Below are positions 1 to 64,000 of a DNA stretch of 64,000 nucleotides, piece after piece. Each line of letters starts with the position of its first letter. The stretch's first letter is position 1. The stretch spans positions 124,001-188,000 of the forward strand of contig JAFVUV010000006.1 of the NCBI GenBank assembly GCA_017502525.1, in the 5' to 3' direction. The notes under the pieces are model-generated. The model worked only from the letters and a program-made list of their open reading frames with translations, was not told the DNA's origin and did no database searches. The position numbers and the translations under genes are program-made. The DNA is from Clostridia bacterium (GTDB lineage: Bacteria; Bacillota; Clostridia; Christensenellales; Borkfalkiaceae).

Positions 1-1175
1 CAAAATGCCCCGAATTAAAACACAAGTTGATAGTAAATGGTACGCGTGAAGGATGGCGTAATTTTGATGAAGAATATACTATGTTCAGTACGCACTTTAA
101 TCGTACGGAAGACTCACCTTGTGGGGACGACTTGTTGTTAATGTTCTTTACTTCAGGTACGTCAGGGTATCCAAAAATTGCAGCGCATAATCATAAATAT
201 CCGTTAGGGCATTTCCATACTGCTAAATATTGGCACAACGTTGACCCTGATGGGTTGCATTTAACCATCTCGGATACGGGTTGGGCAAAATCAATGTGGG
301 GTAAACTTTACGGGCAATGGCTTTGCGAAGCGGCAACGTTCGTTTACGACTTTGACCGTTTTGACGCTGCTGATATATTACCTATGTTTGCAAAATATAA
401 TATCACAACTTTCTGTGCACCGCCCACAATGCTTAGAATGTTAATTAAAGAAGACATATCCAAATACGATTTTTCTTCGGTGCGCCATATGTCAACGGCG
501 GGCGAGGCACTTAATCCCGAAGTATACAATCAATTTGAGAAATTGACGGGATTGCAAATTAAAGAAGGTTTTGGGCAATCAGAAACTACAATGCTCGTTG
601 GAAACCTTGTTGGTAAACCGCATAAGATAGGTTCGATGGGTAAACCTGCACCTATATACGATATGGATATTGTTGACGAAAACGGCAACTCGGTTGCAGT
701 AGGTGAAGTTGGTGAAATCGTAGTGAACGTTAAAGACGGAGCACCTTGTGGATTATTCACAGGATACTACGGCGACGAAGAAAAGACAAAAGAAGTTTGG
801 CACGACGGTTATTATCACACAGGTGATACGGCTTGGCGTGATGAAGATGGATTTTATTGGTATGTTGGTCGTGTTGATGACGTCATCAAATCAAGTGGTT
901 ACCGTATAGGGCCGTTTGAAATAGAAAGCGTAATTATGGAATTGCCTTTCGTATTAGAATGTGGCGTTTCGGCAGAACCTGATGAAGTTCGTGGACAAGT
1001 TGTAAAAGCAAGCGTAGTTTTGGTTAAGGGATACGAACCTAGCGAAGAATTGAAGAAGGAAATTCAAACTTACGTTAAGGCTAAAACCGCACCGTATAAA
1101 TATCCAAGAATAGTTGTATTCCGTGACCAATTACCAAAGACTGTTAGCGGAAAAATCCAAAGAAACAAACTGTAA
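1..1175 (+). CDS. Acyl-CoA synthetase (AMP-forming), 5'-truncated
   Basis: The frame is open from the window edge, so this is the C-terminal ~390 residues of an acyl-adenylate-forming enzyme of usually ~550 residues; the TTG at 27 is probably internal. The phosphate-binding loop FTSGTSGYPK, the GFGQSETT motif, the YHTGDTAWRDEDG hinge region and the C-terminal catalytic lysine in KTVSGKIQR are all present. The family activates a carboxylate with ATP, then transfers it to CoA. The sequence pattern is closest to medium-chain or acetyl-type (MACS) synthetases; the chain length of the substrate cannot be told. It ends in a strong terminator and stands apart from the surface-protein cassette downstream. 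Confidence 0.9.
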   Translation, partial: KCPELKHKLIVNGTREGWRNFDEEYTMFSTHFNRTEDSPCGDDLLLMFFTSGTSGYPKIAAHNHKYPLGHFHTAKYWHNVDPDGLHLTISDTGWAKSMWGKLYGQWLCEAATFVYDFDRFDAADILPMFAKYNITTFCAPPTMLRMLIKEDISKYDFSSVRHMSTAGEALNPEVYNQFEKLTGLQIKEGFGQSETTMLVGNLVGKPHKIGSMGKPAPIYDMDIVDENGNSVAVGEVGEIVVNVKDGAPCGLFTGYYGDEEKTKEVWHDGYYHTGDTAWRDEDGFYWYVGRVDDVIKSSGYRIGPFEIESVIMELPFVLECGVSAEPDEVRGQVVKASVVLVKGYEPSEELKKEIQTYVKAKTAPYKYPRIVVFRDQLPKTVSGKIQRNKL

Positions 1176-1190
1176 TAGAAATAAAAACAT

Positions 1191-1229
1191 AACTCTCATC
1201 ATATTAGATATGGTGGGAGTTCTTTTTTT
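1191..1229 (+). terminator. Rho-independent terminator
   Basis: A 14-bp stem (1191-1204 with 1208-1221, two G-T pairs, 3-nt loop) is followed by a run of seven T. It sits 15 bases after the acyl-CoA synthetase stop. Confidence 0.9.
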
Positions 1230-1523
1230 GTTTTTTTTAATAATAGACATGGAGTATTTATGGATTATTTGCGTTCTAGCATAATCAACACCACGTGTTA
1301 TTAAATAAGATAATCAAACACCAATGCCATTTAAATTTACATCAAAACCCGTGTGTATAATTCAATAATAGGTTGGGACCTGTTATTAAAAATTGAAAAA
1401 TAGGATAAAAACATATAAACACAACATATCGTGTGCGATAAAATAATAAACACAAATTTGTAAAAAAATATAAAAAAATAAGCTAAAAAACATCAATTAT
1501 TTTCATTTTTTTTTAAAATTCAA
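1230..1523. other. AT-rich intergenic spacer without a gene
   Basis: About 290 bases between the terminator and the promoter of the SipW cassette. It is strongly AT-rich with many stops in all frames. I see no RNA gene, ribosome-binding site or convincing repeat in it. Confidence 0.7.
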
Positions 1524-1552
1524 TTGACAAACAACGATGTTGCTCATATAAT
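1524..1552 (+). promoter_or_regulatory. Consensus sigma-A promoter of the SipW cassette
   Basis: TTGACA (1524-1529) and TATAAT (1547-1552) are separated by exactly 17 bases, a perfect housekeeping promoter. The spacer holds the 11-bp palindrome CAACGATGTTG (1532-1542), a possible operator. The leader to the GTG start at 1624 would be about 65 nt. This is one of the two perfect consensus promoters in the window, which suggests strong expression unless repressed. Confidence 0.85.
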
Positions 1553-1623
1553 TATAATCCCAATAAAGTATTTGCGAGATTAATTTAATGGACATCTTGT
1601 AATAACTAAGAGAGGCAATTGCG

Positions 1624-3600
1624 GTGGAAAAAACAAAAAAACCAAAACTGTTTTTCGAAAAGACCATTAACGTTTTTGCTTGGCTGTGTTTAGTCTTGGC
1701 TGTAATTCTAGCAATAATTTCAGCTACGGCAGTGATTAGTGGAGAAAATAACGGGAAAGAGATTTTGGGGCATAAAATTTTAATAGTTAACACCGACTCG
1801 ATGAGCAAGTCAGCGATGAGTGAGGATGAGAAGATTTTCTTTAATGCAGGGGACATCATTATTATACGTATGATAACTAATCCTAACGAGCTTAAAGAAG
1901 GGGATGTAATATCTTTCTTTTCGTATAATCCTGAGTCAATGGGAAAAACGGTAACACACAAAATTCGCAAGATTAATTATTCGAGTAGTGGAGAGATAAC
2001 AGGTATCGTTACTTACGGAATCAATACGGGAGTAAATGATATCGTTGAGGTTAAGCCCGAACACCTAGTCGGTAAATACGTTTCAAAAGTACCGGCAGTC
2101 GGCTTGCTTTTTTCGTTTATGAAAACTCCACGCGGATTTTATTTAAGTATATTAATCCCCGGCGTGTTGTTGATAATATTCTTTAGTGTAAAGGTTGGTA
2201 AGATTTTGGGAAAGAGAGAATTAGCAAAAGAATATAGTGATGAAATAAATTCACTAAAGGATAAAGATAAGATATTAGAAGGACAAAATAACACTCTGCT
2301 GGCAGGAGTAGGAATAGCTGGCGGGACTAGTTTACAAGACGAACAACTTACATTAGAAGAAAATAAGGAGCAGAACATGGAAGAAAACGTACAACAAACA
2401 ACTCAACAAGCACAAGGCCAAACTGCACCTGCAATATATCAAACGGTAACCATTAATTGCCCATCACCAATGATGTCGCAACCTGTGGTATACCAAACGG
2501 CACCAAGCCAAACGGGGTCGACAATTTGTCAAACGGTTTCTATGACACCACAACCCGTTGCATATCAGATGCCAATAATGACTATGCCGATACCTTATCA
2601 ACCCGTGCCTGTTCAATCGGCACCTGTTGCTTATCAAGCGGTACCCGTTCAACCCGCACCGGTAGTGTGTCAAACGATAGGTGAGAATGCTGCACCGGGA
2701 ACACCTGTATCCGTTCAGCCTAATTACGCGCCTACAGTATGTCAAACGATAGGGGAAAACGGCAAACCCACAATGCCACAACCTGTTGCATACCAAACAG
2801 TACCCGTTCAGCCCATACAGTTGTATCAACCCGTAGCCGTTCAGCCGATGACAGTTCAGCCTCAACCCGTTGCGCCTGCTAGTGCACAAACACAAGCACC
2901 TATAGAACCGATAAAAGAAGAAACGTCGGCAACTACGGTGGAGGAGCCTGAAATAAACAAGGAAGAAGAAATTACGGTTACAGAAGAAGAGAATATCGTT
3001 GTTAAAGAAGAACAACCTAAGGAAGAATTTGTCGCTGAAGAAGTTAAGGAAGAAGTTGCAATAACTGAATTGGAAGAAACTTCTGCAATAGAAACTGAAG
3101 AAGAATCTGTTATTGAACAATCTGAACTTGATAGCGATATGGAAGATGAAGAATCAAAAAACAAACTAAATATACCAGAAGGCGAGAAAAAGCCATTTAC
3201 GGAAAAATTAGTTAATGCCAAAGAAGAAACCCAGAATTATTTTAATGCAGTTCACAACGAACTCGTATCGTACAAAAAGGTAAGTTCAAGAGTTTCGTTT
3301 AGATGCGTGTCATATAGGAAAGGGCGTACGCTACTTGCAAAGATAGGTCTTCGTGGAAAAACCTTGACGGGATATTTTAATTTAGACGTTAAAGATTTTA
3401 ACGATAAGGTATTCTTTCAAAAAGATATGTCAGGGGTTAAAGCATATGAAGAAGTTCCTTTTGCAGTAAAAATTAGAAGTGAACGCGCTTGTAACAACGC
3501 AACTAAACTCGTTGGCGCGGTAGCTGAAAAATTTGAACTTAAAAAGAACCCTAAATTTGAAGCAGTCGACCAAGTTAAGCAATATAGAGACGAAAAATAA
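1624..3600 (+). CDS. sipW: SipW-type signal peptidase I with long cytosolic extension
   Basis: A 658-residue protein starting at GTG behind AAGAGAGG (8-base spacing). Residues 1-190 form a signal peptidase of the ER/SipW type: transmembrane segment at ~16-39, catalytic Ser59 in TDSMS, His112 in VTHKI replacing the usual lysine, and a second transmembrane segment at ~173-189. By the positive-inside rule (KVGKILGKRE after it) the remaining ~470 residues are cytosolic. They comprise a Gln/Pro/Val-rich repeat region (~245-430; CQTIGEN occurs twice), a Glu-rich stretch (~430-540) and a basic folded domain (~555-650). That last domain resembles an unnamed domain I recall from other Clostridia. Typical SipW proteins are ~190 residues, so the fusion is unusual. 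The next two genes encode matching substrates. Confidence 0.85.
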   Translation: MEKTKKPKLFFEKTINVFAWLCLVLAVILAIISATAVISGENNGKEILGHKILIVNTDSMSKSAMSEDEKIFFNAGDIIIIRMITNPNELKEGDVISFFSYNPESMGKTVTHKIRKINYSSSGEITGIVTYGINTGVNDIVEVKPEHLVGKYVSKVPAVGLLFSFMKTPRGFYLSILIPGVLLIIFFSVKVGKILGKRELAKEYSDEINSLKDKDKILEGQNNTLLAGVGIAGGTSLQDEQLTLEENKEQNMEENVQQTTQQAQGQTAPAIYQTVTINCPSPMMSQPVVYQTAPSQTGSTICQTVSMTPQPVAYQMPIMTMPIPYQPVPVQSAPVAYQAVPVQPAPVVCQTIGENAAPGTPVSVQPNYAPTVCQTIGENGKPTMPQPVAYQTVPVQPIQLYQPVAVQPMTVQPQPVAPASAQTQAPIEPIKEETSATTVEEPEINKEEEITVTEEENIVVKEEQPKEEFVAEEVKEEVAITELEETSAIETEEESVIEQSELDSDMEDEESKNKLNIPEGEKKPFTEKLVNAKEETQNYFNAVHNELVSYKKVSSRVSFRCVSYRKGRTLLAKIGLRGKTLTGYFNLDVKDFNDKVFFQKDMSGVKAYEEVPFAVKIRSERACNNATKLVGAVAEKFELKKNPKFEAVDQVKQYRDEK

Positions 3601-3637
3601 TTTTGAAAAATAATTTTTTGATAAAAGGAAAAAGAAT

Positions 3638-5125
3638 ATGAAAGTTATAAATACTAGAAAATCGTTGGTAACCAGTATAATTGCAATAATAATCAGTTTT
3701 AGCATACTAATCGGCAGTACTTTTGCTTGGTTTACTGACTCAGCAAGCAGTGGAATTAACAAAATTCAGTCTGGTAATTTAGACGTTGGTTTAGTTTATA
3801 CAAACTCATATAACGGCACACCTGAAGAAGTCCATGAAAATACTAAGATTTTCACGGATATCAACGGTGACCCGATTTTATGGGAACCGGGTGCATTTGC
3901 AAGCGGACGTTTTGAAGTGAAAAACGATGGTTCTTTAGCACTCAAGTATGAATTAAGTATTATACAAGCAAATGCAACAGCAACGCCAAGTGGCAAAACT
4001 CTTGCAGATGCACTTACCGTATACGCGCTTACTCGAAACAAATCAACGGGAACGGACGACGTAATGGGAGATGCAAATCTTGAAGCTTTACAAATTGACA
4101 GTGCAGTTCCAGAATACGATCCACAAAATATGCCGGTATTTAAAGACGGGTTGACCTTGAAAGGATATTTACTTCCTAGTGAAGCAATCACTTATGAAAT
4201 CGGTATATTCTGGGAACCTACAGAAAACGATAATGAATATAATATTCCTGGTGGGTTATCAATCGACTTTGCAGTAGCGCTTGTAGCAACGCAAGTTTCA
4301 TATGAAAATGATGGGGACGGTTCTTTCTATGATGAAAATGCTAATTTCCCTGTAGTTCCTGCTATTCCGGAAATAGTAGATAGTGGTTCTGCTGGAGGTG
4401 TTAACTGGACGTTGAAAGATGATGGCTGCTTAACCGTTTCTCGTGCAGATACATCCGTGCCAGATTTGAATTGTGGTAAGATGTATGAACCTGGTGTTTG
4501 GAGAGAAGCCGTTGTTTATGATAAAAATGGTAACGCAACTAAAGAAGGTTATAACGCGCCAAATGCATCTGCAAATGAAGGTGGTTATTTTTGCGACCGT
4601 AATTTAGTAACTTCACTAGTTATTGAAGAAGGCGTTACTTCTATCGGTTCTTTTGCAGCACAGTTTCCAAATCTTACGGGAGAATTAATAATACCAGCAT
4701 CTGTAACTTATATTGGTCAAGGTGCATTTTCTAGTTGCCCCATAACTAAGCTGACTTTCGCTGAAGGCGGTACGGATAAACTTTGTATTGCTCCTGGTGC
4801 ATTTAAAAGATTGGATATAGAAGAAATAGTTTTTCCAGCAGATCGTCCTGAAATACACATACATTGTTGGGCATTAAATGATTGTTTGAATTTAAAGCAT
4901 GTAACATTCCCCGCTAACGTAACAACATTCTCTCAATGGACACATGTTGATTACTGTGGAATGAGTTTTGTAAATAGTGGAGATAGCCAAATTCTTGCAC
5001 GTTGTACTGCCCTTGAAACAATTACTTTTGGTAGTCAAACAGTTCGCGATATGTTCTTTAGTGCAGCATATAATACTAGCAATATTAATGCTATAGGCAA
5101 TGTTCAAATTATAATTGAAAATTAA
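3638..5125 (+). CDS. SipW-dependent secreted protein with leucine-rich-repeat C-terminus
   Basis: A 495-residue secreted protein. Residues ~7-35 match the SipW-cognate signal (basic RKS, a long Ile/Ser-rich core, then GSTFAWFTDSA), with probable cleavage after TFA; next comes the NKIQSGNLDVGL block typical of TasA/camelysin-like proteins. Residues ~30-240 are almost identical to the next gene. Residues ~320-475 carry BspA-type leucine-rich repeats (VTSIGSFAAQFPNL, VTYIGQGAF), usually involved in adhesion. No sortase motif or C-terminal membrane anchor is seen. AAAGGAAAA precedes the ATG. It lies 37 bases after sipW, so the two are probably co-transcribed. A matrix-fibre or adhesin role is inferred from the TasA relationship. 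Confidence 0.82.
   Translation: MKVINTRKSLVTSIIAIIISFSILIGSTFAWFTDSASSGINKIQSGNLDVGLVYTNSYNGTPEEVHENTKIFTDINGDPILWEPGAFASGRFEVKNDGSLALKYELSIIQANATATPSGKTLADALTVYALTRNKSTGTDDVMGDANLEALQIDSAVPEYDPQNMPVFKDGLTLKGYLLPSEAITYEIGIFWEPTENDNEYNIPGGLSIDFAVALVATQVSYENDGDGSFYDENANFPVVPAIPEIVDSGSAGGVNWTLKDDGCLTVSRADTSVPDLNCGKMYEPGVWREAVVYDKNGNATKEGYNAPNASANEGGYFCDRNLVTSLVIEEGVTSIGSFAAQFPNLTGELIIPASVTYIGQGAFSSCPITKLTFAEGGTDKLCIAPGAFKRLDIEEIVFPADRPEIHIHCWALNDCLNLKHVTFPANVTTFSQWTHVDYCGMSFVNSGDSQILARCTALETITFGSQTVRDMFFSAAYNTSNINAIGNVQIIIEN
3654..4350 (+). repeat. Direct repeat copy 1 (SipW-substrate N-terminal module)
   Basis: 697 bases matching 5184-5880 at a constant offset of 1530 without gaps. Most stretches of 100 bases differ at 0-4 positions. 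The exception is 3914-3961, where 15 of 48 positions differ. Confidence 0.95.
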
Positions 5126-5167
5126 TGTAGTTAAATAAATTTTTGACACTTAAAAGGAGAAAAAAAT

Positions 5168-7021
5168 ATGGATGTTTTTAAGGCTAGAAAATCGTTGGTA
5201 ACCAGCATTATTGCAATAATAATCAGTTTTAGCATACTAATCGGCAGTACTTTTGCTTGGTTTACTGACTCAGCAAGCAGTGGAATTAACAAAATTCAAT
5301 CTGGAAACTTAGACGTTGGTTTAGTTTATACAAACTCATATAACGGCACACCTGAAGAAGTCCATGAAAATACTAAGATTTTCATGGATATCAACGGTGA
5401 CCCGATTTTATGGGAACCGGGTGCATTTGCAAGCGGACGTTTTAAAGTATCAAACGACGGTTCACTTGCGTTAAAATATGAACTCAGTATAATACAAGCA
5501 AATGCAACAGCAACGCCAAGTGGCAAAACTCTTGCAGATGCACTCACCGTATACGCGCTTACTCGTAACAAATTAACGGGAACGGACGACGTAATGGGAG
5601 ATGCAAATCTTGAAGCTTTACAAATTGACAGTGCAGTTCCAGAATACGATCCACAAAATATGCCGGTATTTAAAGACGGATTGACCTTGAAAGGATATTT
5701 ACTTCCTAGTGAAGCAATCACTTATGAAATCGGTATATTCTGGGAACCTACAGAAAACGATAATGAATATAATATTCCTGGTGGGTTATCAATCGACTTT
5801 GCAGTAGCACTTGTAGCAACGCAAGTTTCATATGAAAATGACGGGGATGGTTCTTTCTATGATGAAAATGCTAATTTCCCCGCTCTTCCCGTAATTCCTA
5901 CGGCTGATGAATGGGATGGGACAGCAGATACTTCTTGGTACAATGATAGTGATACTACTTTCTCATTAGGCACGTCAGAGCAACTTGCAGGTTTTGCAAA
6001 ACTCGTAGATGAAGGAAATACTTTCGAAGGAAAAACCATAGAATTAGCTTGTGATTTAGATTTATATGCAGAAGATGCTAATGGCGAAGCTATTTGTTTT
6101 GACCCAATCGGAAGTTATAGACACGATAAAGCGTTTAAAGGAACGTTTGACGGAAAGGATAAAACTATTTCAAATTTAACACAAAACACTTGGGCTTTAG
6201 ATAACGGATATTATTATAGCGATTGTGGATTAGGACTTTTTGGTGCGGTTGAAGATGCGTATATTTGCAACTTGAAAGTAGATGGCGCTAGTATCTCGGG
6301 TGAATCTGCGATTTGTGGTATAATTGCAGGTGTTTCTAGTGGGGAGACCACTTATGAAAATATAACCGTTACTAATTCAAAAGGTGCAGATTATCAATAC
6401 TATTCGGGTGGTATAGTAGGTTGGGCAAGTGGTGAACAAAAATTCATTGGCTGTAACGTAGATGCATCAAATGCAATTGCTGCACAATGGGGTGACTTTG
6501 ATAACTCAACTGGTGGTGTAATTGGCGGTTGTGGTGGTTCTGCTCAAATTCTAATGAAAGATTGTACAGTTGCTTGTCGAATCGACGCTTATAACGACGT
6601 AACGTCTTCTTATCAATGGTATGCATATCGTCGTTGTGGTATGCTTATAGGTAATACAGGAAAAACAAAGACAGTTGATGGTACAACGTATGCGGATGCA
6701 CCACAACTTACTTGTGAAAATGTAACTGTAATTTACGGAGAATGGGCAGATTATACTTATTGCGAATTTGCTGGTACCTCATGGCCTTACGTTAGAGTTC
6801 AAGCAGGTGTTAGCAACAGTGCTTATTCTAACCCAAGATATGGACATCCTACTGATGCAAATGGAAATGAAGTAGTTGATGATAATCACGTTCATAACGA
6901 AGGTGAAGACCATCACATGTCGTGCGTATTTGACCAACTCTACGGTGGTGGACAAGGAGTTTACGGCATGGCAACTCACGACGGTGTAACCGTTATTTAT
7001 AACAATCCTAGCAAAAATTAA
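5168..7021 (+). CDS. SipW-dependent secreted protein with GLUG-like beta-helix C-terminus
   Basis: A 617-residue secreted protein starting behind AAAAGGAGAAAAA. Its signal peptide and first ~240 residues copy the preceding gene with about ten substitutions (for example T73M, S135L). After residue ~243 it is unrelated: a Gly-rich repeat region (~255-510) with a pattern like FKGTFDGKDKTISNLTQN and GLFGAVEDAYICNLKV, which resembles GLUG-type right-handed beta-helix adhesins, then a His/Asp/Glu cluster DDNHVHNEGEDHH (571-583). No anchor motif. It lies 42 bases after its paralogue and is the last gene of the cassette. Surface or matrix function is inferred. Confidence 0.82.
   Translation: MDVFKARKSLVTSIIAIIISFSILIGSTFAWFTDSASSGINKIQSGNLDVGLVYTNSYNGTPEEVHENTKIFMDINGDPILWEPGAFASGRFKVSNDGSLALKYELSIIQANATATPSGKTLADALTVYALTRNKLTGTDDVMGDANLEALQIDSAVPEYDPQNMPVFKDGLTLKGYLLPSEAITYEIGIFWEPTENDNEYNIPGGLSIDFAVALVATQVSYENDGDGSFYDENANFPALPVIPTADEWDGTADTSWYNDSDTTFSLGTSEQLAGFAKLVDEGNTFEGKTIELACDLDLYAEDANGEAICFDPIGSYRHDKAFKGTFDGKDKTISNLTQNTWALDNGYYYSDCGLGLFGAVEDAYICNLKVDGASISGESAICGIIAGVSSGETTYENITVTNSKGADYQYYSGGIVGWASGEQKFIGCNVDASNAIAAQWGDFDNSTGGVIGGCGGSAQILMKDCTVACRIDAYNDVTSSYQWYAYRRCGMLIGNTGKTKTVDGTTYADAPQLTCENVTVIYGEWADYTYCEFAGTSWPYVRVQAGVSNSAYSNPRYGHPTDANGNEVVDDNHVHNEGEDHHMSCVFDQLYGGGQGVYGMATHDGVTVIYNNPSKN
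5184..5880 (+). repeat. Direct repeat copy 2 (SipW-substrate N-terminal module)
   Basis: Second copy of 3654-4350. Similarity stops abruptly at 5880 (TTCCC), exactly where the two proteins take up different C-terminal domains, and begins within a few codons of the start. Confidence 0.95.
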
Positions 7022-7070
7022 AATTCTTTGTCTGGAACAAATCTTGCAACCTCAAGGATTTTAGAAAACA

Positions 7071-7102
7071 AAAGCGCGATTGCTGTTTAGCAATCGCGCT
7101 TT
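7071..7102. terminator. Bidirectional terminator hairpin
   Basis: A perfect 14-bp stem (7071-7084 with 7089-7102) and GTTT loop lie between convergent genes. The minus-strand side has the better T tract, so it mainly serves the M20 peptidase gene, but it also ends the SipW cassette. Confidence 0.8.
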
Positions 7103-7128
7103 ATAATTAATATATTAATTAAATAATA

Positions 7129-8283
7129 TTAATCAAAATAACTTAAAACAAGTTCTGCAGTAATTTTCATACCGGGTTCAAGGCTTGATATAAGCAATTT
7201 TTCACTTCTTGTATGCGCGCCCGATGAAATGTGGTTTCCTACGCAAACGGCAGGGATGCCTAAAGACATAGGGATGTTTGCGTCTGTTGAACCGCTATCA
7301 CGGTGACAAGTAACGCCAGAATATTTTTCACAAACGGCTATTGCGTGTGCGGTGATTTTTTCTAAAGCCTCTTCGTTCATATCACCCATGCAAGGTCTGT
7401 CCCCAACGAGTTTAACTTCAATTTCTGCTTTACCAGATTGTTTTGCTTTTTCTATTTGTTCTTCAAAGAATTTCTTCATTATAGCAAGACACTCTTTGTC
7501 GTCCGAACGGTACTCATAAAGCATTTTAGCGTTTTGAGCGATAGTATTAACGGAAGTACCACCTTCAACGATACCAACGTTATAAGTGGTTTTTGTTCCT
7601 TCTTTTTTAGGAATTTCACATTTATAAAGTTGGTTGATTAGGTCTGCCATTGCGACAATCGCGTTGCGTCTACCAAAACCTAAGAAAGAGTGGCCACCTT
7701 CGGTAGCAAACGAGATTTCGTATCTATGCGAACCTACGCATTGATTGATAATTTCATTGTAACAACCATCAAAAGTATAAAAAGCAGAAATTTTATCGCC
7801 ATAATCTTTGACGATTTGTCTAGAACCTTTAAGGTCGCCTAAACCTTCTTCGCAACTGTTTGCAACGAAAAGTATGCCGTATTTAGATTTTAAGTTGTTT
7901 TGAATAACGTACTTAGCAACCATCATTAAAACAGCAAGGCAAGACGTGTCGTCGCCGATACCTGGGCAATATATGTATTCGCCGTCTTCAGAGTAAGGTA
8001 ATGGAGAAAGGTCGGGGAAAACCAAGTCGGTATGCGCCATAAACACTACTATTTCGTCTTTATTGTCGCAATCTATAGGAACTATAACGTTCTTTGCTTC
8101 GTCAACTATAATTTGTTTAGCCCCTACATTTTCAAACCAATTTTTAACGTAATCAACTCTCAAATCTTCTTGACCGCTTGGTGCGGGGATAACTGCAAGT
8201 TCTTTAAGTAATTTACGCATCTCGTCGTAAGAGTTGTCAAGATAATTTAAAACTTTCTCATCTAATTTATCAATGTACTTCAT
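7129..8283 (-). CDS. M20 family metallopeptidase (PepT/DapE-like)
   Basis: 384 residues from the ATG at 8283, chosen because GGAGTT lies just upstream and the promoter overlaps the 14-residue upstream extension. Zinc ligands are visible in order: HTD in FMAHTDLVF, GIGDDTS (bridging Asp), CEEGLGD (general base and Glu), and a final His in GAHTRSEK. GGHS marks the lid/dimerisation domain. The family hydrolyses peptides or N-acyl amino acids in the cytosol with two metal ions. GSTDANIP near the C-terminus resembles peptidase T-like members, but the substrate cannot be assigned. It is transcribed alone. Confidence 0.85.
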   Translation of the reverse strand: MKYIDKLDEKVLNYLDNSYDEMRKLLKELAVIPAPSGQEDLRVDYVKNWFENVGAKQIIVDEAKNVIVPIDCDNKDEIVVFMAHTDLVFPDLSPLPYSEDGEYIYCPGIGDDTSCLAVLMMVAKYVIQNNLKSKYGILFVANSCEEGLGDLKGSRQIVKDYGDKISAFYTFDGCYNEIINQCVGSHRYEISFATEGGHSFLGFGRRNAIVAMADLINQLYKCEIPKKEGTKTTYNVGIVEGGTSVNTIAQNAKMLYEYRSDDKECLAIMKKFFEEQIEKAKQSGKAEIEVKLVGDRPCMGDMNEEALEKITAHAIAVCEKYSGVTCHRDSGSTDANIPMSLGIPAVCVGNHISSGAHTRSEKLLISSLEPGMKITAELVLSYFD

Positions 8284-8313
8284 TTTTGAACTCCTATTTA
8301 TTTTAACGTAAAG

Positions 8314-8342
8314 ATTATAGCACAAGTAAAAGCGATAAACAA
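8314..8342 (-). promoter_or_regulatory. Promoter of the M20 peptidase gene
   Basis: On the minus strand TTGTTT (8337-8342) and TATAAT (8314-8319) are 17 bases apart, leaving a ~25-nt leader before the ATG at 8283. Confidence 0.7.
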
Positions 8343-8370
8343 GTTAAATTCATAAAAAATTTAAAAACAA

Positions 8371-8392
8371 AAAACACCTGCAAAGGTGTTTT
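8371..8392 (-). terminator. Terminator of spoVG
   Basis: AAAACACCT (8371-8379) pairs with AGGTGTTTT (8384-8392) around a 4-nt loop. On the minus strand it is followed by a T-rich tract. It lies between spoVG and the M20 gene promoter. Confidence 0.7.
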
Positions 8393-8458
8393 AATGCAAA
8401 TTCAAACTAGCCGATAAGCAAACTCAACGGCTTGAAAACAAATCAAAGAACGTGTGTT

Positions 8459-8731
8459 TTACTCAGCGGGTTTAGCTTTTTCTTCTTCAAAAGCATTAAG
8501 AATAACTTTGATAAGTTCTTCTCTAGTTTCGGTTTTGATGGGGTGAGCGATATCCTTATATTCGCCGTCACCGGTTTTTCTTGATGGCATAGCAATAAAG
8601 TAACCTTCAGTGCCTTCAATAACCTTAATGTCGTGTACTACGAAGCAGTCGTCAAAAGTAACAGATGCAACAGCTTTAAGTTTGCTGTCGTCTTTTTTGA
8701 CAATACGTACTCTTACGTCTGTGATGTTCAT
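8459..8731 (-). CDS. spoVG: SpoVG, RNA/DNA-binding regulator
   Basis: 90 residues with the conserved SpoVG start ([11 protein letters not shown]) and the core [15 protein letters not shown] and YFIAMPSRK. In Bacillota this small basic protein binds nucleic acid and modulates cell division, envelope and, in spore formers, septation genes. Its presence does not prove sporulation. AAGGAAGG precedes the ATG. The gene has its own promoter and terminator and is divergent from murC. Confidence 0.95.
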
Positions 8732-8764
8732 TCGATTTTACCTTCCTTAACAAATATTACATAT

Positions 8765-8793
8765 ATATTATCACATATTTTTAGCAATTTCAA
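8765..8793 (-). promoter_or_regulatory. Promoter of spoVG
   Basis: On the minus strand TTGAAA (8788-8793) and TAATAT (8765-8770) are spaced 17 bases, about 34 bases before the start codon. Confidence 0.65.
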
Positions 8794-8867
8794 CAGTTTT
8801 TTAAAAAAAATTGAACAAAAATGCGATTTTTTGCGTTATTTTTAACGCTTTTTGCATAAATTAGCGT

Positions 8868-10223
8868 ATGGATAATAATATTTTCGATAAAAAAGTAAAG
8901 AGCGTGCATATCGTAGGCGTAGGCGGAGTCTCGACCTCAAGCCTTGCTGAATATCTTATGCTAAATGGTTATGCAGTAAGTGGTAGCGACTTAATCCAAA
9001 ACGAGCGAATAAATGAACTTGTAAAAAAAGGTCTAAAGTTTAAGCTTGGGCATAGAGCTAGAAACGTTAAGGGCGCGCAATCGGTAGTTTATACTTCAGC
9101 GGTAAATCGGTTTAATCCTGAAATCAAGCTCGCTATCAAAAAAAACGTACCGCTAGTTAAACGTAGCGAACTTTTAGGCCAAATTATTAGCGGGCATAAA
9201 AAATCGGTTGCAATATCTGGTTGCCACGGCAAAACTACCGCAACTGCAATGCTTGCAAATGTGCTCACTTTAGCAAATCTCAATCCGACCACGTTTATAG
9301 GAGGGGAAGACTGTTCTTTAGGTAGTTTCAATTTAGGCAACGGCGAATATGCGGTAGTGGAAGCTTGCGAATATAAGAAAAACTTTCTTGATATTAAAGC
9401 CACGTATTCGGTAATTTTAAACATTGATAACGACCATTTGGATACTTTTAGTGATATTGACGATACAGTCAAGGCGTTTAGTGATTTTTGCGCAAATTCG
9501 ATAGCGATAATTAATGCGGATGACGAAAATTGCGCTAAAATTTATAATCCCACAACTGTAACTTTCGGAATAAATAACAGTGCGGTTTACACGGCTAAAA
9601 ATCTAAAGAGAAATAAAACGGGCTATTCGTTTAACGTTTACGCGTATTCTCGTCCAATGGAAAAAATCAATTTAAAAGTTATAGGCAAACATAACGTCTA
9701 TAACGCGCTATCAGCAATAGCGGTTTGTGATATTATGGGTGTTAATTTTGGAACTATTAAGCGCGCGCTTGAAAATTTCAGGGGCGTTAAACGACGCGCG
9801 GAGTATTTAGGTAACGTGTTCGGTGCGGAAATTTTTGCAGATTACGCACATCATCCTAAAGAAATAGTCGCAACTTTAAGTGCGTTTAGTGAAAATTTTG
9901 ATAGAATAGGCGTTATATTTCAACCGCATACCTATTCAAGAACTAAATTTCTTATGGAAGATTTCGTAAGTGCGTTGAAAAATTATAATAACGTTATATA
10001 TGCTACGTATCCTGCGCGCGAAGAATATGATGCAAAAGGCGACGCGTTAACGTTGTATAGCAATCTTAAAAAGCAGAGTAAATATAGTGAATATTGTCAA
10101 ACACCGCAAGATTTATTAGAAAAAACCAAACGATTATGCTTAAACGTTCAATCGGTAATAGTTATGGGCGCGGGGGATATTTACCAAATATTCAAGGACG
10201 TGGTATTGCAAAAAACGAACTGA
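8868..10223 (+). CDS. murC: UDP-N-acetylmuramate--L-alanine ligase
   Basis: Cytosolic peptidoglycan precursor enzyme that adds L-alanine to UDP-MurNAc with ATP. The 451 residues show the Mur ligase order: N-terminal Rossmann loop VGVGGVSTSSLA (17-28), ATP-binding GCHGKTTAT (118-125), EACEYKKNFLD, the NIDNDHLDTF histidine, and the C-terminal YAHHPKEI. Length is normal for MurC. No clear Shine-Dalgarno sequence stands before the ATG. It is a single gene in this place, away from a mur cluster. Confidence 0.93.
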   Translation: MDNNIFDKKVKSVHIVGVGGVSTSSLAEYLMLNGYAVSGSDLIQNERINELVKKGLKFKLGHRARNVKGAQSVVYTSAVNRFNPEIKLAIKKNVPLVKRSELLGQIISGHKKSVAISGCHGKTTATAMLANVLTLANLNPTTFIGGEDCSLGSFNLGNGEYAVVEACEYKKNFLDIKATYSVILNIDNDHLDTFSDIDDTVKAFSDFCANSIAIINADDENCAKIYNPTTVTFGINNSAVYTAKNLKRNKTGYSFNVYAYSRPMEKINLKVIGKHNVYNALSAIAVCDIMGVNFGTIKRALENFRGVKRRAEYLGNVFGAEIFADYAHHPKEIVATLSAFSENFDRIGVIFQPHTYSRTKFLMEDFVSALKNYNNVIYATYPAREEYDAKGDALTLYSNLKKQSKYSEYCQTPQDLLEKTKRLCLNVQSVIVMGAGDIYQIFKDVVLQKTN

Positions 10224-10255
10224 AATAAATTATTTTTAAAAAGTTGTAAAAACGT

Positions 10256-10284
10256 TTGTAAAAAAACTCATTTTGTTGTATCAT
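10256..10284 (+). promoter_or_regulatory. Promoter of the lactate/malate dehydrogenase gene
   Basis: TTGTAA (10256-10261) and TATCAT (10279-10284) with a 17-base spacer. AGGAG (10305-10309) lies 12 bases before the ATG. Confidence 0.55.
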
Positions 10285-10321
10285 ATAGATAATAAAATTA
10301 TAATAGGAGTAAATCGGCAAA

Positions 10322-11287
10322 ATGAACACAAAGAAGAGAAAGATTTCAATTTTGGGCGCAGGCAACGTAGGTGCAACTATCGCATACGCATTAACTTTGC
10401 AAGGTGTTTGCTCAGAAATAGTATTGGTTGACATTAACAAAGAAAAGGCAGAAGGCGAAGCTTTAGATATTACACAATGTGCAGCTTGTGCACCCGCTTG
10501 CAAAATTTGGTGTGGCGAATATGCAGACGTTGCTGGTTCAGATATCGTTATTTTAACTTTCGGCGTAGGTAGAAAGCCTGGTCAAACCAGACTTGACCTT
10601 GCAGCAGTTAACGTAGGTATCTTAAAGAGCGTTATTAAGGCAAACGATTTCAAGAAAATCGCTCCTGATGCTTTATACGTAGTTGTATCTAACCCCGTTG
10701 ACGTAATGACTTACGTTTTAATGAAAGATGCAGGCTTAAAGAAAGAACAAGTTATCGGTACGGGTACTTTACTTGACTCTAACCGTCTTATCCAAGCAGT
10801 TGCTTCATACTGCAAAGTAGACGCATCTAACGTAAACGCATACGTATTCGGTGAACACGGTGATGCTTGTATGTCTCCTTGGAGCTTGTGCACCGTTTGC
10901 GGTATGAACATTAGAGATTACTGCACTAAGATTATGGGCGTTAACGAAGCGGATTTAGAAACCGAACTTGAAAACATTTATAAAGGTATGGTTGCTGCTG
11001 GTTCAAAAGTAATTAAAGCAAAAGGCGCAACTTTCTACGCTATCGCAGCATCAACTGTTCAACTCGTAAAAGCGTTAGTTTCTGATACCGAAACTATCTT
11101 ATCACTTGCAACTTATCTTGACGGTGAATATGGTGCTAAAGACCTTTGCACGGGCGTTCTTTGTAAAGTTGGTGGCGAAGGCTTGAAACAAATTATAGAA
11201 GTTCCGCTACCTGAAGCAGAAATGAAGCTCTTCTCTGAAAAACTTGCTTCGTTAGACAACACGTTCAATGCATTAAACGTAAGATAA
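10322..11287 (+). CDS. ldh: L-lactate dehydrogenase family (LDH/MDH) with malate-type specificity residue
   Basis: NAD-dependent 2-hydroxyacid dehydrogenase of 321 residues. The Rossmann loop GAGNVGATIAYAL (12-24), the Asp152/Arg155 pair in LLDSNR, catalytic His179 in GEHGD and the substrate loop KPGQTRLDL are intact. By overall similarity it would be called L-lactate dehydrogenase (pyruvate to lactate, recycling NADH in fermentation). However, residue 84 in GVGRKPG, aligned with Gln102 of Bacillus LDH, is Arg, the residue used by malate dehydrogenases to bind the second carboxylate. Lactate or malate specificity is therefore open. The gene is followed by a riboswitch. Confidence 0.82.
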   Translation: MNTKKRKISILGAGNVGATIAYALTLQGVCSEIVLVDINKEKAEGEALDITQCAACAPACKIWCGEYADVAGSDIVILTFGVGRKPGQTRLDLAAVNVGILKSVIKANDFKKIAPDALYVVVSNPVDVMTYVLMKDAGLKKEQVIGTGTLLDSNRLIQAVASYCKVDASNVNAYVFGEHGDACMSPWSLCTVCGMNIRDYCTKIMGVNEADLETELENIYKGMVAAGSKVIKAKGATFYAIAASTVQLVKALVSDTETILSLATYLDGEYGAKDLCTGVLCKVGGEGLKQIIEVPLPEAEMKLFSEKLASLDNTFNALNVR

Positions 11288-11300
11288 ATTTAATCGTAAA

Positions 11301-11440
11301 AGGTTAAAAGGGAGTAGTTGGCGCGAAAGCGCACGCATCGTCGTCAATACGGTCGATAACGGCTCGGTGGTGCGGAATTACTTAACGTAGTTTAAACAAG
11401 ACTTTTATCGTAAATACTTATGGTAAAAGTCTTTTTAATT
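11301..11440 (+). promoter_or_regulatory. yybP-ykoY-type (Mn2+) riboswitch with terminator
   Basis: A structured leader between ldh and the permease. P1 pairs GTTAA (11303-11307) with TTAAC (11382-11386). The conserved GGGAGTAG lies at 11310-11317, a GCGC-GAAA-GCGC tetraloop hairpin at 11321-11332, and the conserved loop GTCAATACGG around 11343-11352 sits in an arm closed by CGCA (11334-11337) and TGCG (11371-11374). A 12-bp terminator stem (11398-11409 with 11422-11433) and a T-rich tail follow. The pattern matches the yybP-ykoY class, which in known cases senses Mn2+ and turns on export genes. The class was assigned from remembered consensus. Confidence 0.8.
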
Positions 11441-11465
11441 TTAAATTTATAGGAAAAACTGAACT

Positions 11466-12812
11466 ATGAAAATTTTTACTTTAATTTTGTTTGCTTTAAT
11501 GTATATAGGAATTATCGTATTTCCAAAATACAAACCGCACATTACAGGGATTGCTGCGGTAATAGCAACCGTGTTTTGTGTAATAACCGGATATATGGTT
11601 TGGCACGAACCATTTTCTGGAGCAATTAATTATAACGTAGTAATGATGCTCGTAGGTATAATGATTACGGTGGGGCTTTTTTCAGAATCAGGGATGCCGA
11701 ATAAACTTGCTGATAAAATTATTACGAAAATTCCTAACGCTTTGTGGATATTAGTGCTTCTATCAGTATTAAGTGGGGTAATTTCAGCGTTCGTTGATAA
11801 CGTTGCAACAGTTTTAATGCTTGCACCTATTGGACTTGCCGTTGCAAAGAAGGTTAAAGTATCTCCAATACCCGTTTTAATAAGCATTGCCGTTTCATCA
11901 AATTTACAAGGCGCAGCAACGCTCGTGGGGGATACCACGTCGGTTATGCTTGCAGGAGCCTTAAATATGAGTTTTATGGATTTCTTCTTTATGGACGGAA
12001 GAGTTTCAATTTTTTGGGCGGTAGAACTAGGGATGTTGCTCACAATACCCGTTTTAATTTTATTGTTTAGAAAAAACAATCAAAAAATTAAAATTCAACC
12101 TGAGCAAGTAAAAGTAACGACGATATTTCCGTCGATTATGCTTTCATTAAATATTTTAGTATTGGTAGTTTGTTCGTTCGTAAGTATTCCCGAAGGGTTT
12201 ATAGCTAACCACGTAAACGGTTTAGTTTGTATGTTTTTCGGTTTAATATGTTTAACGTATCATATAATTAGTGCTAAAAAAATTCAAACGGAAACTGAAG
12301 ATGGTAAAGTTAGTTATTCTAATGGGAAAAAAGAAGCGGCAAAAACCGTATTTGGAACGATAGACTATACCACCGTACTGTTTTTAATATTCTTATTTAT
12401 AATAATACGAGCTGTTGATAGAGTAGGAATTATTGCGGATATAAGTAGTTTTTTTGGAATGATAGGTGATAAAAACGTTTTCTTATTATACACTTTAATA
12501 GTGATTGGCTCGGTAATTATCTCTGCTTTTATTGATAATATACCTTACGTTGCAACGATGTTACCTGTAATTGCGGGTTTAGGACTTTCAGGAAATTTAC
12601 AAACACTTTTATGCTTTGGTTTGTTAACTGGCGCAACGCTTGGCGGAAATATCACGCCTGTAGGTGCTTCGGCAAACGTCGTTGCTATTGGCATACTTAA
12701 TAAGCACGGATATAAAGTTAAATCAAGCGACTTCTTTAAAATAGGTATTCCATTTACCTTGGTTGCCGTTTTAGGCGGATACGCGTTGATTTGGTTATGT
12801 TGGGGAATTTAA
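11466..12812 (+). CDS. ArsB/NhaD-like ion transporter superfamily permease
   Basis: 448 residues with about 11-12 hydrophobic segments and the two inverted halves of the ion transporter superfamily: AFVDNVATVLMLAP in the first, FIDNIPYVATMLP and GATLGGNITPVGASAN in the second. Relatives carry arsenite, Na+/H+ or carboxylates. A soluble loop at ~275-300 separates the halves. The gene is directly downstream of the yybP-ykoY-type riboswitch, which implies metal, most likely Mn2+, as inducer and perhaps as cargo; arsenite and dicarboxylate remain alternatives. A terminator follows. Confidence 0.82.
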   Translation: MKIFTLILFALMYIGIIVFPKYKPHITGIAAVIATVFCVITGYMVWHEPFSGAINYNVVMMLVGIMITVGLFSESGMPNKLADKIITKIPNALWILVLLSVLSGVISAFVDNVATVLMLAPIGLAVAKKVKVSPIPVLISIAVSSNLQGAATLVGDTTSVMLAGALNMSFMDFFFMDGRVSIFWAVELGMLLTIPVLILLFRKNNQKIKIQPEQVKVTTIFPSIMLSLNILVLVVCSFVSIPEGFIANHVNGLVCMFFGLICLTYHIISAKKIQTETEDGKVSYSNGKKEAAKTVFGTIDYTTVLFLIFLFIIIRAVDRVGIIADISSFFGMIGDKNVFLLYTLIVIGSVIISAFIDNIPYVATMLPVIAGLGLSGNLQTLLCFGLLTGATLGGNITPVGASANVVAIGILNKHGYKVKSSDFFKIGIPFTLVAVLGGYALIWLCWGI

Positions 12813-12822
12813 CAGTTAAATA

Positions 12823-12862
12823 AAAACGCCCGTCTTTCTCGAAAAGAAAGACGGGCGTTTTT
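12823..12862. terminator. Bidirectional terminator
   Basis: A GC-rich ~16-bp stem (12823-12838 with 12846-12861, the arms reading AAACGCCCGTCTTTC) is flanked by A and T runs on both sides. It separates the convergent permease and LysR genes. Confidence 0.92.
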
Positions 12863-12866
12863 TAAT

Positions 12867-13802
12867 TTATTTTTTTGTATTATATTCAATAAATTTACGA
12901 CAAGATAGTGGTTGATAATGATTTTTCTTGCTATAAAAATAAATATTTCTAATAGTAGAATTATCGGGTAGTTTATAGTAATAAATATCAGCAGATGCAT
13001 CAATGTGTTTAATAAGAGTGTCGCTAACGAAAGAAATGCCCATACCTGTACACGAAACGTTATAAGCAGTTACTTGTTGGTCTAGGTGGAAAATAACGTT
13101 AGGCGTGATTGAATATTTTTTAAAAAGTTTTTCTGCTCTTTTCCCAGTATCGTTTTCGTGATGTAATAAAATAAACGGTTCTTTTTTAAATGCGGTAAGT
13201 TCCACGCTATTACCAACTGCAATATGCTTGTTTGCTTTAATGTCGTCAGCAGTCATGCGCACATCTTTAAGCGATTCGTTTACGGCTAAGCGTTTAGGGA
13301 CGGCAAGTAAAAGGCGCTCTTCAGTATAAACTTCAGAAATCATATTGTCGTTATCAGCAACAGCGTTGTCAATAATTATATCAAGTTCGCCACTAGACAG
13401 TTTGTTCATCAAGTTTTTTGTGCTGTCTTCAAAAATTTTGAAATTGATTTTAGGGTGTTTTTTATTAAATTCAGAAATCATTTTAGGCAACACGAACGAA
13501 GAAAAGAAACTACTTCCACCGATACGAATTTTGCCTTTCAAAAGGTTGGTATGGTCGGAAACGAAGTGCGCAAAATCATTTTCTTTGTGCTCTATTTCTT
13601 GTGCGTATTGAACGTATTCGCGACCTATTTCGGTTAACGTGATAGGAGTAGAGGAACGGTCGAATAGGGGCGCGCCAATCTTATCTTCAATTCTTTTTAC
13701 TGATGCTGAAAGCGAGGGCTGAGAAACGAAAAGTTTTTCTGCCGCTTTAGTAAAACTGCCTTCTTTAAAAACTGTCAAAACGTATTCTTTATTCTTAAAC
13801 AT
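12867..13802 (-). CDS. LysR family transcriptional regulator
   Basis: 311 residues from the ATG at 13802 (AAAGGA seven bases upstream; the in-frame ATG at 13829 lacks a site). Residues 1-60 form the winged helix with the LysR signature GSFTKAAEKLFVSQPSLS and PLFDR; residues ~85-300 form the co-inducer-binding domain. It is divergent from aspA across 119 bases that hold a perfect palindrome, so aspA is the likely target and an aspartate, fumarate or nitrogen-related effector is plausible. The effector cannot be read from sequence. Confidence 0.9.
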   Translation of the reverse strand: MFKNKEYVLTVFKEGSFTKAAEKLFVSQPSLSASVKRIEDKIGAPLFDRSSTPITLTEIGREYVQYAQEIEHKENDFAHFVSDHTNLLKGKIRIGGSSFFSSFVLPKMISEFNKKHPKINFKIFEDSTKNLMNKLSSGELDIIIDNAVADNDNMISEVYTEERLLLAVPKRLAVNESLKDVRMTADDIKANKHIAVGNSVELTAFKKEPFILLHHENDTGKRAEKLFKKYSITPNVIFHLDQQVTAYNVSCTGMGISFVSDTLIKHIDASADIYYYKLPDNSTIRNIYFYSKKNHYQPLSCRKFIEYNTKK

Positions 13803-13855
13803 AATAATTCCTTTACATAACTTTATCATTATGACAAGTATGTTTTAATATGTAT

Positions 13856-13886
13856 TTGATTATATCACATAATTGTTGTATAATCA
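13856..13886 (+). promoter_or_regulatory. aspA promoter overlapped by an inverted repeat
   Basis: TTGATT (13856-13861) and TATAAT (13879-13884) have 17-base spacing. TGATTATA (13858-13865) and TATAATCA (13879-13886) form a perfect 8-bp inverted repeat with centres 21 bases apart, covering both promoter boxes. This is a good candidate site for the divergent LysR protein. Confidence 0.65.
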
Positions 13887-13921
13887 AGGGGTAAAATAAA
13901 AAATCTTAAAAAAGGTGAATT

Positions 13922-15301
13922 ATGGCAGAATTTAGAATTGAAAGTGATTCGATAGGCAAAAAAGAAGTTCCAATTGACGCGTATTATGGTGTTCAAACCT
14001 TGCGTGCGTATGAAAACTTTAAGATTAGCGGTATTAAAACTCACCAAGAATTTATAAGAGCAATAGTAGAAGTTAAAAAAGCTGCGGCTATTACTAACAA
14101 AAATGCAAAGGTTATACCTGAAAACGTGGCTGATGCTATGGTTCAAGCTTGTGATGAAATTTTAGATGGTAAATACGTTGACAACTTTATCGTTGACGCT
14201 ATTCAAGGTGGCGCAGGAACGTCGTTTAATATGAACGCAAACGAAGTTATTTCTAACCGCGCTATAGAAATTTTAGGTGGTCAAAAAGGTGATTATTCAA
14301 TAGTGCATCCCAACGACCATGCTAATTGCGGACAATCAACTAACGACGTTTTCCCAAGTGCGGGTAAAATCGCGGTTGCGCGTTTACTCAAGAAAGCGGT
14401 AGTAGCGCTCGAAGGTTTTTATAACGCGTTAAATGCTAAGGCAAAAGAGTTTGAAAAGGTTATCAAAATGGGTAGAACTGAAATGCAAGATGCAGTTCCC
14501 ATTACTTTTGGTCAAAGTTTTAGTGCATATGCGTCTGCAATTTTACGTGATATCAGAAGATTTAATCACGCAATAAAGGAAATTTCAAAACTCAATATGG
14601 GTGGAACGGCAATCGGAACAACTATCAATGCTGCGCCCGAATACGTTAAAAATATCGTTCCCACTTTGTGTGAAGTAACTGGTATGGAATTAACTCAAGC
14701 AGAAGACTTAATTGACGCAACTCAAAACTTAGACTGTTTCGTGTTCGTTTCAGGCATGTTAAAAGCGTGTGCAATCACCTTGTCAAAGATGGCAAACGAC
14801 TTAAGACTTATGTCGTCAGGTCCAAGAACGGGCTTTGCAGAAATCAACTTACCTGCAAAACAAAACGGCTCATCAATTATGCCTGGTAAAATCAATCCGG
14901 TTATTCCGGAAGTTATCAACCAAATTGCATTTAACGTTGTTGGTAATGATACTACGATTACTATGGCTTGTGAAGCGGGACAACTTGAACTTAACGCATT
15001 TGAACCGGTAATATTCTATTGCTTGTTTGAATCACTTGAAACGCTTACTAACGGTATACACGTATTCACAAAAGACTGTATTGAAGGTATCACGGTAAAT
15101 ACCGAAACGTGTGAAGACGAAGTAGAAAGAAGTATCGGTATAGTAACCGCTTTGTGTCCGTATATCGGTTATGCAAAAGCAGCAAGCGTAGCTAAGAGAG
15201 CTTTAAAGGAAAAACGTAACGTTAGAGACGTTTTGATTGAAGAAAATATTGCAACGAGAGAAGAGTTAAATAAAATTCTAGACCCGTATAAAATGATATA
15301 A
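13922..15301 (+). CDS. aspA: Aspartate ammonia-lyase (aspartase)
   Basis: 459 residues. Reversibly splits L-aspartate to fumarate and ammonia in the cytosol. The fumarase/aspartase signature GSSIMPGKINPVIPE is at ~317-331; the PVIPE ending favours aspartase over class II fumarase (PTQCE). Also seen: GGAGTSFNMNANEV, HPNDHANCGQSTND and GRTEMQDAVP. AAAAAAGGTG precedes the ATG. Divergent LysR control is likely. With the neighbouring dehydrogenase it could feed a fumarate/malate route, though no fumarase is in this window. Confidence 0.93.
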   Translation: MAEFRIESDSIGKKEVPIDAYYGVQTLRAYENFKISGIKTHQEFIRAIVEVKKAAAITNKNAKVIPENVADAMVQACDEILDGKYVDNFIVDAIQGGAGTSFNMNANEVISNRAIEILGGQKGDYSIVHPNDHANCGQSTNDVFPSAGKIAVARLLKKAVVALEGFYNALNAKAKEFEKVIKMGRTEMQDAVPITFGQSFSAYASAILRDIRRFNHAIKEISKLNMGGTAIGTTINAAPEYVKNIVPTLCEVTGMELTQAEDLIDATQNLDCFVFVSGMLKACAITLSKMANDLRLMSSGPRTGFAEINLPAKQNGSSIMPGKINPVIPEVINQIAFNVVGNDTTITMACEAGQLELNAFEPVIFYCLFESLETLTNGIHVFTKDCIEGITVNTETCEDEVERSIGIVTALCPYIGYAKAASVAKRALKEKRNVRDVLIEENIATREELNKILDPYKMI

Positions 15302-15350
15302 AAATTAAATTTGTTAATTTTGCAAAAAGTCGTCATTTATTTGCAAAAGA

Positions 15351-15384
15351 AAACCCCTTTGAATGAGTTCATTCAAAGGGGTTT
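15351..15384. terminator. Bidirectional terminator
   Basis: A perfect inverted repeat AAACCCCTTTGAAT (from 15351) with its complement ending at 15384 lies between convergent aspA and sepF. Confidence 0.88.
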
Positions 15385-15406
15385 TGTCATTATTTGCTTA
15401 AAAAAA

Positions 15407-15739
15407 TTAAACGTTAACTTCTACACCTGCAGGGGAAAACATGAAGATATTTTTACCCATTTCGTAAACACCGCCACCAAGCGCATAAATCGCGCCTGAA
15501 AGCATATCTAAAACTCGTATAGCCGTTTCAGTTTTAAGTTCGGTTAAGTGAACTACAGCGTTTTTACCCGCTTTTAAGGCGTCGATAATGGTTTCGACGT
15601 CAGAATAAGCCGTCGGCGAAAAAACCGAAACGGGCGCCGACGTTTCGTTATTGTGTGAAACGCCCGTGTTAAAATTAAATCGTTCTGTACGCGGATTTTT
15701 AGTTTTGGGGTCTTTGCCGAATAAATCAAAAATACCCAT
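15407..15739 (-). CDS. sepF: Cell division protein SepF
   Basis: 110 residues: a short N-terminal membrane-targeting helix (MGIFDLFG), a linker, then the SepF fold with FSPTAYSDVETIIDALKAG, DMLSGAIYALGG and the C-terminal FMFSPAGVEV. SepF anchors and bundles FtsZ filaments at the division ring in Bacillota. It is slightly shorter than the ~150-residue Bacillus protein because of a short linker. Its start touches the end of yggS, an association common in Bacillota. Confidence 0.93.
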   Translation of the reverse strand: MGIFDLFGKDPKTKNPRTERFNFNTGVSHNNETSAPVSVFSPTAYSDVETIIDALKAGKNAVVHLTELKTETAIRVLDMLSGAIYALGGGVYEMGKNIFMFSPAGVEVNV

Positions 15740-16413
15740 TAGTTACCTCCGTAATTTCTTTGACCGAAAATTGTTCTACCAAGTCTAATGGTATTGCTAC
15801 CATTTTTAATTGCTATTAAATAATCGTTGGACATGCCAATCGATAAGTATTCAAAGGGCAAGCCCTTGCTTATTAAGAAATCATAATCGTTGCGCATTTT
15901 TTTGCATAATTGAACGAGTAAATTCTCGTCATCACTATGGGGGAGCATAGCCATAAGCCCCTTAATTTCAACGTTTTTTAACTCGTTAAAAATATGCATT
16001 GCGCTATCGACTAAGTTGTTGGGGTTAAAACCGCTTTTAGAAAGTTCACCGCCAACGTTTACTTCTAAAAGAATTTTTTGAACGGTGTTTTTCTTTATTG
16101 AAACGCGATTAATTTCTTCAGCTAAGTGAACGCTATCAACAGAGTGAATAAGCTCAACGTTGCCTACTAAATATTTTACTTTGTTAGTTTGTAGGTGACC
16201 TATAAAATGCTGTTTTGCACGTTTATCAATAAGTCCAGTTTTTTCACGAAATTCCTGAACTTTATTTTCAGCAACCACGTTAAGACCGTTTTGGATAGCG
16301 GAATTAATAAGGTCAACGGGCATAGTTTTAGTTGCGCCCACAAGCGTTATTTTTTCACCTAAATTATTTCCGTTTTGAATTTGTTCTAATACCGTTTTAA
16401 GATTTTCAAGCAT
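15739..16413 (-). CDS. YggS/PLPBP family pyridoxal phosphate homeostasis protein
   Basis: 224 residues with the PLP lysine in VGATKTMP, then HFIGHLQTNKVKYL, VNVGGELSKSGF and the phosphate-binding SIGMSNDYLIAI...RLGRTIFG. Members bind PLP without known catalysis and keep its level balanced. It overlaps sepF by one base and follows dapB by one base, so the five genes asd to sepF form one operon. Confidence 0.93.
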   Translation of the reverse strand: MLENLKTVLEQIQNGNNLGEKITLVGATKTMPVDLINSAIQNGLNVVAENKVQEFREKTGLIDKRAKQHFIGHLQTNKVKYLVGNVELIHSVDSVHLAEEINRVSIKKNTVQKILLEVNVGGELSKSGFNPNNLVDSAMHIFNELKNVEIKGLMAMLPHSDDENLLVQLCKKMRNDYDFLISKGLPFEYLSIGMSNDYLIAIKNGSNTIRLGRTIFGQRNYGGN

Positions 16414-16414
16414 A

Positions 16415-17170
16415 TTATTTGCCGTTAATAACGTCGTTCATATTATAAAGACCGCTAGTTTTAGTCGCTATATATAAAGCGGCTTTTACAGCGCCTTCGG
16501 CAAACACGCTTCTATCGGTTGCTTGATGCGATAGGGTAATCGTTTCAAAATTACCTGCAAAAATAACGTCGTGTTCACCGACGATATTTCCACCGCGAAC
16601 TGCGTGAATACCTATTTCGTTTTTGTTGCGTTTTCCACAAATGCCATCTCTACCATAAACGTAAAATTTATCCTGGTCAACGTCTTTAACGGCATCAGCA
16701 AGCATTAAAGCCGTACCGCTAGGGGCATCAACTTTGTTGTTGTGGTGTTTTTCAATAATTTCCACGTCAAAGCCGTAAAGCGCGCTAGCCGCCTTTTTAA
16801 CAAGGTCGATTAAAACATTTACGCCAAGCGACATATTGCCTGAACGGAAGATAGCGATTGTATTACTCGCCTGATTTATTTTTTCAATTTGGCTTTGTGT
16901 ATAACCCGTTGCGCAAAGCACGGCAGGGCAATTGATAGATAAACAAAAGTTCAACACGTTATCAAGGTTAGCGGGCGAAGAAAAATCAACGACCACGTCA
17001 ACTTTTTCTTGTATTTTAGAAAAATTTTGGTATACGGGGAAGTTGCTTATAGAATAATCTTCTTTAATATCAACACCACAAATAGCATTAACTTGTTCGT
17101 TAGCAAAAATGGCTTCATAAACTTTTTTGCCCATTCTGCCAAGCGCGCCGCTTATTAAAACGTTTACCAT
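16415..17170 (-). CDS. dapB: 4-hydroxy-tetrahydrodipicolinate reductase
   Basis: 251 residues. NAD(P)H-binding GALGRMGKKV at 8-17, catalytic His-His-Lys in EKHHNNKVDAPSGTA. Converts the product of DapA to tetrahydrodipicolinate in the diaminopimelate/lysine pathway, feeding peptidoglycan and protein. It lies three bases after dapA. Confidence 0.95.
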   Translation of the reverse strand: MVNVLISGALGRMGKKVYEAIFANEQVNAICGVDIKEDYSISNFPVYQNFSKIQEKVDVVVDFSSPANLDNVLNFCLSINCPAVLCATGYTQSQIEKINQASNTIAIFRSGNMSLGVNVLIDLVKKAASALYGFDVEIIEKHHNNKVDAPSGTALMLADAVKDVDQDKFYVYGRDGICGKRNKNEIGIHAVRGGNIVGEHDVIFAGNFETITLSHQATDRSVFAEGAVKAALYIATKTSGLYNMNDVINGK

Positions 17171-17173
17171 TTT

Positions 17174-18067
17174 TTACACCTTAACCTTTAGACCGAAATC
17201 TTTTAATATTTTAATCATTTGTTCGGTATGTTCGGGTTCTAACTCGGTGAGAGGGGCGCGAACTATTCCACTACCAAGCCCAATGAGTTCAGCCGCTTTT
17301 TTAACGGGGATAGGATTTACTTCAGTAAACATAGCGTCAATTAAAGGGAGAAGTCGTTCTTGTAATTCGTAAGCTTCTTTGTTTCTGCCTGCAAAATATA
17401 ATCTTGCAACGTCTCCTACTTCTTTAGGCGCTATATTAGATGCAACCGAAATAAGTCCCATAGAGCCGATACTCATCATGGCAAGGTTAAGGTTATCGTC
17501 GCCAGAATAAAGCGCGGTTTTGCCACGGATAAGACGTGCGGTTTCACAAATTTGTTCCATGTTACCGCAAGCTTCCTTTATTCCACCGATATTTTTATGT
17601 TCTGCAATTTCTTCCATAGTACGCGGAAGTATGTTAACGCCCGTTCTAGCGGGAACGTTGTAACATAAAACGGGGATATCAACGTTGTCGCAAATATCGT
17701 TGTAATATTTAACTAAACCTTTTTGCGTGCATTTGTTGTAATAGGGTGTAACAACTAAAAGGCCGTCCGCCCCAACTTTTTGCGCAAGTTGACTTTTTTC
17801 GATAGCGGTTTTGGTGCAGTTGCAACCAGAACCTAAAATAAATTTTACTCTGCCAGCAATTTTGTCGAAAGCAAATTTAGCAACGTAATCGTATTCATTT
17901 TCGTTAATAGTGGGCGCTTCACCGGTCGTACCTAAAATACAAAGCGCGTCTATTTGGTTTTCAATTTGATATTCAATTTGTTTGCCTAAAGCGTCAAAAT
18001 CAATACCGTATGGCGTAAAAGGGGTAATTGCAGCAGTACAAGTCCCCTTGAAAATAGTCTTATTCAT
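17174..18067 (-). CDS. dapA: 4-hydroxy-tetrahydrodipicolinate synthase
   Basis: 297 residues, a full-length TIM-barrel aldolase. GTTGEAPTIN at the pyruvate site, the catalytic Tyr in YNVPARTG and the Schiff-base lysine in GGIKEACGN are visible. It condenses pyruvate with aspartate semialdehyde, the product of the preceding asd. Confidence 0.95.
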   Translation of the reverse strand: MNKTIFKGTCTAAITPFTPYGIDFDALGKQIEYQIENQIDALCILGTTGEAPTINENEYDYVAKFAFDKIAGRVKFILGSGCNCTKTAIEKSQLAQKVGADGLLVVTPYYNKCTQKGLVKYYNDICDNVDIPVLCYNVPARTGVNILPRTMEEIAEHKNIGGIKEACGNMEQICETARLIRGKTALYSGDDNLNLAMMSIGSMGLISVASNIAPKEVGDVARLYFAGRNKEAYELQERLLPLIDAMFTEVNPIPVKKAAELIGLGSGIVRAPLTELEPEHTEQMIKILKDFGLKVKV

Positions 18068-18108
18068 AATAAATCACTCCTAATCGAAAAACTTATAAAA
18101 AAGTTTAA

Positions 18109-19116
18109 TTACTTTTTAAAAGCATTAAGTTCGATAGCCTTTTGAGCGATTTGAACAGCGTTGGTAGCAGCGCCTTTTCTAATATTGTCGGCAACACACC
18201 AAAGGTTTATGCCACTTTCAACGGTATCATCTTTTCTGATTCTACCAACGAAAACTTCATCTTTATTTTCAGCGGTAAGAGCCATGGGGTAAACTAAGTT
18301 AGCGGTATCGTCTTCAATAACAACGCCTTCAGCATTTTTAAGAACTTCTTTAACTTGTTCAACCGTACAGGGTTTTTCGAATTCTATATTGATAGATTCG
18401 CTGTGGCCATAATAAACGGGAACGCGCACGCAAGTAGCGGTAACCTTAATATCTTGGTCGTTTAAAATCTTTTTGGTTTCGAAAATCATTTTGTCTTCTT
18501 CTTTGGTGTATCCGTTATCCATAAACACGTCGATGTGTGGTATGCAGTTACCAAAGATGGGGTAGGGGAATTTTTGTGGTGCTTCACCACAAATGCCACC
18601 CTTAAGGTCGTTAAAACCTTTAACGCCAGCACCAGAAACCGCTTGATAAGTAGAGTAAATAACTCTTTTAATTTTAAATGCTTCGTGCAAGGGTTTTAAA
18701 ACTACCATTGCTTGAATGGTTGAGCAGTTGGGGTTAGCGATAATGTTATTGTGCCATAAAATATCGTTAGCGTTGCACTCTGGAACAACTAGCGGAACGT
18801 TTTCGTCCCTTCTCCACGCACTAGAGTTATCAATAACTAAAATGCCGTGTTTAGCGAAAATAGGTGCGAATTCTTTGCTAACGTCTCCGCCGGCAGAGAA
18901 AAGCGCGATATCAATATTTTTACCGTCAAGATTTTTTTCAGCAAGTTCAATAATTTCGTATTGTTTGCCCATAAAATCAACTTTTTTACCTGCTGATTTA
19001 GCAGAAGCGAACAAATAATAATTTTCTACTGGAAGATTTCTTTCTTCTAAAACTTGCAAGAATTTTCTTCCTACCATACCGGTTGCGCCAACTACGGCTA
19101 CGTTATACTTTTTCAT
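18109..19116 (-). CDS. asd: Aspartate-semialdehyde dehydrogenase
   Basis: 335 residues from the ATG at 19116 (AGGAG upstream); the longer frame to 19167 runs through the promoter and is rejected. VVGATGMVGRKFL binds NADP, the nucleophile is Cys in NPNCSTIQ, and the GHSESINIEFE region contributes substrate binding. It reduces aspartyl phosphate to the semialdehyde and leads the lysine operon asd-dapA-dapB-yggS-sepF. No aspartate kinase is in the window. Confidence 0.94.
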   Translation of the reverse strand: MKKYNVAVVGATGMVGRKFLQVLEERNLPVENYYLFASAKSAGKKVDFMGKQYEIIELAEKNLDGKNIDIALFSAGGDVSKEFAPIFAKHGILVIDNSSAWRRDENVPLVVPECNANDILWHNNIIANPNCSTIQAMVVLKPLHEAFKIKRVIYSTYQAVSGAGVKGFNDLKGGICGEAPQKFPYPIFGNCIPHIDVFMDNGYTKEEDKMIFETKKILNDQDIKVTATCVRVPVYYGHSESINIEFEKPCTVEQVKEVLKNAEGVVIEDDTANLVYPMALTAENKDEVFVGRIRKDDTVESGINLWCVADNIRKGAATNAVQIAQKAIELNAFKK

Positions 19117-19134
19117 ACCTAATTCAACTCCTAT

Positions 19135-19163
19135 ATTATAGTGATATAACTCTAGTCTAGCAA
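19135..19163 (-). promoter_or_regulatory. Promoter of the asd operon
   Basis: On the minus strand TTGCTA (19158-19163) and TATAAT (19135-19140) are 17 bases apart. The -35 box lies within copy 1 of the upstream direct repeat. Confidence 0.65.
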
Positions 19164-19258
19164 ACATCTAAAAAAAAGTAAAGTTTTTTCACTTAAAGTA
19201 TTCTAATACATTATATAAGCATAGTTTAACAAACATCTAAAAAAAAGTAAAGTTTTTT
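19144..19258. repeat. Two-copy ~46-bp direct repeat upstream of asd
   Basis: 19144-19189 and 19213-19258 match at ~40 of 46 bases. The core CAAACATCTAAAAAAAAG through the following T run is identical over 29 bases (19161-19189 and 19230-19258). Each copy ends in an A tract followed by a T tract, which predicts curved DNA. It lies in the 266-base divergent region between asd and the membrane-protein gene. Confidence 0.85.
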
Positions 19259-19382
19259 TGTATAATATACGTTTTTTATTTGTAAAATCTTTAATTTTAA
19301 TGTAAACTATATTAAGTACAAAAAATAATTATAGTGCGAAAATGCGTATTTTTGCGGTTGAGCACTGTTTTGGAGTAATTTA

Positions 19383-20657
19383 ATGGCAAACGGAAAAAAG
19401 AAAGGTGGCGGACTTTTCAATAGAATAATGCTCGGCAAAGAAAAATCCGAAGGCTATGCAAGAGCGTCGCTCCCTTCAAACAGGTGGGAATTATTTTGGG
19501 ACATATTCAAAGGTAGGTTTGGCAAACTAGTCATTATTAACCTTTTGATGCTTTTGTTTTTTATTCCCGTATTTGGTTTGTTGCTTATTCGTTTTATAGC
19601 AATGGCAAACTACGGTGCAATGTATCCGTTTAATCAATGTTTTGGAATTGGTTATCAAGCGATTCCCGATTTAGTTGGTTTTTCAGAAAATATCGTGTTT
19701 ACCGTAAATATGGCAACGTATTTGTTATTGCCTATCTGCGCAATTATTGCAGCTTTTGGTTTAGCCGGTGGTTGTTACGTTATAAGAAATATGGTTTGGA
19801 CGGAAGGTATTTTCGTTGCCAACGATTTTTGGCGCGGAATAAAGCTTAATATAAAGCCGATGATTTTAATTGCGCTAACCTATTCGTTGTTTTTCTATAC
19901 GGCGACAATATCATCATCGTTCGCATCTTACGCCTCGGTTAGTGGGGTGATACCCGGTTGGGTAGGGACTTTAGTCGAAGTGTTATCATACGTTATGTTA
20001 TTTTTTGTAACTATGGTTGCTTTGCACGCAATGGCAATGTCTGTAACGTATAATTTAAGTTTCTTTTCACTTATCCGTAATGGTATAGTAATGACCATAG
20101 GGTTATTACCGCAAAACATATTCTTCATTGCGCTTGGGTTAGTGGCGTTTTTAGGGCTTTTATTAGGCGGAATTTTTATGGGCTTTTCTGTAATAATATT
20201 GGTACTTTTCGGCTTTTCGCTCTTCTTGTTGGTATGGACGAACTATTGTCAATGGGCATACGATAAGTTCGTAAACGATAAGGTTCCGGGTGCGCAAAAG
20301 AATAAAGGTATTTATGAAAAGATTAAAGAAAGCGATTCGGGTGCGCTTAAGCAATATAAAGCGCAGTTGGTACTTGCATCAAGGTCGTCGCTCAGTTCTA
20401 AACCTATTAAGCCTATCACTGACGACGAATTAAAGGTGGCCGAACTTCCCACGTCTTTCAATAGAAACGATATAGTTAAACTTAATGAAAGTAAGCGCGC
20501 TATTTACGAAGACCACGAAAGATACGTTGAAGAACATAAAAACGACCCTGAATTCCAACCGACTGAAGAAGAAAAGGCTTTGGAAGTACAAAAGGACGAA
20601 AGGGCAAAACGTATTGAAAAGGCAAAGAAAGAACTTGCGAAACGCAACAAAAAATAA
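19383..20657 (+). CDS. Uncharacterised polytopic membrane protein (DUF624/YesL-like)
   Basis: 424 residues. About six hydrophobic segments lie between residues ~45 and ~290; they are followed by a ~130-residue highly charged, lysine/glutamate-rich tail (coiled-coil-like, EEEKALEVQKDERAKRIEKA) that should be cytosolic. The N-terminal part (NRWELFWDIFKGRFGKL) resembles YesL/DUF624 proteins, which are linked to carbohydrate uptake in other species. I see no catalytic motif. GGAG lies upstream of the start. No sugar genes adjoin it, so function is unknown. Confidence 0.6.
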   Translation: MANGKKKGGGLFNRIMLGKEKSEGYARASLPSNRWELFWDIFKGRFGKLVIINLLMLLFFIPVFGLLLIRFIAMANYGAMYPFNQCFGIGYQAIPDLVGFSENIVFTVNMATYLLLPICAIIAAFGLAGGCYVIRNMVWTEGIFVANDFWRGIKLNIKPMILIALTYSLFFYTATISSSFASYASVSGVIPGWVGTLVEVLSYVMLFFVTMVALHAMAMSVTYNLSFFSLIRNGIVMTIGLLPQNIFFIALGLVAFLGLLLGGIFMGFSVIILVLFGFSLFLLVWTNYCQWAYDKFVNDKVPGAQKNKGIYEKIKESDSGALKQYKAQLVLASRSSLSSKPIKPITDDELKVAELPTSFNRNDIVKLNESKRAIYEDHERYVEEHKNDPEFQPTEEEKALEVQKDERAKRIEKAKKELAKRNKK

Positions 20658-20717
20658 AATCAAGTTAAAAAAGACGTCTCGGCAATCCGTGGCGTCTTTG
20701 GATTAAAAGGCGTTAAA

Positions 20718-21578
20718 ATGAATAAATTACTTAAGACTTTAGTATTTCAAAATCAAATAAGCGTGTCGGTTTTGGACACAACCGATATGGTAAACGAAGC
20801 CATTAAAATACACTCGTTGTCGCCCGTGTGTGCCGCGGCACTAGGCAGAACGCTAACCGTGTGTACGTTTATGTCAAGCACGCTTAAAAATAAAGGGGAT
20901 AAACTATCAGTTACCATTGCGGGCGACGGTGCGGGCGGAAAGATTACCGTTTGCGGAAACGGCGATTTGCAAATGCGCGGATTTATTGATAATCCACAGG
21001 TGCAACTTCCACTTCGTGAGGACGGAAAACTTGACGTGGGTGGTTGCGTTGGTAAAAACGGCAGACTTACGGTAGTACGCAGTATGGGGCTTAAAGAACC
21101 CTATTCGGGCAGTAGCAAACTTATAACGGGTGAAATTGCAGAAGATTTCGCAGCGTATTATGCGTTTAGTGAACAACAACCCACAGCTATTGCGTTGGGA
21201 GTTAAAATAGGTAAAGACGGAAAGTGTATAGGCGCAGGTGGTGTGGTTTTACAAGCCTTACCGGGAACGGATGAAGGAATATTAGTTATGGCAGAAGACG
21301 TTGCAACCCAACTTACAAACGTGTCGACGCTTATTGAACAACTCGGTGCGGAGGGGCTTATAAAAAAACTTTTCGGTGATGATATTACGTATAACGAATA
21401 TCAGCCTAAATACGAGTGTTTATGTAGTAGAGAATATATTGAGCGCGTACTTATTTCGTTAGGGAAAAAGGAACTTGAAGATATACTCGAAAAAGAAGGA
21501 GAAATTAAGGTTGATTGCGAATTTTGTAGCAATCAATACGTGTTTACTAAAGAAGACGTAGAAAAGTTTTTTAACTGA
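20718..21578 (+). CDS. hslO: Hsp33 redox-regulated chaperone
   Basis: 286 residues, normal length. Holdase chaperone switched on by oxidation. The C-terminal zinc site is complete: CLC (Cys-X-Cys, ~235) and CEFC (Cys-X2-Cys, ~268). The N-terminal core contains LSVTIAGDGAGGKITVCGNG and GGCVGKNGRLTVVRSMG. In an anaerobe it would protect proteins during oxygen exposure. It is followed directly by the TPR gene. Confidence 0.95.
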   Translation: MNKLLKTLVFQNQISVSVLDTTDMVNEAIKIHSLSPVCAAALGRTLTVCTFMSSTLKNKGDKLSVTIAGDGAGGKITVCGNGDLQMRGFIDNPQVQLPLREDGKLDVGGCVGKNGRLTVVRSMGLKEPYSGSSKLITGEIAEDFAAYYAFSEQQPTAIALGVKIGKDGKCIGAGGVVLQALPGTDEGILVMAEDVATQLTNVSTLIEQLGAEGLIKKLFGDDITYNEYQPKYECLCSREYIERVLISLGKKELEDILEKEGEIKVDCEFCSNQYVFTKEDVEKFFN

Positions 21579-21579
21579 T

Positions 21580-23265
21580 ATGCAGGGGAAGATTATACCG
21601 TTCGATAAAAACGTTAATAGATACAGAAGAAAGGCAGACGGATACGCGGATAAAGGGAATTTTATGCGCGCGCTTGCTTTTTTAAACAGTGCTAAAAGTA
21701 TGGACTGTAACCTTGACGTTTTGGTGGATTTAGCGGATGCTTATGCGGATATGGGGCTACTTGAACTATCTAATAAATATTGGTTTAAGTTTATGGATAA
21801 AGCGCCGAAAGATAAGATTTCAACCGCTTATGAAGAACTTGCAATAAATTATTTTTATTTAGACAATTACTGGGCGTCAAGTTATTATTTTCATCAGAAA
21901 TTAAGTGTGGACGGGCATATTGCAAAAGATGGTTTAAGCCAAGAAATAATCGACTTTTTTTCAGGCGAAGAGCAACGCCGTTTAGCGTACAGGGTGGTAT
22001 ATCCCTATCACTTAGCCGATTTTAGTCTTGAAATAAAAAAAGCAAAACACGCAATGATTTTAGGCGCGTTTGAGGAAGGGCAAAAGTTTTTGTCTGCAAT
22101 TCCCAAAGAGTGTAGAACTGAAGAAAATTCAGGCGACCTTGCCGTTTGTTATTTTATGTGTGAAGATTTTGAAAACGCTATAAAAGAGTGTAAATTTTCG
22201 CTAGAAAAGCACGGCGAAACTGTTACCGCTTACTGCAATCTTTCCACAGTTTACGATATGAAGGAAGATTTTGACAAGAGCGAGTTTTATTATCGTAAAG
22301 CCTTGTCTTGCGCTAAAGGGGAAAAGACTGAAACGTATAAACTAGCGACCTGTGCGATAGAGAGAGAAGACCACCAAACGGCGGCGGATTGCTTAAAAGC
22401 CATATTAGAAGATAGACCTTACGAGAACGCTATGCGCTTTTTTTACGGGCTTTCGCTTGCTAATTTGGGTAAGTATGAATACGCACTAAACGAACTTAAA
22501 AAAGCGTACGCGATAAATGATGAAGACGTCGTGGTGAAATATTATCACGATTACGTCCAAGATTTATTAGAGCAAAAAGGCGATTATCAAAACTTAACTC
22601 CCTTCAAATACGTTAAGGAATTGCCTGAAAAAATTGCAAAAGAGTGGGAAGCGTGGATAGTTGCATTATCAGTCAAGCCGGAAAAGGTAGATTCGGTATT
22701 AAAAAGAGAGCAAGGTAGACGTAAAATAGTATGGGGTTTGAGATACGGCAAAAGTGAAATTATGCGTAATTGCGTGTATATTTTGTCTTTGGCAAAATGC
22801 GCGTACGCAAAACAGCTAATGCTAGATTTATTACTTGACCCCGAGTGTGGCGAAGAACTTAAAAGAGTGCTTATTTACGTGTTAATTATGCAAGGTGTTA
22901 AGAGTAAAACGGGTATAGTTGCGTGCAATTATTATATGAAATTAAAGCCCGGTAAACTTGCTTGTGAAAAAGATGCACGCGGGGCGTTATATACGTCGGC
23001 GTACGCCCTTTGTATTTCTAGAATTTTATTTTACGAAGTAAAAGACGTTGATAAAATTGCCAAAACTTGCGATAAAGTGTATAAAAAATTTCGTAGCGTT
23101 TTAACCGAAGCGGAAGTAACGAACGAAGAACTCGCTTCGTTAATACTAAGCGAAAGTAAACTTGAAAGGTTTAGCGAAGAGCGAGAAGTGTTAAGGCTTT
23201 TTTCGGTTGAAGCAAATAAACTGCGCACGCTAAAAAAATTGTATAAAGGAGAAAAAAATGATTAA
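21580..23265 (+). CDS. Tetratricopeptide-repeat protein of unknown function
   Basis: 561 residues, entirely helical in appearance, without signal peptide. TPR-like pairs are seen at ~12-80 (GYADKGNFMRALAFLNSAK, DAYADMGLLELSNKYW) and ~185-320 (ENAIKECKFSLEKHG, YGLSLANLGKYEYALNELKKA). The C-terminal 200 residues are helical but unassigned. It starts one base after the hslO stop and overlaps the next gene by eight bases, so translation of all three is probably coupled. A scaffold role is inferred from the fold only. Confidence 0.75.
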   Translation: MQGKIIPFDKNVNRYRRKADGYADKGNFMRALAFLNSAKSMDCNLDVLVDLADAYADMGLLELSNKYWFKFMDKAPKDKISTAYEELAINYFYLDNYWASSYYFHQKLSVDGHIAKDGLSQEIIDFFSGEEQRRLAYRVVYPYHLADFSLEIKKAKHAMILGAFEEGQKFLSAIPKECRTEENSGDLAVCYFMCEDFENAIKECKFSLEKHGETVTAYCNLSTVYDMKEDFDKSEFYYRKALSCAKGEKTETYKLATCAIEREDHQTAADCLKAILEDRPYENAMRFFYGLSLANLGKYEYALNELKKAYAINDEDVVVKYYHDYVQDLLEQKGDYQNLTPFKYVKELPEKIAKEWEAWIVALSVKPEKVDSVLKREQGRRKIVWGLRYGKSEIMRNCVYILSLAKCAYAKQLMLDLLLDPECGEELKRVLIYVLIMQGVKSKTGIVACNYYMKLKPGKLACEKDARGALYTSAYALCISRILFYEVKDVDKIAKTCDKVYKKFRSVLTEAEVTNEELASLILSESKLERFSEEREVLRLFSVEANKLRTLKKLYKGEKND

Positions 23266-24079
23266 AGTTATTGACGTGGACGAACTTTTTGATAAGTATA
23301 TATCCGATTACGTTTATTCAAATATAGGCAAAGTAAAGCCTGAAGAAATTGAAAATAAAATACCCGAATTATATTTAGAATTCGGTAAAACCGCATTAAA
23401 AGAATTAGACGGAAAAAGTCCTGAAGAATACTATAAAGGTTATTCGGGCGAACAACTACTTGCGTGCTTAAAAGAGCACTTGGAAACGGGGGTTGCCGTA
23501 TCGGATTTTTTATGTGAAACTATTACGGGAAGTTTAGATAATGAAGACGCGTTGGTAGACGCATTGAATGCTGACGGTAGTGAAGAGTTTATACTTTACG
23601 TTATGAATATGCTTGGCGAAATAGGTAGCGTAAAACCAGCAAAACGTTATCTTGAATTTGTAACTTGGGATTTTTCTGAAAGCGTAAGAGAACTTGCGAC
23701 CGAACTTCTTAAAGAAATGGCTGAGAGTGTTAAGGAAGACGTTTTAAGTCAGTTTACCGAAGTGGATGACGTTAAAAAAGCGTGTCTTACGGAAGTATTA
23801 TCTTGCTGTCAAAAAGACGACAGGGTGTTTGACGTTTTAGTAGCAGAATTTGCTAAAAATCAAAACAACGTTGCTATATACGCAGGTTACCTTGCTAAAT
23901 ACGGTGACGATAGAGCATTGCCGTTTTTACTTGCATCAATAGAAAGAGAAAAAATTAGTTACGCGGATTTTGAAGAGTTACGCTTTGCAATAGAAGCGCT
24001 CGGCGGAGAATATAATAAAGAGCGCGATTTTTCTTCTGATAAGTCGTTTAAAAAGATAAAGAGCGCGCAAAACAAATAA
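23258..24079 (+). CDS. HEAT-like helical repeat protein of unknown function
   Basis: 273 acidic residues. The central part (~105-240) reads as helical pairs resembling HEAT repeats (VMNMLGEIGSVKPAKRYLEF, VRELATELLKEMAE, AIYAGYLAKYGDDRALPFL). No catalytic motif or membrane segment. GGAGAAAAA precedes the ATG inside the end of the TPR gene. The tight pairing suggests the two products act together. Confidence 0.7.
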   Translation: MIKVIDVDELFDKYISDYVYSNIGKVKPEEIENKIPELYLEFGKTALKELDGKSPEEYYKGYSGEQLLACLKEHLETGVAVSDFLCETITGSLDNEDALVDALNADGSEEFILYVMNMLGEIGSVKPAKRYLEFVTWDFSESVRELATELLKEMAESVKEDVLSQFTEVDDVKKACLTEVLSCCQKDDRVFDVLVAEFAKNQNNVAIYAGYLAKYGDDRALPFLLASIEREKISYADFEELRFAIEALGGEYNKERDFSSDKSFKKIKSAQNK

Positions 24080-24179
24080 TTTTAAAAACGCGCTAAAATT
24101 GTTTATGCGTTTTAATTGAAACGCGGTATAAAAAAGCCTTCCTATGCTTATAATACAATTGAATTGAGGAGGGCAGATT

Positions 24180-24329
24180 ATGTCGGCAAAAAAACGTAAC
24201 AAAAACAAAAATAAAGTGGTACATTTAACTGACGAACAATATAATGCGTATATAATGGCGTTAAAAGACGAAATACCGCCATCGCTTGTAGAAAAAATCC
24301 AAAAAGAGGAAAACCCCGGTCAAATGTAA
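24180..24329 (+). CDS. Small 49-residue basic/charged protein
   Basis: ATG behind an excellent ribosome-binding site (GAGGAGG at 24166-24172), with a TATAAT at 24149-24154 and a terminator just after, so the gene looks autonomous. The product begins with a Lys/Asn-rich arm (MSAKKRNKNKNK) followed by VVHLTDEQYNAYIMALKDE and ends in an acidic helix. No family recognised. The basic arm hints at nucleic-acid or ribosome contact; that is speculation. Confidence 0.65.
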   Translation: MSAKKRNKNKNKVVHLTDEQYNAYIMALKDEIPPSLVEKIQKEENPGQM

Positions 24330-24351
24330 GCACAGTTAAAGTTAAAAAAAG

Positions 24352-24386
24352 AAAAATCTTCGCACGCACGAAGATTTTTTGTTATT
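24352..24386 (+). terminator. Terminator of the small-protein gene
   Basis: AAAAATCTTCG (24352-24362) pairs perfectly with 24369-24379 around a 6-nt loop, then a T-rich run. Confidence 0.88.
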
Positions 24387-24474
24387 TTATTGTTTTTTTT
24401 CTAAAAATATAGTATATTGTATATGTAGAAATATTTTGTGTAGTGTGAAATACAAAAGAACGGAAAAGTTTAGT

Positions 24475-25692
24475 ATGATTGAAATTAAAGAAGTAAAAAC
24501 ACCAAAAGACGTAAAAATTTTTGCAACATATCCACTTGAATTATATAAGGATTGTCCTTATTACGTTCCTAGTTTGCGAAGTGATGAAGTGGATACTTTT
24601 AACCCCAAAAAGAATTTTAGTCTTGATAAAAACGAGATTAAGGCTTTTCTCGCGTATAAAGACGGTGAGTTGGTTGGAAGAATAGCAGGACTTATCAACA
24701 AAGTTGATAACGAACTTACGGGCAAAAAGTTTATTAGATTTTCAAGGTTTGAGTGCGTAGACGATATAGAAGTTTTCAAAGCGCTTTTGGGCGCGGTTGA
24801 AAAGTTCGGAAAAGAACGTGGTATGGAAATTATTCACGGACCTTGGGGCTTTAACGATACCGATAGAGAAGGTATGTTAACTTTCGGCTTTGACGAGCGT
24901 AGTACTTATGCTACAAACTATTCCTATCCGTATTTTTATCAAAATATGGAAAAGTTGGGTTTTGAAGACGAGTCGAAATGGGTAGAACGTCGTTTTACTA
25001 TACCTGACGAGCCTTACGATAGAATAGTTAAACTCGGCGAAAAACTTAAAGAAAAATACGGGCTAAAAGAGTTGGCTGAAGATTGTTCGGTTCGTGAAAT
25101 TCTTTCAAAATACGGTGATAAATTTTTTGAAACTTTAAACGAAGCATACGGACATTTGGATGGTTACGTTCCCGTAGAAGGAAAAGCAAGAAAGAACGTT
25201 TTAAGTCAATTTGCGACCATTGTAAACACTAGATACATAAGTTTTTTAGTTGATGAAAATGATGACGTTGCTGCGTTCTGCATAGTATTGCCGTCAATTT
25301 GCGAACCGCTTATTAAACATAAAGGCAGACTATTCCCAACGGGATTCATAGGTGTGTTAAGTGCGATAAAGAACCCAAAAGAGTTAGAAATGGCGCTAAT
25401 CGCAATTAAGAAAAAGTATAAAAATTCGGGTATTAACGCGGTTGCTATTTCGCGCGTTATGAAAAATATTATTGATGACGGTATTGAAAAGTTAGAATCA
25501 AATCCTATGCTTGAAACTAATTTCTCGATACAACAACAATGGAAGTTTACAGATAACACCATAGTAAAAAAACGCCAGACGTATAAAAAAGATATCGGCA
25601 GCTTAGTAGATTATGCAGGTGAACTAGAAATAACGGAAAGGCGCACGCCGACTTGGTTTAAGAATAAAGATAAAAAAAAGAAAGAAGCATAA
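24475..25692 (+). CDS. GNAT-like N-acetyltransferase-fold protein
   Basis: 405 residues from the ATG at 24475; the upstream extension to 24379 falls in the terminator tail and promoter zone. The first third resembles GNAT proteins (YPLELYKDCPYYVPSL, IKAFLAYKDGELVGRIAGLIN) and contains HGPWGFNDTDREGML and GFDERSTYATNYSYPYF, a pattern I recall from uncharacterised ~390-residue acyltransferase-like proteins of anaerobes. Substrate unknown. Monocistronic, ending in a terminator. Confidence 0.7.
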   Translation: MIEIKEVKTPKDVKIFATYPLELYKDCPYYVPSLRSDEVDTFNPKKNFSLDKNEIKAFLAYKDGELVGRIAGLINKVDNELTGKKFIRFSRFECVDDIEVFKALLGAVEKFGKERGMEIIHGPWGFNDTDREGMLTFGFDERSTYATNYSYPYFYQNMEKLGFEDESKWVERRFTIPDEPYDRIVKLGEKLKEKYGLKELAEDCSVREILSKYGDKFFETLNEAYGHLDGYVPVEGKARKNVLSQFATIVNTRYISFLVDENDDVAAFCIVLPSICEPLIKHKGRLFPTGFIGVLSAIKNPKELEMALIAIKKKYKNSGINAVAISRVMKNIIDDGIEKLESNPMLETNFSIQQQWKFTDNTIVKKRQTYKKDIGSLVDYAGELEITERRTPTWFKNKDKKKKEA

Positions 25693-25700
25693 TGGAAAAT

Positions 25701-25735
25701 AAGTCTCCTTAATTAAAAAGGGGACTTTATTTTTG
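25701..25735 (+). terminator. Terminator after the GNAT-like gene
   Basis: AAGTCTCCTT (25701-25710) pairs with AAGGGGACTT (25718-25727) with one G-T pair; TATTTTTG follows. Confidence 0.82.
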
Positions 25736-25787
25736 TCTAAAAAGCAATTTTTATGGTCGGTATAAAGCAAATTAATGGTAAAAAGTC

Positions 25788-25816
25788 TTGAAAATCCTTT
25801 TAAATAGTGATATAAT
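25788..25816 (+). promoter_or_regulatory. Promoter of the asnS-plsX-rnc-smc-ftsY run
   Basis: TTGAAA (25788-25793) and TATAAT (25811-25816) with a 17-base spacer. The start codon of asnS is 42 bases further. Confidence 0.8.
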
Positions 25817-25857
25817 TATTAAGTATAATTTTAAAAACTAACTTAGTCAGGTGTATT

Positions 25858-27252
25858 ATGAAAAGAACTGAACTTAAAAAGATTTTTGACTGCGCCGAAT
25901 CTTTCGGCAAACAAACCGTAACCGTGTACGGTTGGGCAAGAACGATAAGAGATAGCAAGTCGTTTGGATTTATCGAACTTAACGACGGTTCGTATTTTAA
26001 AAATTGCCAAATAGTATTCGACCGTAATAAAGTTACAAACTATGATGAAATTGCAAAACAAAACGTTGGTGCGTGTCTTAAGGTAACCGGCGAACTTATT
26101 TTAACGCCAGAAAATAAACAACCCTTTGAAATTAACGCGGATTCAATTGAAGTGCTTGGAACTTCGACTCCCGAATATCCATTGCAAAAGAAAAGGCACA
26201 CTTTAGAATTTTTGCGTACTATGCCGCATCTTCGTCCCAGGACTAATACGTTTAACGCTGTTTTCAAAATTAGAAGTGAAGCGGCTTATGCTATTCACAG
26301 TTTCTTTAACGAACGCGGTTTCGTTTACGTTCATACGCCTATTATTACGGGTAGCGACTGTGAGGGTGCGGGTGCAATGTTCCAAGTAACCACACTTGAC
26401 CTTGACAACGTTCCCGTAGACGAAACGGGGGCTTGCGACTACAAACAAGACTTTTTCGGCAAAAAAGCGAGCATGACTGTTTCAGGACAACTTGACGTTG
26501 AAAATTTTGCTATGGCTTATGCTAACGTATATACTTTTGGGCCTACTTTTAGGGCAGAACACTCCAACACCGTGCGTCACGCAGCAGAATTTTGGATGAT
26601 AGAACCGGAACTTGCATTTGCAGATTTATCAGACGATATGGACTGTGCGGAAGCAATGGTTAAATATATCATTGAAAGGGTAATGAATACCTGTAAAGAA
26701 GAAATCAACTTCCTTAACACCTTTGTTGACAAAGGGTTGATTGAAAGACTTAACAACGTTAAAAATAACGAGTTTAAGCGTTTAACGTATACTGAAGCGA
26801 TTGAAATTTTAGAAAAAGTTAAGGACCGTTTTGAAGCACCTGTATATTGGGGTTGCGACCTTCAAAGCGAGCACGAAAGATATATTACTGAAGAAGTTTT
26901 CAAGAAACCGGTATTCCTTACCGATTATCCTAAGGAGATTAAAGCGTTCTATATGCGCCTTAACGATGACGGAAAGACGGTTGCTGCAAGCGACCTTTTA
27001 GTTCCGGGTATAGGCGAACTTATCGGTGGAAGTCAACGTGAAGAAAGACTTGACGTTCTTGAAAACAGGATGGCTGAATGCGGTCTAAACAAAGAAGATT
27101 ACAAGTCTTACCTTGATTTACGCAAATACGGTGGGGTTATCCACTCGGGTTTTGGTTTAGGATTTGAAAGAATGATAATGTATCTAACGGGCATCTCGAA
27201 TATTCGCGACGTATTGCCTTTTCCAAGAACGGTAGGAACGCTCGAGAACTAA
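25858..27252 (+). CDS. asnS: Asparaginyl-tRNA synthetase
   Basis: 464 residues, class IIb. The N-terminal OB fold binds the anticodon ([25 protein letters not shown]). Motif 2 is [21 protein letters not shown] and motif 3 is [13 protein letters not shown]. Charges tRNA-Asn with asparagine; an asparagine synthetase (asnA) lies further on in the window. Confidence 0.96.
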
Positions 27253-27265
27253 TAAGGAGTTTATT

Positions 27266-28288
27266 ATGTCTAAAATTTTAGTAGATGCTTTCGGTGGCGA
27301 TAACGCCCCTGTGGAGATTATCGCGGGTGCGATTGACGCTGTAAAAGAAAAAGACGGCTTTGAAATAGTTTTGGTCGGCAAAGAAAAAGTTATCAGCGCC
27401 GAACTTGAAAAATACGAGTTTGCAAAAGATAGAGTTAGCGTGCTTAACGCAAATGACGTAATAACTTGCGAAGAAGAGCCAACCGTTGCAATTAGGCGCA
27501 AACCCGAAAGTTCCATTTGCGTTGCATTTAAGGAACTTAAAGAAAACCCCGAGGCTAGCGCATTCGTGTCTGCCGGTTCAACGGGTGCGGTGTTGGTTGG
27601 TGCAACTCTTAAACTCGGCAGAATAAAAGGTGTAAACCGTCCCGCTCTAGCACCGACGCTACCTACTATGATAGACGGTAAAAACGTTATATTGCTCGAC
27701 TCTGGAGCAAACGCGGATTGTAAGGCGATAAATTTAGTTCAGTTTGCATTGATGGGTTCGGCATATGCGGAAGGGTTAGGTGTAAAAAACCCTAAAGTTG
27801 CACTGCTATCAAACGGAACGGAAGACGAAAAAGGCAATATGCTTAATCACGAAGTATTTCCCGTGCTTAAAAGTCTTAAAGGTATAAATTTCGTTGGCAA
27901 CTGTGAAGCGCGTGATATATTGACGGGCGAATTCGACGTTATCGTTGCCGACGGTTTTTCAGGTAACGTTGCTTTAAAGAGTATGGAAGGCGCGGTTAAT
28001 ACCGTATTAAAATCTTTAAAGGCTGGGGTATACGGCTCGATTAGTGGAAAAATCGGCGGGTTATTCCTTAAAAAGACGTTTACTAAGTTAAAAGATAAAC
28101 TTGACTATAACAATAAGGGTGGAGCGCTGTTTCTCGGTGTAAATAAACCGGTAATTAAAGCGCACGGCTCTTCTAAGAGATTTGCGATAAAAAATACCGT
28201 TTTGCAAGCGGTTGAATATTCTAACTTTAATATTTCGGATAGAATTACACAAAAACTTAGTGAAGAAGAAATTCGTATCGGAGAATAG
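27266..28288 (+). CDS. plsX: Phosphate acyltransferase PlsX
   Basis: 340 residues. Converts acyl-ACP to acyl-phosphate for phospholipid synthesis at the membrane surface. Conserved VDAFGGDNAPVEI at the start, SAGSTGAVLVGATL and ADGFSGNVALK are visible. AAGGAG precedes the ATG. In many Bacillota acpP sits between plsX and rnc; here it is absent. Confidence 0.95.
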   Translation: MSKILVDAFGGDNAPVEIIAGAIDAVKEKDGFEIVLVGKEKVISAELEKYEFAKDRVSVLNANDVITCEEEPTVAIRRKPESSICVAFKELKENPEASAFVSAGSTGAVLVGATLKLGRIKGVNRPALAPTLPTMIDGKNVILLDSGANADCKAINLVQFALMGSAYAEGLGVKNPKVALLSNGTEDEKGNMLNHEVFPVLKSLKGINFVGNCEARDILTGEFDVIVADGFSGNVALKSMEGAVNTVLKSLKAGVYGSISGKIGGLFLKKTFTKLKDKLDYNNKGGALFLGVNKPVIKAHGSSKRFAIKNTVLQAVEYSNFNISDRITQKLSEEEIRIGE

Positions 28289-28289
28289 T

Positions 28290-29000
28290 ATGATTTTCGA
28301 TATTGATGCTTGTGAAAGTAAAATCGGATACAGTTTTAACGATAAAATGTTGCTTAGGCAATGTTTTACGCACTCGTCTTACGCATACGAGCACGGCGAG
28401 ATGGATAATGAACTGTTAGAATTTTTCGGTGATTCCATTATGGAATTCGTGGTAACCGAATATCTTTATAAAAACGCGCGTGGGGATGAAGGACGATTAA
28501 CAAAAGAACGTGCGGAAATGGTGTCCAAAAAGCCACTTTTAGATTGTGTTAAAAGATTAGGTCTTAACGAGTTTGTCTTGCTAGGTAAAGGCAAAGAAAA
28601 ATTTATTAATCTTGACGATAAATTATATTCAAGCGTTTATGAAGCGCTAGTGGCGGGAATATATATCGACGGGGGAATGACGGCGGTTAAGCGGTTTATT
28701 AAAAATACTCTTATAACCGATTATGAAAAGCGCGAAGCGCAAGAAAAAAAAGCAAAGAAGAACAATTGCGACGCTAAAAACGAGTTTCAAGAATACGTTC
28801 AAAAAAATAAAATGGGAAGTATTACTTATGAAACACTTTATAAAAAAGGGCCTGACCATTCGCCAGAATTTAGGGTGGCAGCATTACTTAACGGAACGAG
28901 AATAGCGGAAGGAAAAGGACAAAGCAAAAAACTTGCTGAAGCACAAGCAGCAGCATCTGCACTTAAAAAAATAAAAAAACAGGGTGGTAAAAACAAGTGA
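28290..29000 (+). CDS. rnc: Ribonuclease III
   Basis: 236 residues from the ATG at 28290, one base after the plsX stop; the longer frame from 28212 lies inside plsX. The catalytic motif ELLEFFGDSIMEFVV and the second acidic pair in DKLYSSVYEALVAGIYIDGG form the RNase III domain; residues ~160-230 form the double-stranded-RNA-binding domain. Processes rRNA precursors and structured RNA. Overlaps smc by four bases. Confidence 0.95.
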   Translation: MIFDIDACESKIGYSFNDKMLLRQCFTHSSYAYEHGEMDNELLEFFGDSIMEFVVTEYLYKNARGDEGRLTKERAEMVSKKPLLDCVKRLGLNEFVLLGKGKEKFINLDDKLYSSVYEALVAGIYIDGGMTAVKRFIKNTLITDYEKREAQEKKAKKNNCDAKNEFQEYVQKNKMGSITYETLYKKGPDHSPEFRVAALLNGTRIAEGKGQSKKLAEAQAAASALKKIKKQGGKNK

Positions 29001-32000
29001 ATTTCGAAAAGGTTGAAATTTACGGATTTAAATCGTTTGCCGATAAAGCGGAAATTAAGTTTGGCGACGGAATAACGGGTATAGTTGGACCTAACGGCTG
29101 TGGTAAAAGTAACGTTGCGGACGCTATTCGCTGGGTACTTGGCGAACAGTCGGCAAAGTCATTGCGTGGTTCAAGCATGCAAGACGTTATTTTCTCGGGT
29201 ACGCAAGGAAGAAAGTCGCTTTCTTATTGCGAAGTTTCGTTGTACTTTGATAACTCTACTAGAATGTTTAGTATTGACTATAACGAACTAATAATAACGC
29301 GTAAACTTTATAGAAGCGGTGAAAGTGAATATTACATAAACAAGCAACCTGCAAGACTTCGTGATATCGTTGAACTTCTTCACGAGTGTGGTATAGGTAA
29401 AGAAGGCTATACGATTATCGGACAAGGTAAGGTAGAAGAAATTATGTCTGCTAAGCCTGAGGACCGTCGTATGATTTTTGAAGAAGCGACAGGCATTGCA
29501 AAGTTTAAGACCAGAAAGAACGAATCTGAAAGGAAATTAGACCGTACGCACGAAAATTTAGTGCGTTACGTTGATATTTTAAGCGAGATTGAAAATCAAT
29601 TAGGGCCACTTGAAAGGCAGGCTGAAAAAGCAAAAGAATTCAACGAACTTTCTGCACAATTAAAACACCACGAACTCAATACTTATATCGCAAAAGTAGA
29701 CGGAGTTGAAAGTGCAAAAAATAAAATTTACACGCGTATTAACGGCTTAGATGAAGAGTCGAGTTTGCGCGCGCAAGAATTAGAAAAAGCGCAAGCCGAA
29801 TACGATAAGATTTTCTCTGATATTACTGATGCGGACGAAAGGCTAAAAAAATACAACGATGAACTTTTAGAAAAACGCGTTAGTATGGAAAAGTCGTCAG
29901 GTGCTAAGCAACTTTACGAGCAAAAAATATCATATTTAAAAAGCCAAATTGAACGCACAGAGCAAGAGATTAAAGACAATTTGGCGTTAATTGAACAAAG
30001 TAATGCAACCTTTATAAATAACGAAAACGAACTTAACGAAAAGACAGCAGAACTTCAGGCGTTATCAGTAAAAGCAGACAAACTTTCCAAAAGATTGTTG
30101 AATTTGACTGAAAAAATTGCACTTGGAGAAGAGCTTGCCGCATCAAACAGAAAGAAGATAATTGAATCAATCGAATCATTGTCCGATATAAAAATGAATA
30201 AAGGTGCGATGAGTATTGAAAAGAGTAATCTAGTTGAAAAATTAGACGAACTCAATGCTAAAATTGACACTCTTTCGGTTAAACGAGACGGGTTGTTTAA
30301 TGATAAAGAACGTTTAGACAAGGCTATTAACGAACTTGACCGCGCGGTGTTTGAACTTAAAAATCAAATAGACCAAAAAGAAAACGACGTTAGGGATGGC
30401 AACGAAGAAGTTGCTAGATTTGATAACGCAATTTATTCGTTAAACTCGGTTGTAACCACGCTTATAACCAAAGATAATTTCTATAAATCACTAAAAGATA
30501 CGTATGAAGGCTACGCGCCCGCAGTTAAGAATTTACTTAACACTTCAAAGAACAATCCTGAACTTAAAAAACGTATCAAAGGCGTAGTTGCTGAACTTAT
30601 TAAAAGCGATAAAAAGTTTGATATCGCGTTAGAGACGGCGCTTGCGGCAGCGGCGCAAAATATCGTAACAGCAACGCCTGACGACGCCAGATATTTAATT
30701 GAATACTTAAAAGTTAACAAAATGGGTAGACTTACGTTCTTGCCTATAACTTCGGTTAAACCTAGGGAACAAAGCGTACAAGTAACGTCTGCACTTAATG
30801 AAAAGGGTGCACTTGGCGTAGCAAATAAACTCGTAACTTACGATGCTCAATACGAAAACGTTATTTCCAATCTTTTAGGCAATACACTTATCGTTGACAC
30901 GTTAGAGAACGCAACGAGAATTGCCGATAAATATCGTTTCAGTTTCAAGATGGTTACTCTTGACGGCGACGTGTTTACAACCCAAGGTGCAATGACGGGT
31001 GGCTCAAGAAGAACTGATACCGTAGGGTTGCTTTCTAGCGATAGAAGAATCGAAGATAACGCGGCTGAATTAGTTAAAAAGAAATCTGAAATGGATAAAC
31101 TTAAAAACGATAAAGTCGAGCTTGAATTAAAACGCGACAAAGCTATGAACGAACTTGGCGTTCTTAACGATTTGTATAACGAAAAGCGTCAACAAATTTT
31201 AATTGAACGCGAAAAGTTAGTGGCTACTGAAAACGCACTTATTGAAGTGGGTAGAGAGTTGGAAAGCGTAACTGATTTAGTTGAAGAAGTAAAGGATAGA
31301 ATTCTAAAACTAGATGCTGACTTTGAATTAGTTCAAAGCGGTGGCAAGAAGTTAGAAGACGATAAAGAAAGTGCAAAAATGACTGCTGATAAGCAAGAAG
31401 CGGAATACGATGCACTAAGGAAAGAAAGAGATTCAATTGCTAGCGAAAGTACTCAGATTCAAGTAGAAATTACGAGAGCAAAGGGCGTGATAACTGCACT
31501 TAATATTGAAAACGAAAGACTTAGTAAGGTTATCCTAGAAGCGAAAACTGCTAACGAAGGTCATAAAAAGAGCAACTTGAACGCTGAAGATATTATAGAA
31601 GAACTTCGCCGTGAACAAGAAAAAGTTGCGCTTTCAAAAGAAGAGCAAGATTATATCAACGGCATACGCAATAAAATCGATAGTATCGAAAATGAAAAGG
31701 GCGCACTCCGTGAACGTCTAAATAAAAATGACGAAGCAAAGCAGCGTTTAACTAGTGCTATTAGCGACCTTTCGGAAAAGAAACACGCTGAAGAAATTGC
31801 ACTTGCAAAGATTGATAGCGACCTTGAATATTTGCAACAAAGCATTTGGGAAGATTATCAAGAAACTTACGAAACTGCAGTTAAGCAACGTGAAGAAAAT
31901 TACGACGCGACCGTTGGCGAAGCGGAAATCAATAGGCTTAGAAGAAAACGTTCTTCGCTCGGTGCAATCAACGCTACTGCAATAGACGATTTTAAGGCAC

Positions 32001-32593
32001 TTAAAGAGCGTTACGAAGAGATGAACACTCAAAAAGAAGACCTTGAAAAAGCCGAAAAAGACCTAAAAGAAGCTATTGACAAAATCAAGAGCGAGATGCT
32101 TACTCAGTTTGACGAAGGGTTTAATAAGATTAACGAAAACTTCCAAAAAATCTTTAAGGAATTGTTTGGCGGTGGTAGGGCAATGCTCCAAATGGACTAT
32201 TCCGAAGTTGAAGATAAGTTAGAAGCAGGCGTTGAAATCGTTGCAGAACCACCGGGAAAGAAATTGCAAAAACTTTCACTTTTATCGGGTGGTGAAAAGG
32301 CGTTAACGGCGATAGCGATTTTATTTTCAATCTTAAAACTTCGTCCTATGCCTTTCTGCGTGCTTGACGAAATTGAAGCAGCACTTGACGAGGCAAACGT
32401 TGATAGATTTGCAAGATATTTAAAGAAATTTAGTCAAGATACTCAATTTATCGTAATAACCCATAGAAAGCCGACAATGGAACTTGCAGACGCACTATTC
32501 GGTGTAACTATGCAAGAAAAAGGCGTATCAAAGATGGTTTCTGTAAAACTATCTGACGTGGCGGATATTACGGGCGACGCAACTTTGTCTTAA
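28997..32593 (+). CDS. smc: Chromosome segregation ATPase SMC
   Basis: 1198 residues starting at GTG in the GTGA overlap with rnc. Walker A GPNGCGKSNVADAIRWVLGE (31-50), long coiled coils, hinge at ~500-660 (ending in the Gly-rich TQGAMTGGS), then the ABC signature LLSGGEKALTA and Walker B FCVLDEIEAALDEAN at the C-terminus. Complete, with both heads intact. Loads with ScpAB (not in this window) to organise and segregate the chromosome. Confidence 0.97.
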   Translation: MNFEKVEIYGFKSFADKAEIKFGDGITGIVGPNGCGKSNVADAIRWVLGEQSAKSLRGSSMQDVIFSGTQGRKSLSYCEVSLYFDNSTRMFSIDYNELIITRKLYRSGESEYYINKQPARLRDIVELLHECGIGKEGYTIIGQGKVEEIMSAKPEDRRMIFEEATGIAKFKTRKNESERKLDRTHENLVRYVDILSEIENQLGPLERQAEKAKEFNELSAQLKHHELNTYIAKVDGVESAKNKIYTRINGLDEESSLRAQELEKAQAEYDKIFSDITDADERLKKYNDELLEKRVSMEKSSGAKQLYEQKISYLKSQIERTEQEIKDNLALIEQSNATFINNENELNEKTAELQALSVKADKLSKRLLNLTEKIALGEELAASNRKKIIESIESLSDIKMNKGAMSIEKSNLVEKLDELNAKIDTLSVKRDGLFNDKERLDKAINELDRAVFELKNQIDQKENDVRDGNEEVARFDNAIYSLNSVVTTLITKDNFYKSLKDTYEGYAPAVKNLLNTSKNNPELKKRIKGVVAELIKSDKKFDIALETALAAAAQNIVTATPDDARYLIEYLKVNKMGRLTFLPITSVKPREQSVQVTSALNEKGALGVANKLVTYDAQYENVISNLLGNTLIVDTLENATRIADKYRFSFKMVTLDGDVFTTQGAMTGGSRRTDTVGLLSSDRRIEDNAAELVKKKSEMDKLKNDKVELELKRDKAMNELGVLNDLYNEKRQQILIEREKLVATENALIEVGRELESVTDLVEEVKDRILKLDADFELVQSGGKKLEDDKESAKMTADKQEAEYDALRKERDSIASESTQIQVEITRAKGVITALNIENERLSKVILEAKTANEGHKKSNLNAEDIIEELRREQEKVALSKEEQDYINGIRNKIDSIENEKGALRERLNKNDEAKQRLTSAISDLSEKKHAEEIALAKIDSDLEYLQQSIWEDYQETYETAVKQREENYDATVGEAEINRLRRKRSSLGAINATAIDDFKALKERYEEMNTQKEDLEKAEKDLKEAIDKIKSEMLTQFDEGFNKINENFQKIFKELFGGGRAMLQMDYSEVEDKLEAGVEIVAEPPGKKLQKLSLLSGGEKALTAIAILFSILKLRPMPFCVLDEIEAALDEANVDRFARYLKKFSQDTQFIVITHRKPTMELADALFGVTMQEKGVSKMVSVKLSDVADITGDATLS

Positions 32594-32608
32594 TAAAAAG
32601 GATTTATT

Positions 32609-33505
32609 ATGGGAATTTTTTCTAAACTTAAAGCCGTTTTAACTAAAACTAGAGACGGACTATCAAAAAAACTTAACGAGTTGTTTGCAAAAAACAAACT
32701 TGGCGAAGAGTTTTACGAAGAACTAGAGGATATCTTAATTTCAGCAGACGTTTCAGTTAAAACTACTATGGAAATCGTTGATGAAATAAGAGAAACAGCC
32801 ATTAAAGAAAAGTGTAAAGATAAAGAATACGTTATAGATTTGTTAAAAAACGAACTTTTTGAAACGCTTGATTACGCTGATAAAATCGAGTTTAAATCTC
32901 CTGCAATTATAATGGTGGTGGGGGTAAACGGCGTTGGTAAAACCACTACTATAGGTAAACTAGCAAACAAGTTCGTAAAAGAAAAAAAGAAAGTTACTAT
33001 TGCTGCTGCGGATACTTTCCGTGCGGCTGCAGCCGACCAGCTTTCCGTTTGGGCAGATAGGGCAAAGGTTAGAATTATAAAACACTCTGAAGGTGCTGAC
33101 GCGTCAGCCGTCGTGTTTGATGCAATCGACTCGGCAAAAGCGCAAAAAACCGACGTTTTAATTATAGATACGGCGGGGCGTTTGCACGTTAAGGCAAACT
33201 TAATGGAAGAGTTGAAGAAAATGGATAGAGTTGTTAAACGCGAATATCCCGACGCTAACTTCTATAAACTTATCGCGCTTGACGCTACGACAGGTCAAAA
33301 CGCATACAATCAAGTTGAAGTGTTTAACGAGGCGGTCGGTCTTGACGGTATTATTTTAACGAAACTTGACGGCACGGCAAAAGGTGGATTTATCATATCG
33401 CTTTCTTACGAATTAGAAGTGCCCGTGTGCTTTGTGGGGACGGGCGAAAAGATTGACGATATAGAAGATTTTGACGCAAAAGACTTTGTTGAAGGACTTT
33501 TTTAA
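32609..33505 (+). CDS. ftsY: Signal recognition particle receptor FtsY
   Basis: 298 residues. NG domain with GVNGVGKTTTIGKLA (P loop), DTFRAAAADQL, DTAGRL and TKLDGTAKGG. The acidic N-terminal domain of larger FtsY proteins is missing, as in many Bacillota. Docks the SRP-ribosome complex at the membrane; its partner Ffh is encoded two genes on. Confidence 0.96.
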   Translation: MGIFSKLKAVLTKTRDGLSKKLNELFAKNKLGEEFYEELEDILISADVSVKTTMEIVDEIRETAIKEKCKDKEYVIDLLKNELFETLDYADKIEFKSPAIIMVVGVNGVGKTTTIGKLANKFVKEKKKVTIAAADTFRAAAADQLSVWADRAKVRIIKHSEGADASAVVFDAIDSAKAQKTDVLIIDTAGRLHVKANLMEELKKMDRVVKREYPDANFYKLIALDATTGQNAYNQVEVFNEAVGLDGIILTKLDGTAKGGFIISLSYELEVPVCFVGTGEKIDDIEDFDAKDFVEGLF

Positions 33506-33523
33506 AAAACCACAAAAAAACGA

Positions 33524-33552
33524 TTGACAATATAAGATTAAATCTATATAAT
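33524..33552 (+). promoter_or_regulatory. Perfect consensus promoter before ylxM-ffh
   Basis: TTGACA (33524-33529), 17 bases, TATAAT (33547-33552), placed 19 bases after the ftsY stop. It would drive the SRP and ribosome-maturation genes apart from the smc-ftsY transcript. Confidence 0.85.
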
Positions 33553-33555
33553 ATC

Positions 33556-33589
33556 AAGGTGTAAAGCAAAAAAGTTTTACACCTTTTGA
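33556..33589 (+). promoter_or_regulatory. Hairpin at the 5' end of the ylxM transcript
   Basis: AAGGTGTAAA (33556-33565) pairs perfectly with 33576-33585, followed by TTGATTT. It could be a weak terminator for ftsY, and it also overlaps the predicted transcription start (~33558-33560), so new transcripts would begin within the stem. Confidence 0.6.
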
Positions 33590-33605
33590 TTTAAACGTGA
33601 TTATT

Positions 33606-33911
33606 ATGGAAAAAGATTTACAGTACGTTGAACTTTTTGAATTGTATCAGGGGTTATTGACCGATAAACAGCGCGAGTTGTTTTCGCTACATTTTTGTTA
33701 TGACCTTTCACTATCTGAAATTGCAGAGCCTGAAGGAAATACACGCCAAAGTGTTTATGCGTCGGTTAAAAAAGTTAAAGAAAAACTTAACGAGTACGAA
33801 AATCTTTTACGTTTAAGAGAAAAAAATCAAAAGTTAAAACAGATTGCTGACCAACTTGCACTAGTAGATAAAGAAATTTCGGACAAGATATTAACTATAA
33901 TAGGTGAATAA
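33606..33911 (+). CDS. ylxM: YlxM, SRP-associated helix-turn-helix protein
   Basis: 101 residues of the UPF0122 family: FELYQGLLTDKQRELFSLHF, LSLSEIAE and NTRQSVYASVKKVKEKL resemble a sigma-factor region 4 helix-turn-helix. It always accompanies ffh and stimulates or modulates SRP in streptococci. A GTG at 33597 is an alternative start; neither has a clear Shine-Dalgarno sequence. Stop overlaps the ffh start (TAATG). Confidence 0.92.
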   Translation: MEKDLQYVELFELYQGLLTDKQRELFSLHFCYDLSLSEIAEPEGNTRQSVYASVKKVKEKLNEYENLLRLREKNQKLKQIADQLALVDKEISDKILTIIGE

Positions 33912-35227
33912 TGGCACTTTTTTCGGGCTTATCTGAAAAACTTAATCACATATTCAGTAAACTTACTAAACACGGTAAACTTACCGAACTCGAAATAAAA
34001 ACGGCAATGCGTGAAGTCCGTATTGCGCTTTTAGAAGCGGACGTAAACATTTCGGTTGTAAAAGAATTTGTTTCAAAAGTTAGTGAGCGCGCCGTTGGGC
34101 AAGAAATATTAAAAAGTTTAAGTCCTACTCAACAAGTTATTAAGATTGTTAATGAAGAATTGATAGCGCTTATGGGTAGTGCTAACAGTAAACTTGGGAC
34201 TTCGGATAATCCACCGACGGTTATAATGATGGCAGGTTTGCAAGGCGCGGGTAAAACGACGCTTGTTGGCAAACTTGGTATGATGTTAAAAAAGCAAAAC
34301 AAAAAACCATTATTAGTTGCGTGTGACGTTTACCGACCTGCAGCGATAAATCAACTTAAAGTGGTTGGTGAAAAAGCGGGTTGCACGGTTTTTGAAAAAG
34401 GTCAAGGCAACCCCGTAAAGATTGCAAAAGAAGGCGTTGCGTACGCTAAATCATACGGTTATGATACGGTTATAATCGATACCGCCGGTCGACTTCAAAT
34501 AGACGAAGATTTGATGAAAGAGCTTGAAAACATCAAGTCGGAAGTTAATCCTACGGAAATATTATTAGTCGTTGACTCAATGACTGGTCAAGTTGCCGTT
34601 GAAGTTGCAGATACGTTTAACAAGCGATTAGAAGTTACGGGTTTAGTGTTGACGAAACTTGACGGCGATACTCGTGGCGGTGCAACACTTTCAATGAAAG
34701 CGGTTACTGGTAAACCCATTAAATTCTGTTCGGTTGGCGAAAAACTTGGTGATTTAGAGCCGTTTTATCCCGATAGAATGGCGAATAGAATTCTCGGTAT
34801 GGGCGACGTGTTGTCGCTAATAGAAAAGGCGCAAGAAGCGGTTACCGAAGAAGAAGCAAAAAAGATGGAAAAGAAGTTTAGAGAAAATTCATTTACTCTT
34901 GACGACTATCTATCACAGTTTGAAACTATGAACAAAATGGGCGGAATAAAAGACGTTCTTGCAATGCTCCCCGGTATGGGAAGTAAGTTCAAAATTCGCG
35001 ATGAAGATATTGATGAAAAGAAGATTGCGCAAACCAAAGCAATAATTCAATCAATGACTATGTACGAGCGTGAAAACCCGCAAGTAATCAACTCGTCGCG
35101 CAAGATGAGAATTGCAAAGGGAAGCGGAACTACCGTTCAAGACGTAAATCGACTATTAAAACAATTTGACCAAACAAAACAAATGATGAAGCAAATGAAG
35201 AATAATCGTTTCTTCAAAGGTTTTTAA
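33911..35227 (+). CDS. ffh: Signal recognition particle protein Ffh
   Basis: 438 residues: N domain, GTPase with GLQGAGKTTLVGKLG, DTAGRLQID, TKLDGDTRGG, then a methionine-rich M domain (from ~300) that binds the signal sequence and SRP RNA. Complete. The SRP RNA gene itself is not in the window. Confidence 0.97.
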   Translation: MALFSGLSEKLNHIFSKLTKHGKLTELEIKTAMREVRIALLEADVNISVVKEFVSKVSERAVGQEILKSLSPTQQVIKIVNEELIALMGSANSKLGTSDNPPTVIMMAGLQGAGKTTLVGKLGMMLKKQNKKPLLVACDVYRPAAINQLKVVGEKAGCTVFEKGQGNPVKIAKEGVAYAKSYGYDTVIIDTAGRLQIDEDLMKELENIKSEVNPTEILLVVDSMTGQVAVEVADTFNKRLEVTGLVLTKLDGDTRGGATLSMKAVTGKPIKFCSVGEKLGDLEPFYPDRMANRILGMGDVLSLIEKAQEAVTEEEAKKMEKKFRENSFTLDDYLSQFETMNKMGGIKDVLAMLPGMGSKFKIRDEDIDEKKIAQTKAIIQSMTMYERENPQVINSSRKMRIAKGSGTTVQDVNRLLKQFDQTKQMMKQMKNNRFFKGF

Positions 35228-35301
35228 GGTTTTAACCAAAAATTCAACAATAAAAACAAAAAAATAAAAAATATATAAACAAACTTAAGGAGAACAAAAA
35301 A

Positions 35302-35595
35302 ATGGCAGTAAAAATGAGATTGACCAGAATGGGCGACAAAAAATCACCCTTCTACAGAATCGTAGTTGCAGACAGCAGAGTAGGTCGTGACGGAGCTTAT
35401 ATTGACAAAGTTGGTCATTATAATCCTATCGCTCAACCTGCAGAAATCGTAGTTGATGCAGAAAAAGCAAAAGCATGGCTCGCAAAGGGCGTTCAACCCA
35501 CCGACACAGTTAAAAACATACTTGTAAACCAAGGCGTTATACCCAAGCCCACCAAACTTTCACCTGCAAAAACTAAAGTTCGCAAATCCAAATAA
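35302..35595 (+). CDS. rpsP: 30S ribosomal protein S16
   Basis: 97 residues with [26 protein letters not shown]-type start, GHYNPI and a lysine-rich tail. AAGGAG lies before the ATG. Confidence 0.97.
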
Positions 35596-35609
35596 TTTGG
35601 GAGAGCGAT

Positions 35610-35855
35610 ATGATAGAACTTATTAAGTACGTAGTTGGCCGTTTTGCCGAAAAACCCGATGAAGTTGAATACGATATCGTAGAAGACGGAAAGAACGTTT
35701 CGGTTACGGTTACTTTGTCTGCTAGTGATATGGGCAAGGTTATAGGTCGTCAAGGTAAAATTGCCAAGGCGCTTCGCACCTTAGTTCGTGCTGGCTCTAA
35801 AGACGAAAACAAGAAATACAATATTGAAATTAAGGAACGCGGGGAAAAGGAATAA
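35610..35855 (+). CDS. khpA: KhpA, KH-domain RNA-binding protein
   Basis: 81 residues with a single KH fold; the GxxG loop is GRQG in DMGKVIGRQGKIAKALR. In Bacillota KhpA pairs with KhpB/EloR to bind RNA and affect envelope elongation. The stop codon lies inside the loop of a terminator-like hairpin. Confidence 0.93.
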   Translation: MIELIKYVVGRFAEKPDEVEYDIVEDGKNVSVTVTLSASDMGKVIGRQGKIAKALRTLVRAGSKDENKKYNIEIKERGEKE

Positions 35856-35868
35856 TTTCCCCGTTTTT
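35840..35868 (+). terminator. Attenuator-like terminator overlapping the khpA stop
   Basis: CGGGGAAA (35840-35847) pairs perfectly with TTTCCCCG (35856-35863), followed by TTTTT. It could reduce read-through from rpsP-khpA into rimM-trmD; ribosomes finishing khpA would disrupt it. Confidence 0.6.
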
Positions 35869-35882
35869 CTACCTTTTAAAAA

Positions 35883-36392
35883 ATGGAACAAACCTTAAAA
35901 ATCGGCGTTATCGTTAAACCGCAAGGTATTCGCGGAGAAGTTAAAGTTCAACCTTTAACCGACGATATAAACCGTTTTAGAAAACTTAAAGAAGTAATTA
36001 TAGACGATAAAACGTACCGAGTTACCAACGCCGTTATCGGTGGGGGCACGGTCTTTTTGTCGTTATCGGGCGTGTTAGACCGCAATACTGCAGAAACTTT
36101 CCGCGGTAAATTTTTGCGTGTAACTAGAGAAAACGCCGTAGAACTTGAAGAAGGCAGATATTTTATAGTTGACGTGGTTGGTTGTACGCTTATCAATTCG
36201 GAAAATGAAAAGATAGGCGAAATTGTCGACGTTTTTTCGGCGCGTACGGACGTGTTTACGGTTAAGTGCGTGGACGGAAGAATTATGCGTTTTCCCTTTT
36301 TGAAAGACACGGTAATCAAAGTTGACGTTAACGATAAAATTATTATAGCCGACAAAAAAAGACTTGCGGAGGTTTCTTGTTATGAAGATTGA
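35883..36392 (+). CDS. rimM: 16S rRNA processing protein RimM
   Basis: 169 residues. N-terminal RimM domain (IGVIVKPQGIRGEVKVQPLTD) and C-terminal PRC barrel (YFIVDVVGCTLINSENEKIG). Assists 30S head maturation through S19. Overlaps trmD by 11 bases. Confidence 0.95.
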   Translation: MEQTLKIGVIVKPQGIRGEVKVQPLTDDINRFRKLKEVIIDDKTYRVTNAVIGGGTVFLSLSGVLDRNTAETFRGKFLRVTRENAVELEEGRYFIVDVVGCTLINSENEKIGEIVDVFSARTDVFTVKCVDGRIMRFPFLKDTVIKVDVNDKIIIADKKRLAEVSCYED

Positions 36393-37053
36393 CATTTTAA
36401 CTCTTTTCCCAGAAATGTTTACTCCGCTTAAAACGAGCATTATAGGTAGGGCGGTAAATAGTGGAAAGTTAGAAATTAACGTTCACGATATCCGTGACTA
36501 TACGCTTGACAAACATAGAAAATGTGACGACGCTCCTTTCGGTGGTGGTGCGGGTATGGTAATGATGCCACAACCTATTGCAAGTGCGATTGAAGCTATC
36601 GACCCCGAGCATAAAGCAAAAAGAATTTTTCTTTCGCCAAGGGGTAGGGTGTTTAAGCAAAGCGTCGTATTAGAATATAGTAGAGAGCAAAGGTTATTGC
36701 TTTTATGCGGTCATTACGAAGGCGTTGACCAAAGAGTTTTGGACCTTTTTATAGACGAAGAATTATCTATCGGTGATTTCGTATTAACGGGTGGTGAAAT
36801 ACCTGCTATGGCGGTGGTAGACGCGGTTGCGCGTTACGTTGACGGAGTTATAAACGGTGAGTCACTCAGCCAAGAAAGTTTTTCTAACGGACTATTAGAA
36901 TATCCGCAATATACCCGTCCACAAGAATTTATGGGTTTAAAAGTTCCAGAAGTTTTAACTAGTGGCGACCACGGTAAAGTGGATAAATGGCGTGCGCAAA
37001 AATCGCGCGAAATTACCTTAAAAAACCGTCCTGATTTATTAAAGGGGGAATAA
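36382..37053 (+). CDS. trmD: tRNA (guanine37-N1)-methyltransferase
   Basis: 223 residues from the ATG at 36382 (GGAGG upstream), where the conserved MKIDILTLFPEMF begins. FGGGAGMVMMPQP and the SAM-binding trefoil knot LCGHYEGVDQRV and EELSIGDFVLTGGE are intact. Methylates G37 of tRNAs to prevent frameshifting. Confidence 0.96.
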   Translation: MKIDILTLFPEMFTPLKTSIIGRAVNSGKLEINVHDIRDYTLDKHRKCDDAPFGGGAGMVMMPQPIASAIEAIDPEHKAKRIFLSPRGRVFKQSVVLEYSREQRLLLLCGHYEGVDQRVLDLFIDEELSIGDFVLTGGEIPAMAVVDAVARYVDGVINGESLSQESFSNGLLEYPQYTRPQEFMGLKVPEVLTSGDHGKVDKWRAQKSREITLKNRPDLLKGE

Positions 37054-37056
37054 AAT

Positions 37057-37890
37057 ATGCAACATTTACAATGGTTCCCCGGTCATATGACGGCGGCAAT
37101 GCGCATGATGGAAGAAAACCTTAAAGCCGTTGACGGCGTTATGGTGGTACTTGATGCGCGCGCGCCTAGAGCGTCGTTAAACAACAAACTAAACAAACTT
37201 TTTGATAACAAAAAAGTTTTATACGTGTTAAATAAAACTGATTTAGTAGATAGTTCTGACGTAAAAAGAACGGTTGCTGAATTTACTAAAGACGGAAAAG
37301 AAACGGTTGCCGTAAGCGCAATGGATAAGCGCGCGGTAGACTTGCTTTATAGTAGAATTTTTTCATTGCTTAAAGATAAGCTTGAAAGAAACAAACTTAA
37401 AGGCGTGTTTAAGCCTATAAGAATAATGGTTGCAGGCATCCCGAACACGGGAAAATCAACTATAATAAACGCGCTTTGTGGAGGCAAAAAGGCTGTTACG
37501 GGTAATAAAGCGGGCGTAACTAAAGGAAAACAATGGGTGAGATTAAGAGAGTTAGAACTTCTTGACACGCCCGGTACAATGCCACCCGCGTTCGATAATC
37601 AAACTTTAGCAAAACACTTAGCGTATATCGGCAGTATGAACGACGCAAATATTGATTTTAACGACCTTGCTTATGAACTTTTAGCCGAACTTAAAGTAAA
37701 ATATCCTGAACTTTTGAAACAAAAGTATGATGTTGAGAATTTAGACGTTGAAACGCTTGAACTTTTCAATGCAATATGCGTGCGTCGTGGCTTTTTAAGA
37801 CGTGGAGGCGATTTTGATTACGAAAGATGCGCAACTGCGATTATCGACGACTTTAGAAAAGGTAGAATAGGAAAAATTATTTTAGATTAA
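37057..37890 (+). CDS. rbgA: Ribosome biogenesis GTPase RbgA (YlqF)
   Basis: 277 residues. Circularly permuted GTPase: NKTDLV (G4) precedes GIPNTGKSTIIN (G1) and LLDTPGT (G3). N-terminal WFPGHMTAAMR is typical. Needed for late 50S assembly. Three bases after trmD. Confidence 0.95.
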   Translation: MQHLQWFPGHMTAAMRMMEENLKAVDGVMVVLDARAPRASLNNKLNKLFDNKKVLYVLNKTDLVDSSDVKRTVAEFTKDGKETVAVSAMDKRAVDLLYSRIFSLLKDKLERNKLKGVFKPIRIMVAGIPNTGKSTIINALCGGKKAVTGNKAGVTKGKQWVRLRELELLDTPGTMPPAFDNQTLAKHLAYIGSMNDANIDFNDLAYELLAELKVKYPELLKQKYDVENLDVETLELFNAICVRRGFLRRGGDFDYERCATAIIDDFRKGRIGKIILD

Positions 37891-37897
37891 TAAAACT

Positions 37898-38506
37898 ATG
37901 GATAAACTTTTTTACGAAAGAAAACATATTGAATTGGGCGCACAATTTGTGGCGGGTGTTGACGAAGTGGGTAGAGGTCCACTCGCAGGGCCCGTGGTTT
38001 GTTGCGCTATTATAATGCCGACCGACCAAATTATTGAAGGCGTTGACGACAGTAAAAAACTTTCGGAAAAAAAGCGAGAGACACTTGCTGAAATCATAAA
38101 AGAACGCGCAATTTCTTATTGTATTTATGAAGTTAGTCAAGAAGAAATAGACGAGATAAATATATTATCGGCAGTAAAAAAATGTATGGTAAAAGCAGTT
38201 GAAGGACTTAGTGTAAAGCCGGATATAACGCTCGTAGACGGGGTGGACACGCATTTGCCAATAAATGCGGAATACGTGATTAAAGGCGATGCGAATAGTT
38301 ACACGATAGGTTGCGCGTCAATAGTCGCTAAAGTTTACAGGGATAGGCTTATGAGTGAATACGCAAAAGAATTCCCTGAATACGGTTTTGAAAAGCATAA
38401 GGGGTACGGGACGAAAACCCATATAGAAAAAATCAAGGAGATAGGACCTTGCAAATTGCACAGAAAAACTTTTATAAAAAACTTCTGGGTAGAGCCGGCG
38501 AATTAA
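37898..38506 (+). CDS. rnhB: Ribonuclease HII
   Basis: 202 residues with the catalytic start GVDEVGRGPLAGPVV, DDSKKLSEKKRE, and acidic residues in TLVDGVD and ASIVAKVYRD. Removes ribonucleotides from DNA:RNA hybrids. Seven bases after rbgA; overlaps the next gene by 58 bases. Confidence 0.95.
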   Translation: MDKLFYERKHIELGAQFVAGVDEVGRGPLAGPVVCCAIIMPTDQIIEGVDDSKKLSEKKRETLAEIIKERAISYCIYEVSQEEIDEINILSAVKKCMVKAVEGLSVKPDITLVDGVDTHLPINAEYVIKGDANSYTIGCASIVAKVYRDRLMSEYAKEFPEYGFEKHKGYGTKTHIEKIKEIGPCKLHRKTFIKNFWVEPAN

Positions 38507-38814
38507 AAGCGGCGGAATTTTTGAAAAAGAAAGGATACAAAATTTTACAAACCAACTATAAAACGCACGTTGGAGAGATAGATATAATCGCTTTAGACCA
38601 ATCGGAAGTAGTGTTTATTGAAGTAAAAACAAGGTCAAATGAAGACTTTGGACTTCCAAGTGAAGCGGTAAACGTAAAAAAAATAGAAAAATATTACAAA
38701 GTAGCAACCGAATTTTTGTTAAGGGCAAAGAAAAACGATAGCCCTTGTAGGTTTGACGTAATAGAAATAGAAAATGGTCAAATAAATCATATTATTAACG
38801 CATTTAGTATGTAA
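38449..38814 (+). CDS. YraN family endonuclease-like protein (UPF0102)
   Basis: 121 residues from a TTG with AAGGAG 9 bases upstream, inside the rnhB 3' end. Motifs GRAGELKAAEFLKKKGYKIL, GEIDIIALD and VFIEVKTRS reproduce the restriction-endonuclease-like core (E-x-D, E-x-K). It commonly adjoins rnhB. Biochemical role unsettled. Confidence 0.9.
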   Translation: MQIAQKNFYKKLLGRAGELKAAEFLKKKGYKILQTNYKTHVGEIDIIALDQSEVVFIEVKTRSNEDFGLPSEAVNVKKIEKYYKVATEFLLRAKKNDSPCRFDVIEIENGQINHIINAFSM

Positions 38815-38930
38815 AAACGCTTGCGTTAAATGAAAAAATATGATATTATAATAGACGCTTTGGGTGTTCCTCTTGCATAAACGATATCAAAGATGACAAT
38901 GAACGCTTTAATAAATCGGAGGTAAAAGCA

Positions 38931-39278
38931 ATGAGCAGTATTATTGATGCTATCAATCAGGAAAACGTAAAAACCAGTATTCCCGAATTCGCGGTTGGTG
39001 ATACCGTTAAGGTAATGATTAAAGTTATCGAAGGCGACAGAGAAAGATTACAAGCTTTCGAAGGAATCGTTATCGCACGTAAACACGGTGGAATTAGTGA
39101 AACCTTTACCGTAAGAAGAATTTCTTTCGGCGTAGGCGTTGAAAAGACTTTCCCAATCCACTCACCAAAGGTTGCAGATATCCAAGTTGTAAGACACGGC
39201 AAAGTTCGTCGTGCTAAACTTTACTATCTACGCGCAAGAACGGGCAAAGCTGCAAGACTTAAAGAAATTAAGAAATAG
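38931..39278 (+). CDS. rplS: 50S ribosomal protein L19
   Basis: 115 residues; [21 protein letters not shown] and [14 protein letters not shown] are diagnostic. CGGAGG upstream. In many Bacillota rplS follows trmD directly; here three or four genes intervene, and a 116-base leader with a TATTATAAT suggests its own promoter, possibly with autoregulation by a leader RNA. Confidence 0.96.
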
Positions 39279-39291
39279 TTTTAGCGATTAC

Positions 39292-39328
39292 AAAGGACTT
39301 ACCTATTTTAAGGTAAGTCCTTTTTTTT
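39292..39328 (+). terminator. Terminator after rplS
   Basis: A 13-bp perfect stem (39292-39304 with 39311-39323) is followed by a T run to 39328. It ends the ffh-rplS region. Confidence 0.93.
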
Positions 39329-39340
39329 CCTTATAAACAA

Positions 39341-39369
39341 TTTACTTTTTTATTAAAATATTATATAAT
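39341..39369 (+). promoter_or_regulatory. Promoter of the comM-dprA-topA run
   Basis: TTTACT (39341-39346) and TATAAT (39364-39369), 17-base spacer. The leader to comM is about 70 nt. No further terminator is seen until 52906. Confidence 0.65.
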
Positions 39370-39447
39370 ACAAAATAGTATACTCTATACATTATATATA
39401 GGGTAGCGTTTTTTAATTGATTTTACGTTTTAAAAGGTGAATGATAA

Positions 39448-40959
39448 ATGATTGCAAAAGTTTTAACTTATACACTCATAGGACTTAAAGGAGTGCCCGT
39501 TAGTGTAGAAGTGGACGTTAATAACGGATTACCTGCTTTTGAAGTAGTCGGTCTTGCAGATACTGCCGTTAAAGAATCAAAAGAGCGTGTGCGCACAGCA
39601 ATTAAAAATAGCGGAAGACAAGTTCCCACCCGTAGAGTTACTATAAACCTTGCTCCCGCAGATATTAAAAAGGAAGGTTCTTCTTTAGATTTAGCGTTAG
39701 CAGTCGGCGTGTTAAAATCTAGTGGTCAACTTATTGCCGATACGGACAGAGTAGTGTTTTTAGGCGAACTATCTTTAGACGGAAGTTTGCGCCGAATAAA
39801 CGGTGTTCTTCCCACACTTATATCAGCAACTGAAGAAGGGTATAAAAAGTTTATAATTCCTAAAGACAATGAAAAGGAAGCGTCTTTCGTTGATGGAATA
39901 GAAGTTTTATCTGCAAAAAGTTTAACAGAAGTTGTTGACCATTTTTCAGGTCTTAATCCTTTGACACCAATAGAAAAACACGATTACAAATCAAAAAGCG
40001 CGAAAAATTTATACGATACCGACCTTTCGTTAGTCAAAGGTCAAACGGTTGCAAAGCGCGCGTTAGAAGTAGCCGTTTCAGGCGGACACAATTTATTGTT
40101 CGTGGGTGCACCGGGAACGGGAAAAACTATGCTCGCAAAGTGTATTCCGACCATAATGCCCGATATGACCTTTCAAGAAGCGCTTGAAACAACAAAAATT
40201 CACTCTGTTGCAGGTATGCTTAAAGATTCGGACGGAATAGTTTTCTCTAGACCGTTTAGAAGTCCGCACCACACGGCAACGACGGTTTCAATGACGGGAG
40301 GAAGTGCATCGCTTAGACCAGGAGAAATAAGCCTTGCACACAACGGTGTGTTGTTCCTTGATGAAATGCCTGAGTATTCGCGTGCGACTTTAGAATCGCT
40401 CCGTCAGCCTTTAGAAGACGGGGATATAACTGTTTCAAGAGCGAGTGGTAGCGTAGATTATCCCGCAAATTTCATCTTGTGTGGAAGTATGAACCCGTGT
40501 CCGTGTGGAAATTATGGTAGTAGTGATAGGGAGTGTACTTGTACGCCTGCGCAAATTAGTAAATATAAAGCAAAAATTTCAGGTCCGCTACTTGATAGAA
40601 TTGATATTCAAGTAGAAGTTGATAGCGTAAAATATACGGAATTATCAGGCCAAACGCTAGGTGAGACTTCAGAGCAAGTTAGACAACGAGTAAATCGCAC
40701 CAGATTAATACAAAAAGAACGCTTTAAAAACGACGGCATAACGACTAACGCAGATATGGGTGAAAAACACATTAAAAAATATTGTAAACTTTCTAACGAG
40801 TGTGAGCGAATACTCAAAAGCACATATGAGAGTTTGCACTTATCACCGCGTGCGCGTAGCAGGATAATAAAGGTGGCAAGAACTATTGCGGATATGGATT
40901 TATACGACGATATTCGCCCTGAACACATATTAGAAGCGGTAAGTTACCGACACAGTTAA
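39448..40959 (+). CDS. comM: YifB/ComM family Mg-chelatase-like AAA+ ATPase
   Basis: 503 residues: Lon-protease-like N-terminal domain (~20-165), AAA+ domain with GAPGTGKTMLAK and VLFLDEMPEY, C-terminal Mg-chelatase domain with CPCGNYG and ECTCTP cysteines. ComM in other bacteria is a helicase for branch migration during natural transformation. Adjacent dprA supports a DNA-uptake or recombination role. Confidence 0.92.
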   Translation: MIAKVLTYTLIGLKGVPVSVEVDVNNGLPAFEVVGLADTAVKESKERVRTAIKNSGRQVPTRRVTINLAPADIKKEGSSLDLALAVGVLKSSGQLIADTDRVVFLGELSLDGSLRRINGVLPTLISATEEGYKKFIIPKDNEKEASFVDGIEVLSAKSLTEVVDHFSGLNPLTPIEKHDYKSKSAKNLYDTDLSLVKGQTVAKRALEVAVSGGHNLLFVGAPGTGKTMLAKCIPTIMPDMTFQEALETTKIHSVAGMLKDSDGIVFSRPFRSPHHTATTVSMTGGSASLRPGEISLAHNGVLFLDEMPEYSRATLESLRQPLEDGDITVSRASGSVDYPANFILCGSMNPCPCGNYGSSDRECTCTPAQISKYKAKISGPLLDRIDIQVEVDSVKYTELSGQTLGETSEQVRQRVNRTRLIQKERFKNDGITTNADMGEKHIKKYCKLSNECERILKSTYESLHLSPRARSRIIKVARTIADMDLYDDIRPEHILEAVSYRHS

Positions 40960-40961
40960 AA

Positions 40962-42059
40962 ATGTACGATTATACAAAAGAACAGTTGTGTATTATATGG
41001 CTAGACAGTTTTTTAGGGCTAGAATATAAACACAAGGCACAAATTTTAGAAGGCGTAAATAATACTTCGTCAATAACTGCGTTTTTAGAACAGTCTAAAG
41101 ATTATTTAATAAACGCGTTAGGAGAGAATGTTTATTCTACCTTAAAATCTTCAGCAAATAGAGAGTATTTAGAGTTTATCTTAAATATTTATAAAAAGAA
41201 AGGTATAACGGCAATAACTTTTCGTAACGAAAATTATCCTAAAACTTTTAAGAATATAAATTGTCCACCGATAGTAATTTATTGTAAAGGAGATACGTCT
41301 TTACTTAACGCTAAAAATCTTTTCGGCGTAGTGGGTAGCAGAAAATCTCTAAATTCTTCACTTGCATTAACGGAAAGATACGTAAAAGAACTTATAAAAG
41401 CTGATTTTATTCCAGTAACGGGCATAGCCGAAGGTGTTGATGCGAAAGTGTTAACAACCGCAATAGAAGAAAAAAGCAAAGCAATATCGGTAATTGCCGG
41501 CGGATTAGACAATCTTTATCCAAAACAGCACTTTGATTTAGTAGAAAAAGTTAGTGAAAAAGGTTTGGTTGTCAGCGAATATCCACCGCAAGTAGAACCG
41601 CGTCCGTTTATGTTTCCCGTTCGTAATAGACTGATATCAGCCCTTTCAATAGGAGTGTTAATAGTTAGCGGGGGTATGAAAAGCGGAACTTTATATACCG
41701 CCGAATACGCTGAAGAATACGGCAAAGATTTATTTGTCGTGCCATATAGTGCAGGAGTTATTAGTGGTGCGGGTTGTAACGACTTGATTAAACGCGGTGC
41801 AATGCTTACCGACACTCCCGAAGATATTTTAAGTTTTTACGGAGTGGAAAGTTCGAGCGAAGAGTTAAATCTTTCTGTAGAAGAAAAAGAGATAGTTAAC
41901 GTACTTTTTAGCGGAGAGAAACATATAGAAAAAATAAGTAGCGCGTTAAACAAGCGCGTATTTGAAATAATGCCAACGCTATCAGTTTTAGAAATAAAAA
42001 AGGTAGTTGTGAAAAACGGCAACACTTACGGTCTCACGAGAAACGACTTGGAGGATTAA
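40962..42059 (+). CDS. dprA: DNA processing protein DprA
   Basis: 365 residues. Rossmann core from FGVVGSRKSLN, then GIAEGVDAKV, AVIAGGLDNLYP-like AISVIAGG and VSGGMKSGTLYTAEYA, and a C-terminal winged-helix region. Loads RecA on incoming single strands. Two bases after comM; stop abuts topA. Confidence 0.95.
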   Translation: MYDYTKEQLCIIWLDSFLGLEYKHKAQILEGVNNTSSITAFLEQSKDYLINALGENVYSTLKSSANREYLEFILNIYKKKGITAITFRNENYPKTFKNINCPPIVIYCKGDTSLLNAKNLFGVVGSRKSLNSSLALTERYVKELIKADFIPVTGIAEGVDAKVLTTAIEEKSKAISVIAGGLDNLYPKQHFDLVEKVSEKGLVVSEYPPQVEPRPFMFPVRNRLISALSIGVLIVSGGMKSGTLYTAEYAEEYGKDLFVVPYSAGVISGAGCNDLIKRGAMLTDTPEDILSFYGVESSSEELNLSVEEKEIVNVLFSGEKHIEKISSALNKRVFEIMPTLSVLEIKKVVVKNGNTYGLTRNDLED

Positions 42060-44213
42060 ATGCAATTAATAATAGTTGAATCACCACATAAGGCAAAGAC
42101 CATAGAAAAATTTTTGAAAGGCGATTATAAAGTAGATGCAAGCAAAGGGCATATTAGAGATTTACCCGTAAATTATATGGGCGTTTCTATTGCCAATAAT
42201 TTTGAACCGCATTACGTTATCGCCCCCGAAAAGAAACAAGATATAAAAAGACTTGAAACGTCGGCAAAAAAAGCCGATAAAGTATATCTTGCAACCGACC
42301 CGGATAGAGAAGGGGAAGCAATTTCTTGGCACTTAGCCGAAGTTTTAGGACTTGACACTAATGAACTTAACAGAATAGAGTTTAACGAAATTTCTGAAAA
42401 GGCAGTAAAAAAAGCGCTTGAAAATCCTAGAAAAATAGATATGAACTTGGTTGACGCGCAACAAGCAAGGCGCGTTTTAGATAGAATAGTGGGTTATTCT
42501 ATATCACCCGTTGCTAGTTCAATACTTAACGACAGTCTATCTGCAGGTAGAGTTCAATCGGTTGCGCTTAAAATGGTTGTTGACCGTGAGCGTGAAATTA
42601 CGGCGTTTAAGCCACAAGAATATTGGAATTTAAAAGCCGACGTTCAGCCTAACGGGAAAAGCAATTTTAAAGTGCTTTTGACCGAGAAGAACTCTAAAAA
42701 ATATAAACCGTCGTCAGAGCACGAGGCAAACGAAGTTGAAGAATATTTAAAGTATACACCCTTTACCGTTGGTGCGGTAAAGCGCGCAGTAATGAAATCA
42801 CACGCGCCAGCACCGTACATTACTAGTACCTTGCAACAGGACGGTTCTATTAGGCTTAACTTAACTGCGCCACAAGTAATGCAAGTCGCACAAAGACTTT
42901 ACGAAGGCGTTGAAACCCCGCGTGGACATATCGCGCTTATAACCTATATGAGAACCGACTCTGTAAGAGTTTCTTCTGAAGCGCAGAAAAGCGCGTTAGA
43001 TTATATCGCGTCAAATTACGGCAGTGAGTATTTACCGTCAAAACCCAACGTGTATCGTTCTAAAAAGGACGCTCAAGACGCGCACGAAGCAATCAGGCCG
43101 ATTGATATTCGTCGTACACCTGAAAGCGTTAAGGACATTTTAGATAAAAATCAATTTAGATTATATAAACTCATTTACGATCGTTTTATCGCGTCGCAAA
43201 TGGCAGAAGCAAAATACGACAGCGTAGCGGTTGAAGTTAATTGCGGTGAATACACCTTAAAAACTAGCGGAAAGACTTTAATATTTAAAGGTTATACAAT
43301 AGTTTACGACGACACTAAAAAGGAAGAAGACGAAGATAGCGGAAACGTACTTTTACCTGCACTTAGTGAAGGCGAAACGTTAAAGTTGAATTTAATTAAG
43401 AAAGAGCAAAAATTCACAAAACCGCCCGTTCGTTACACAGAAGCAACGCTCATTAAGAGTATGGAAGACAAGGGAATAGGCAGACCGTCGACGTACGCTA
43501 CAATAATGGCAAAACTTTCGGATAAAAAGCGCGAATACGTAAGAAAGGATAAAAAATATTTATATCCTAATCCGATAAGTTACGATTTAATAGACTTTTT
43601 GGTTAAAAACTTTCCCGACATTATGGACATATCGTTTACCGCTAAAATGGAAGATGATTTAGATGATATCGGTGAGGGTGGCAAAGATTGGCGCAAACTT
43701 ATAAAAGCTTTCTATACGCCGTTTGAAGAACAATTAAGAACTTCAAAGATTTCCGAAGAAGTTTGTGAAAAGTGCGGTGCTAAAATGATAATCAACAGCG
43801 GAAGGTACGGCAACTATTACGCTTGTTCAAACTATCCTAACTGTCAAAATATTAAACCTGTAAATGAAAAAACGGTAATCCCGACTGATAAGATTTGTAC
43901 AAAGTGCGGTGGTATAATGGTAGAAAGAGAAGGCAAGTTTGGTAAATTCCTTGCTTGTTCAAACTATCCTAGATGTAAAAACACCGTAAGTATGACCGAA
44001 AGCGTTGGGGTTTGTCCCGAATGTGGAAAACCCACTAGAAAAATGATTAGCCGTGGTGGAAAAACATTCTACGGTTGTTCAAACTATCCTAACTGTAAAT
44101 TTATGAGTTGGGATATGCCAACGGGAGAAAAATGTCCTGAATGCGGTGCGTATTTAATAAACGACCAAGGCACTATAAAGTGTTCGGGCAAAAATTGTAA
44201 ATTCGTAAAATAA
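42060..44213 (+). CDS. topA: DNA topoisomerase I
   Basis: 717 residues, type IA. Toprim domain starting IVESPHKAKTIEKFL with DPDREGEAISWHL, active Tyr in ITYMRTDSVR, and four C-terminal four-cysteine zinc ribbons (starting CEKCG, CTKCG, CPECG and CPECG). Relaxes negative supercoils. Complete. Confidence 0.97.
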   Translation: MQLIIVESPHKAKTIEKFLKGDYKVDASKGHIRDLPVNYMGVSIANNFEPHYVIAPEKKQDIKRLETSAKKADKVYLATDPDREGEAISWHLAEVLGLDTNELNRIEFNEISEKAVKKALENPRKIDMNLVDAQQARRVLDRIVGYSISPVASSILNDSLSAGRVQSVALKMVVDREREITAFKPQEYWNLKADVQPNGKSNFKVLLTEKNSKKYKPSSEHEANEVEEYLKYTPFTVGAVKRAVMKSHAPAPYITSTLQQDGSIRLNLTAPQVMQVAQRLYEGVETPRGHIALITYMRTDSVRVSSEAQKSALDYIASNYGSEYLPSKPNVYRSKKDAQDAHEAIRPIDIRRTPESVKDILDKNQFRLYKLIYDRFIASQMAEAKYDSVAVEVNCGEYTLKTSGKTLIFKGYTIVYDDTKKEEDEDSGNVLLPALSEGETLKLNLIKKEQKFTKPPVRYTEATLIKSMEDKGIGRPSTYATIMAKLSDKKREYVRKDKKYLYPNPISYDLIDFLVKNFPDIMDISFTAKMEDDLDDIGEGGKDWRKLIKAFYTPFEEQLRTSKISEEVCEKCGAKMIINSGRYGNYYACSNYPNCQNIKPVNEKTVIPTDKICTKCGGIMVEREGKFGKFLACSNYPRCKNTVSMTESVGVCPECGKPTRKMISRGGKTFYGCSNYPNCKFMSWDMPTGEKCPECGAYLINDQGTIKCSGKNCKFVK

Positions 44214-44214
44214 T

Positions 44215-45525
44215 ATGCAAAAAGTAAAAGTTATAGGCGGCGGACTTGCCGGTGCTGAAGCGGCTTACGCTTTGGCAAAACGTGGCATAAAGGTTGAGTT
44301 ATACGATATAAAACCCATTAAGTTTACGCCCGCACACCACAGTGAAAATTACGCGGAGTTAGTATGCTCTAACTCATTAAAGAGCAACGATATATACGGC
44401 AACGCTGCTGGTCTTTTGAAAGAAGAGATGCGCCTTTTAGATTCGCTAATCATTGAGGCGGCGGATAAAAACAGAGTTCCCGCAGGCAATGCGCTTGCCG
44501 TCGATAGAGAAAAGTTTTCAGAGTATATTACTAAAAAACTTCGTGAACAAGAAAATATTACGCTTATTCAAGGTGAAGTAGAAGAAATTAACGTCGACGA
44601 ATATACTATTGTCGCTAGTGGACCGCTAACGACGGACAAACTATCGGAAAATATTCGTTCAATGGTCGGTGGTGGACTGTATTTTTACGACGCATCCGCA
44701 CCGATAATCGACTTTGAAAGCATTGATATGGAGCACGCTTTCTTTGGCGATAGATACGATAAAGGAAACGGCGACCATATCAACTGTCCTATGACTAAAG
44801 ACGAATACGAAGAGTTTATGAGTGCGTTAATTACGGCACAACGCGCGGAACTTCACGGATTTGAAAATACCTCGGTATTCGAGGGGTGTATGCCTGTTGA
44901 AGTAATGGCGTCAAGGGGAAAGGACACTTTGCGTTTCGGACCTTTAAAACCTGTGGGCTTAACCGACCCCAAAACGGGTAGATGGGCGTATGCGTGCTTA
45001 CAACTTAGAAAAGAAGATGAAAACGGAACTATGTACAATATGGTGGGTTTTCAAACCAATTTACTTTGGGGTGAGCAAAAGAAAGTATTTTCAATAATAC
45101 CTGCGCTAAAGAACGCTGAATATTTACGCTATGGCGTTATGCATAGAAACACTTTCATTAATTCACCTAAAGTATTAACCCCCTGTTACTCGTTGAAAGA
45201 TAACGACAAGATATATTTTGCAGGGCAAATCACCGGGGTTGAAGGGTACGTTGAAAGTGCGGCAAGCGGACTTATGTCTGCAATTTACTTAAGCAGAAAA
45301 TTACAAGATAAAAAGAGCGTAACCATTTCGGATAACACCGTTTTGGGCGCTTTGGCAAAATACGTTACTACTGAAAACCCATCTTTTCAGCCTATGAACG
45401 CAAACTTTGGTATACTCCCACCGTTAAATAGGATTATAAGGGATAAAACTGAAAGGAAAAAAGCACAGGCAGAAAGAAGTTTGTCGGAAGTAAGAGAGTT
45501 TATAAAGGAGATTAATAATGATTGA
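44215..45525 (+). CDS. trmFO: Folate/FAD-dependent tRNA-U54 methyltransferase TrmFO
   Basis: 436 residues. FAD-binding [17 protein letters not shown], the family signature [20 protein letters not shown]-type segment, and C-terminal [18 protein letters not shown]. Makes ribothymidine 54 using methylene-tetrahydrofolate; glyA in the same run supplies that cofactor. Overlaps hslV by eight bases. Confidence 0.96.
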
Positions 45526-46051
45526 ATTTAGAGGAACGACGATATGCGCCGTTAAAAAGGACGGAAAAACAGCGATTGCCGGCGACGGACAAGTAACCCT
45601 TTCTCAGTCGGTAATATTCAAAAATAATGCAGTAAAGGTAAGACGCATATACGATGGAAAAGTAATATTAGGTTTTGCAGGCTCGGTGTCAGACGCGTTC
45701 ACCCTTTCAGAACGCTTTGAAGAAATGCTAAACAAGTATTCTGGCAACTTGATGAGAAGCGCGGTTGAACTTGCAGAACTTTGGAGAAGTGATAAGGCAA
45801 GAAAACTTGAAGCAATGATGATAACGGCGGATAAAGACTGTCTATTAGTCGTATCCGGTACGGGCGAAGTAATCGAACCGGACGGTGGGGTATGTGCAAT
45901 CGGTAGCGGTGGCAATTACGCACTAGCAGCGGCACGCGCACTAAGGCAAGAAACCGATTATTCGGCAGAAGAAATAGTAAAAAAATCTCTCAAGATAGCA
46001 AGTGAAATTTGCGTGTTTACTAACGACAATATAACTTGCGAAGTGTTGTAA
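45518..46051 (+). CDS. hslV: ATP-dependent protease subunit HslV
   Basis: 177 residues. Thr-nucleophile protease of the proteasome fold: FRGTTICAV at the N-terminus supplies the catalytic Thr after processing; [19 protein letters not shown] and [14 protein letters not shown] follow. Partner hslU is next. Confidence 0.95.
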
Positions 46052-46061
46052 GGAGAAAATT

Positions 46062-47369
46062 ATGAATTTAAGCCCAAAACAAATAGTTGAAGAACTTGAT
46101 AAATATATTATCGGTCAATCGAACGCTAAAAAAGCGGTTGCAATCGCGCTTAGAAACCGTTATAGAAGAAGTATGCTATCAACGGCTGAGATGGAAGAAA
46201 TTACGCCTAAGAACATTATTATGAAAGGACCTACGGGCGTAGGTAAGACCGAGATTGCAAGAAGATTAGCAAAGTTAGTTTCAGCACCTTTCGTAAAGGT
46301 GGAAGCAACCAAATATACCGAAGTTGGTTACGTTGGAAGAGACGTTGAATCAATGGTTAGGGATTTAGTTGAGTGTTCGGTAAGATTAGTTAAAGAAGAA
46401 CGCTTTAACAAGGTAACTGAAAAAGCAGGTAGCGCGGTTGATGCGAAATTAGTTAAGATTTTGGCTGAAGTACGCCGTCTTGATAAAGGCGAAACTCCGC
46501 AAGAAATTTTTGAACAAAACATAGCAGAGGGACTCAAAAAGGGTTATTACGATAATGAAGTAATTGAAATAGAAATAATTGATAATCCCAAGCCTATGGA
46601 ATTGATGCCTGGCGCTGGAGAAATTAGCATAGGCAATATTTTTGGAGATTTAATGCCCAAAAAGAAGAAAAAACGCAAACTAAAAGTAAAAGAAGCAAGA
46701 AAACTTTTACTTCAAGAGGAAGCGGACAAACTAATAGATAACGATTCGGTTAACGAAGAAGCTATTCGTCGTGCTGAAAACGAAGGCATAATTTTTATCG
46801 ACGAAATAGATAAAATTGCTGCAAAGGGCAACAAGGGTGGTGGACAAGACGTATCTAGAGAAGGTGTTCAAAGGGATATTTTACCGATAGTAGAAGGCTC
46901 GACAGTACAAACCAAATACGGCTCGATTAAAACAGATTATATTTTATTTATCGCAGCAGGGGCTTTCCACGTAGCAAAGGTTAGCGACTTAATCCCCGAA
47001 CTTCAAGGAAGATTTCCTATTTTAGTTGAACTTAACAGTTTAAGCAAAAAGGATTTCGTGGAAATTTTAACCACCCCAAGAAATGCTATTACAATTCAAT
47101 ATGCAACCTTGTTAAAAGTTGACGGCGTTGACTTAAAGTTTACAGACGAAGCCATTGAAGAAATTGCGAGAATTTCTGAAGATATGAACGCAACTCGTGA
47201 AGATATCGGTGCAAGAAGATTGCATACGGTTATGGAAAATCTTATTGAAGAAATATCATTTACCGCTTGCGGAGATGAACAAAAAGAAGTGGTTATCGAC
47301 CGTGCTTTCGTTATAGAAAAGATGGGCGGAGATACTAAAACCAAAGACTTAAAAAAATATATACTTTAA
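46062..47369 (+). CDS. hslU: HslU unfoldase ATPase
   Basis: 435 residues, AAA+/Clp. [17 protein letters not shown] (Walker A), [12 protein letters not shown] (Walker B), an inserted I domain at ~110-230 and the sensor [12 protein letters not shown] near the C-terminus. It feeds unfolded proteins to HslV. The usual Bacillus neighbours xerC and codY are absent. Confidence 0.96.
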
Positions 47370-47378
47370 GGAATTATT

Positions 47379-48626
47379 ATGATAAACGTACCAAAAGGAA
47401 CAAAAGACATATTGCCAAAAGACAGTTACAAATGGCAGTTTATAGAAAATACGGCAAGGCAAACGGCAAAGTTATTCGGGGCGCAAGAAATAAGAACGCC
47501 TACTTTTGAACACACCGAAGTGTTTTTGCGTGGCGTTGGCGAAACGACTGATATAGTTAACAAAGAAATGTATACCTTTTTGGATAAGGGTGGTAGAAGT
47601 ATCACTCTTAAACCCGAAGGTACGGCTGGTGTGGCTAGAGCGTTCGTAGAGAACGGACTAAACAACAGCGCACTTCCCGCAAAATTTTATTATATTACTA
47701 GTTGTTTCAGATACGAAAGACCGCAAGCGGGCAGACTTCGTGAATTCCACCAATTCGGCGTTGAATTCTTAGGTTCTAAAGAAGCGGATATCGATGCGGA
47801 AACAATCTTGCTTGCTAAAACTTTTTTAGAAAAAGTTGGCATTGAAAATATCACGCTTTATCTAAATAGTATAGGGTGTATAACTTGTAGGGCGGAATAT
47901 TCAAAGGCACTAACTTCCTACCTTAATGAAAATTACGATAAACTCTGTCCACTTTGTCAAGATAGACTAGCTAAAAACCCCTTGCGTATTTTAGACTGCA
48001 AGAATGATGATTGTAAAGATATTACAAAAAACGCGCCTAAAATTATTGATTATATTTGTGATGATTGTAGCAACCACTTTGAAAAGGTTAAAAAACTTTT
48101 AACGGTAGCGGGCGTTGAATTTAAAATCAATCCTAATATCGTTAGGGGATTAGACTACTATACTAGAACGGTTTTCGAATTTGTTTCGGAAAATATCGGC
48201 GCGCAAGGCACGGTTTGTGGTGGTGGTAGGTACGACGGGCTTATTAGTGATTTAGGTGGTACGGATACTCCAGGTATAGGATTTGCCGTTGGTATCGAAA
48301 GAATTTTAATGCTTTTAGAAAACACAGGCAAAACTATTGAAAACCCCAACACCGTTCAAGTTTACTTTGCGCCTATGGGCGAAAAGGAAAATGAAAAAGC
48401 GTTTGAACTTTGCACTTCTTTGAGGGCAAACGGAGTTATCGCGGACTTTGACCATATGGGTAGAGGCATAAAGGCGCAGTTTAAGTATGCGGATAAAATC
48501 GGTGCTAAATACGTTGCCGTAATAGGTTCTAACGAACTTGATAACGGCGTGGTAAAAGTTAAAAATATGACCGACGGAAGCGAAACCGAAGTTGAGTTTG
48601 ATAAACTAAAAGAGTTTATAAAATGA
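47379..48626 (+). CDS. hisS: Histidyl-tRNA synthetase
   Basis: 415 residues, class II. VPKGTKDILP start, motif 2 FRYERPQAGRLREFHQFGVE, the histidine-A loop VRGLDYYTRTVFEF and GGGRYDGL. The insertion domain carries Cys pairs (CITC, CPLC, CDDC) typical of many bacterial HisS. C-terminal anticodon domain present. Confidence 0.96.
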   Translation: MINVPKGTKDILPKDSYKWQFIENTARQTAKLFGAQEIRTPTFEHTEVFLRGVGETTDIVNKEMYTFLDKGGRSITLKPEGTAGVARAFVENGLNNSALPAKFYYITSCFRYERPQAGRLREFHQFGVEFLGSKEADIDAETILLAKTFLEKVGIENITLYLNSIGCITCRAEYSKALTSYLNENYDKLCPLCQDRLAKNPLRILDCKNDDCKDITKNAPKIIDYICDDCSNHFEKVKKLLTVAGVEFKINPNIVRGLDYYTRTVFEFVSENIGAQGTVCGGGRYDGLISDLGGTDTPGIGFAVGIERILMLLENTGKTIENPNTVQVYFAPMGEKENEKAFELCTSLRANGVIADFDHMGRGIKAQFKYADKIGAKYVAVIGSNELDNGVVKVKNMTDGSETEVEFDKLKEFIK

Positions 48627-49048
48627 CAGAACAAGGCGTAGTTGTAAAAACAAATAAAAATACGGCATCGGTAAAGGTTGATAAAAAGGACGAGTGCAGT
48701 AAATGCGGTATGTGTCTATTTCCCAAAAACGCATCTAGCATAGAGTTTACGGCACAAAACGACTTGGGTGCTAAAGTTGGCGATACTGTAATTATAGAAA
48801 GCAAAAAAGATTATAAACTTCTTGGTGCAATACTAGTGTTTTTTATACCTTTACTGCTTATCGGTATTTCAGCGTTAATTACTTATTTATTTATCAGAAT
48901 TGAAACGTGGCTAGTTATTTTAAGTGTAATTTCAATAATTTTGTGGTATACTATTTTAGCAGTTATAGATAAACGCCTAAAAAACGTATCGGGCGGAGTG
49001 CACGTAATTGTTAATATACTAAAAAAGGGAGATAATTTAGATGAGTGA
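48623..49048 (+). CDS. RseC/MucC-type SoxR-reducing membrane protein
   Basis: 141 residues. Cytosolic Cys cluster CSKCGMC near residue 30, a small beta domain, then two transmembrane segments (~74-93, ~97-118). Pattern matches the SoxR-reducing/RseC family. Relatives occur with Rnf complexes; rnf lies 4 kb away on the opposite strand. Overlaps hisS by four bases and trx by eight. Confidence 0.85.
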   Translation: MTEQGVVVKTNKNTASVKVDKKDECSKCGMCLFPKNASSIEFTAQNDLGAKVGDTVIIESKKDYKLLGAILVFFIPLLLIGISALITYLFIRIETWLVILSVISIILWYTILAVIDKRLKNVSGGVHVIVNILKKGDNLDE

Positions 49049-49364
49049 TATAAAAAACGTTTTGGGAAAAGAGGAGTTTAATGATATAATAAACTCTGAA
49101 GTTCCGGTTATAGTAGATTTTTACGCTACTTGGTGCGGACCTTGTAAAATGCAAGCACCAATACTTCACGAATTTAAGGATGAAGTTAAAGAAAAGGCAG
49201 TAATCGTAAAGGTAGACGTAGATGAAAATGCAGAGCTTGCATCTATATACGGTGTGCAGTCAATACCAACGATTGCTTTATTTAAGAAAGGTGAACTAAA
49301 AGAAAAAACGGTGGGGCTCACCGCGAAAGCACAACTTTCGGAAATGCTTATTAAACATTTGTAA
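49041..49364 (+). CDS. trxA: Thioredoxin
   Basis: 107 residues, active site WCGPCKMQAP and cis-proline in SIPTIALF. Cytosolic dithiol reductant. The length and absence of a signal sequence fit a classical thioredoxin. Confidence 0.94.
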   Translation: MSDIKNVLGKEEFNDIINSEVPVIVDFYATWCGPCKMQAPILHEFKDEVKEKAVIVKVDVDENAELASIYGVQSIPTIALFKKGELKEKTVGLTAKAQLSEMLIKHL

Positions 49365-49397
49365 AAAATTATATTCATATACAAAAGGAGAACAGAA

Positions 49398-50648
49398 ATG
49401 ATTGACTTTACTTCTATCAAGAATTCAGACCCTGAACTTTACGCAGGTTTAGAAAAAGAACTTATCCGTCAAAGAAACAATATTGAACTTATCGCAAGTG
49501 AAAACTTCGTTTCAGAAAGCGTAATGCTTGCAGCAGGTAGCGTACTTACAAATAAATATGCAGAAGGCTATCCCGAACACAGATATTACGGTGGTTGCCA
49601 ATGCGTTGATATCGTAGAAACGCTTGCTATTGAACGCGCTAAAAAACTTTTCGGCGCAGACCACGCAAACGTTCAACCGCACAGTGGTGCAAACGCAAAC
49701 TTTGCAGTTTACTTTGCAGTTCTTAAACCTGGCGATACCATTATGGGTATGAGCCTTGCTCACGGTGGACACTTAACCCACGGTAGCCCTGTAACCGTTT
49801 CAGGTAAATATTTTAATGCAGTAGGATACGGCGTTAAAGAAGAAACGGGTGCGATTGATTACGACGATTTAGAAGCACAAGTGTTAGAAGTAAAACCCAA
49901 TATTTTCGTATGCGGTGCAAGTGCATATCCTAGAGTAATCGATTTTAAGAGAATTAGAGAAATTTGTGATAAAGTTGGTTGTTATATGATGGTTGATATG
50001 GCGCATATAGCAGGTTTAGTTGCGGCAGGTTTGCACCCCAACCCCGTTCCATACGCAGACTTCGTTACTACGACTACGCACAAGACTTTAAGAGGTCCTC
50101 GTGGCGGTATGATTTTATGCAAAGAAGAATATGCTAAAATCATTGATAAAGCAGTATTCCCTGGTACGCAAGGCGGTCCTTTAATGCACATAATCGCAGC
50201 AAAAGCAGCAGCTTTCGGCGAAGCGTTAAAACCCGAATTTAAGGCGTACCAAGAACAAATCGTTAAGAATGCAAAGGCTATGAGCGAAAGATTTTTAGAA
50301 CTCGGCGTTAAACTCGTTTCTGGCGGTACGGACAACCACCTTATGCTTTTAGACCTTTCTGATAAAGATATTACGGGTAAAGAATTAGAAAAATTACTTG
50401 ATGAAGTAAACATCACGCTCAACAAAAACGCAATACCGTTCGATAAACAAAAACCGTTTGTAACAAGCGGTGTTCGTATCGGAACGCCAAGCGTAACCAC
50501 TCGTGGTTTCAAAGAAGAAGACTGCGTAAAAGTTGCAGAACTTATTACCGAAATCATCAACAAGAAAGAAGAAGCTTTTGATTTCGTTCGTGCGGAAGTT
50601 AAAAAACTTATTAAAAAATATCCGCTTTACCAAGGAGTAATTGATTAA
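49398..50648 (+). CDS. glyA: Serine hydroxymethyltransferase
   Basis: 416 residues, PLP enzyme. [30 protein letters not shown] and the PLP lysine in [14 protein letters not shown] are visible. Converts serine to glycine and methylene-tetrahydrofolate, the donor used by TrmFO. AAAGGAG upstream. Confidence 0.97.
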
Positions 50649-50651
50649 TTT

Positions 50652-51635
50652 ATGTATAAATCAACGCTCAATCTTTTAGAAACAGAGATTGCGATAAAAT
50701 TTATAAAAGACACGTTTGAAAGAGAACTTGCAAAAACGTTAAAACTCACGCGCGTATCCGCACCGCTTTTCGTCTTGCCTGAAACGGGGCTTAACGATAA
50801 CCTTAACGGATACGAACGTGCGGTTCGTTTTGACGTGTTAACTCTCGGCAAAGAAGTTGAGATAGTTCAATCACTTGCGAAGTGGAAGAGAATGGCGCTT
50901 GCAAAATACGGTTTTGAGCCTGAAACGGGGCTTTATACGGATATGAACGCTATTCGCAGAGATGAAGATTTGGACGCTATACACTCGGTTTACGTTGACC
51001 AATGGGACTGGGAGAAAATCATTACCGAAAAAGATAGAAAACTTTCATATCTTAAAAAGACTGTGAAAGGCATATACAAGGCTTTGAAAAAGTTATCTAT
51101 TGCAGTAAATAAAAAATATCCTGCTTTAACGCATAACTTGCCTGATGATATTACTTTTATTTCCACTAAAGAATTAGAACAAGCCTATCCCGATTTAACG
51201 AGAAAAGAAAGAGAAGTTGTCGCAGCAAAAAAATACGGAGCAATCTTTTTGTATAAAATAGGCTGGCCACTATCGGACGGAAAACCGCACGATGGCAGGG
51301 CGGCTGATTATGACGACTGGAAACTTAACGGCGATATCATCTTGTGGTACGACGTTTTGGGTATCGCGCTTGAAATATCATCAATGGGTATTAGGGTTGA
51401 CGGTGAAAGTTTGAAAAAACAACTCAAGAAGAAAGGTGAGCTTGACAAACTTTCAAACCCCTATTGTTCAGATATAATAAACGGTAAATTACCTTTAACA
51501 ATCGGTGGGGGAATAGGTCAGTCAAGACTGTGTATGTTCTTTTTGAATAAAGCGCATATCGGTGAAGTTCAATCGTCAGTATGGTCGGATGAATCTGTAG
51601 AAGAAAACGCAAAGAAAGGAATTCACCTTTTATAA
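50652..51635 (+). CDS. asnA: Aspartate--ammonia ligase (asparagine synthetase A)
   Basis: 327 residues, close to the usual 330, with a class II synthetase-like fold: ETGLNDNLNGYERAV, VDQWDWEKII, SMGIRVDGE, GGGIGQSRLCMFFL. Uses free ammonia to make asparagine for AsnS. ATG three bases after glyA stop; the downstream gene starts on its final base. Confidence 0.95.
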   Translation: MYKSTLNLLETEIAIKFIKDTFERELAKTLKLTRVSAPLFVLPETGLNDNLNGYERAVRFDVLTLGKEVEIVQSLAKWKRMALAKYGFEPETGLYTDMNAIRRDEDLDAIHSVYVDQWDWEKIITEKDRKLSYLKKTVKGIYKALKKLSIAVNKKYPALTHNLPDDITFISTKELEQAYPDLTRKEREVVAAKKYGAIFLYKIGWPLSDGKPHDGRAADYDDWKLNGDIILWYDVLGIALEISSMGIRVDGESLKKQLKKKGELDKLSNPYCSDIINGKLPLTIGGGIGQSRLCMFFLNKAHIGEVQSSVWSDESVEENAKKGIHLL

Positions 51636-52351
51636 TGGAAAAATTTTCAAGAGTAAAATCTTTACTCGGTCAGGAAAAATTAGATAAACTCAAAAACTCC
51701 TCCGTCGCCGTGTTTGGCGTTGGGGGAGTTGGCGGTTATACGGCGGAAGCGTTAATTCGTAGCGGAATCGGGGCTATTACGGTATTCGATAACGATATGG
51801 TTGCTTTGTCAAATATAAATCGCCAAATAATTGCCGCCGTTGATAAAGTTGGTAAAGATAAAGTTAGCGTTATTAAAGAAAGACTTTTATCTATTAATCC
51901 CGATGCGAAAGTAACGGCGGTAAAAACCTTTTATTTGCCTGAAAACGCCGATAATTACCCGTTAAGCGAGTATGACTATGTAATTGATGCAATCGATACG
52001 GTTAGTGCGAAAATCGAACTTATAAAGCGTTCTAAAGAAGCAGGCGTGCCTATAATATCTTGTATGGGTACGGGTGGTAAACTTGATATAGGGGCGTTAA
52101 AAGTTGCCGATATAGAAAAGACCAAAGGCTGTCCTTTAGCAAGGGTAATGCGAAGGGAACTTAAAAACAGAAATATAAAAGGCGTAAAGGTCGTGTATTC
52201 AGAAGAACCATGCACGCTGTTAAGTGAAGAAATAGACGACGCGCAAATAAAAGATAACGGCAGGGTTGCTCCTGCAAGTATGATATTCGTTCCGGCAGTA
52301 GCAGGGCTAATGCTTGCTAAAGAAGTGGTAACGGATTTAATAAAAGGATAA
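51635..52351 (+). CDS. tcdA: tRNA threonylcarbamoyladenosine dehydratase (TcdA/CsdL)
   Basis: 238 residues, E1/ThiF fold. ATP-binding GVGGVGGYTAEALIRSG, DNDMVALSNINRQ, and catalytic region ISCMGTGGKLD. Cyclises t6A37 to ct6A in tRNA. Slightly short but complete at both ends. Confidence 0.92.
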   Translation: MEKFSRVKSLLGQEKLDKLKNSSVAVFGVGGVGGYTAEALIRSGIGAITVFDNDMVALSNINRQIIAAVDKVGKDKVSVIKERLLSINPDAKVTAVKTFYLPENADNYPLSEYDYVIDAIDTVSAKIELIKRSKEAGVPIISCMGTGGKLDIGALKVADIEKTKGCPLARVMRRELKNRNIKGVKVVYSEEPCTLLSEEIDDAQIKDNGRVAPASMIFVPAVAGLMLAKEVVTDLIKG

Positions 52352-52355
52352 AATT

Positions 52356-52892
52356 ATGAAAATTTTAATTGCTTCGGATATTCACGGCTCGGCATATTAC
52401 TTAAAAAAGGTGCTTGAAAAGTTTAAAGAAGAAAAAGCGGATAAGATAGTTTTACTTGGCGATATTTATAATCACGGGCCTAGAAATTCGCTTCCTAAAG
52501 ATTATGCACCTATGCAAGTTGCCGATATGCTCAACCAAATAAACAAAGATTTAATCGTAATAAAAGGGAACTGTGATAGCACGGTGGATACTATGATTTC
52601 GCAGTTTGATTTTGTTGAAAGCGCGGTTATAATCAGTGCGAACAAAAGCGTGTTTTTAACGCACGGACATATTTATAATAAAGACAGTATGCCTAAAACT
52701 TATTATGATGCGGTTATTTACGGTCATTTCCATACGGGTTTTATCGAAAGACAAAACGGTGTGGTAGTTGCAAACGCAGGCTCAACTTCTTTACCTAAAA
52801 ACGGCACGCCAAACAGTTTTTTGATATTAGATGACGGTGAATTAACGCTTAAAGAAATTGACGGCAAAGTGATAGATAAAATTAAAATATAA
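52356..52892 (+). CDS. yfcE: YfcE-like metallophosphodiesterase
   Basis: 178 residues with all calcineurin-type metal motifs: SDIHGS, LLGDIYNHGP, KGNCDS, LTHGH and YGHFHTGF. Members hydrolyse phosphodiesters with Mn2+; the natural substrate is unknown. Last gene of the co-directional run. Confidence 0.93.
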   Translation: MKILIASDIHGSAYYLKKVLEKFKEEKADKIVLLGDIYNHGPRNSLPKDYAPMQVADMLNQINKDLIVIKGNCDSTVDTMISQFDFVESAVIISANKSVFLTHGHIYNKDSMPKTYYDAVIYGHFHTGFIERQNGVVVANAGSTSLPKNGTPNSFLILDDGELTLKEIDGKVIDKIKI

Positions 52893-52905
52893 AACTTAAA
52901 AAACA

Positions 52906-52940
52906 AAAACCGCGACTCTTAAACAAAGAGTCGCGGTTTT
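52906..52940. terminator. Bidirectional terminator
   Basis: A perfect 15-bp stem (52906-52920 with 52926-52940, arm AAAACCGCGACTCTT) and 5-nt loop separates the convergent yfcE and rnfB genes. Confidence 0.95.
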
Positions 52941-52955
52941 ATATTTAGGTATAAA

Positions 52956-53771
52956 TTAAATTTCTTTAATGGTTTTTCTTGGACATTTAAGAACGCAAGT
53001 TTTACATCCGTTACATTTTTCGTAATTTATAACGGGTAAATTGTTTACCATTTCAATTGCACCTTCGGGGCAGTTTCTAGCACACAATCCGCATCCGATA
53101 CAACCTACTTGACAAGCGCTCATAACGTCTTTGCCACGGCACTTGGTTGAGCAAGCAACGTAAACTTTAGCCGTTACGGGTATGAATTCAATAAGATTTT
53201 TAGGACAGCTTTTGGCGCACGCCCCGCAAGAAACACATAAACTTTTATCAACTAAAGCCACGCCGTCGGCAATTTTAACGCCGTTGTCAGAGCAAGCCTC
53301 AACGCAATTTCCACCACCCAAACATCCTTCGGGACAAATCTTTCTTCCGCCTGCATAAGTGATTTCTGCGGTACAACCGCTGTTGCCAACGTATTCGAAT
53401 TTATCTTTTGCGTTTACACCACCCGCGCATTTAACGACTGCAAAAGTTTTAGTTGTCGCGCTAAAGGGGATATCTAAAATTTTAGCAATTTCTTGTTTTT
53501 GTTCGTTAGAAGTTGCTCCGCAAGAACATAGTTCAGCTTTTCCTTCGGCGAGTGCTTTTGCAAAATCTGCGCAACCTGCGTAACCACATCCACCACAGTT
53601 AGCTCCCGCAAGACGTTCGCTAACCGCTTTGACTTTTTCATCTTCTTTAACAAAACAAAGTTTGCTGACTAAAACAATTAAAAATGCAAAAACAATTGAA
53701 ATAACCGCAACGATTAATATAACGTAACCTAAAGTAGCAAAATTTATCGGTCTAAGTAATAAACTTAACAT
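52956..53771 (-). CDS. rnfB: Rnf complex subunit B (ferredoxin-type)
   Basis: 271 residues. N-terminal membrane segment, then CGGCGYAGCADFAKAL with a following Cys (RnfB cluster), CLGGGNCVEAC and ferredoxin motifs CVSCGACAKSCP, CIGCGLCARNCP and CNGCKTCVLKCP. Takes electrons from ferredoxin into the complex. Last gene of the operon. Confidence 0.96.
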   Translation of the reverse strand: MLSLLLRPINFATLGYVILIVAVISIVFAFLIVLVSKLCFVKEDEKVKAVSERLAGANCGGCGYAGCADFAKALAEGKAELCSCGATSNEQKQEIAKILDIPFSATTKTFAVVKCAGGVNAKDKFEYVGNSGCTAEITYAGGRKICPEGCLGGGNCVEACSDNGVKIADGVALVDKSLCVSCGACAKSCPKNLIEFIPVTAKVYVACSTKCRGKDVMSACQVGCIGCGLCARNCPEGAIEMVNNLPVINYEKCNGCKTCVLKCPRKTIKEI

Positions 53772-53783
53772 AAGAAATTCTCC

Positions 53784-54392
53784 TTAAATAAGCGCGAAAA
53801 CGTAGAACGCCATAGCGATAAAGCAAGCAACTATCATTGCGATAGGGAAACCTTTTAAGTGCTTATTGATAGGTAATCTTGCAACTTTTTCTCTAAGTCC
53901 ACTCATTAATACGATTGCAAGTGTGAAACCAAGTCCGGCAAAGAGTCCGTATAAAACGGCAAAGCCTATGTTCATACTGCCCGTTGCAATACCAATTAAG
54001 CCAGCGATTTGTTTTGTGTCAATAACTAGTTCAGCTACACCTAATACTGCACAGTTTGTAGTAATAAGTGGAAGATAAATACCCATAGCGTTGTAAAGTG
54101 TTGGTGAAAATCTTTTTAGTGCCATTTCAATCATTTGAACTAATGATGCTATAACGAATATGAAAATTATTATCTCCATATATTCAATGTTTAACGGAAC
54201 TAAAATCAAAGTGTAGATGGGGTAAGTTATTAGGCAAGTTAGCGTCATAACGAAAGTTACCGCAAGCCCCATACCAAGCGCGCTCTTAAAGTCTTTAGAA
54301 ACGCCAAGGAAAGGACAAATTCCTAAGAACTGAACTACGACGAAGTTATTAATAAACATAGCCGAAACGATAATCATAATGAATTGTGCCAT
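53784..54392 (-). CDS. rnfA: Rnf complex subunit A
   Basis: 202 residues, six hydrophobic segments; FINNFVVVQFLGICPFLGVS at the start and ITTNCAVLGVAEL in the middle are conserved. Membrane subunit paired with RnfE around an iron-sulfur centre. Confidence 0.95.
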   Translation of the reverse strand: MAQFIMIIVSAMFINNFVVVQFLGICPFLGVSKDFKSALGMGLAVTFVMTLTCLITYPIYTLILVPLNIEYMEIIIFIFVIASLVQMIEMALKRFSPTLYNAMGIYLPLITTNCAVLGVAELVIDTKQIAGLIGIATGSMNIGFAVLYGLFAGLGFTLAIVLMSGLREKVARLPINKHLKGFPIAMIVACFIAMAFYVFALI

Positions 54393-54393
54393 A

Positions 54394-55041
54394 TTACACC
54401 TCCGCCGTTAAATTTTCGCCGTTAAGACGAGATAGTTTCTTTCTTTTGCTTTTAGAAATTGTACTCGATACGAGAGAGAAAATCGCAATAAACAAAGCGT
54501 AAGTAAAGAACGAACCAGCGCTTGATGAGAAGAAACCAATTTGGAAATTCCAAAGAGTAATTCCAAAAACAGCGCCCGCACCTAAAATTTCTCTAAACGC
54601 GCCCATAAGCGTCAACGCAAGAGTAAAACCTATCCCCATAAATAAGCCGTCAGTTGCTGAGGCAATTACGCCGTTTTTACTAGCAAAACTTTCCGCTCTT
54701 GCTAAAATTATGCAGTTAACTACGATAAGGGGAAGATAAAGCCCTAAAACTTCGTACGCATCAGGAAGAAGTTTGTCAAGCAACAATCTAACCAACGTAA
54801 CGAAAGTAGCGATAATTAAAACGAACGCAGGGATTCTGACCTGAGAGGGGATAAGTTTTCTTAGTAGAGAAATAAGCACGTTACTACAAATCAAAACGAA
54901 AGTAACCGCAAGCCCCATATAAATACCGTTCATAGCCATTGTGGTAAGTGCTAAAGTTGGGCAAGTTCCTAAAACGAGTTTAAGTGTGGGGTTTTGAGTA
55001 ATAACGCCGTCAGTTGCTATTTTTTTGAAGTTAGTTTTCAT
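54394..55041 (-). CDS. rnfE: Rnf complex subunit E
   Basis: 215 residues, six membrane segments with GTCPTLALTT and PLIVVNCIILARAESFAS, the mirror image of RnfA. One base separates it from rnfA; overlaps rnfG by four bases. Confidence 0.95.
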   Translation of the reverse strand: MKTNFKKIATDGVITQNPTLKLVLGTCPTLALTTMAMNGIYMGLAVTFVLICSNVLISLLRKLIPSQVRIPAFVLIIATFVTLVRLLLDKLLPDAYEVLGLYLPLIVVNCIILARAESFASKNGVIASATDGLFMGIGFTLALTLMGAFREILGAGAVFGITLWNFQIGFFSSSAGSFFTYALFIAIFSLVSSTISKSKRKKLSRLNGENLTAEV

Positions 55042-55694
55042 TGTACACCTCCAACGTAAGCAACCACGCAGTTTACCGCATTGTTGCCGGCGTTAGCCGA
55101 ATAAGTAGCACCGCTCACGGGGTTGGAGAATTGACCTTTACCGCTTGCCGTTGTGAAAAGATTACCGTCGTTATAAGCGTTTGTAACGTCTACCAAAAAC
55201 CTATTGTAAAAAGCAGAATTAAGTTTGCTCATAAGCGTTTGCTTATCGTATTCTTGCAATAAAACTTGTTCGATTTTTTTGTTGCCGTTAGATAAATATT
55301 TAACTCTAACCCAAAGGGTTATTGAACCGCCTTTATAACCTTCAAAACCAACCGACTGAAACAATTCGTCGTGTTCGCCGTTTTGGTCGCCAATAACGTA
55401 AATTTTATTTATCGCACCTTCAAAGTCAGCGTCTGCGTCAAGGTTGTAATTTATAACCGTTTTATTTATCCCGTCTTCTAAACTATCGACGTCAAGTAGG
55501 GTAGTGTAATTTGGGATAACACCGTAAATCTTTTTCAAAGCTCTATCTGTTCTTTCGGATGCAGATACGTACAATACGTCGTTAAATATAGCGAGCGTAC
55601 TGCTTAAAACTACCGTTAGCACTAATAAAACGCTTATGCATCTAAACCAAACGGAATTGAAGAAAGAGGATAATTTATTGTTTTGGTCTTTCAT
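55038..55694 (-). CDS. rnfG: Rnf complex subunit G (covalent FMN)
   Basis: 218 residues: one N-terminal membrane segment and an extracytoplasmic FMN-binding domain. The flavin threonine sits in the C-terminal PVSGATYSANA motif. Shares one base with rnfD. Confidence 0.95.
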   Translation of the reverse strand: MKDQNNKLSSFFNSVWFRCISVLLVLTVVLSSTLAIFNDVLYVSASERTDRALKKIYGVIPNYTTLLDVDSLEDGINKTVINYNLDADADFEGAINKIYVIGDQNGEHDELFQSVGFEGYKGGSITLWVRVKYLSNGNKKIEQVLLQEYDKQTLMSKLNSAFYNRFLVDVTNAYNDGNLFTTASGKGQFSNPVSGATYSANAGNNAVNCVVAYVGGVQ

Positions 55695-56692
55695 TATTTA
55701 GCCCCCTTTGCTTTCTTAATTTTTTTGTAACCAAAAGGATTAGGAAGTACGAATTTATCTATTAGTGGAACGAAAAGGTTCATAAACAAAATTGCAAATG
55801 AAACAACTTCCATATGCGTTGCTTGGCGTAGTCCTGCGGTGATTAGACCGAGCATAACGAAATAGATGATATTTCCAAGCGTAGTGTTTGGCGTTGTCGT
55901 GTAATCGGTTGCCATAAAGATTGCGCCTAGCATTAAGCCTCCCGATAAAATTGCAGGTAAGAAGTATCCAAAGTTAAATCCGTTAAGTGCTACGGTAAAC
56001 AAACCTGTAACTGCAACGTATATAACGGGGTAACCGATATTAATAATACCTAAAACGGCAAGATAGATACCACCTAATATAAGAGCAAGTTTGCACGTTT
56101 CACCGATACAGCCTGCAAGTCCCGTACCGAGCAATAAATCCCAATTTGAAAGGGTTGGGAAAGTTGGGTTTTTAGCATCTAAAAGTCCGCCCAAAATAGT
56201 TGCGCCAGAATTTATTTGACCACCCGTAATAGAATTAATATTTGGGATGACCCACGCGCCAACCATTGCTTGAAAGGACATAAATATAAAAATTCTTCCC
56301 GTAACGGCGGGGTTAACTAAATTTTTGCCCGTACCGCCGAAAATCATTTTAACCACAATTATCGCGAACACGCTACCGAATATAGGTGCGTACCAAGGGT
56401 AGTTAACGCCGATAGACATACCGACTAGAAGACCCGTAACGCACGAAGTAAAGTCGAATTCACGTGCTATTTGCCTAAAAGATTTTTTACAAATAAGTAA
56501 GTAAACGAATTCACTAGCGACCGCGCTAACGAGTGAGAGCGATAATATTAGCGCCGCCATACCGCCGAATAAAACTATACCCATAATCACAGCAGGCATA
56601 AGCGCGATGCAAACGTGAATCATAATTTGGCGTGTAGTTTTTGGTGATTTAACGTGCGGGGAAGAAGAGAACTTTAATAATCTATCTGCCAT
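55694..56692 (-). CDS. rnfD: Rnf complex subunit D (covalent FMN)
   Basis: 332 residues, about nine membrane segments; MIFGGTGKNLVNPAVTGRIF and the flavin site NSGATILGG are visible. Likely part of the ion path. Overlaps rnfC by 11 bases. Confidence 0.95.
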   Translation of the reverse strand: MADRLLKFSSSPHVKSPKTTRQIMIHVCIALMPAVIMGIVLFGGMAALILSLSLVSAVASEFVYLLICKKSFRQIAREFDFTSCVTGLLVGMSIGVNYPWYAPIFGSVFAIIVVKMIFGGTGKNLVNPAVTGRIFIFMSFQAMVGAWVIPNINSITGGQINSGATILGGLLDAKNPTFPTLSNWDLLLGTGLAGCIGETCKLALILGGIYLAVLGIINIGYPVIYVAVTGLFTVALNGFNFGYFLPAILSGGLMLGAIFMATDYTTTPNTTLGNIIYFVMLGLITAGLRQATHMEVVSFAILFMNLFVPLIDKFVLPNPFGYKKIKKAKGAK

Positions 56693-57986
56693 TTTGTTTC
56701 ATCTCCTTAATTTTTGCTTTTGCGAAAGAAATGCTTTGAACAAGCGAACGCTTTGCAGGGCAGTTAAAGGCGCAAGAGCCACACTCAATACAGTTCATAG
56801 CCCCGTATTTTTCAGCCATTTCAAAGTTGCCACTTAGCGCGTAACTTTCTATGTACATAGGCATTAGTCGCATAGGACAGTTTTTTGCGCAAACGGCACA
56901 GTTAATGCAGTTGGACGGCTGAGTAGCGTTAGTTTCTTCAGCTGTTAGCGCAAGAAGTCCACTAGCGGTTTTTCTAGTATAATGGTTAAGATTTAGCAAT
57001 GCCTTGCCCATCATGGGTCCGCCGGCAACGAATTTAACGGCTAAACCGTTAAGTCCACCACAAAAATCAAGAATATCTTGATAAGGCGTACCGATTAAGG
57101 TTTTAATATTTTTTTGATTGTTAACGCCTTTGCCACTAACCGTCATATAAACTTCGGTGAACGGCTTGTTTAATTCTATCGCTTCGTAACAAGCAATCAT
57201 AGTTTTAACGTTGTGAACGCAACAACCCACGTCAAACGGCATTTTGCCCGTGGGAACTTTTCTACCCGTAGTGCAATATATAAGGTGTTTTTCGCTACCC
57301 ATAGGGTATTGTTTTTTCAAGATTACGACGTCAATGTCGTCATATTTTTCAAAAGCTTTAATCGCTTCAGGCTTGTTTGCCTCAATACCTATAACTATTT
57401 TATTGATGCCAAGCGCTTTAGCGGTGTATTTAATACCTTTATAAATATCATCCGTGCGCTCAATCATAAGTCTAAAGTCGCAATTAAGATACGGTTCGCA
57501 TTCTGCCCCGTTTATAATCAAAAATTCAAGTGGATTTTTTGGGGTAAGTTTTACTGCGGTTGGGAAACCTGCGCCACCTAAACCGACTATACCCGCAAGA
57601 CGAATTCTTTCAACCAAAGCGGATGGTGAAAATTCGGTCATTTGGTCGAAAAGCAACTCGCCGTCGGTTTTATCATTTTTAATTATTACGTATTTTTGTC
57701 TTAAACCAAGTCCGTTGTTAATATCTTCAATCGAAACGACTTCACCGTTAACAGAAGAATAAACGTTTGCGGAAACTGGTCCGTTTTCTTTGGCTATTAG
57801 TTGACCTTTTTTAACCTTATCGCCGACGTTGACGATAGGAACGGACGGCGCACCGATATGCAAACTCATACTTATATAAACCAAGTCTGATGCGGGAACT
57901 TGCTCTATTGGTTTATCACGGCAAAGGTCTTTCATATCTTTAACGTGAATCCCGTATGGAAATTTTTTACCTTTTTTGATACTCAA
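56682..57986 (-). CDS. rnfC: Rnf complex subunit C (NADH-binding)
   Basis: 434 residues. FMN/NADH domain with IVGLGGAGFPTAVKL and INGAECEPYLNCD, plus two C-terminal 4Fe-4S motifs CINCAVCAKNCP and CIECGSCAFNCP. Reduces NAD+ with electrons passed from RnfB. Standard clostridial order C-D-G-E-A-B. Confidence 0.96.
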   Translation of the reverse strand: MSIKKGKKFPYGIHVKDMKDLCRDKPIEQVPASDLVYISMSLHIGAPSVPIVNVGDKVKKGQLIAKENGPVSANVYSSVNGEVVSIEDINNGLGLRQKYVIIKNDKTDGELLFDQMTEFSPSALVERIRLAGIVGLGGAGFPTAVKLTPKNPLEFLIINGAECEPYLNCDFRLMIERTDDIYKGIKYTAKALGINKIVIGIEANKPEAIKAFEKYDDIDVVILKKQYPMGSEKHLIYCTTGRKVPTGKMPFDVGCCVHNVKTMIACYEAIELNKPFTEVYMTVSGKGVNNQKNIKTLIGTPYQDILDFCGGLNGLAVKFVAGGPMMGKALLNLNHYTRKTASGLLALTAEETNATQPSNCINCAVCAKNCPMRLMPMYIESYALSGNFEMAEKYGAMNCIECGSCAFNCPAKRSLVQSISFAKAKIKEMKQNGR

Positions 57987-57998
57987 TTCGCTATCTCC

Positions 57999-58520
57999 TT
58001 ATGTAAAATATATGTCCTGTAAAAATTTGATTTTACGTAATTTTTTTGTTAAAAAGAAAACGGTTGCTCCAACTATCGCACCCGAAATAACACCGCTTAA
58101 AGCAAGGTAAGGGGAATAGGATAGGTAAGCAAAAGATTTCATAACAAAGCAAAAAACCGCGTTTTGACAAACAGCGTTAGCAACACTTCCCGTAACGCTT
58201 ATGGCAATAATGCTAAGGCGTGACGTGTATTTAATGAGTAACACTTGAATAATTAAAGCAATTAAACCTGATGGTAAAGAATACATCAAAGCCGAAATAT
58301 TGCCCGAATATAAACTGCCTAAAGTAACTTTAACAATTAAAACTGCAAAGCCGTATTTATTGCCTAATAACACGACGCATAAAAGAATGAAAACGTTTGA
58401 AAGTCCCATTCTTGCGCCAGGGAAAAATAACGGTGGGAATAGATTTTCAATCATAAAAGTTATTAGCGCGAGCGCGGATAGTAACGCCGATAACGTTAAT
58501 TTCTTTGTGTTTTTTTTCAT
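57999..58520 (-). CDS. Gx transporter family membrane protein
   Basis: 173 residues, about five membrane segments; FPPLFFPGARMGLSNVFILL and VTLGSLYSGN are typical of the family formerly called heptaprenyl diphosphate synthase component I. It regularly precedes rnf or quinone-type flavin genes in Clostridia. An ECF-like substrate component role has been proposed for the family; the substrate is unknown. Overlaps the upstream gene by four bases. Confidence 0.85.
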   Translation of the reverse strand: MKKNTKKLTLSALLSALALITFMIENLFPPLFFPGARMGLSNVFILLCVVLLGNKYGFAVLIVKVTLGSLYSGNISALMYSLPSGLIALIIQVLLIKYTSRLSIIAISVTGSVANAVCQNAVFCFVMKSFAYLSYSPYLALSGVISGAIVGATVFFLTKKLRKIKFLQDIYFT

Positions 58521-59044
58521 TTTATCCCTCCCGTAACGGGTGGGGTAAAGCCACCTGAACCGATAGGCTCTATCGATAAGCCGTGCGGTGCGCAGTATAT
58601 TATACCGCTATTGGATATCGCGGGTGAATAGCAACAATCTTTAGAGTGAGAACAAGTACTTTTAGTAACCTTAGCCGTTTTGTTAGAAAGGTCGAACAAA
58701 ATCACGTTGAAATTAGTTTTGTTTGAGTCGGTATAAATGGTTACTTCAACTCCGTTTTGAATACCAACAGTTTCGATTAAATCATCGTAATCGTTCTGTA
58801 TTTTAACCGTGTTGTTTGTAAAGTAAAAAACTACTTGACCGTCTTTTTTAACGCAAAAACCATTAGCTTGTTTATTTGACGGTAAAACTACGAATACTAT
58901 AATTAAAAACACGACGAATAAAGCGACGAAAGCGTAAGCGAATAAATCACGCGTATAGAATAATTTCGAGCTACTTATTTTTTCTAAACAAGTCTTGTTG
59001 TGATTGTCGATATTAAATTTTTTCTCACTACTTTTGTACCTCAA
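58517..59044 (-). CDS. NusG domain II-containing membrane-anchored protein
   Basis: About 175 residues: short N-terminus, one membrane segment (FAYAFVALFVVFLIIVFVV), then an extracytoplasmic NusG-II domain with the cysteine motif CSHSKDC and PAISNSGIIYCAPHGL. Typical first gene of clostridial rnf operons. The longest frame begins at TTG 59098, but that TTG is the -35 box of the promoter; I place the start at TTG 59044 behind GGGGTGAG, with GTG 59059 as an alternative. Confidence 0.8.
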   Translation of the reverse strand: MRYKSSEKKFNIDNHNKTCLEKISSSKLFYTRDLFAYAFVALFVVFLIIVFVVLPSNKQANGFCVKKDGQVVFYFTNNTVKIQNDYDDLIETVGIQNGVEVTIYTDSNKTNFNVILFDLSNKTAKVTKSTCSHSKDCCYSPAISNSGIIYCAPHGLSIEPIGSGGFTPPVTGGIK

Positions 59045-59069
59045 AACGCCAGAACTCACCCCTATTATA

Positions 59070-59098
59070 ATTTTACTAAAATGCAACGGAGATGTCAA
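59070..59098 (-). promoter_or_regulatory. Promoter of the rnf operon
   Basis: On the minus strand TTGACA (59093-59098) and TAAAAT (59070-59075) with a 17-base spacer, immediately before the NusG-II gene. Confidence 0.75.
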
Positions 59099-59102
59099 CC
59101 GT

Positions 59103-59131
59103 TTGTACCATAATATAAATTAAAGTATAAT
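59103..59131 (+). promoter_or_regulatory. Divergent promoter of the RNA methyltransferase-gal genes
   Basis: TTGTAC (59103-59108) and TATAAT (59126-59131), 17-base spacer; its -35 box lies only four bases from that of the rnf promoter on the other strand. Confidence 0.55.
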
Positions 59132-59206
59132 TATAGTATAAATAAATTTATATAATAAACTTTAATAAAACGCTTGCAAAACTCGTTGGTTTTTATTAGA
59201 ATAATA

Positions 59207-60370
59207 ATGATGGCAAAGTATGGTTTTTTTCCTGAAAAACTTAATATCACGTTAACTTGTGCTTCGGGTGTGGAAAAAGCCTTAAAAAGCGAACTGACGC
59301 GCTTGGGTTATGGTGATGCGCCTGCAATAAACGGTGCACTAACCATTGAAGGTTCGCCTTTAGACGTTGCAAGGCTTAACGTGAATTTGCGCACGGCAGA
59401 CAGAGTTTATATTCGTGTTGCACAATTTACAGCGTTAACTTTTGACGAGTTGTTTGACGGAGTTAAAAGCATTAAGTGGGAAGAATTTTTCCCTGTAGAT
59501 GCAAAAGTTTTAGTTAACGGAAAATGCGTAAAAAGCAAACTGTTTGCGATATCGGCTTGTCAAAGTATAGTTAAAAAAGCCATATCTGATAGGTTGTGTA
59601 GAGTTTATAAGACTAATAGGCTTAGCGAGAGCGGTGCGGAATACGGTTTAGAGTTTTCGATATTCAAAGACGAGGTTACGTTATACATTAACACTAGCGG
59701 TGCGGGACTACATAAAAGGGGATACCGCGATTTAGTGGGAATTGCACCGATAAAAGAAACGCTTGCGTCGGCACTATTATTGTTTTCAGATTTTTATAAA
59801 GAAAAACCGTTTGCCGACCCATTTTGCGGTTCGGGAACGATAGCGATAGAAGCGGCTCGCATAGCTCTTAATATCGCGGGCGGTGTGAATAGAACGTTTG
59901 CATTTAACCGTTGGAATAATTTTGATAAAAAGTATTTCGACTTGGCGTTTAGTGAAGCCAAGGATAAAGAAGATAGAAATAGAAAATTAGAGTTTTTTGC
60001 ATCAGATATAGACCCAAAAGCCGTTAAACTTGCTAAAAGGCACGCGGAACGCGCAGGGGTTGCGGATAAAATAAGATTTGAAACTCAGAGCGTAAAGAAT
60101 TTTAAGTCGGATTTATCGAACGGAACTATCGTTACTAATCCACCCTATGGCGAGCGCGTTTACGATATAAAGGAAGCGGAAATTTGTTATAAGTGGTTAG
60201 GAGAAGCGTATAAAAAGCTTGACGGGTGGTCAGCTTTCGTAATAACTTCGGCAAAAAGCTTTGAAAAGCATTTCGGTCAAAAGTGCGATAGAGAAAGAAA
60301 GTTATACAACTCAAATAGAGAGTGTAAATATTACTACTATTACGGAAAAAGGAGAACGGAGAATGATTAA
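59207..60370 (+). CDS. THUMP-domain class I SAM-dependent RNA methyltransferase (RlmL/YpsC-like)
   Basis: 387 residues from the first ATG of an ATGATG pair; a TTG at 59174 is rejected. THUMP domain (~50-155) followed by a Rossmann methyltransferase with DPFCGSGTIAIEAA and the N6/N2 catalytic TNPPYGER. Probably methylates guanine in 23S rRNA like the RlmL N-terminal half; the exact base is inferred. Overlaps galT by eight bases. Confidence 0.9.
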   Translation: MMAKYGFFPEKLNITLTCASGVEKALKSELTRLGYGDAPAINGALTIEGSPLDVARLNVNLRTADRVYIRVAQFTALTFDELFDGVKSIKWEEFFPVDAKVLVNGKCVKSKLFAISACQSIVKKAISDRLCRVYKTNRLSESGAEYGLEFSIFKDEVTLYINTSGAGLHKRGYRDLVGIAPIKETLASALLLFSDFYKEKPFADPFCGSGTIAIEAARIALNIAGGVNRTFAFNRWNNFDKKYFDLAFSEAKDKEDRNRKLEFFASDIDPKAVKLAKRHAERAGVADKIRFETQSVKNFKSDLSNGTIVTNPPYGERVYDIKEAEICYKWLGEAYKKLDGWSAFVITSAKSFEKHFGQKCDRERKLYNSNRECKYYYYYGKRRTEND

Positions 60371-61898
60371 CGGCAAAATTTTAGTTGAAAAACTTATAAA
60401 GTATGCAAGATGTCATTTGCATTTAGAACAAAGGGACGAGATTTATTTTAGAAATCTTTTACTTAGAGAATTTAGAATTGACGAACCTGCTTTAGACGTG
60501 GGCGATTTAAGTTTTATCGAAAGTTTAGACGTGCCCGACGTAATAGTTTCTGAACTTGAAGAATACGCAGTAGAAAACGGCTTGGCGCAAAAAGGTCTTG
60601 AAAATTTATATAGCACGTATATTTTCGGTCTTTTATCGCCGTTACCGTCTGCAGTGAATAAAAAGTTTATGGAAATTAAACAAAGTCAAGGCATTGAAAA
60701 GGCCTGTGAGTATTTTTACGACTTGTCAGTAAAAAATAATTACGTTCAAAAAACGGCAATTGGCAAAAACTTGAAGTGGGAATACGTTGACGGCGACAAA
60801 TATTTAGAAATTACCGTAAACTTAAGTAAGCCCGAAAAGGACAATAAAGAAATCGCAAAACTTTTAACTGCGCCAAAGAAAGCAAAGTATCCCGCTTGTT
60901 TCCTTTGTAAAGAAAACGAAGGATTTGAAGGACACGCAAGCCATCCTGCACGCGAAAATATAAGGACGATTTCTCTAACTATGGGTGGAGAACCTTGGTT
61001 TGTTCAATATTCGCCGTATGCGTATTATAACGAACATATGATAGCCATTTCAAATCAACACAGACCTATGCATATTGCTTCGGACACCATAGATAAAATT
61101 ACCGATTTCGTTGACTTTTTCCCCAACTATATGATAGGTTCAAACGCAGCGTTGCCTATCGTAGGCGGTTCAATTCTAAACCACGAACATTTTCAAGGTG
61201 GCGAACACTTAATGCCTATGCATAAAGCGCCATTGTTAAAACAATTTGCTAGCGATAAATATCCTACGGTAAAGGTGGGGATAGTCGACTGGTATAATAG
61301 CGTAATAAGGCTTGAAAGTACTGATAGAGCGAATATAAAATCTTTCGCAACCGATATAATCAAATTGTGGGAAACTTATACTGATGAAGAGTGTGGTATT
61401 TACGCGTTCACAGGCGAAACGCCACACAACTCGTTATCTCCCGTATGTAGAAAGGTGGGCGAAACTTATATCATCGACGTAATACTTAGAAACAATAGGA
61501 CTAACGAGGAGTTCCCTGACGGAATATTCCACGCGCATCCAGAGTATCACAATATTAAAAAAGAAGGTATCGGCTTAATTGAGGCAATGGGTTTGTTTAT
61601 TCTACCGGGTAGACTTAAAAAGCAACTCAATATGATAGCGGAAATTCTTTGTGGTAAAGCGCCGTATGATGAAAAAGCACTTAACGATAAAGACAATTAT
61701 TTGTACGCGCATAGAGATATGATAAAAGAACTTATGGCGGATGGATTATCAAAAGATATGGCTACCGCAGAACAAAAGGTAACTGATACAGTTAACAAAG
61801 TTTGTAAAAACATTTTGTTTAATACGGCGGTATTTAAAAACGACCAACAAGGAAAAGACGGTTTCGTGCGTTTCTTAAACGTGTTAGGAGTTAAATAA
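60363..61898 (+). CDS. galT: UDP-glucose--hexose-1-phosphate uridylyltransferase (class 2 GalT)
   Basis: 511 residues from the ATG at 60363 (GGAG upstream). This length and the motifs CFLCKENEGFEGHASHPARE-type segment and ILNHEHFQGG mark the Bacillota GalT-2 family. Exchanges UMP between UDP-glucose and galactose-1-phosphate. With galE downstream it forms a galactose pathway; galK is not in the window. Confidence 0.93.
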   Translation: MINGKILVEKLIKYARCHLHLEQRDEIYFRNLLLREFRIDEPALDVGDLSFIESLDVPDVIVSELEEYAVENGLAQKGLENLYSTYIFGLLSPLPSAVNKKFMEIKQSQGIEKACEYFYDLSVKNNYVQKTAIGKNLKWEYVDGDKYLEITVNLSKPEKDNKEIAKLLTAPKKAKYPACFLCKENEGFEGHASHPARENIRTISLTMGGEPWFVQYSPYAYYNEHMIAISNQHRPMHIASDTIDKITDFVDFFPNYMIGSNAALPIVGGSILNHEHFQGGEHLMPMHKAPLLKQFASDKYPTVKVGIVDWYNSVIRLESTDRANIKSFATDIIKLWETYTDEECGIYAFTGETPHNSLSPVCRKVGETYIIDVILRNNRTNEEFPDGIFHAHPEYHNIKKEGIGLIEAMGLFILPGRLKKQLNMIAEILCGKAPYDEKALNDKDNYLYAHRDMIKELMADGLSKDMATAEQKVTDTVNKVCKNILFNTAVFKNDQQGKDGFVRFLNVLGVK

Positions 61899-61899
61899 G

Positions 61900-62742
61900 A
61901 TGATGAAAATAAGCAATATTATTAACGACAAATTTGATATAATTATCGTAGCAGGACAGTCTAATGCAATGGGCTGTGGTTTGGGAGAAACAAACACTCC
62001 GTGGGAAATCAATGATAAAATTATGATGTTCAATGAAAAGTATACCGCGGACGTTATAAGCACTCCTTATGGGGATAGACTTGAAATAGAAACCACGGGC
62101 GACTGCTATATTAATCAAGCGGACGAACGTGAAGACGGCGCTAATAAACTTGCCGTATTCTGTCTTTCTTTTGCAAAAAAATACGTTGAGAACAATCTTG
62201 ACGAAGATAGAAAAGTTTTAATCGTTCAAACGGCAATTGGCGGTACGGGATTTGCAAGAAATCATTGGGGCAAAGGCGAAAAACTTGAAAAGAGAATGTA
62301 CGAAATGGTTGACGCTGCGCTTTCAATGAACAAAGAAAACCGCATAGTAGCATTACTTTGGCATCAAGGCGAACACGATATTTTTGAGAACGCTGAATTT
62401 GATTATGCAACTAGGTATGCGTACTATACTGAAAAACTAGATGCGTTTTTAAGTGGCGTTAAAGAAAAATACGGCGATATTCCTTTCGTGTCGGGTGGCT
62501 TTTGTAAAGGTTGGATAAGTGAACAAAGTCAAGACAACGTAAACGCAATCAAAAACGGATACAAAACGGTTTACGAAAAGTTTAATAAGGTTGCTCACGT
62601 TTGGGATACTGATGACCTTAAATCTAATTCGGAAGTTGTAAAAGACAATACGGACAATATTCATTTCTGTAGGGATTCGGCGTATGAATTAGGTAGAAGA
62701 TATTATGAAAAATTTATTGAGATAATCAAGGAGAATAAATAA
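61900..62742 (+). CDS. SGNH-type carbohydrate acetylesterase (CE6/sialate O-acetylesterase-like)
   Basis: 280 residues without signal peptide, so cytosolic. Nucleophile block VAGQSNAMGCG, oxyanion/Gln-Gly block WHQGEHD, and C-terminal NIHFCRDS with the catalytic His match the CE6/DUF303 family. Placed between galT and galE with a one-base overlap into galE; it probably removes acetyl groups from sugars before or during galactose breakdown. The substrate is inferred only. Confidence 0.83.
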   Translation: MMKISNIINDKFDIIIVAGQSNAMGCGLGETNTPWEINDKIMMFNEKYTADVISTPYGDRLEIETTGDCYINQADEREDGANKLAVFCLSFAKKYVENNLDEDRKVLIVQTAIGGTGFARNHWGKGEKLEKRMYEMVDAALSMNKENRIVALLWHQGEHDIFENAEFDYATRYAYYTEKLDAFLSGVKEKYGDIPFVSGGFCKGWISEQSQDNVNAIKNGYKTVYEKFNKVAHVWDTDDLKSNSEVVKDNTDNIHFCRDSAYELGRRYYEKFIEIIKENK

Positions 62743-63755
62743 TGAACGTTTTAGTAACGGGTGGCGCAGGATATATAGGTTCGCATACTTCAGTTGAACT
62801 TTTAAACGCAGGGCACGAAGTGGTTTGTATAGACAACTTTATGAACAGTAAATACGAAGCGGTTAAAAGAGTTGAACAAATTACTGGTAAAAAAATTAAA
62901 TTTTACGAAGGCGATATAAGAGATAGGGCTATACTTGATAAAATTTTTACTGAAAATAAGATTGATGCAGTTATCAATTTTGCAGGGCTTAAAGCTGTTG
63001 GCGAATCTTGTGCAAAACCGCTTGAATACTATGAAAATAATATAGAAGGTTTATTAGTTTTAGCGTTTGCTATGCGTGACCACGGCGTTAAGAATTTAGT
63101 ATTCTCTTCATCAGCGACCGTTTACGGCAAACCTAAGAGCGTGCCGATAAAAGAAGATTTCCCACTTTCAACTTCAAACCCATATGGAAGCACAAAGTTG
63201 TTTATCGAATATATTTTAAAAGATTTATATAATGCGGATAATTCTTTCAATATCGCTATATTAAGATATTTCAACCCCGTAGGTGCACACGAAAGTGGTA
63301 TGATAGGTGAAGACCCCAAAGGTATACCTAATAACCTTTGCCCATACATAACGCAAGTTGCCGTTGGGAAAAGAGAATATTTAGGTGTATTTGGAAACGA
63401 CTACAATACTCACGACGGCACGGGGGTAAGAGACTTTATACACGTTGTTGACCTTTCAAAAGGACACGTTCTTGCGGTAAATAAACTTGCAGAAAATCCG
63501 GGGCTATTAATAGTTAACTTAGGAACTGGTCAAGGATACAGCGTTCTTGATATGGTTAAAGCGTTTGAAAAAGTAACGGGCAAACCTATTCCGTATAAGT
63601 TTATGCCTAGAAGACCGGGCGATATTGACGAGTGTTATGCAGACCCGTCGTTAGCACAAGAAATTTTAGGCTTTAAGGCTGAAAAAACGCTTGAAGATAT
63701 GTGTCGCGACGCTATGAATTGGCAAACCAAAAACCCCAACGGATATGATGATTAA
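62742..63755 (+). CDS. galE: UDP-glucose 4-epimerase
   Basis: 337 residues. NAD-binding VTGGAGYIGSHTSVEL, catalytic Ser in FSSSATVYG and YGSTK (YxxxK), then LRYFNPVGAH. Interconverts UDP-galactose and UDP-glucose, completing the GalT cycle and supplying envelope precursors. Confidence 0.96.
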   Translation: MNVLVTGGAGYIGSHTSVELLNAGHEVVCIDNFMNSKYEAVKRVEQITGKKIKFYEGDIRDRAILDKIFTENKIDAVINFAGLKAVGESCAKPLEYYENNIEGLLVLAFAMRDHGVKNLVFSSSATVYGKPKSVPIKEDFPLSTSNPYGSTKLFIEYILKDLYNADNSFNIAILRYFNPVGAHESGMIGEDPKGIPNNLCPYITQVAVGKREYLGVFGNDYNTHDGTGVRDFIHVVDLSKGHVLAVNKLAENPGLLIVNLGTGQGYSVLDMVKAFEKVTGKPIPYKFMPRRPGDIDECYADPSLAQEILGFKAEKTLEDMCRDAMNWQTKNPNGYDD

Positions 63756-63772
63756 TTATTTATAGACAAATT

Positions 63773-63812
63773 AAGGCAAATTTTTGCAAAATTGCAAAAA
63801 TTCGCCTTTTTT
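63773..63812 (+). terminator. Terminator after galE
   Basis: AAGGC plus AATTTTTGCAA pairs with TTGCAAAAATT plus GCCTT with one A-C mismatch, then a T run. Confidence 0.8.
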
Positions 63813-63825
63813 ATTTTTCAAAATA

Positions 63826-63854
63826 TTGCAAAAAATTAAAAAAAGTAGTAAAAT
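63826..63854 (+). promoter_or_regulatory. Promoter of nadE
   Basis: TTGCAA (63826-63831) and TAAAAT (63849-63854), 17-base spacer; AAAGGAG lies before the ATG at 63897. Confidence 0.6.
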
Positions 63855-63896
63855 AGCAATTAAGAAAAATCGTTTTTTATTAAAAAAGGAGATTTT

Positions 63897-64000
63897 ATGG
63901 ATTTAGGCTATATTAAAGTTGGTGCTATTTCAAATCAAATAAAGGTTGCTGACGTAAAATTTAATTTGAATTCAATAAAAGAAGGGATAGATTTGGCAGT
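63897..64000 (+). CDS. nadE: NAD+ synthetase, glutamine-hydrolysing (5' fragment)
   Basis: Only 34 residues are in the window. The start MDLGYIKVGAISNQIKVADV fits the N-terminal nitrilase-type glutaminase domain of long NadE proteins, which begin with a very similar strand. AAAGGAG precedes the ATG. Assignment rests on this short stretch. Confidence 0.6.
   Translation, partial: MDLGYIKVGAISNQIKVADVKFNLNSIKEGIDLA

Follow-up and report, generated by a model that had tools for sequence, protein, structure and literature searches.

A SipW/Sec11-type signal peptidase cassette with TasA-like heads and unrelated tails in a gut Clostridia genome

What is built by a locus in which a signal peptidase gene is followed by two secreted proteins that share one head domain and carry unrelated tails? 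This question is raised by positions 1524–7021 of the window, the 64,000-nucleotide stretch of a gut Clostridia genome that was analysed as a whole. The original prediction described a self-contained SipW export cassette with a consensus promoter, a Ser/His signal peptidase and two substrates with SipW-cognate signals. The three open reading frames were confirmed, all on the + strand. They encode a Sec11/SipW-type signal peptidase of 658 residues with a GTG start and an extended C-terminus (1624..3600), a TasA-like head joined to an LRR_5 tail (495 residues, 3638..5125), and a TasA-like head joined to a predicted beta-helix tail (617 residues, 5168..7021), the latter being the type usual in the genus. 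A sigma-70-type promoter, TTGACA-17-TATAAT, is located at 1524..1552 (+) with a 12/12 match, the sole such match within positions 1–9000. Chance is ruled out as its origin because the base composition predicts only about 0.0003 occurrences in the upstream region of 440 nt, and because exact TTGACA/TATAAT pairs recur upstream of the orthologous peptidase gene in five of the six same-genus cassettes examined (G017, G042, G006, G020 and G016).

The peptidase scored 56.7 bits against TIGR02228, above the cut-off of 51.85, and its Ser59, His112 and Asp139, in the S26B arrangement, are invariant across 17 aligned relatives (alignment A5), which bears out the assignment as a Ser/His signal peptidase. 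Against NF046067, the SipW equivalog of Bacillus, it reached an E-value of 1.8e-17 and 63.5 bits, below the 190-bit cut-off. The catalytic domain (1624..2238, +) contains two hydrophobic, predicted transmembrane segments at approximately residues 9–42 and 168–196, as judged from hydrophobicity and the same alignment. It is followed by an extension of roughly 460 residues. The translation of its first part (2239..3168, +) shows a linker that is rich in Gln, Pro and Val and then acidic, predicted to be cytoplasmic, where an imperfect 33-nt repeat occurs at 2655–2687 and 2727–2759; a similar linker is present in the relative G017. The extension ends in a C-terminal domain of 143 residues (3169..3600, +), for which no Pfam name was obtained. 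This domain recurs in two further proteins of the same genome, and the idea that it is specific to signal peptidases was rejected, as it occurs in 36 of the 61 genomes searched, in stand-alone or multi-copy proteins. The genome encodes two other S26 peptidases, one of the LepB type (C7) and a second of the Sec11 type (C10). Both head-tail proteins would, on the reading favoured below, be cleaved by the cassette's own peptidase; the presence of these two others counts against that reading.

Both secreted proteins begin with a SipW-type signal peptide, scoring 29.9 and 28.2 bits against the TIGR04088 cut-off of 19, in line with the predicted SipW-cognate signals. The first (3638..3727, +) covers approximately residues 1–30 and appears as a helix at residues 4–32 in the AlphaFold model, and the second is located at 5168..5257 (+); the exact cut site is a prediction in each case. 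The head domains follow at 3728..4360 and 5258..5890 (both +). Over the signal and head (residues 1–241), the two proteins are 96–97% identical; the identity falls sharply at about residue 238, and the tails beyond are unrelated. The same plan recurs in other genomes, so that the proposal of a constant head carrying different tails was confirmed.

The head model (AlphaFold pLDDT 80.5) was compared with 350,542 PDB chains using Foldseek. The TasA fibre subunit 8aur_A ranked first (E 1.3e-4, prob 1.00) as the sole match below 1e-3, and the second match was the PapG pilin, which is of the donor-strand type. The predicted head is thus folded like the TasA fibre subunit, as had been proposed, and not unlike TasA or camelysin; the global TM-score is low, only 0.39–0.41, and the sequence similarity is marginal. 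In a PDB profile search with the head, only TasA chains appeared up to an E-value of 1 (E 0.046–0.061). A proof of TasA homology by sequence alone was attempted with the deeper profile A3 and rejected, as no TasA chain in the PDB was obtained at E ≤ 1 and the matches were chance-like; the structure is therefore needed to link the head to TasA. Against Peptidase_M73/camelysin (PF12389, gathering threshold 22.5), the LRR protein scored 24.1 bits and the helix protein 22.0, which is 0.5 below. The window head gave no match to the NCBI models of TasA (NF046066) and BsaA (TIGR04090) at E 0.01, and at E ≤ 0.01 these models were matched by 9/43 and 3/43 heads, respectively.

A putative donor-strand segment, DSASSGINKIQSGNLD, was located at residues 34–49 of the first head-tail protein (3737..3784, +) from its conservation and its low pLDDT in the monomer model. 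Among the 16-residue windows of the mature head it is the best conserved, at 3.25 bits, a value reached by 0 of the 177 others, and it lies outside the scan pattern, save at most the neighbour of its first residue. The donor strand of the TasA fibre comprises residues 28–38, directly after the signal peptide (PMC9674648). The correspondence between the two segments was drawn by eye, and the heads may, on the basis of this model, polymerise by donor-strand exchange.

The tail of the first protein (4361..5122, +) is of the BspA-type leucine-rich-repeat class (LRR_5, E 9.2e-19), and the protein matches LRR_5 (PF13306) with an E-value of 2.7e-17 and 63.3 bits against a gathering threshold of 27.7, in agreement with the predicted leucine-rich repeats. 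No such tail was found in the same-genus cassettes read, and the LRR gene was seen solely in this genome. Its origin as a copy of another gene of the same genome was considered and rejected, as just a weak partial match was found at C4:63058. The tail of the second protein (5891..7018, +), which ends in FDQLYGG...VTVIYNN, is predicted to form a right-handed beta-helix similar to GLUG and IgA-protease N-terminal regions. Its AlphaFold model shows a parallel beta-helix-like strand pattern (pLDDT 78.5, pTM 0.81). The best Foldseek match was the IgA1-protease-like 3n6z (E 1.8e-3), followed by IgA1 protease and by fucoidan and pectate lyases; these leading matches are all beta-helical but weak (E ≥ 1.8e-3). 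The proposal of a GLUG-like helix therefore stands in its helical part and not in its motif: GLUG (PF07581) gave no Pfam match in this tail, and the G017 ortholog gave only a weak one (E 0.027), below gathering. The tails of the orthologs in G017 and G042 are 66–67% identical, and from these sequences the helix tail is apparently the usual form in the genus, to which the LRR gene was added. No catalytic Pfam domain was found in either window tail. A few other tails match pectate-lyase-like families, and 'pectate lyase-like adhesive' and Ig-like domains are among the Pfam families found. Grouping of the tails by BLAST single linkage was discarded, as it gave one uninformative component of 92. 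An adhesive role of the tails is presumed.

Neither an LPXTG-like motif nor a C-terminal hydrophobic or transmembrane stretch was found in either secreted protein, in accordance with the original prediction, and no other envelope-binding domain was found in them. The term 'self-contained' is appropriate because neither another head, tailless ones included, nor a protein of the short companion-subunit family (A6-type), which lies beside SipW in some relatives, was found in the genome. Beyond this genome, heads with diverse tails are widespread in gut Clostridia, with at least 452 confirmed in one scan. The peptidase gene adjoins head genes in seven same-genus genomes and in G098. One 2.4 Mb MAG contains about 40 heads over 24 contigs, and a profile search detected one SipW-type peptidase in it; 'two heads only' is thereby refuted as a general rule. 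With hundreds of occurrences in gut Clostridia, the head-plus-variable-tail plan looks like a widespread, undescribed display of differing surface modules on one fibre subunit. No prior description of such head-tail fusions was found in the open-access literature searched, outside which most subscription papers lie. Four features were absent from the original prediction: the multicopy expansion, the helix tail as the norm of the genus, a gene-conversion signature in the heads and the long extension of the peptidase.

Canonical TasA and BsaA subunits are tailless, and their fibres are matrix scaffolds of one plain subunit. The cassette is best classed with the TasA/BsaA-SipW matrix system, as a variant of it: an adhesin-fibre family that is modular and multicopy. 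As in tapA-sipW-tasA of Bacillus subtilis, a SipW-type peptidase lies beside its substrates, which have TIGR04088 signals, a TasA-fold head and a putative N-terminal donor strand. In B. subtilis, however, TasA is tailless and TapA is present as a chaperone or minor subunit, whereas the cassette has a large unrelated tail on each subunit, no TapA or companion gene that could be found, and the long C-terminal extension of the peptidase. The cassette resembles sipW-bsaABCRSD of Clostridium perfringens in being a clostridial SipW operon with the peptidase gene first, a secreted beta-rich substrate and no sortase motif. That system is a clostridial example of SipW-dependent export with polymerisation; its BsaA, of approximately 23 kDa, is apparently a tailless polymer subunit, and its operon includes a two-component regulator (PMC7395162). 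The cassette has neither. For camelysin, the two heads score on either side of the Pfam gathering threshold; the cassette adds fused C-terminal modules, and no protease function is implied. The first tail is like BspA-type LRR_5 surface proteins and is joined here to a SipW-exported TasA-like head. The predicted fold of the second is like the N-terminal beta-helix of GLUG-repeat/M26 IgA1 proteases, although neither a Pfam match for this tail nor a protease domain was detected in the window protein.

The reading that we favour, with a little better than an even chance of being correct, is that a SipW/Sec11-type peptidase operon exports donor-strand-linked TasA-like fibre heads with exchangeable recognition tails. 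The operon would supply its own membrane-bound signal peptidase, and the two proteins would leave through Sec. The mature N-terminal segment of the jelly-roll head would then act as the donor strand that links head to head, and the near-identity of the heads would allow both proteins to co-polymerise. Each subunit would expose on the fibre exterior its large C-terminal module, which is an LRR domain in one protein and a beta-helix in the other, so that the head would be the constant polymerisation part, kept constant by gene conversion, and the tails exchangeable recognition modules. The conservation of the putative donor segment and the absence of an anchor and of a tailless head support this fibre, but a tail of 250–375 residues on each subunit might block its packing. 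The bulk of the tails also favours single adhesins, secreted or held at the surface without homopolymeric fibres, in which the head would self-complement, or dock its N-terminal strand on another subunit or an envelope partner, and serve as an export and retention module. Monomeric TasA can self-complement (PMC9674648), the genomes G017, G042 and G020 each have a single tailed head without a tailless subunit, and the heads of expanded genomes are dispersed over many contigs. Against this, the putative donor segment is the best-conserved part of the mature head, the top structural match is a fibre-form TasA entry, and neither an anchor nor another envelope-binding domain was detected; we consider single adhesins rather unlikely.

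The tails might instead be enzymes, either glycan-active or peptidase-related, in which case the head would display catalysis and not adhesion. The protease-like and lyase matches of the helix tail and the few other tails that match pectate-lyase-like families point in this direction, but the former are weak and span the helical scaffold, LRR_5 tails are non-enzymatic, and the lack of catalytic domains and the adhesive and Ig-like families noted above make such a function quite improbable. The pair could also be an ordinary recent tandem duplication with a tail swap of no functional meaning, the expansion elsewhere being simple paralogy. The two head genes are in tandem, 1530 bp apart, and 97–98% identical in DNA over most of their length, as would follow from such an event. 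However, their differences are significantly clustered, with 11 in 16 codons, which was equalled in 0 of 20,000 random placements, and within this patch copy 1 is as different from copy 2 as from another species (0.706). Near-identical heads with unrelated tails recur, moreover, in three genomes (head/tail identity 0.97/0.01 in the window, 0.95/0.16 for L128/L129 and 0.93/0.23 for L116/L120). A meaningless duplication is thus very improbable, and the two heads look to have been homogenised by gene conversion.

For the donor-strand-linked fibre, a wider claim can be put forward tentatively: gut Clostridia may possess an undescribed modular fibre class in which a constant TasA-type head homogenised by gene conversion carries, in one species, up to about 40 different recognition tails that share a single SipW-type peptidase for their maturation. 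If so, the adhesive fibres of a cell would be mixed and switchable. They would be the Gram-positive equivalent of tip-adhesin diversity, except that each subunit would carry an adhesin. If the plan is routine, with tens of copies per genome, it would be a surface-display and adhesion system for uncultured gut Clostridia, whose adhesins are poorly known; it would also provide a natural display scaffold, the whole repertoire of which is easily located by the head sequence.

As for RNA genes and signs of a mobile element, no tRNA was found in the window and its Rfam search gave no match. In G017, G042 and L090, tRNA-Leu genes with two anticodons lie near the cassette at variable distance.

The components of the cassette were all found where the original prediction had placed them (1524-7021). 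An exact TTGACA-17-TATAAT promoter (1524-1552) precedes the gene of a 658-aa signal peptidase with a GTG start (1624-3600), which is followed by the genes of the first secreted protein, with a leucine-rich repeat (LRR) tail (3638-5125, after a gap of 37 bases), and the second, with a helix tail (5168-7021, after 42 bases). The promoter is judged real because exact -35 and -10 hexamers, 16-18 bases apart, are kept upstream of the orthologous peptidase genes of the relatives G017, G042, G006, G020 and G016. The sole other exact TTGACA-17-TATAAT in the window is at 33524, between genes 32609-33505 and 33911-35227.

Residues 1-241 of the two secreted proteins, which form the head, are 96-97% identical, and TIGR04088 marks in both the SipW-type signal read from the sequence. 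Pfam M73 matches one head just over the threshold and the other just under it. A profile of 11 heads searched against PDB gave TasA chains alone up to E 1, at weak values of 0.046-0.061, and a deeper head profile did not recover TasA. The relation appears to be settled better by the AlphaFold model of the head (pLDDT 80.5), whose best PDB match, and the sole one below 1e-3, is 8aur_A, the subunit of the TasA fibre, followed by the PapG pilin; this agrees with the TasA-like head originally proposed.

In TasA fibres, the donor strand comprises residues 28-38, after the signal peptide (PMC9674648). Among 16-residue windows of the mature head, conservation across 43 sequences peaks at residues 34-49; residues 26-33 were left out because the genome scan had selected on them. 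Residues 34-49 have low confidence in the monomer model, as would be expected of a strand without its partner, and are the putative equivalent of the TasA donor strand, matched visually against the known sequence of TasA and not by a tool.

The two tails have no measurable likeness, so the claim of a constant head with different tails holds in the window. A BspA-type LRR forms the first tail. Pfam matches nothing in the second, whose AlphaFold model from five sequences (pLDDT 78.5, pTM 0.81) gives beta-helical PDB matches, the best being an IgA1-protease-like protein (E 1.8e-3); the predicted "GLUG-like helix" is therefore a reasonable description, not a proven one. As predicted, neither a sortase motif nor a C-terminal membrane stretch was found in either protein.

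Unrelated tails on heads that are nearly identical were seen in the window (head/tail identity 0.97/0.01), Lapin-032 (0.95/0.16) and RGIG3965 (0.93/0.23). A comparison of the two window heads shows 25 differing codons between codons 7 and 238, and 11 of these lie within 16 codons (93-108), which none of 20,000 random placements reached. Identity between the copies is 70.6% in this patch, equal to that of copy 1, from the LRR protein, against another species over this stretch; outside it, the copies are 97-98% identical. The simplest reading of this pattern is an old duplication, where gene conversion would have homogenised the heads and left one patch unconverted; alternatively, the diverged patch may have been imported.

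The window's genome (1.46 Mb, ~96% complete) holds only the cassette's two heads and its one close SipW. The search of relatives found the cassette's peptidase together with either one head protein or two in seven same-genus genomes and G098, and the head is patchy in the order (10 of 297 sampled genomes). A helix tail ending FDQ(I/L)FGG...V(T/N)V(I/V)YNN occurs in G017, G042, G020, G016 and G003, the last having an additional second head with a pectate-lyase-like tail. The LRR gene, which sits between the peptidase gene and the helix-tail ortholog, was seen only in the window's genome among the relatives examined. The genes flanking the cassette differ among the window, G017 and G042, which indicates that it occupies different places. 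A short companion (A6-type, ~180 aa) ending (A)VQTKNNPxRLF adjoins SipW-type peptidase genes at loci L102, L107, L111, L131, L149, L156, L159, L070 and L071; it gave no NCBIfam match in the three scanned, was not found in the window's genome, and is possibly a TapA-like or fibre-base subunit.

The scan of GTDB genomes confirmed at least 452 head-encoding places, and almost all of the 76 loci retained are from Clostridia, mostly gut MAGs. Among 108 distinct head ORFs, 104 run on past the head, with tails of 37 to >1500 aa; few of 102 tails match Pfam, the matches being LRR_5, beta-helix, pectate-lyase-like adhesive, DUF285, Ig-like and Glug. The 2.4 Mb MAG Lapin-032 bin13 has ~40 heads across 24 contigs (median head identity 0.44, tail identity 0.21) and another MAG has 17-19, where profile search found one and two SipW-type peptidases, respectively. 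The tails of Lapin-032 bin13 (CANQGK01), at loci L095-L129 and L151, are mostly without annotation. The components of the cassette are of already known kinds; in the open-access literature searched, no account was found that combines TasA-type heads carrying variable C-terminal modules, as many as ~40 in a genome, with a single detected SipW-type peptidase.

Most likely, both proteins would be exported via Sec and cleaved by the operon's peptidase, which would free the N-terminal donor strand; the heads would polymerise head-to-head and display the tails outward, and mixed fibres would be possible because the heads are interchangeable. Polymerisation, adhesion and dedication of the peptidase are suggested by analogy with TasA and C. 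perfringens BsaA (PMC7395162).

The peptidase scores above the cut-off of TIGR02228 and far under that of the Bacillus SipW equivalog, and Ser59, His112 and Asp139 are invariant in 17 relatives, which bears out its description as a Ser/His signal peptidase. Its two hydrophobic segments and basic N-terminus suggest that the catalytic part lies outside and the C-terminal part inside. The same genome has a LepB-type peptidase on contig C7 and, on C10, a second Sec11-type export locus (L078, G000:C10:76000-84000, 1147-6492, minus strand), where a 371-aa peptidase (TIGR02228, 70.9 bits) has its own substrates, small exported proteins of which one bears a weak LRR_5 tail.

After the second hydrophobic segment, the window peptidase has an acidic, Gln/Pro/Val-rich linker of ~310 residues and ends in a 143-aa domain. 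This unnamed domain (~120-143 aa, no Pfam match; window 3169-3600, L077 4483-5154, L078 3074-4786) is also found in a small membrane protein on C33 and at the end of the DUF5305 membrane protein adjoining the C10 peptidase. It is present in 36 of 61 genomes searched; it is a lineage domain and no hallmark of SipW, and it merits a family of its own. At times, several copies occur in one protein, and the SipW-type peptidase of G016 (L069, 3115-4851) has the domain twice, in tandem.
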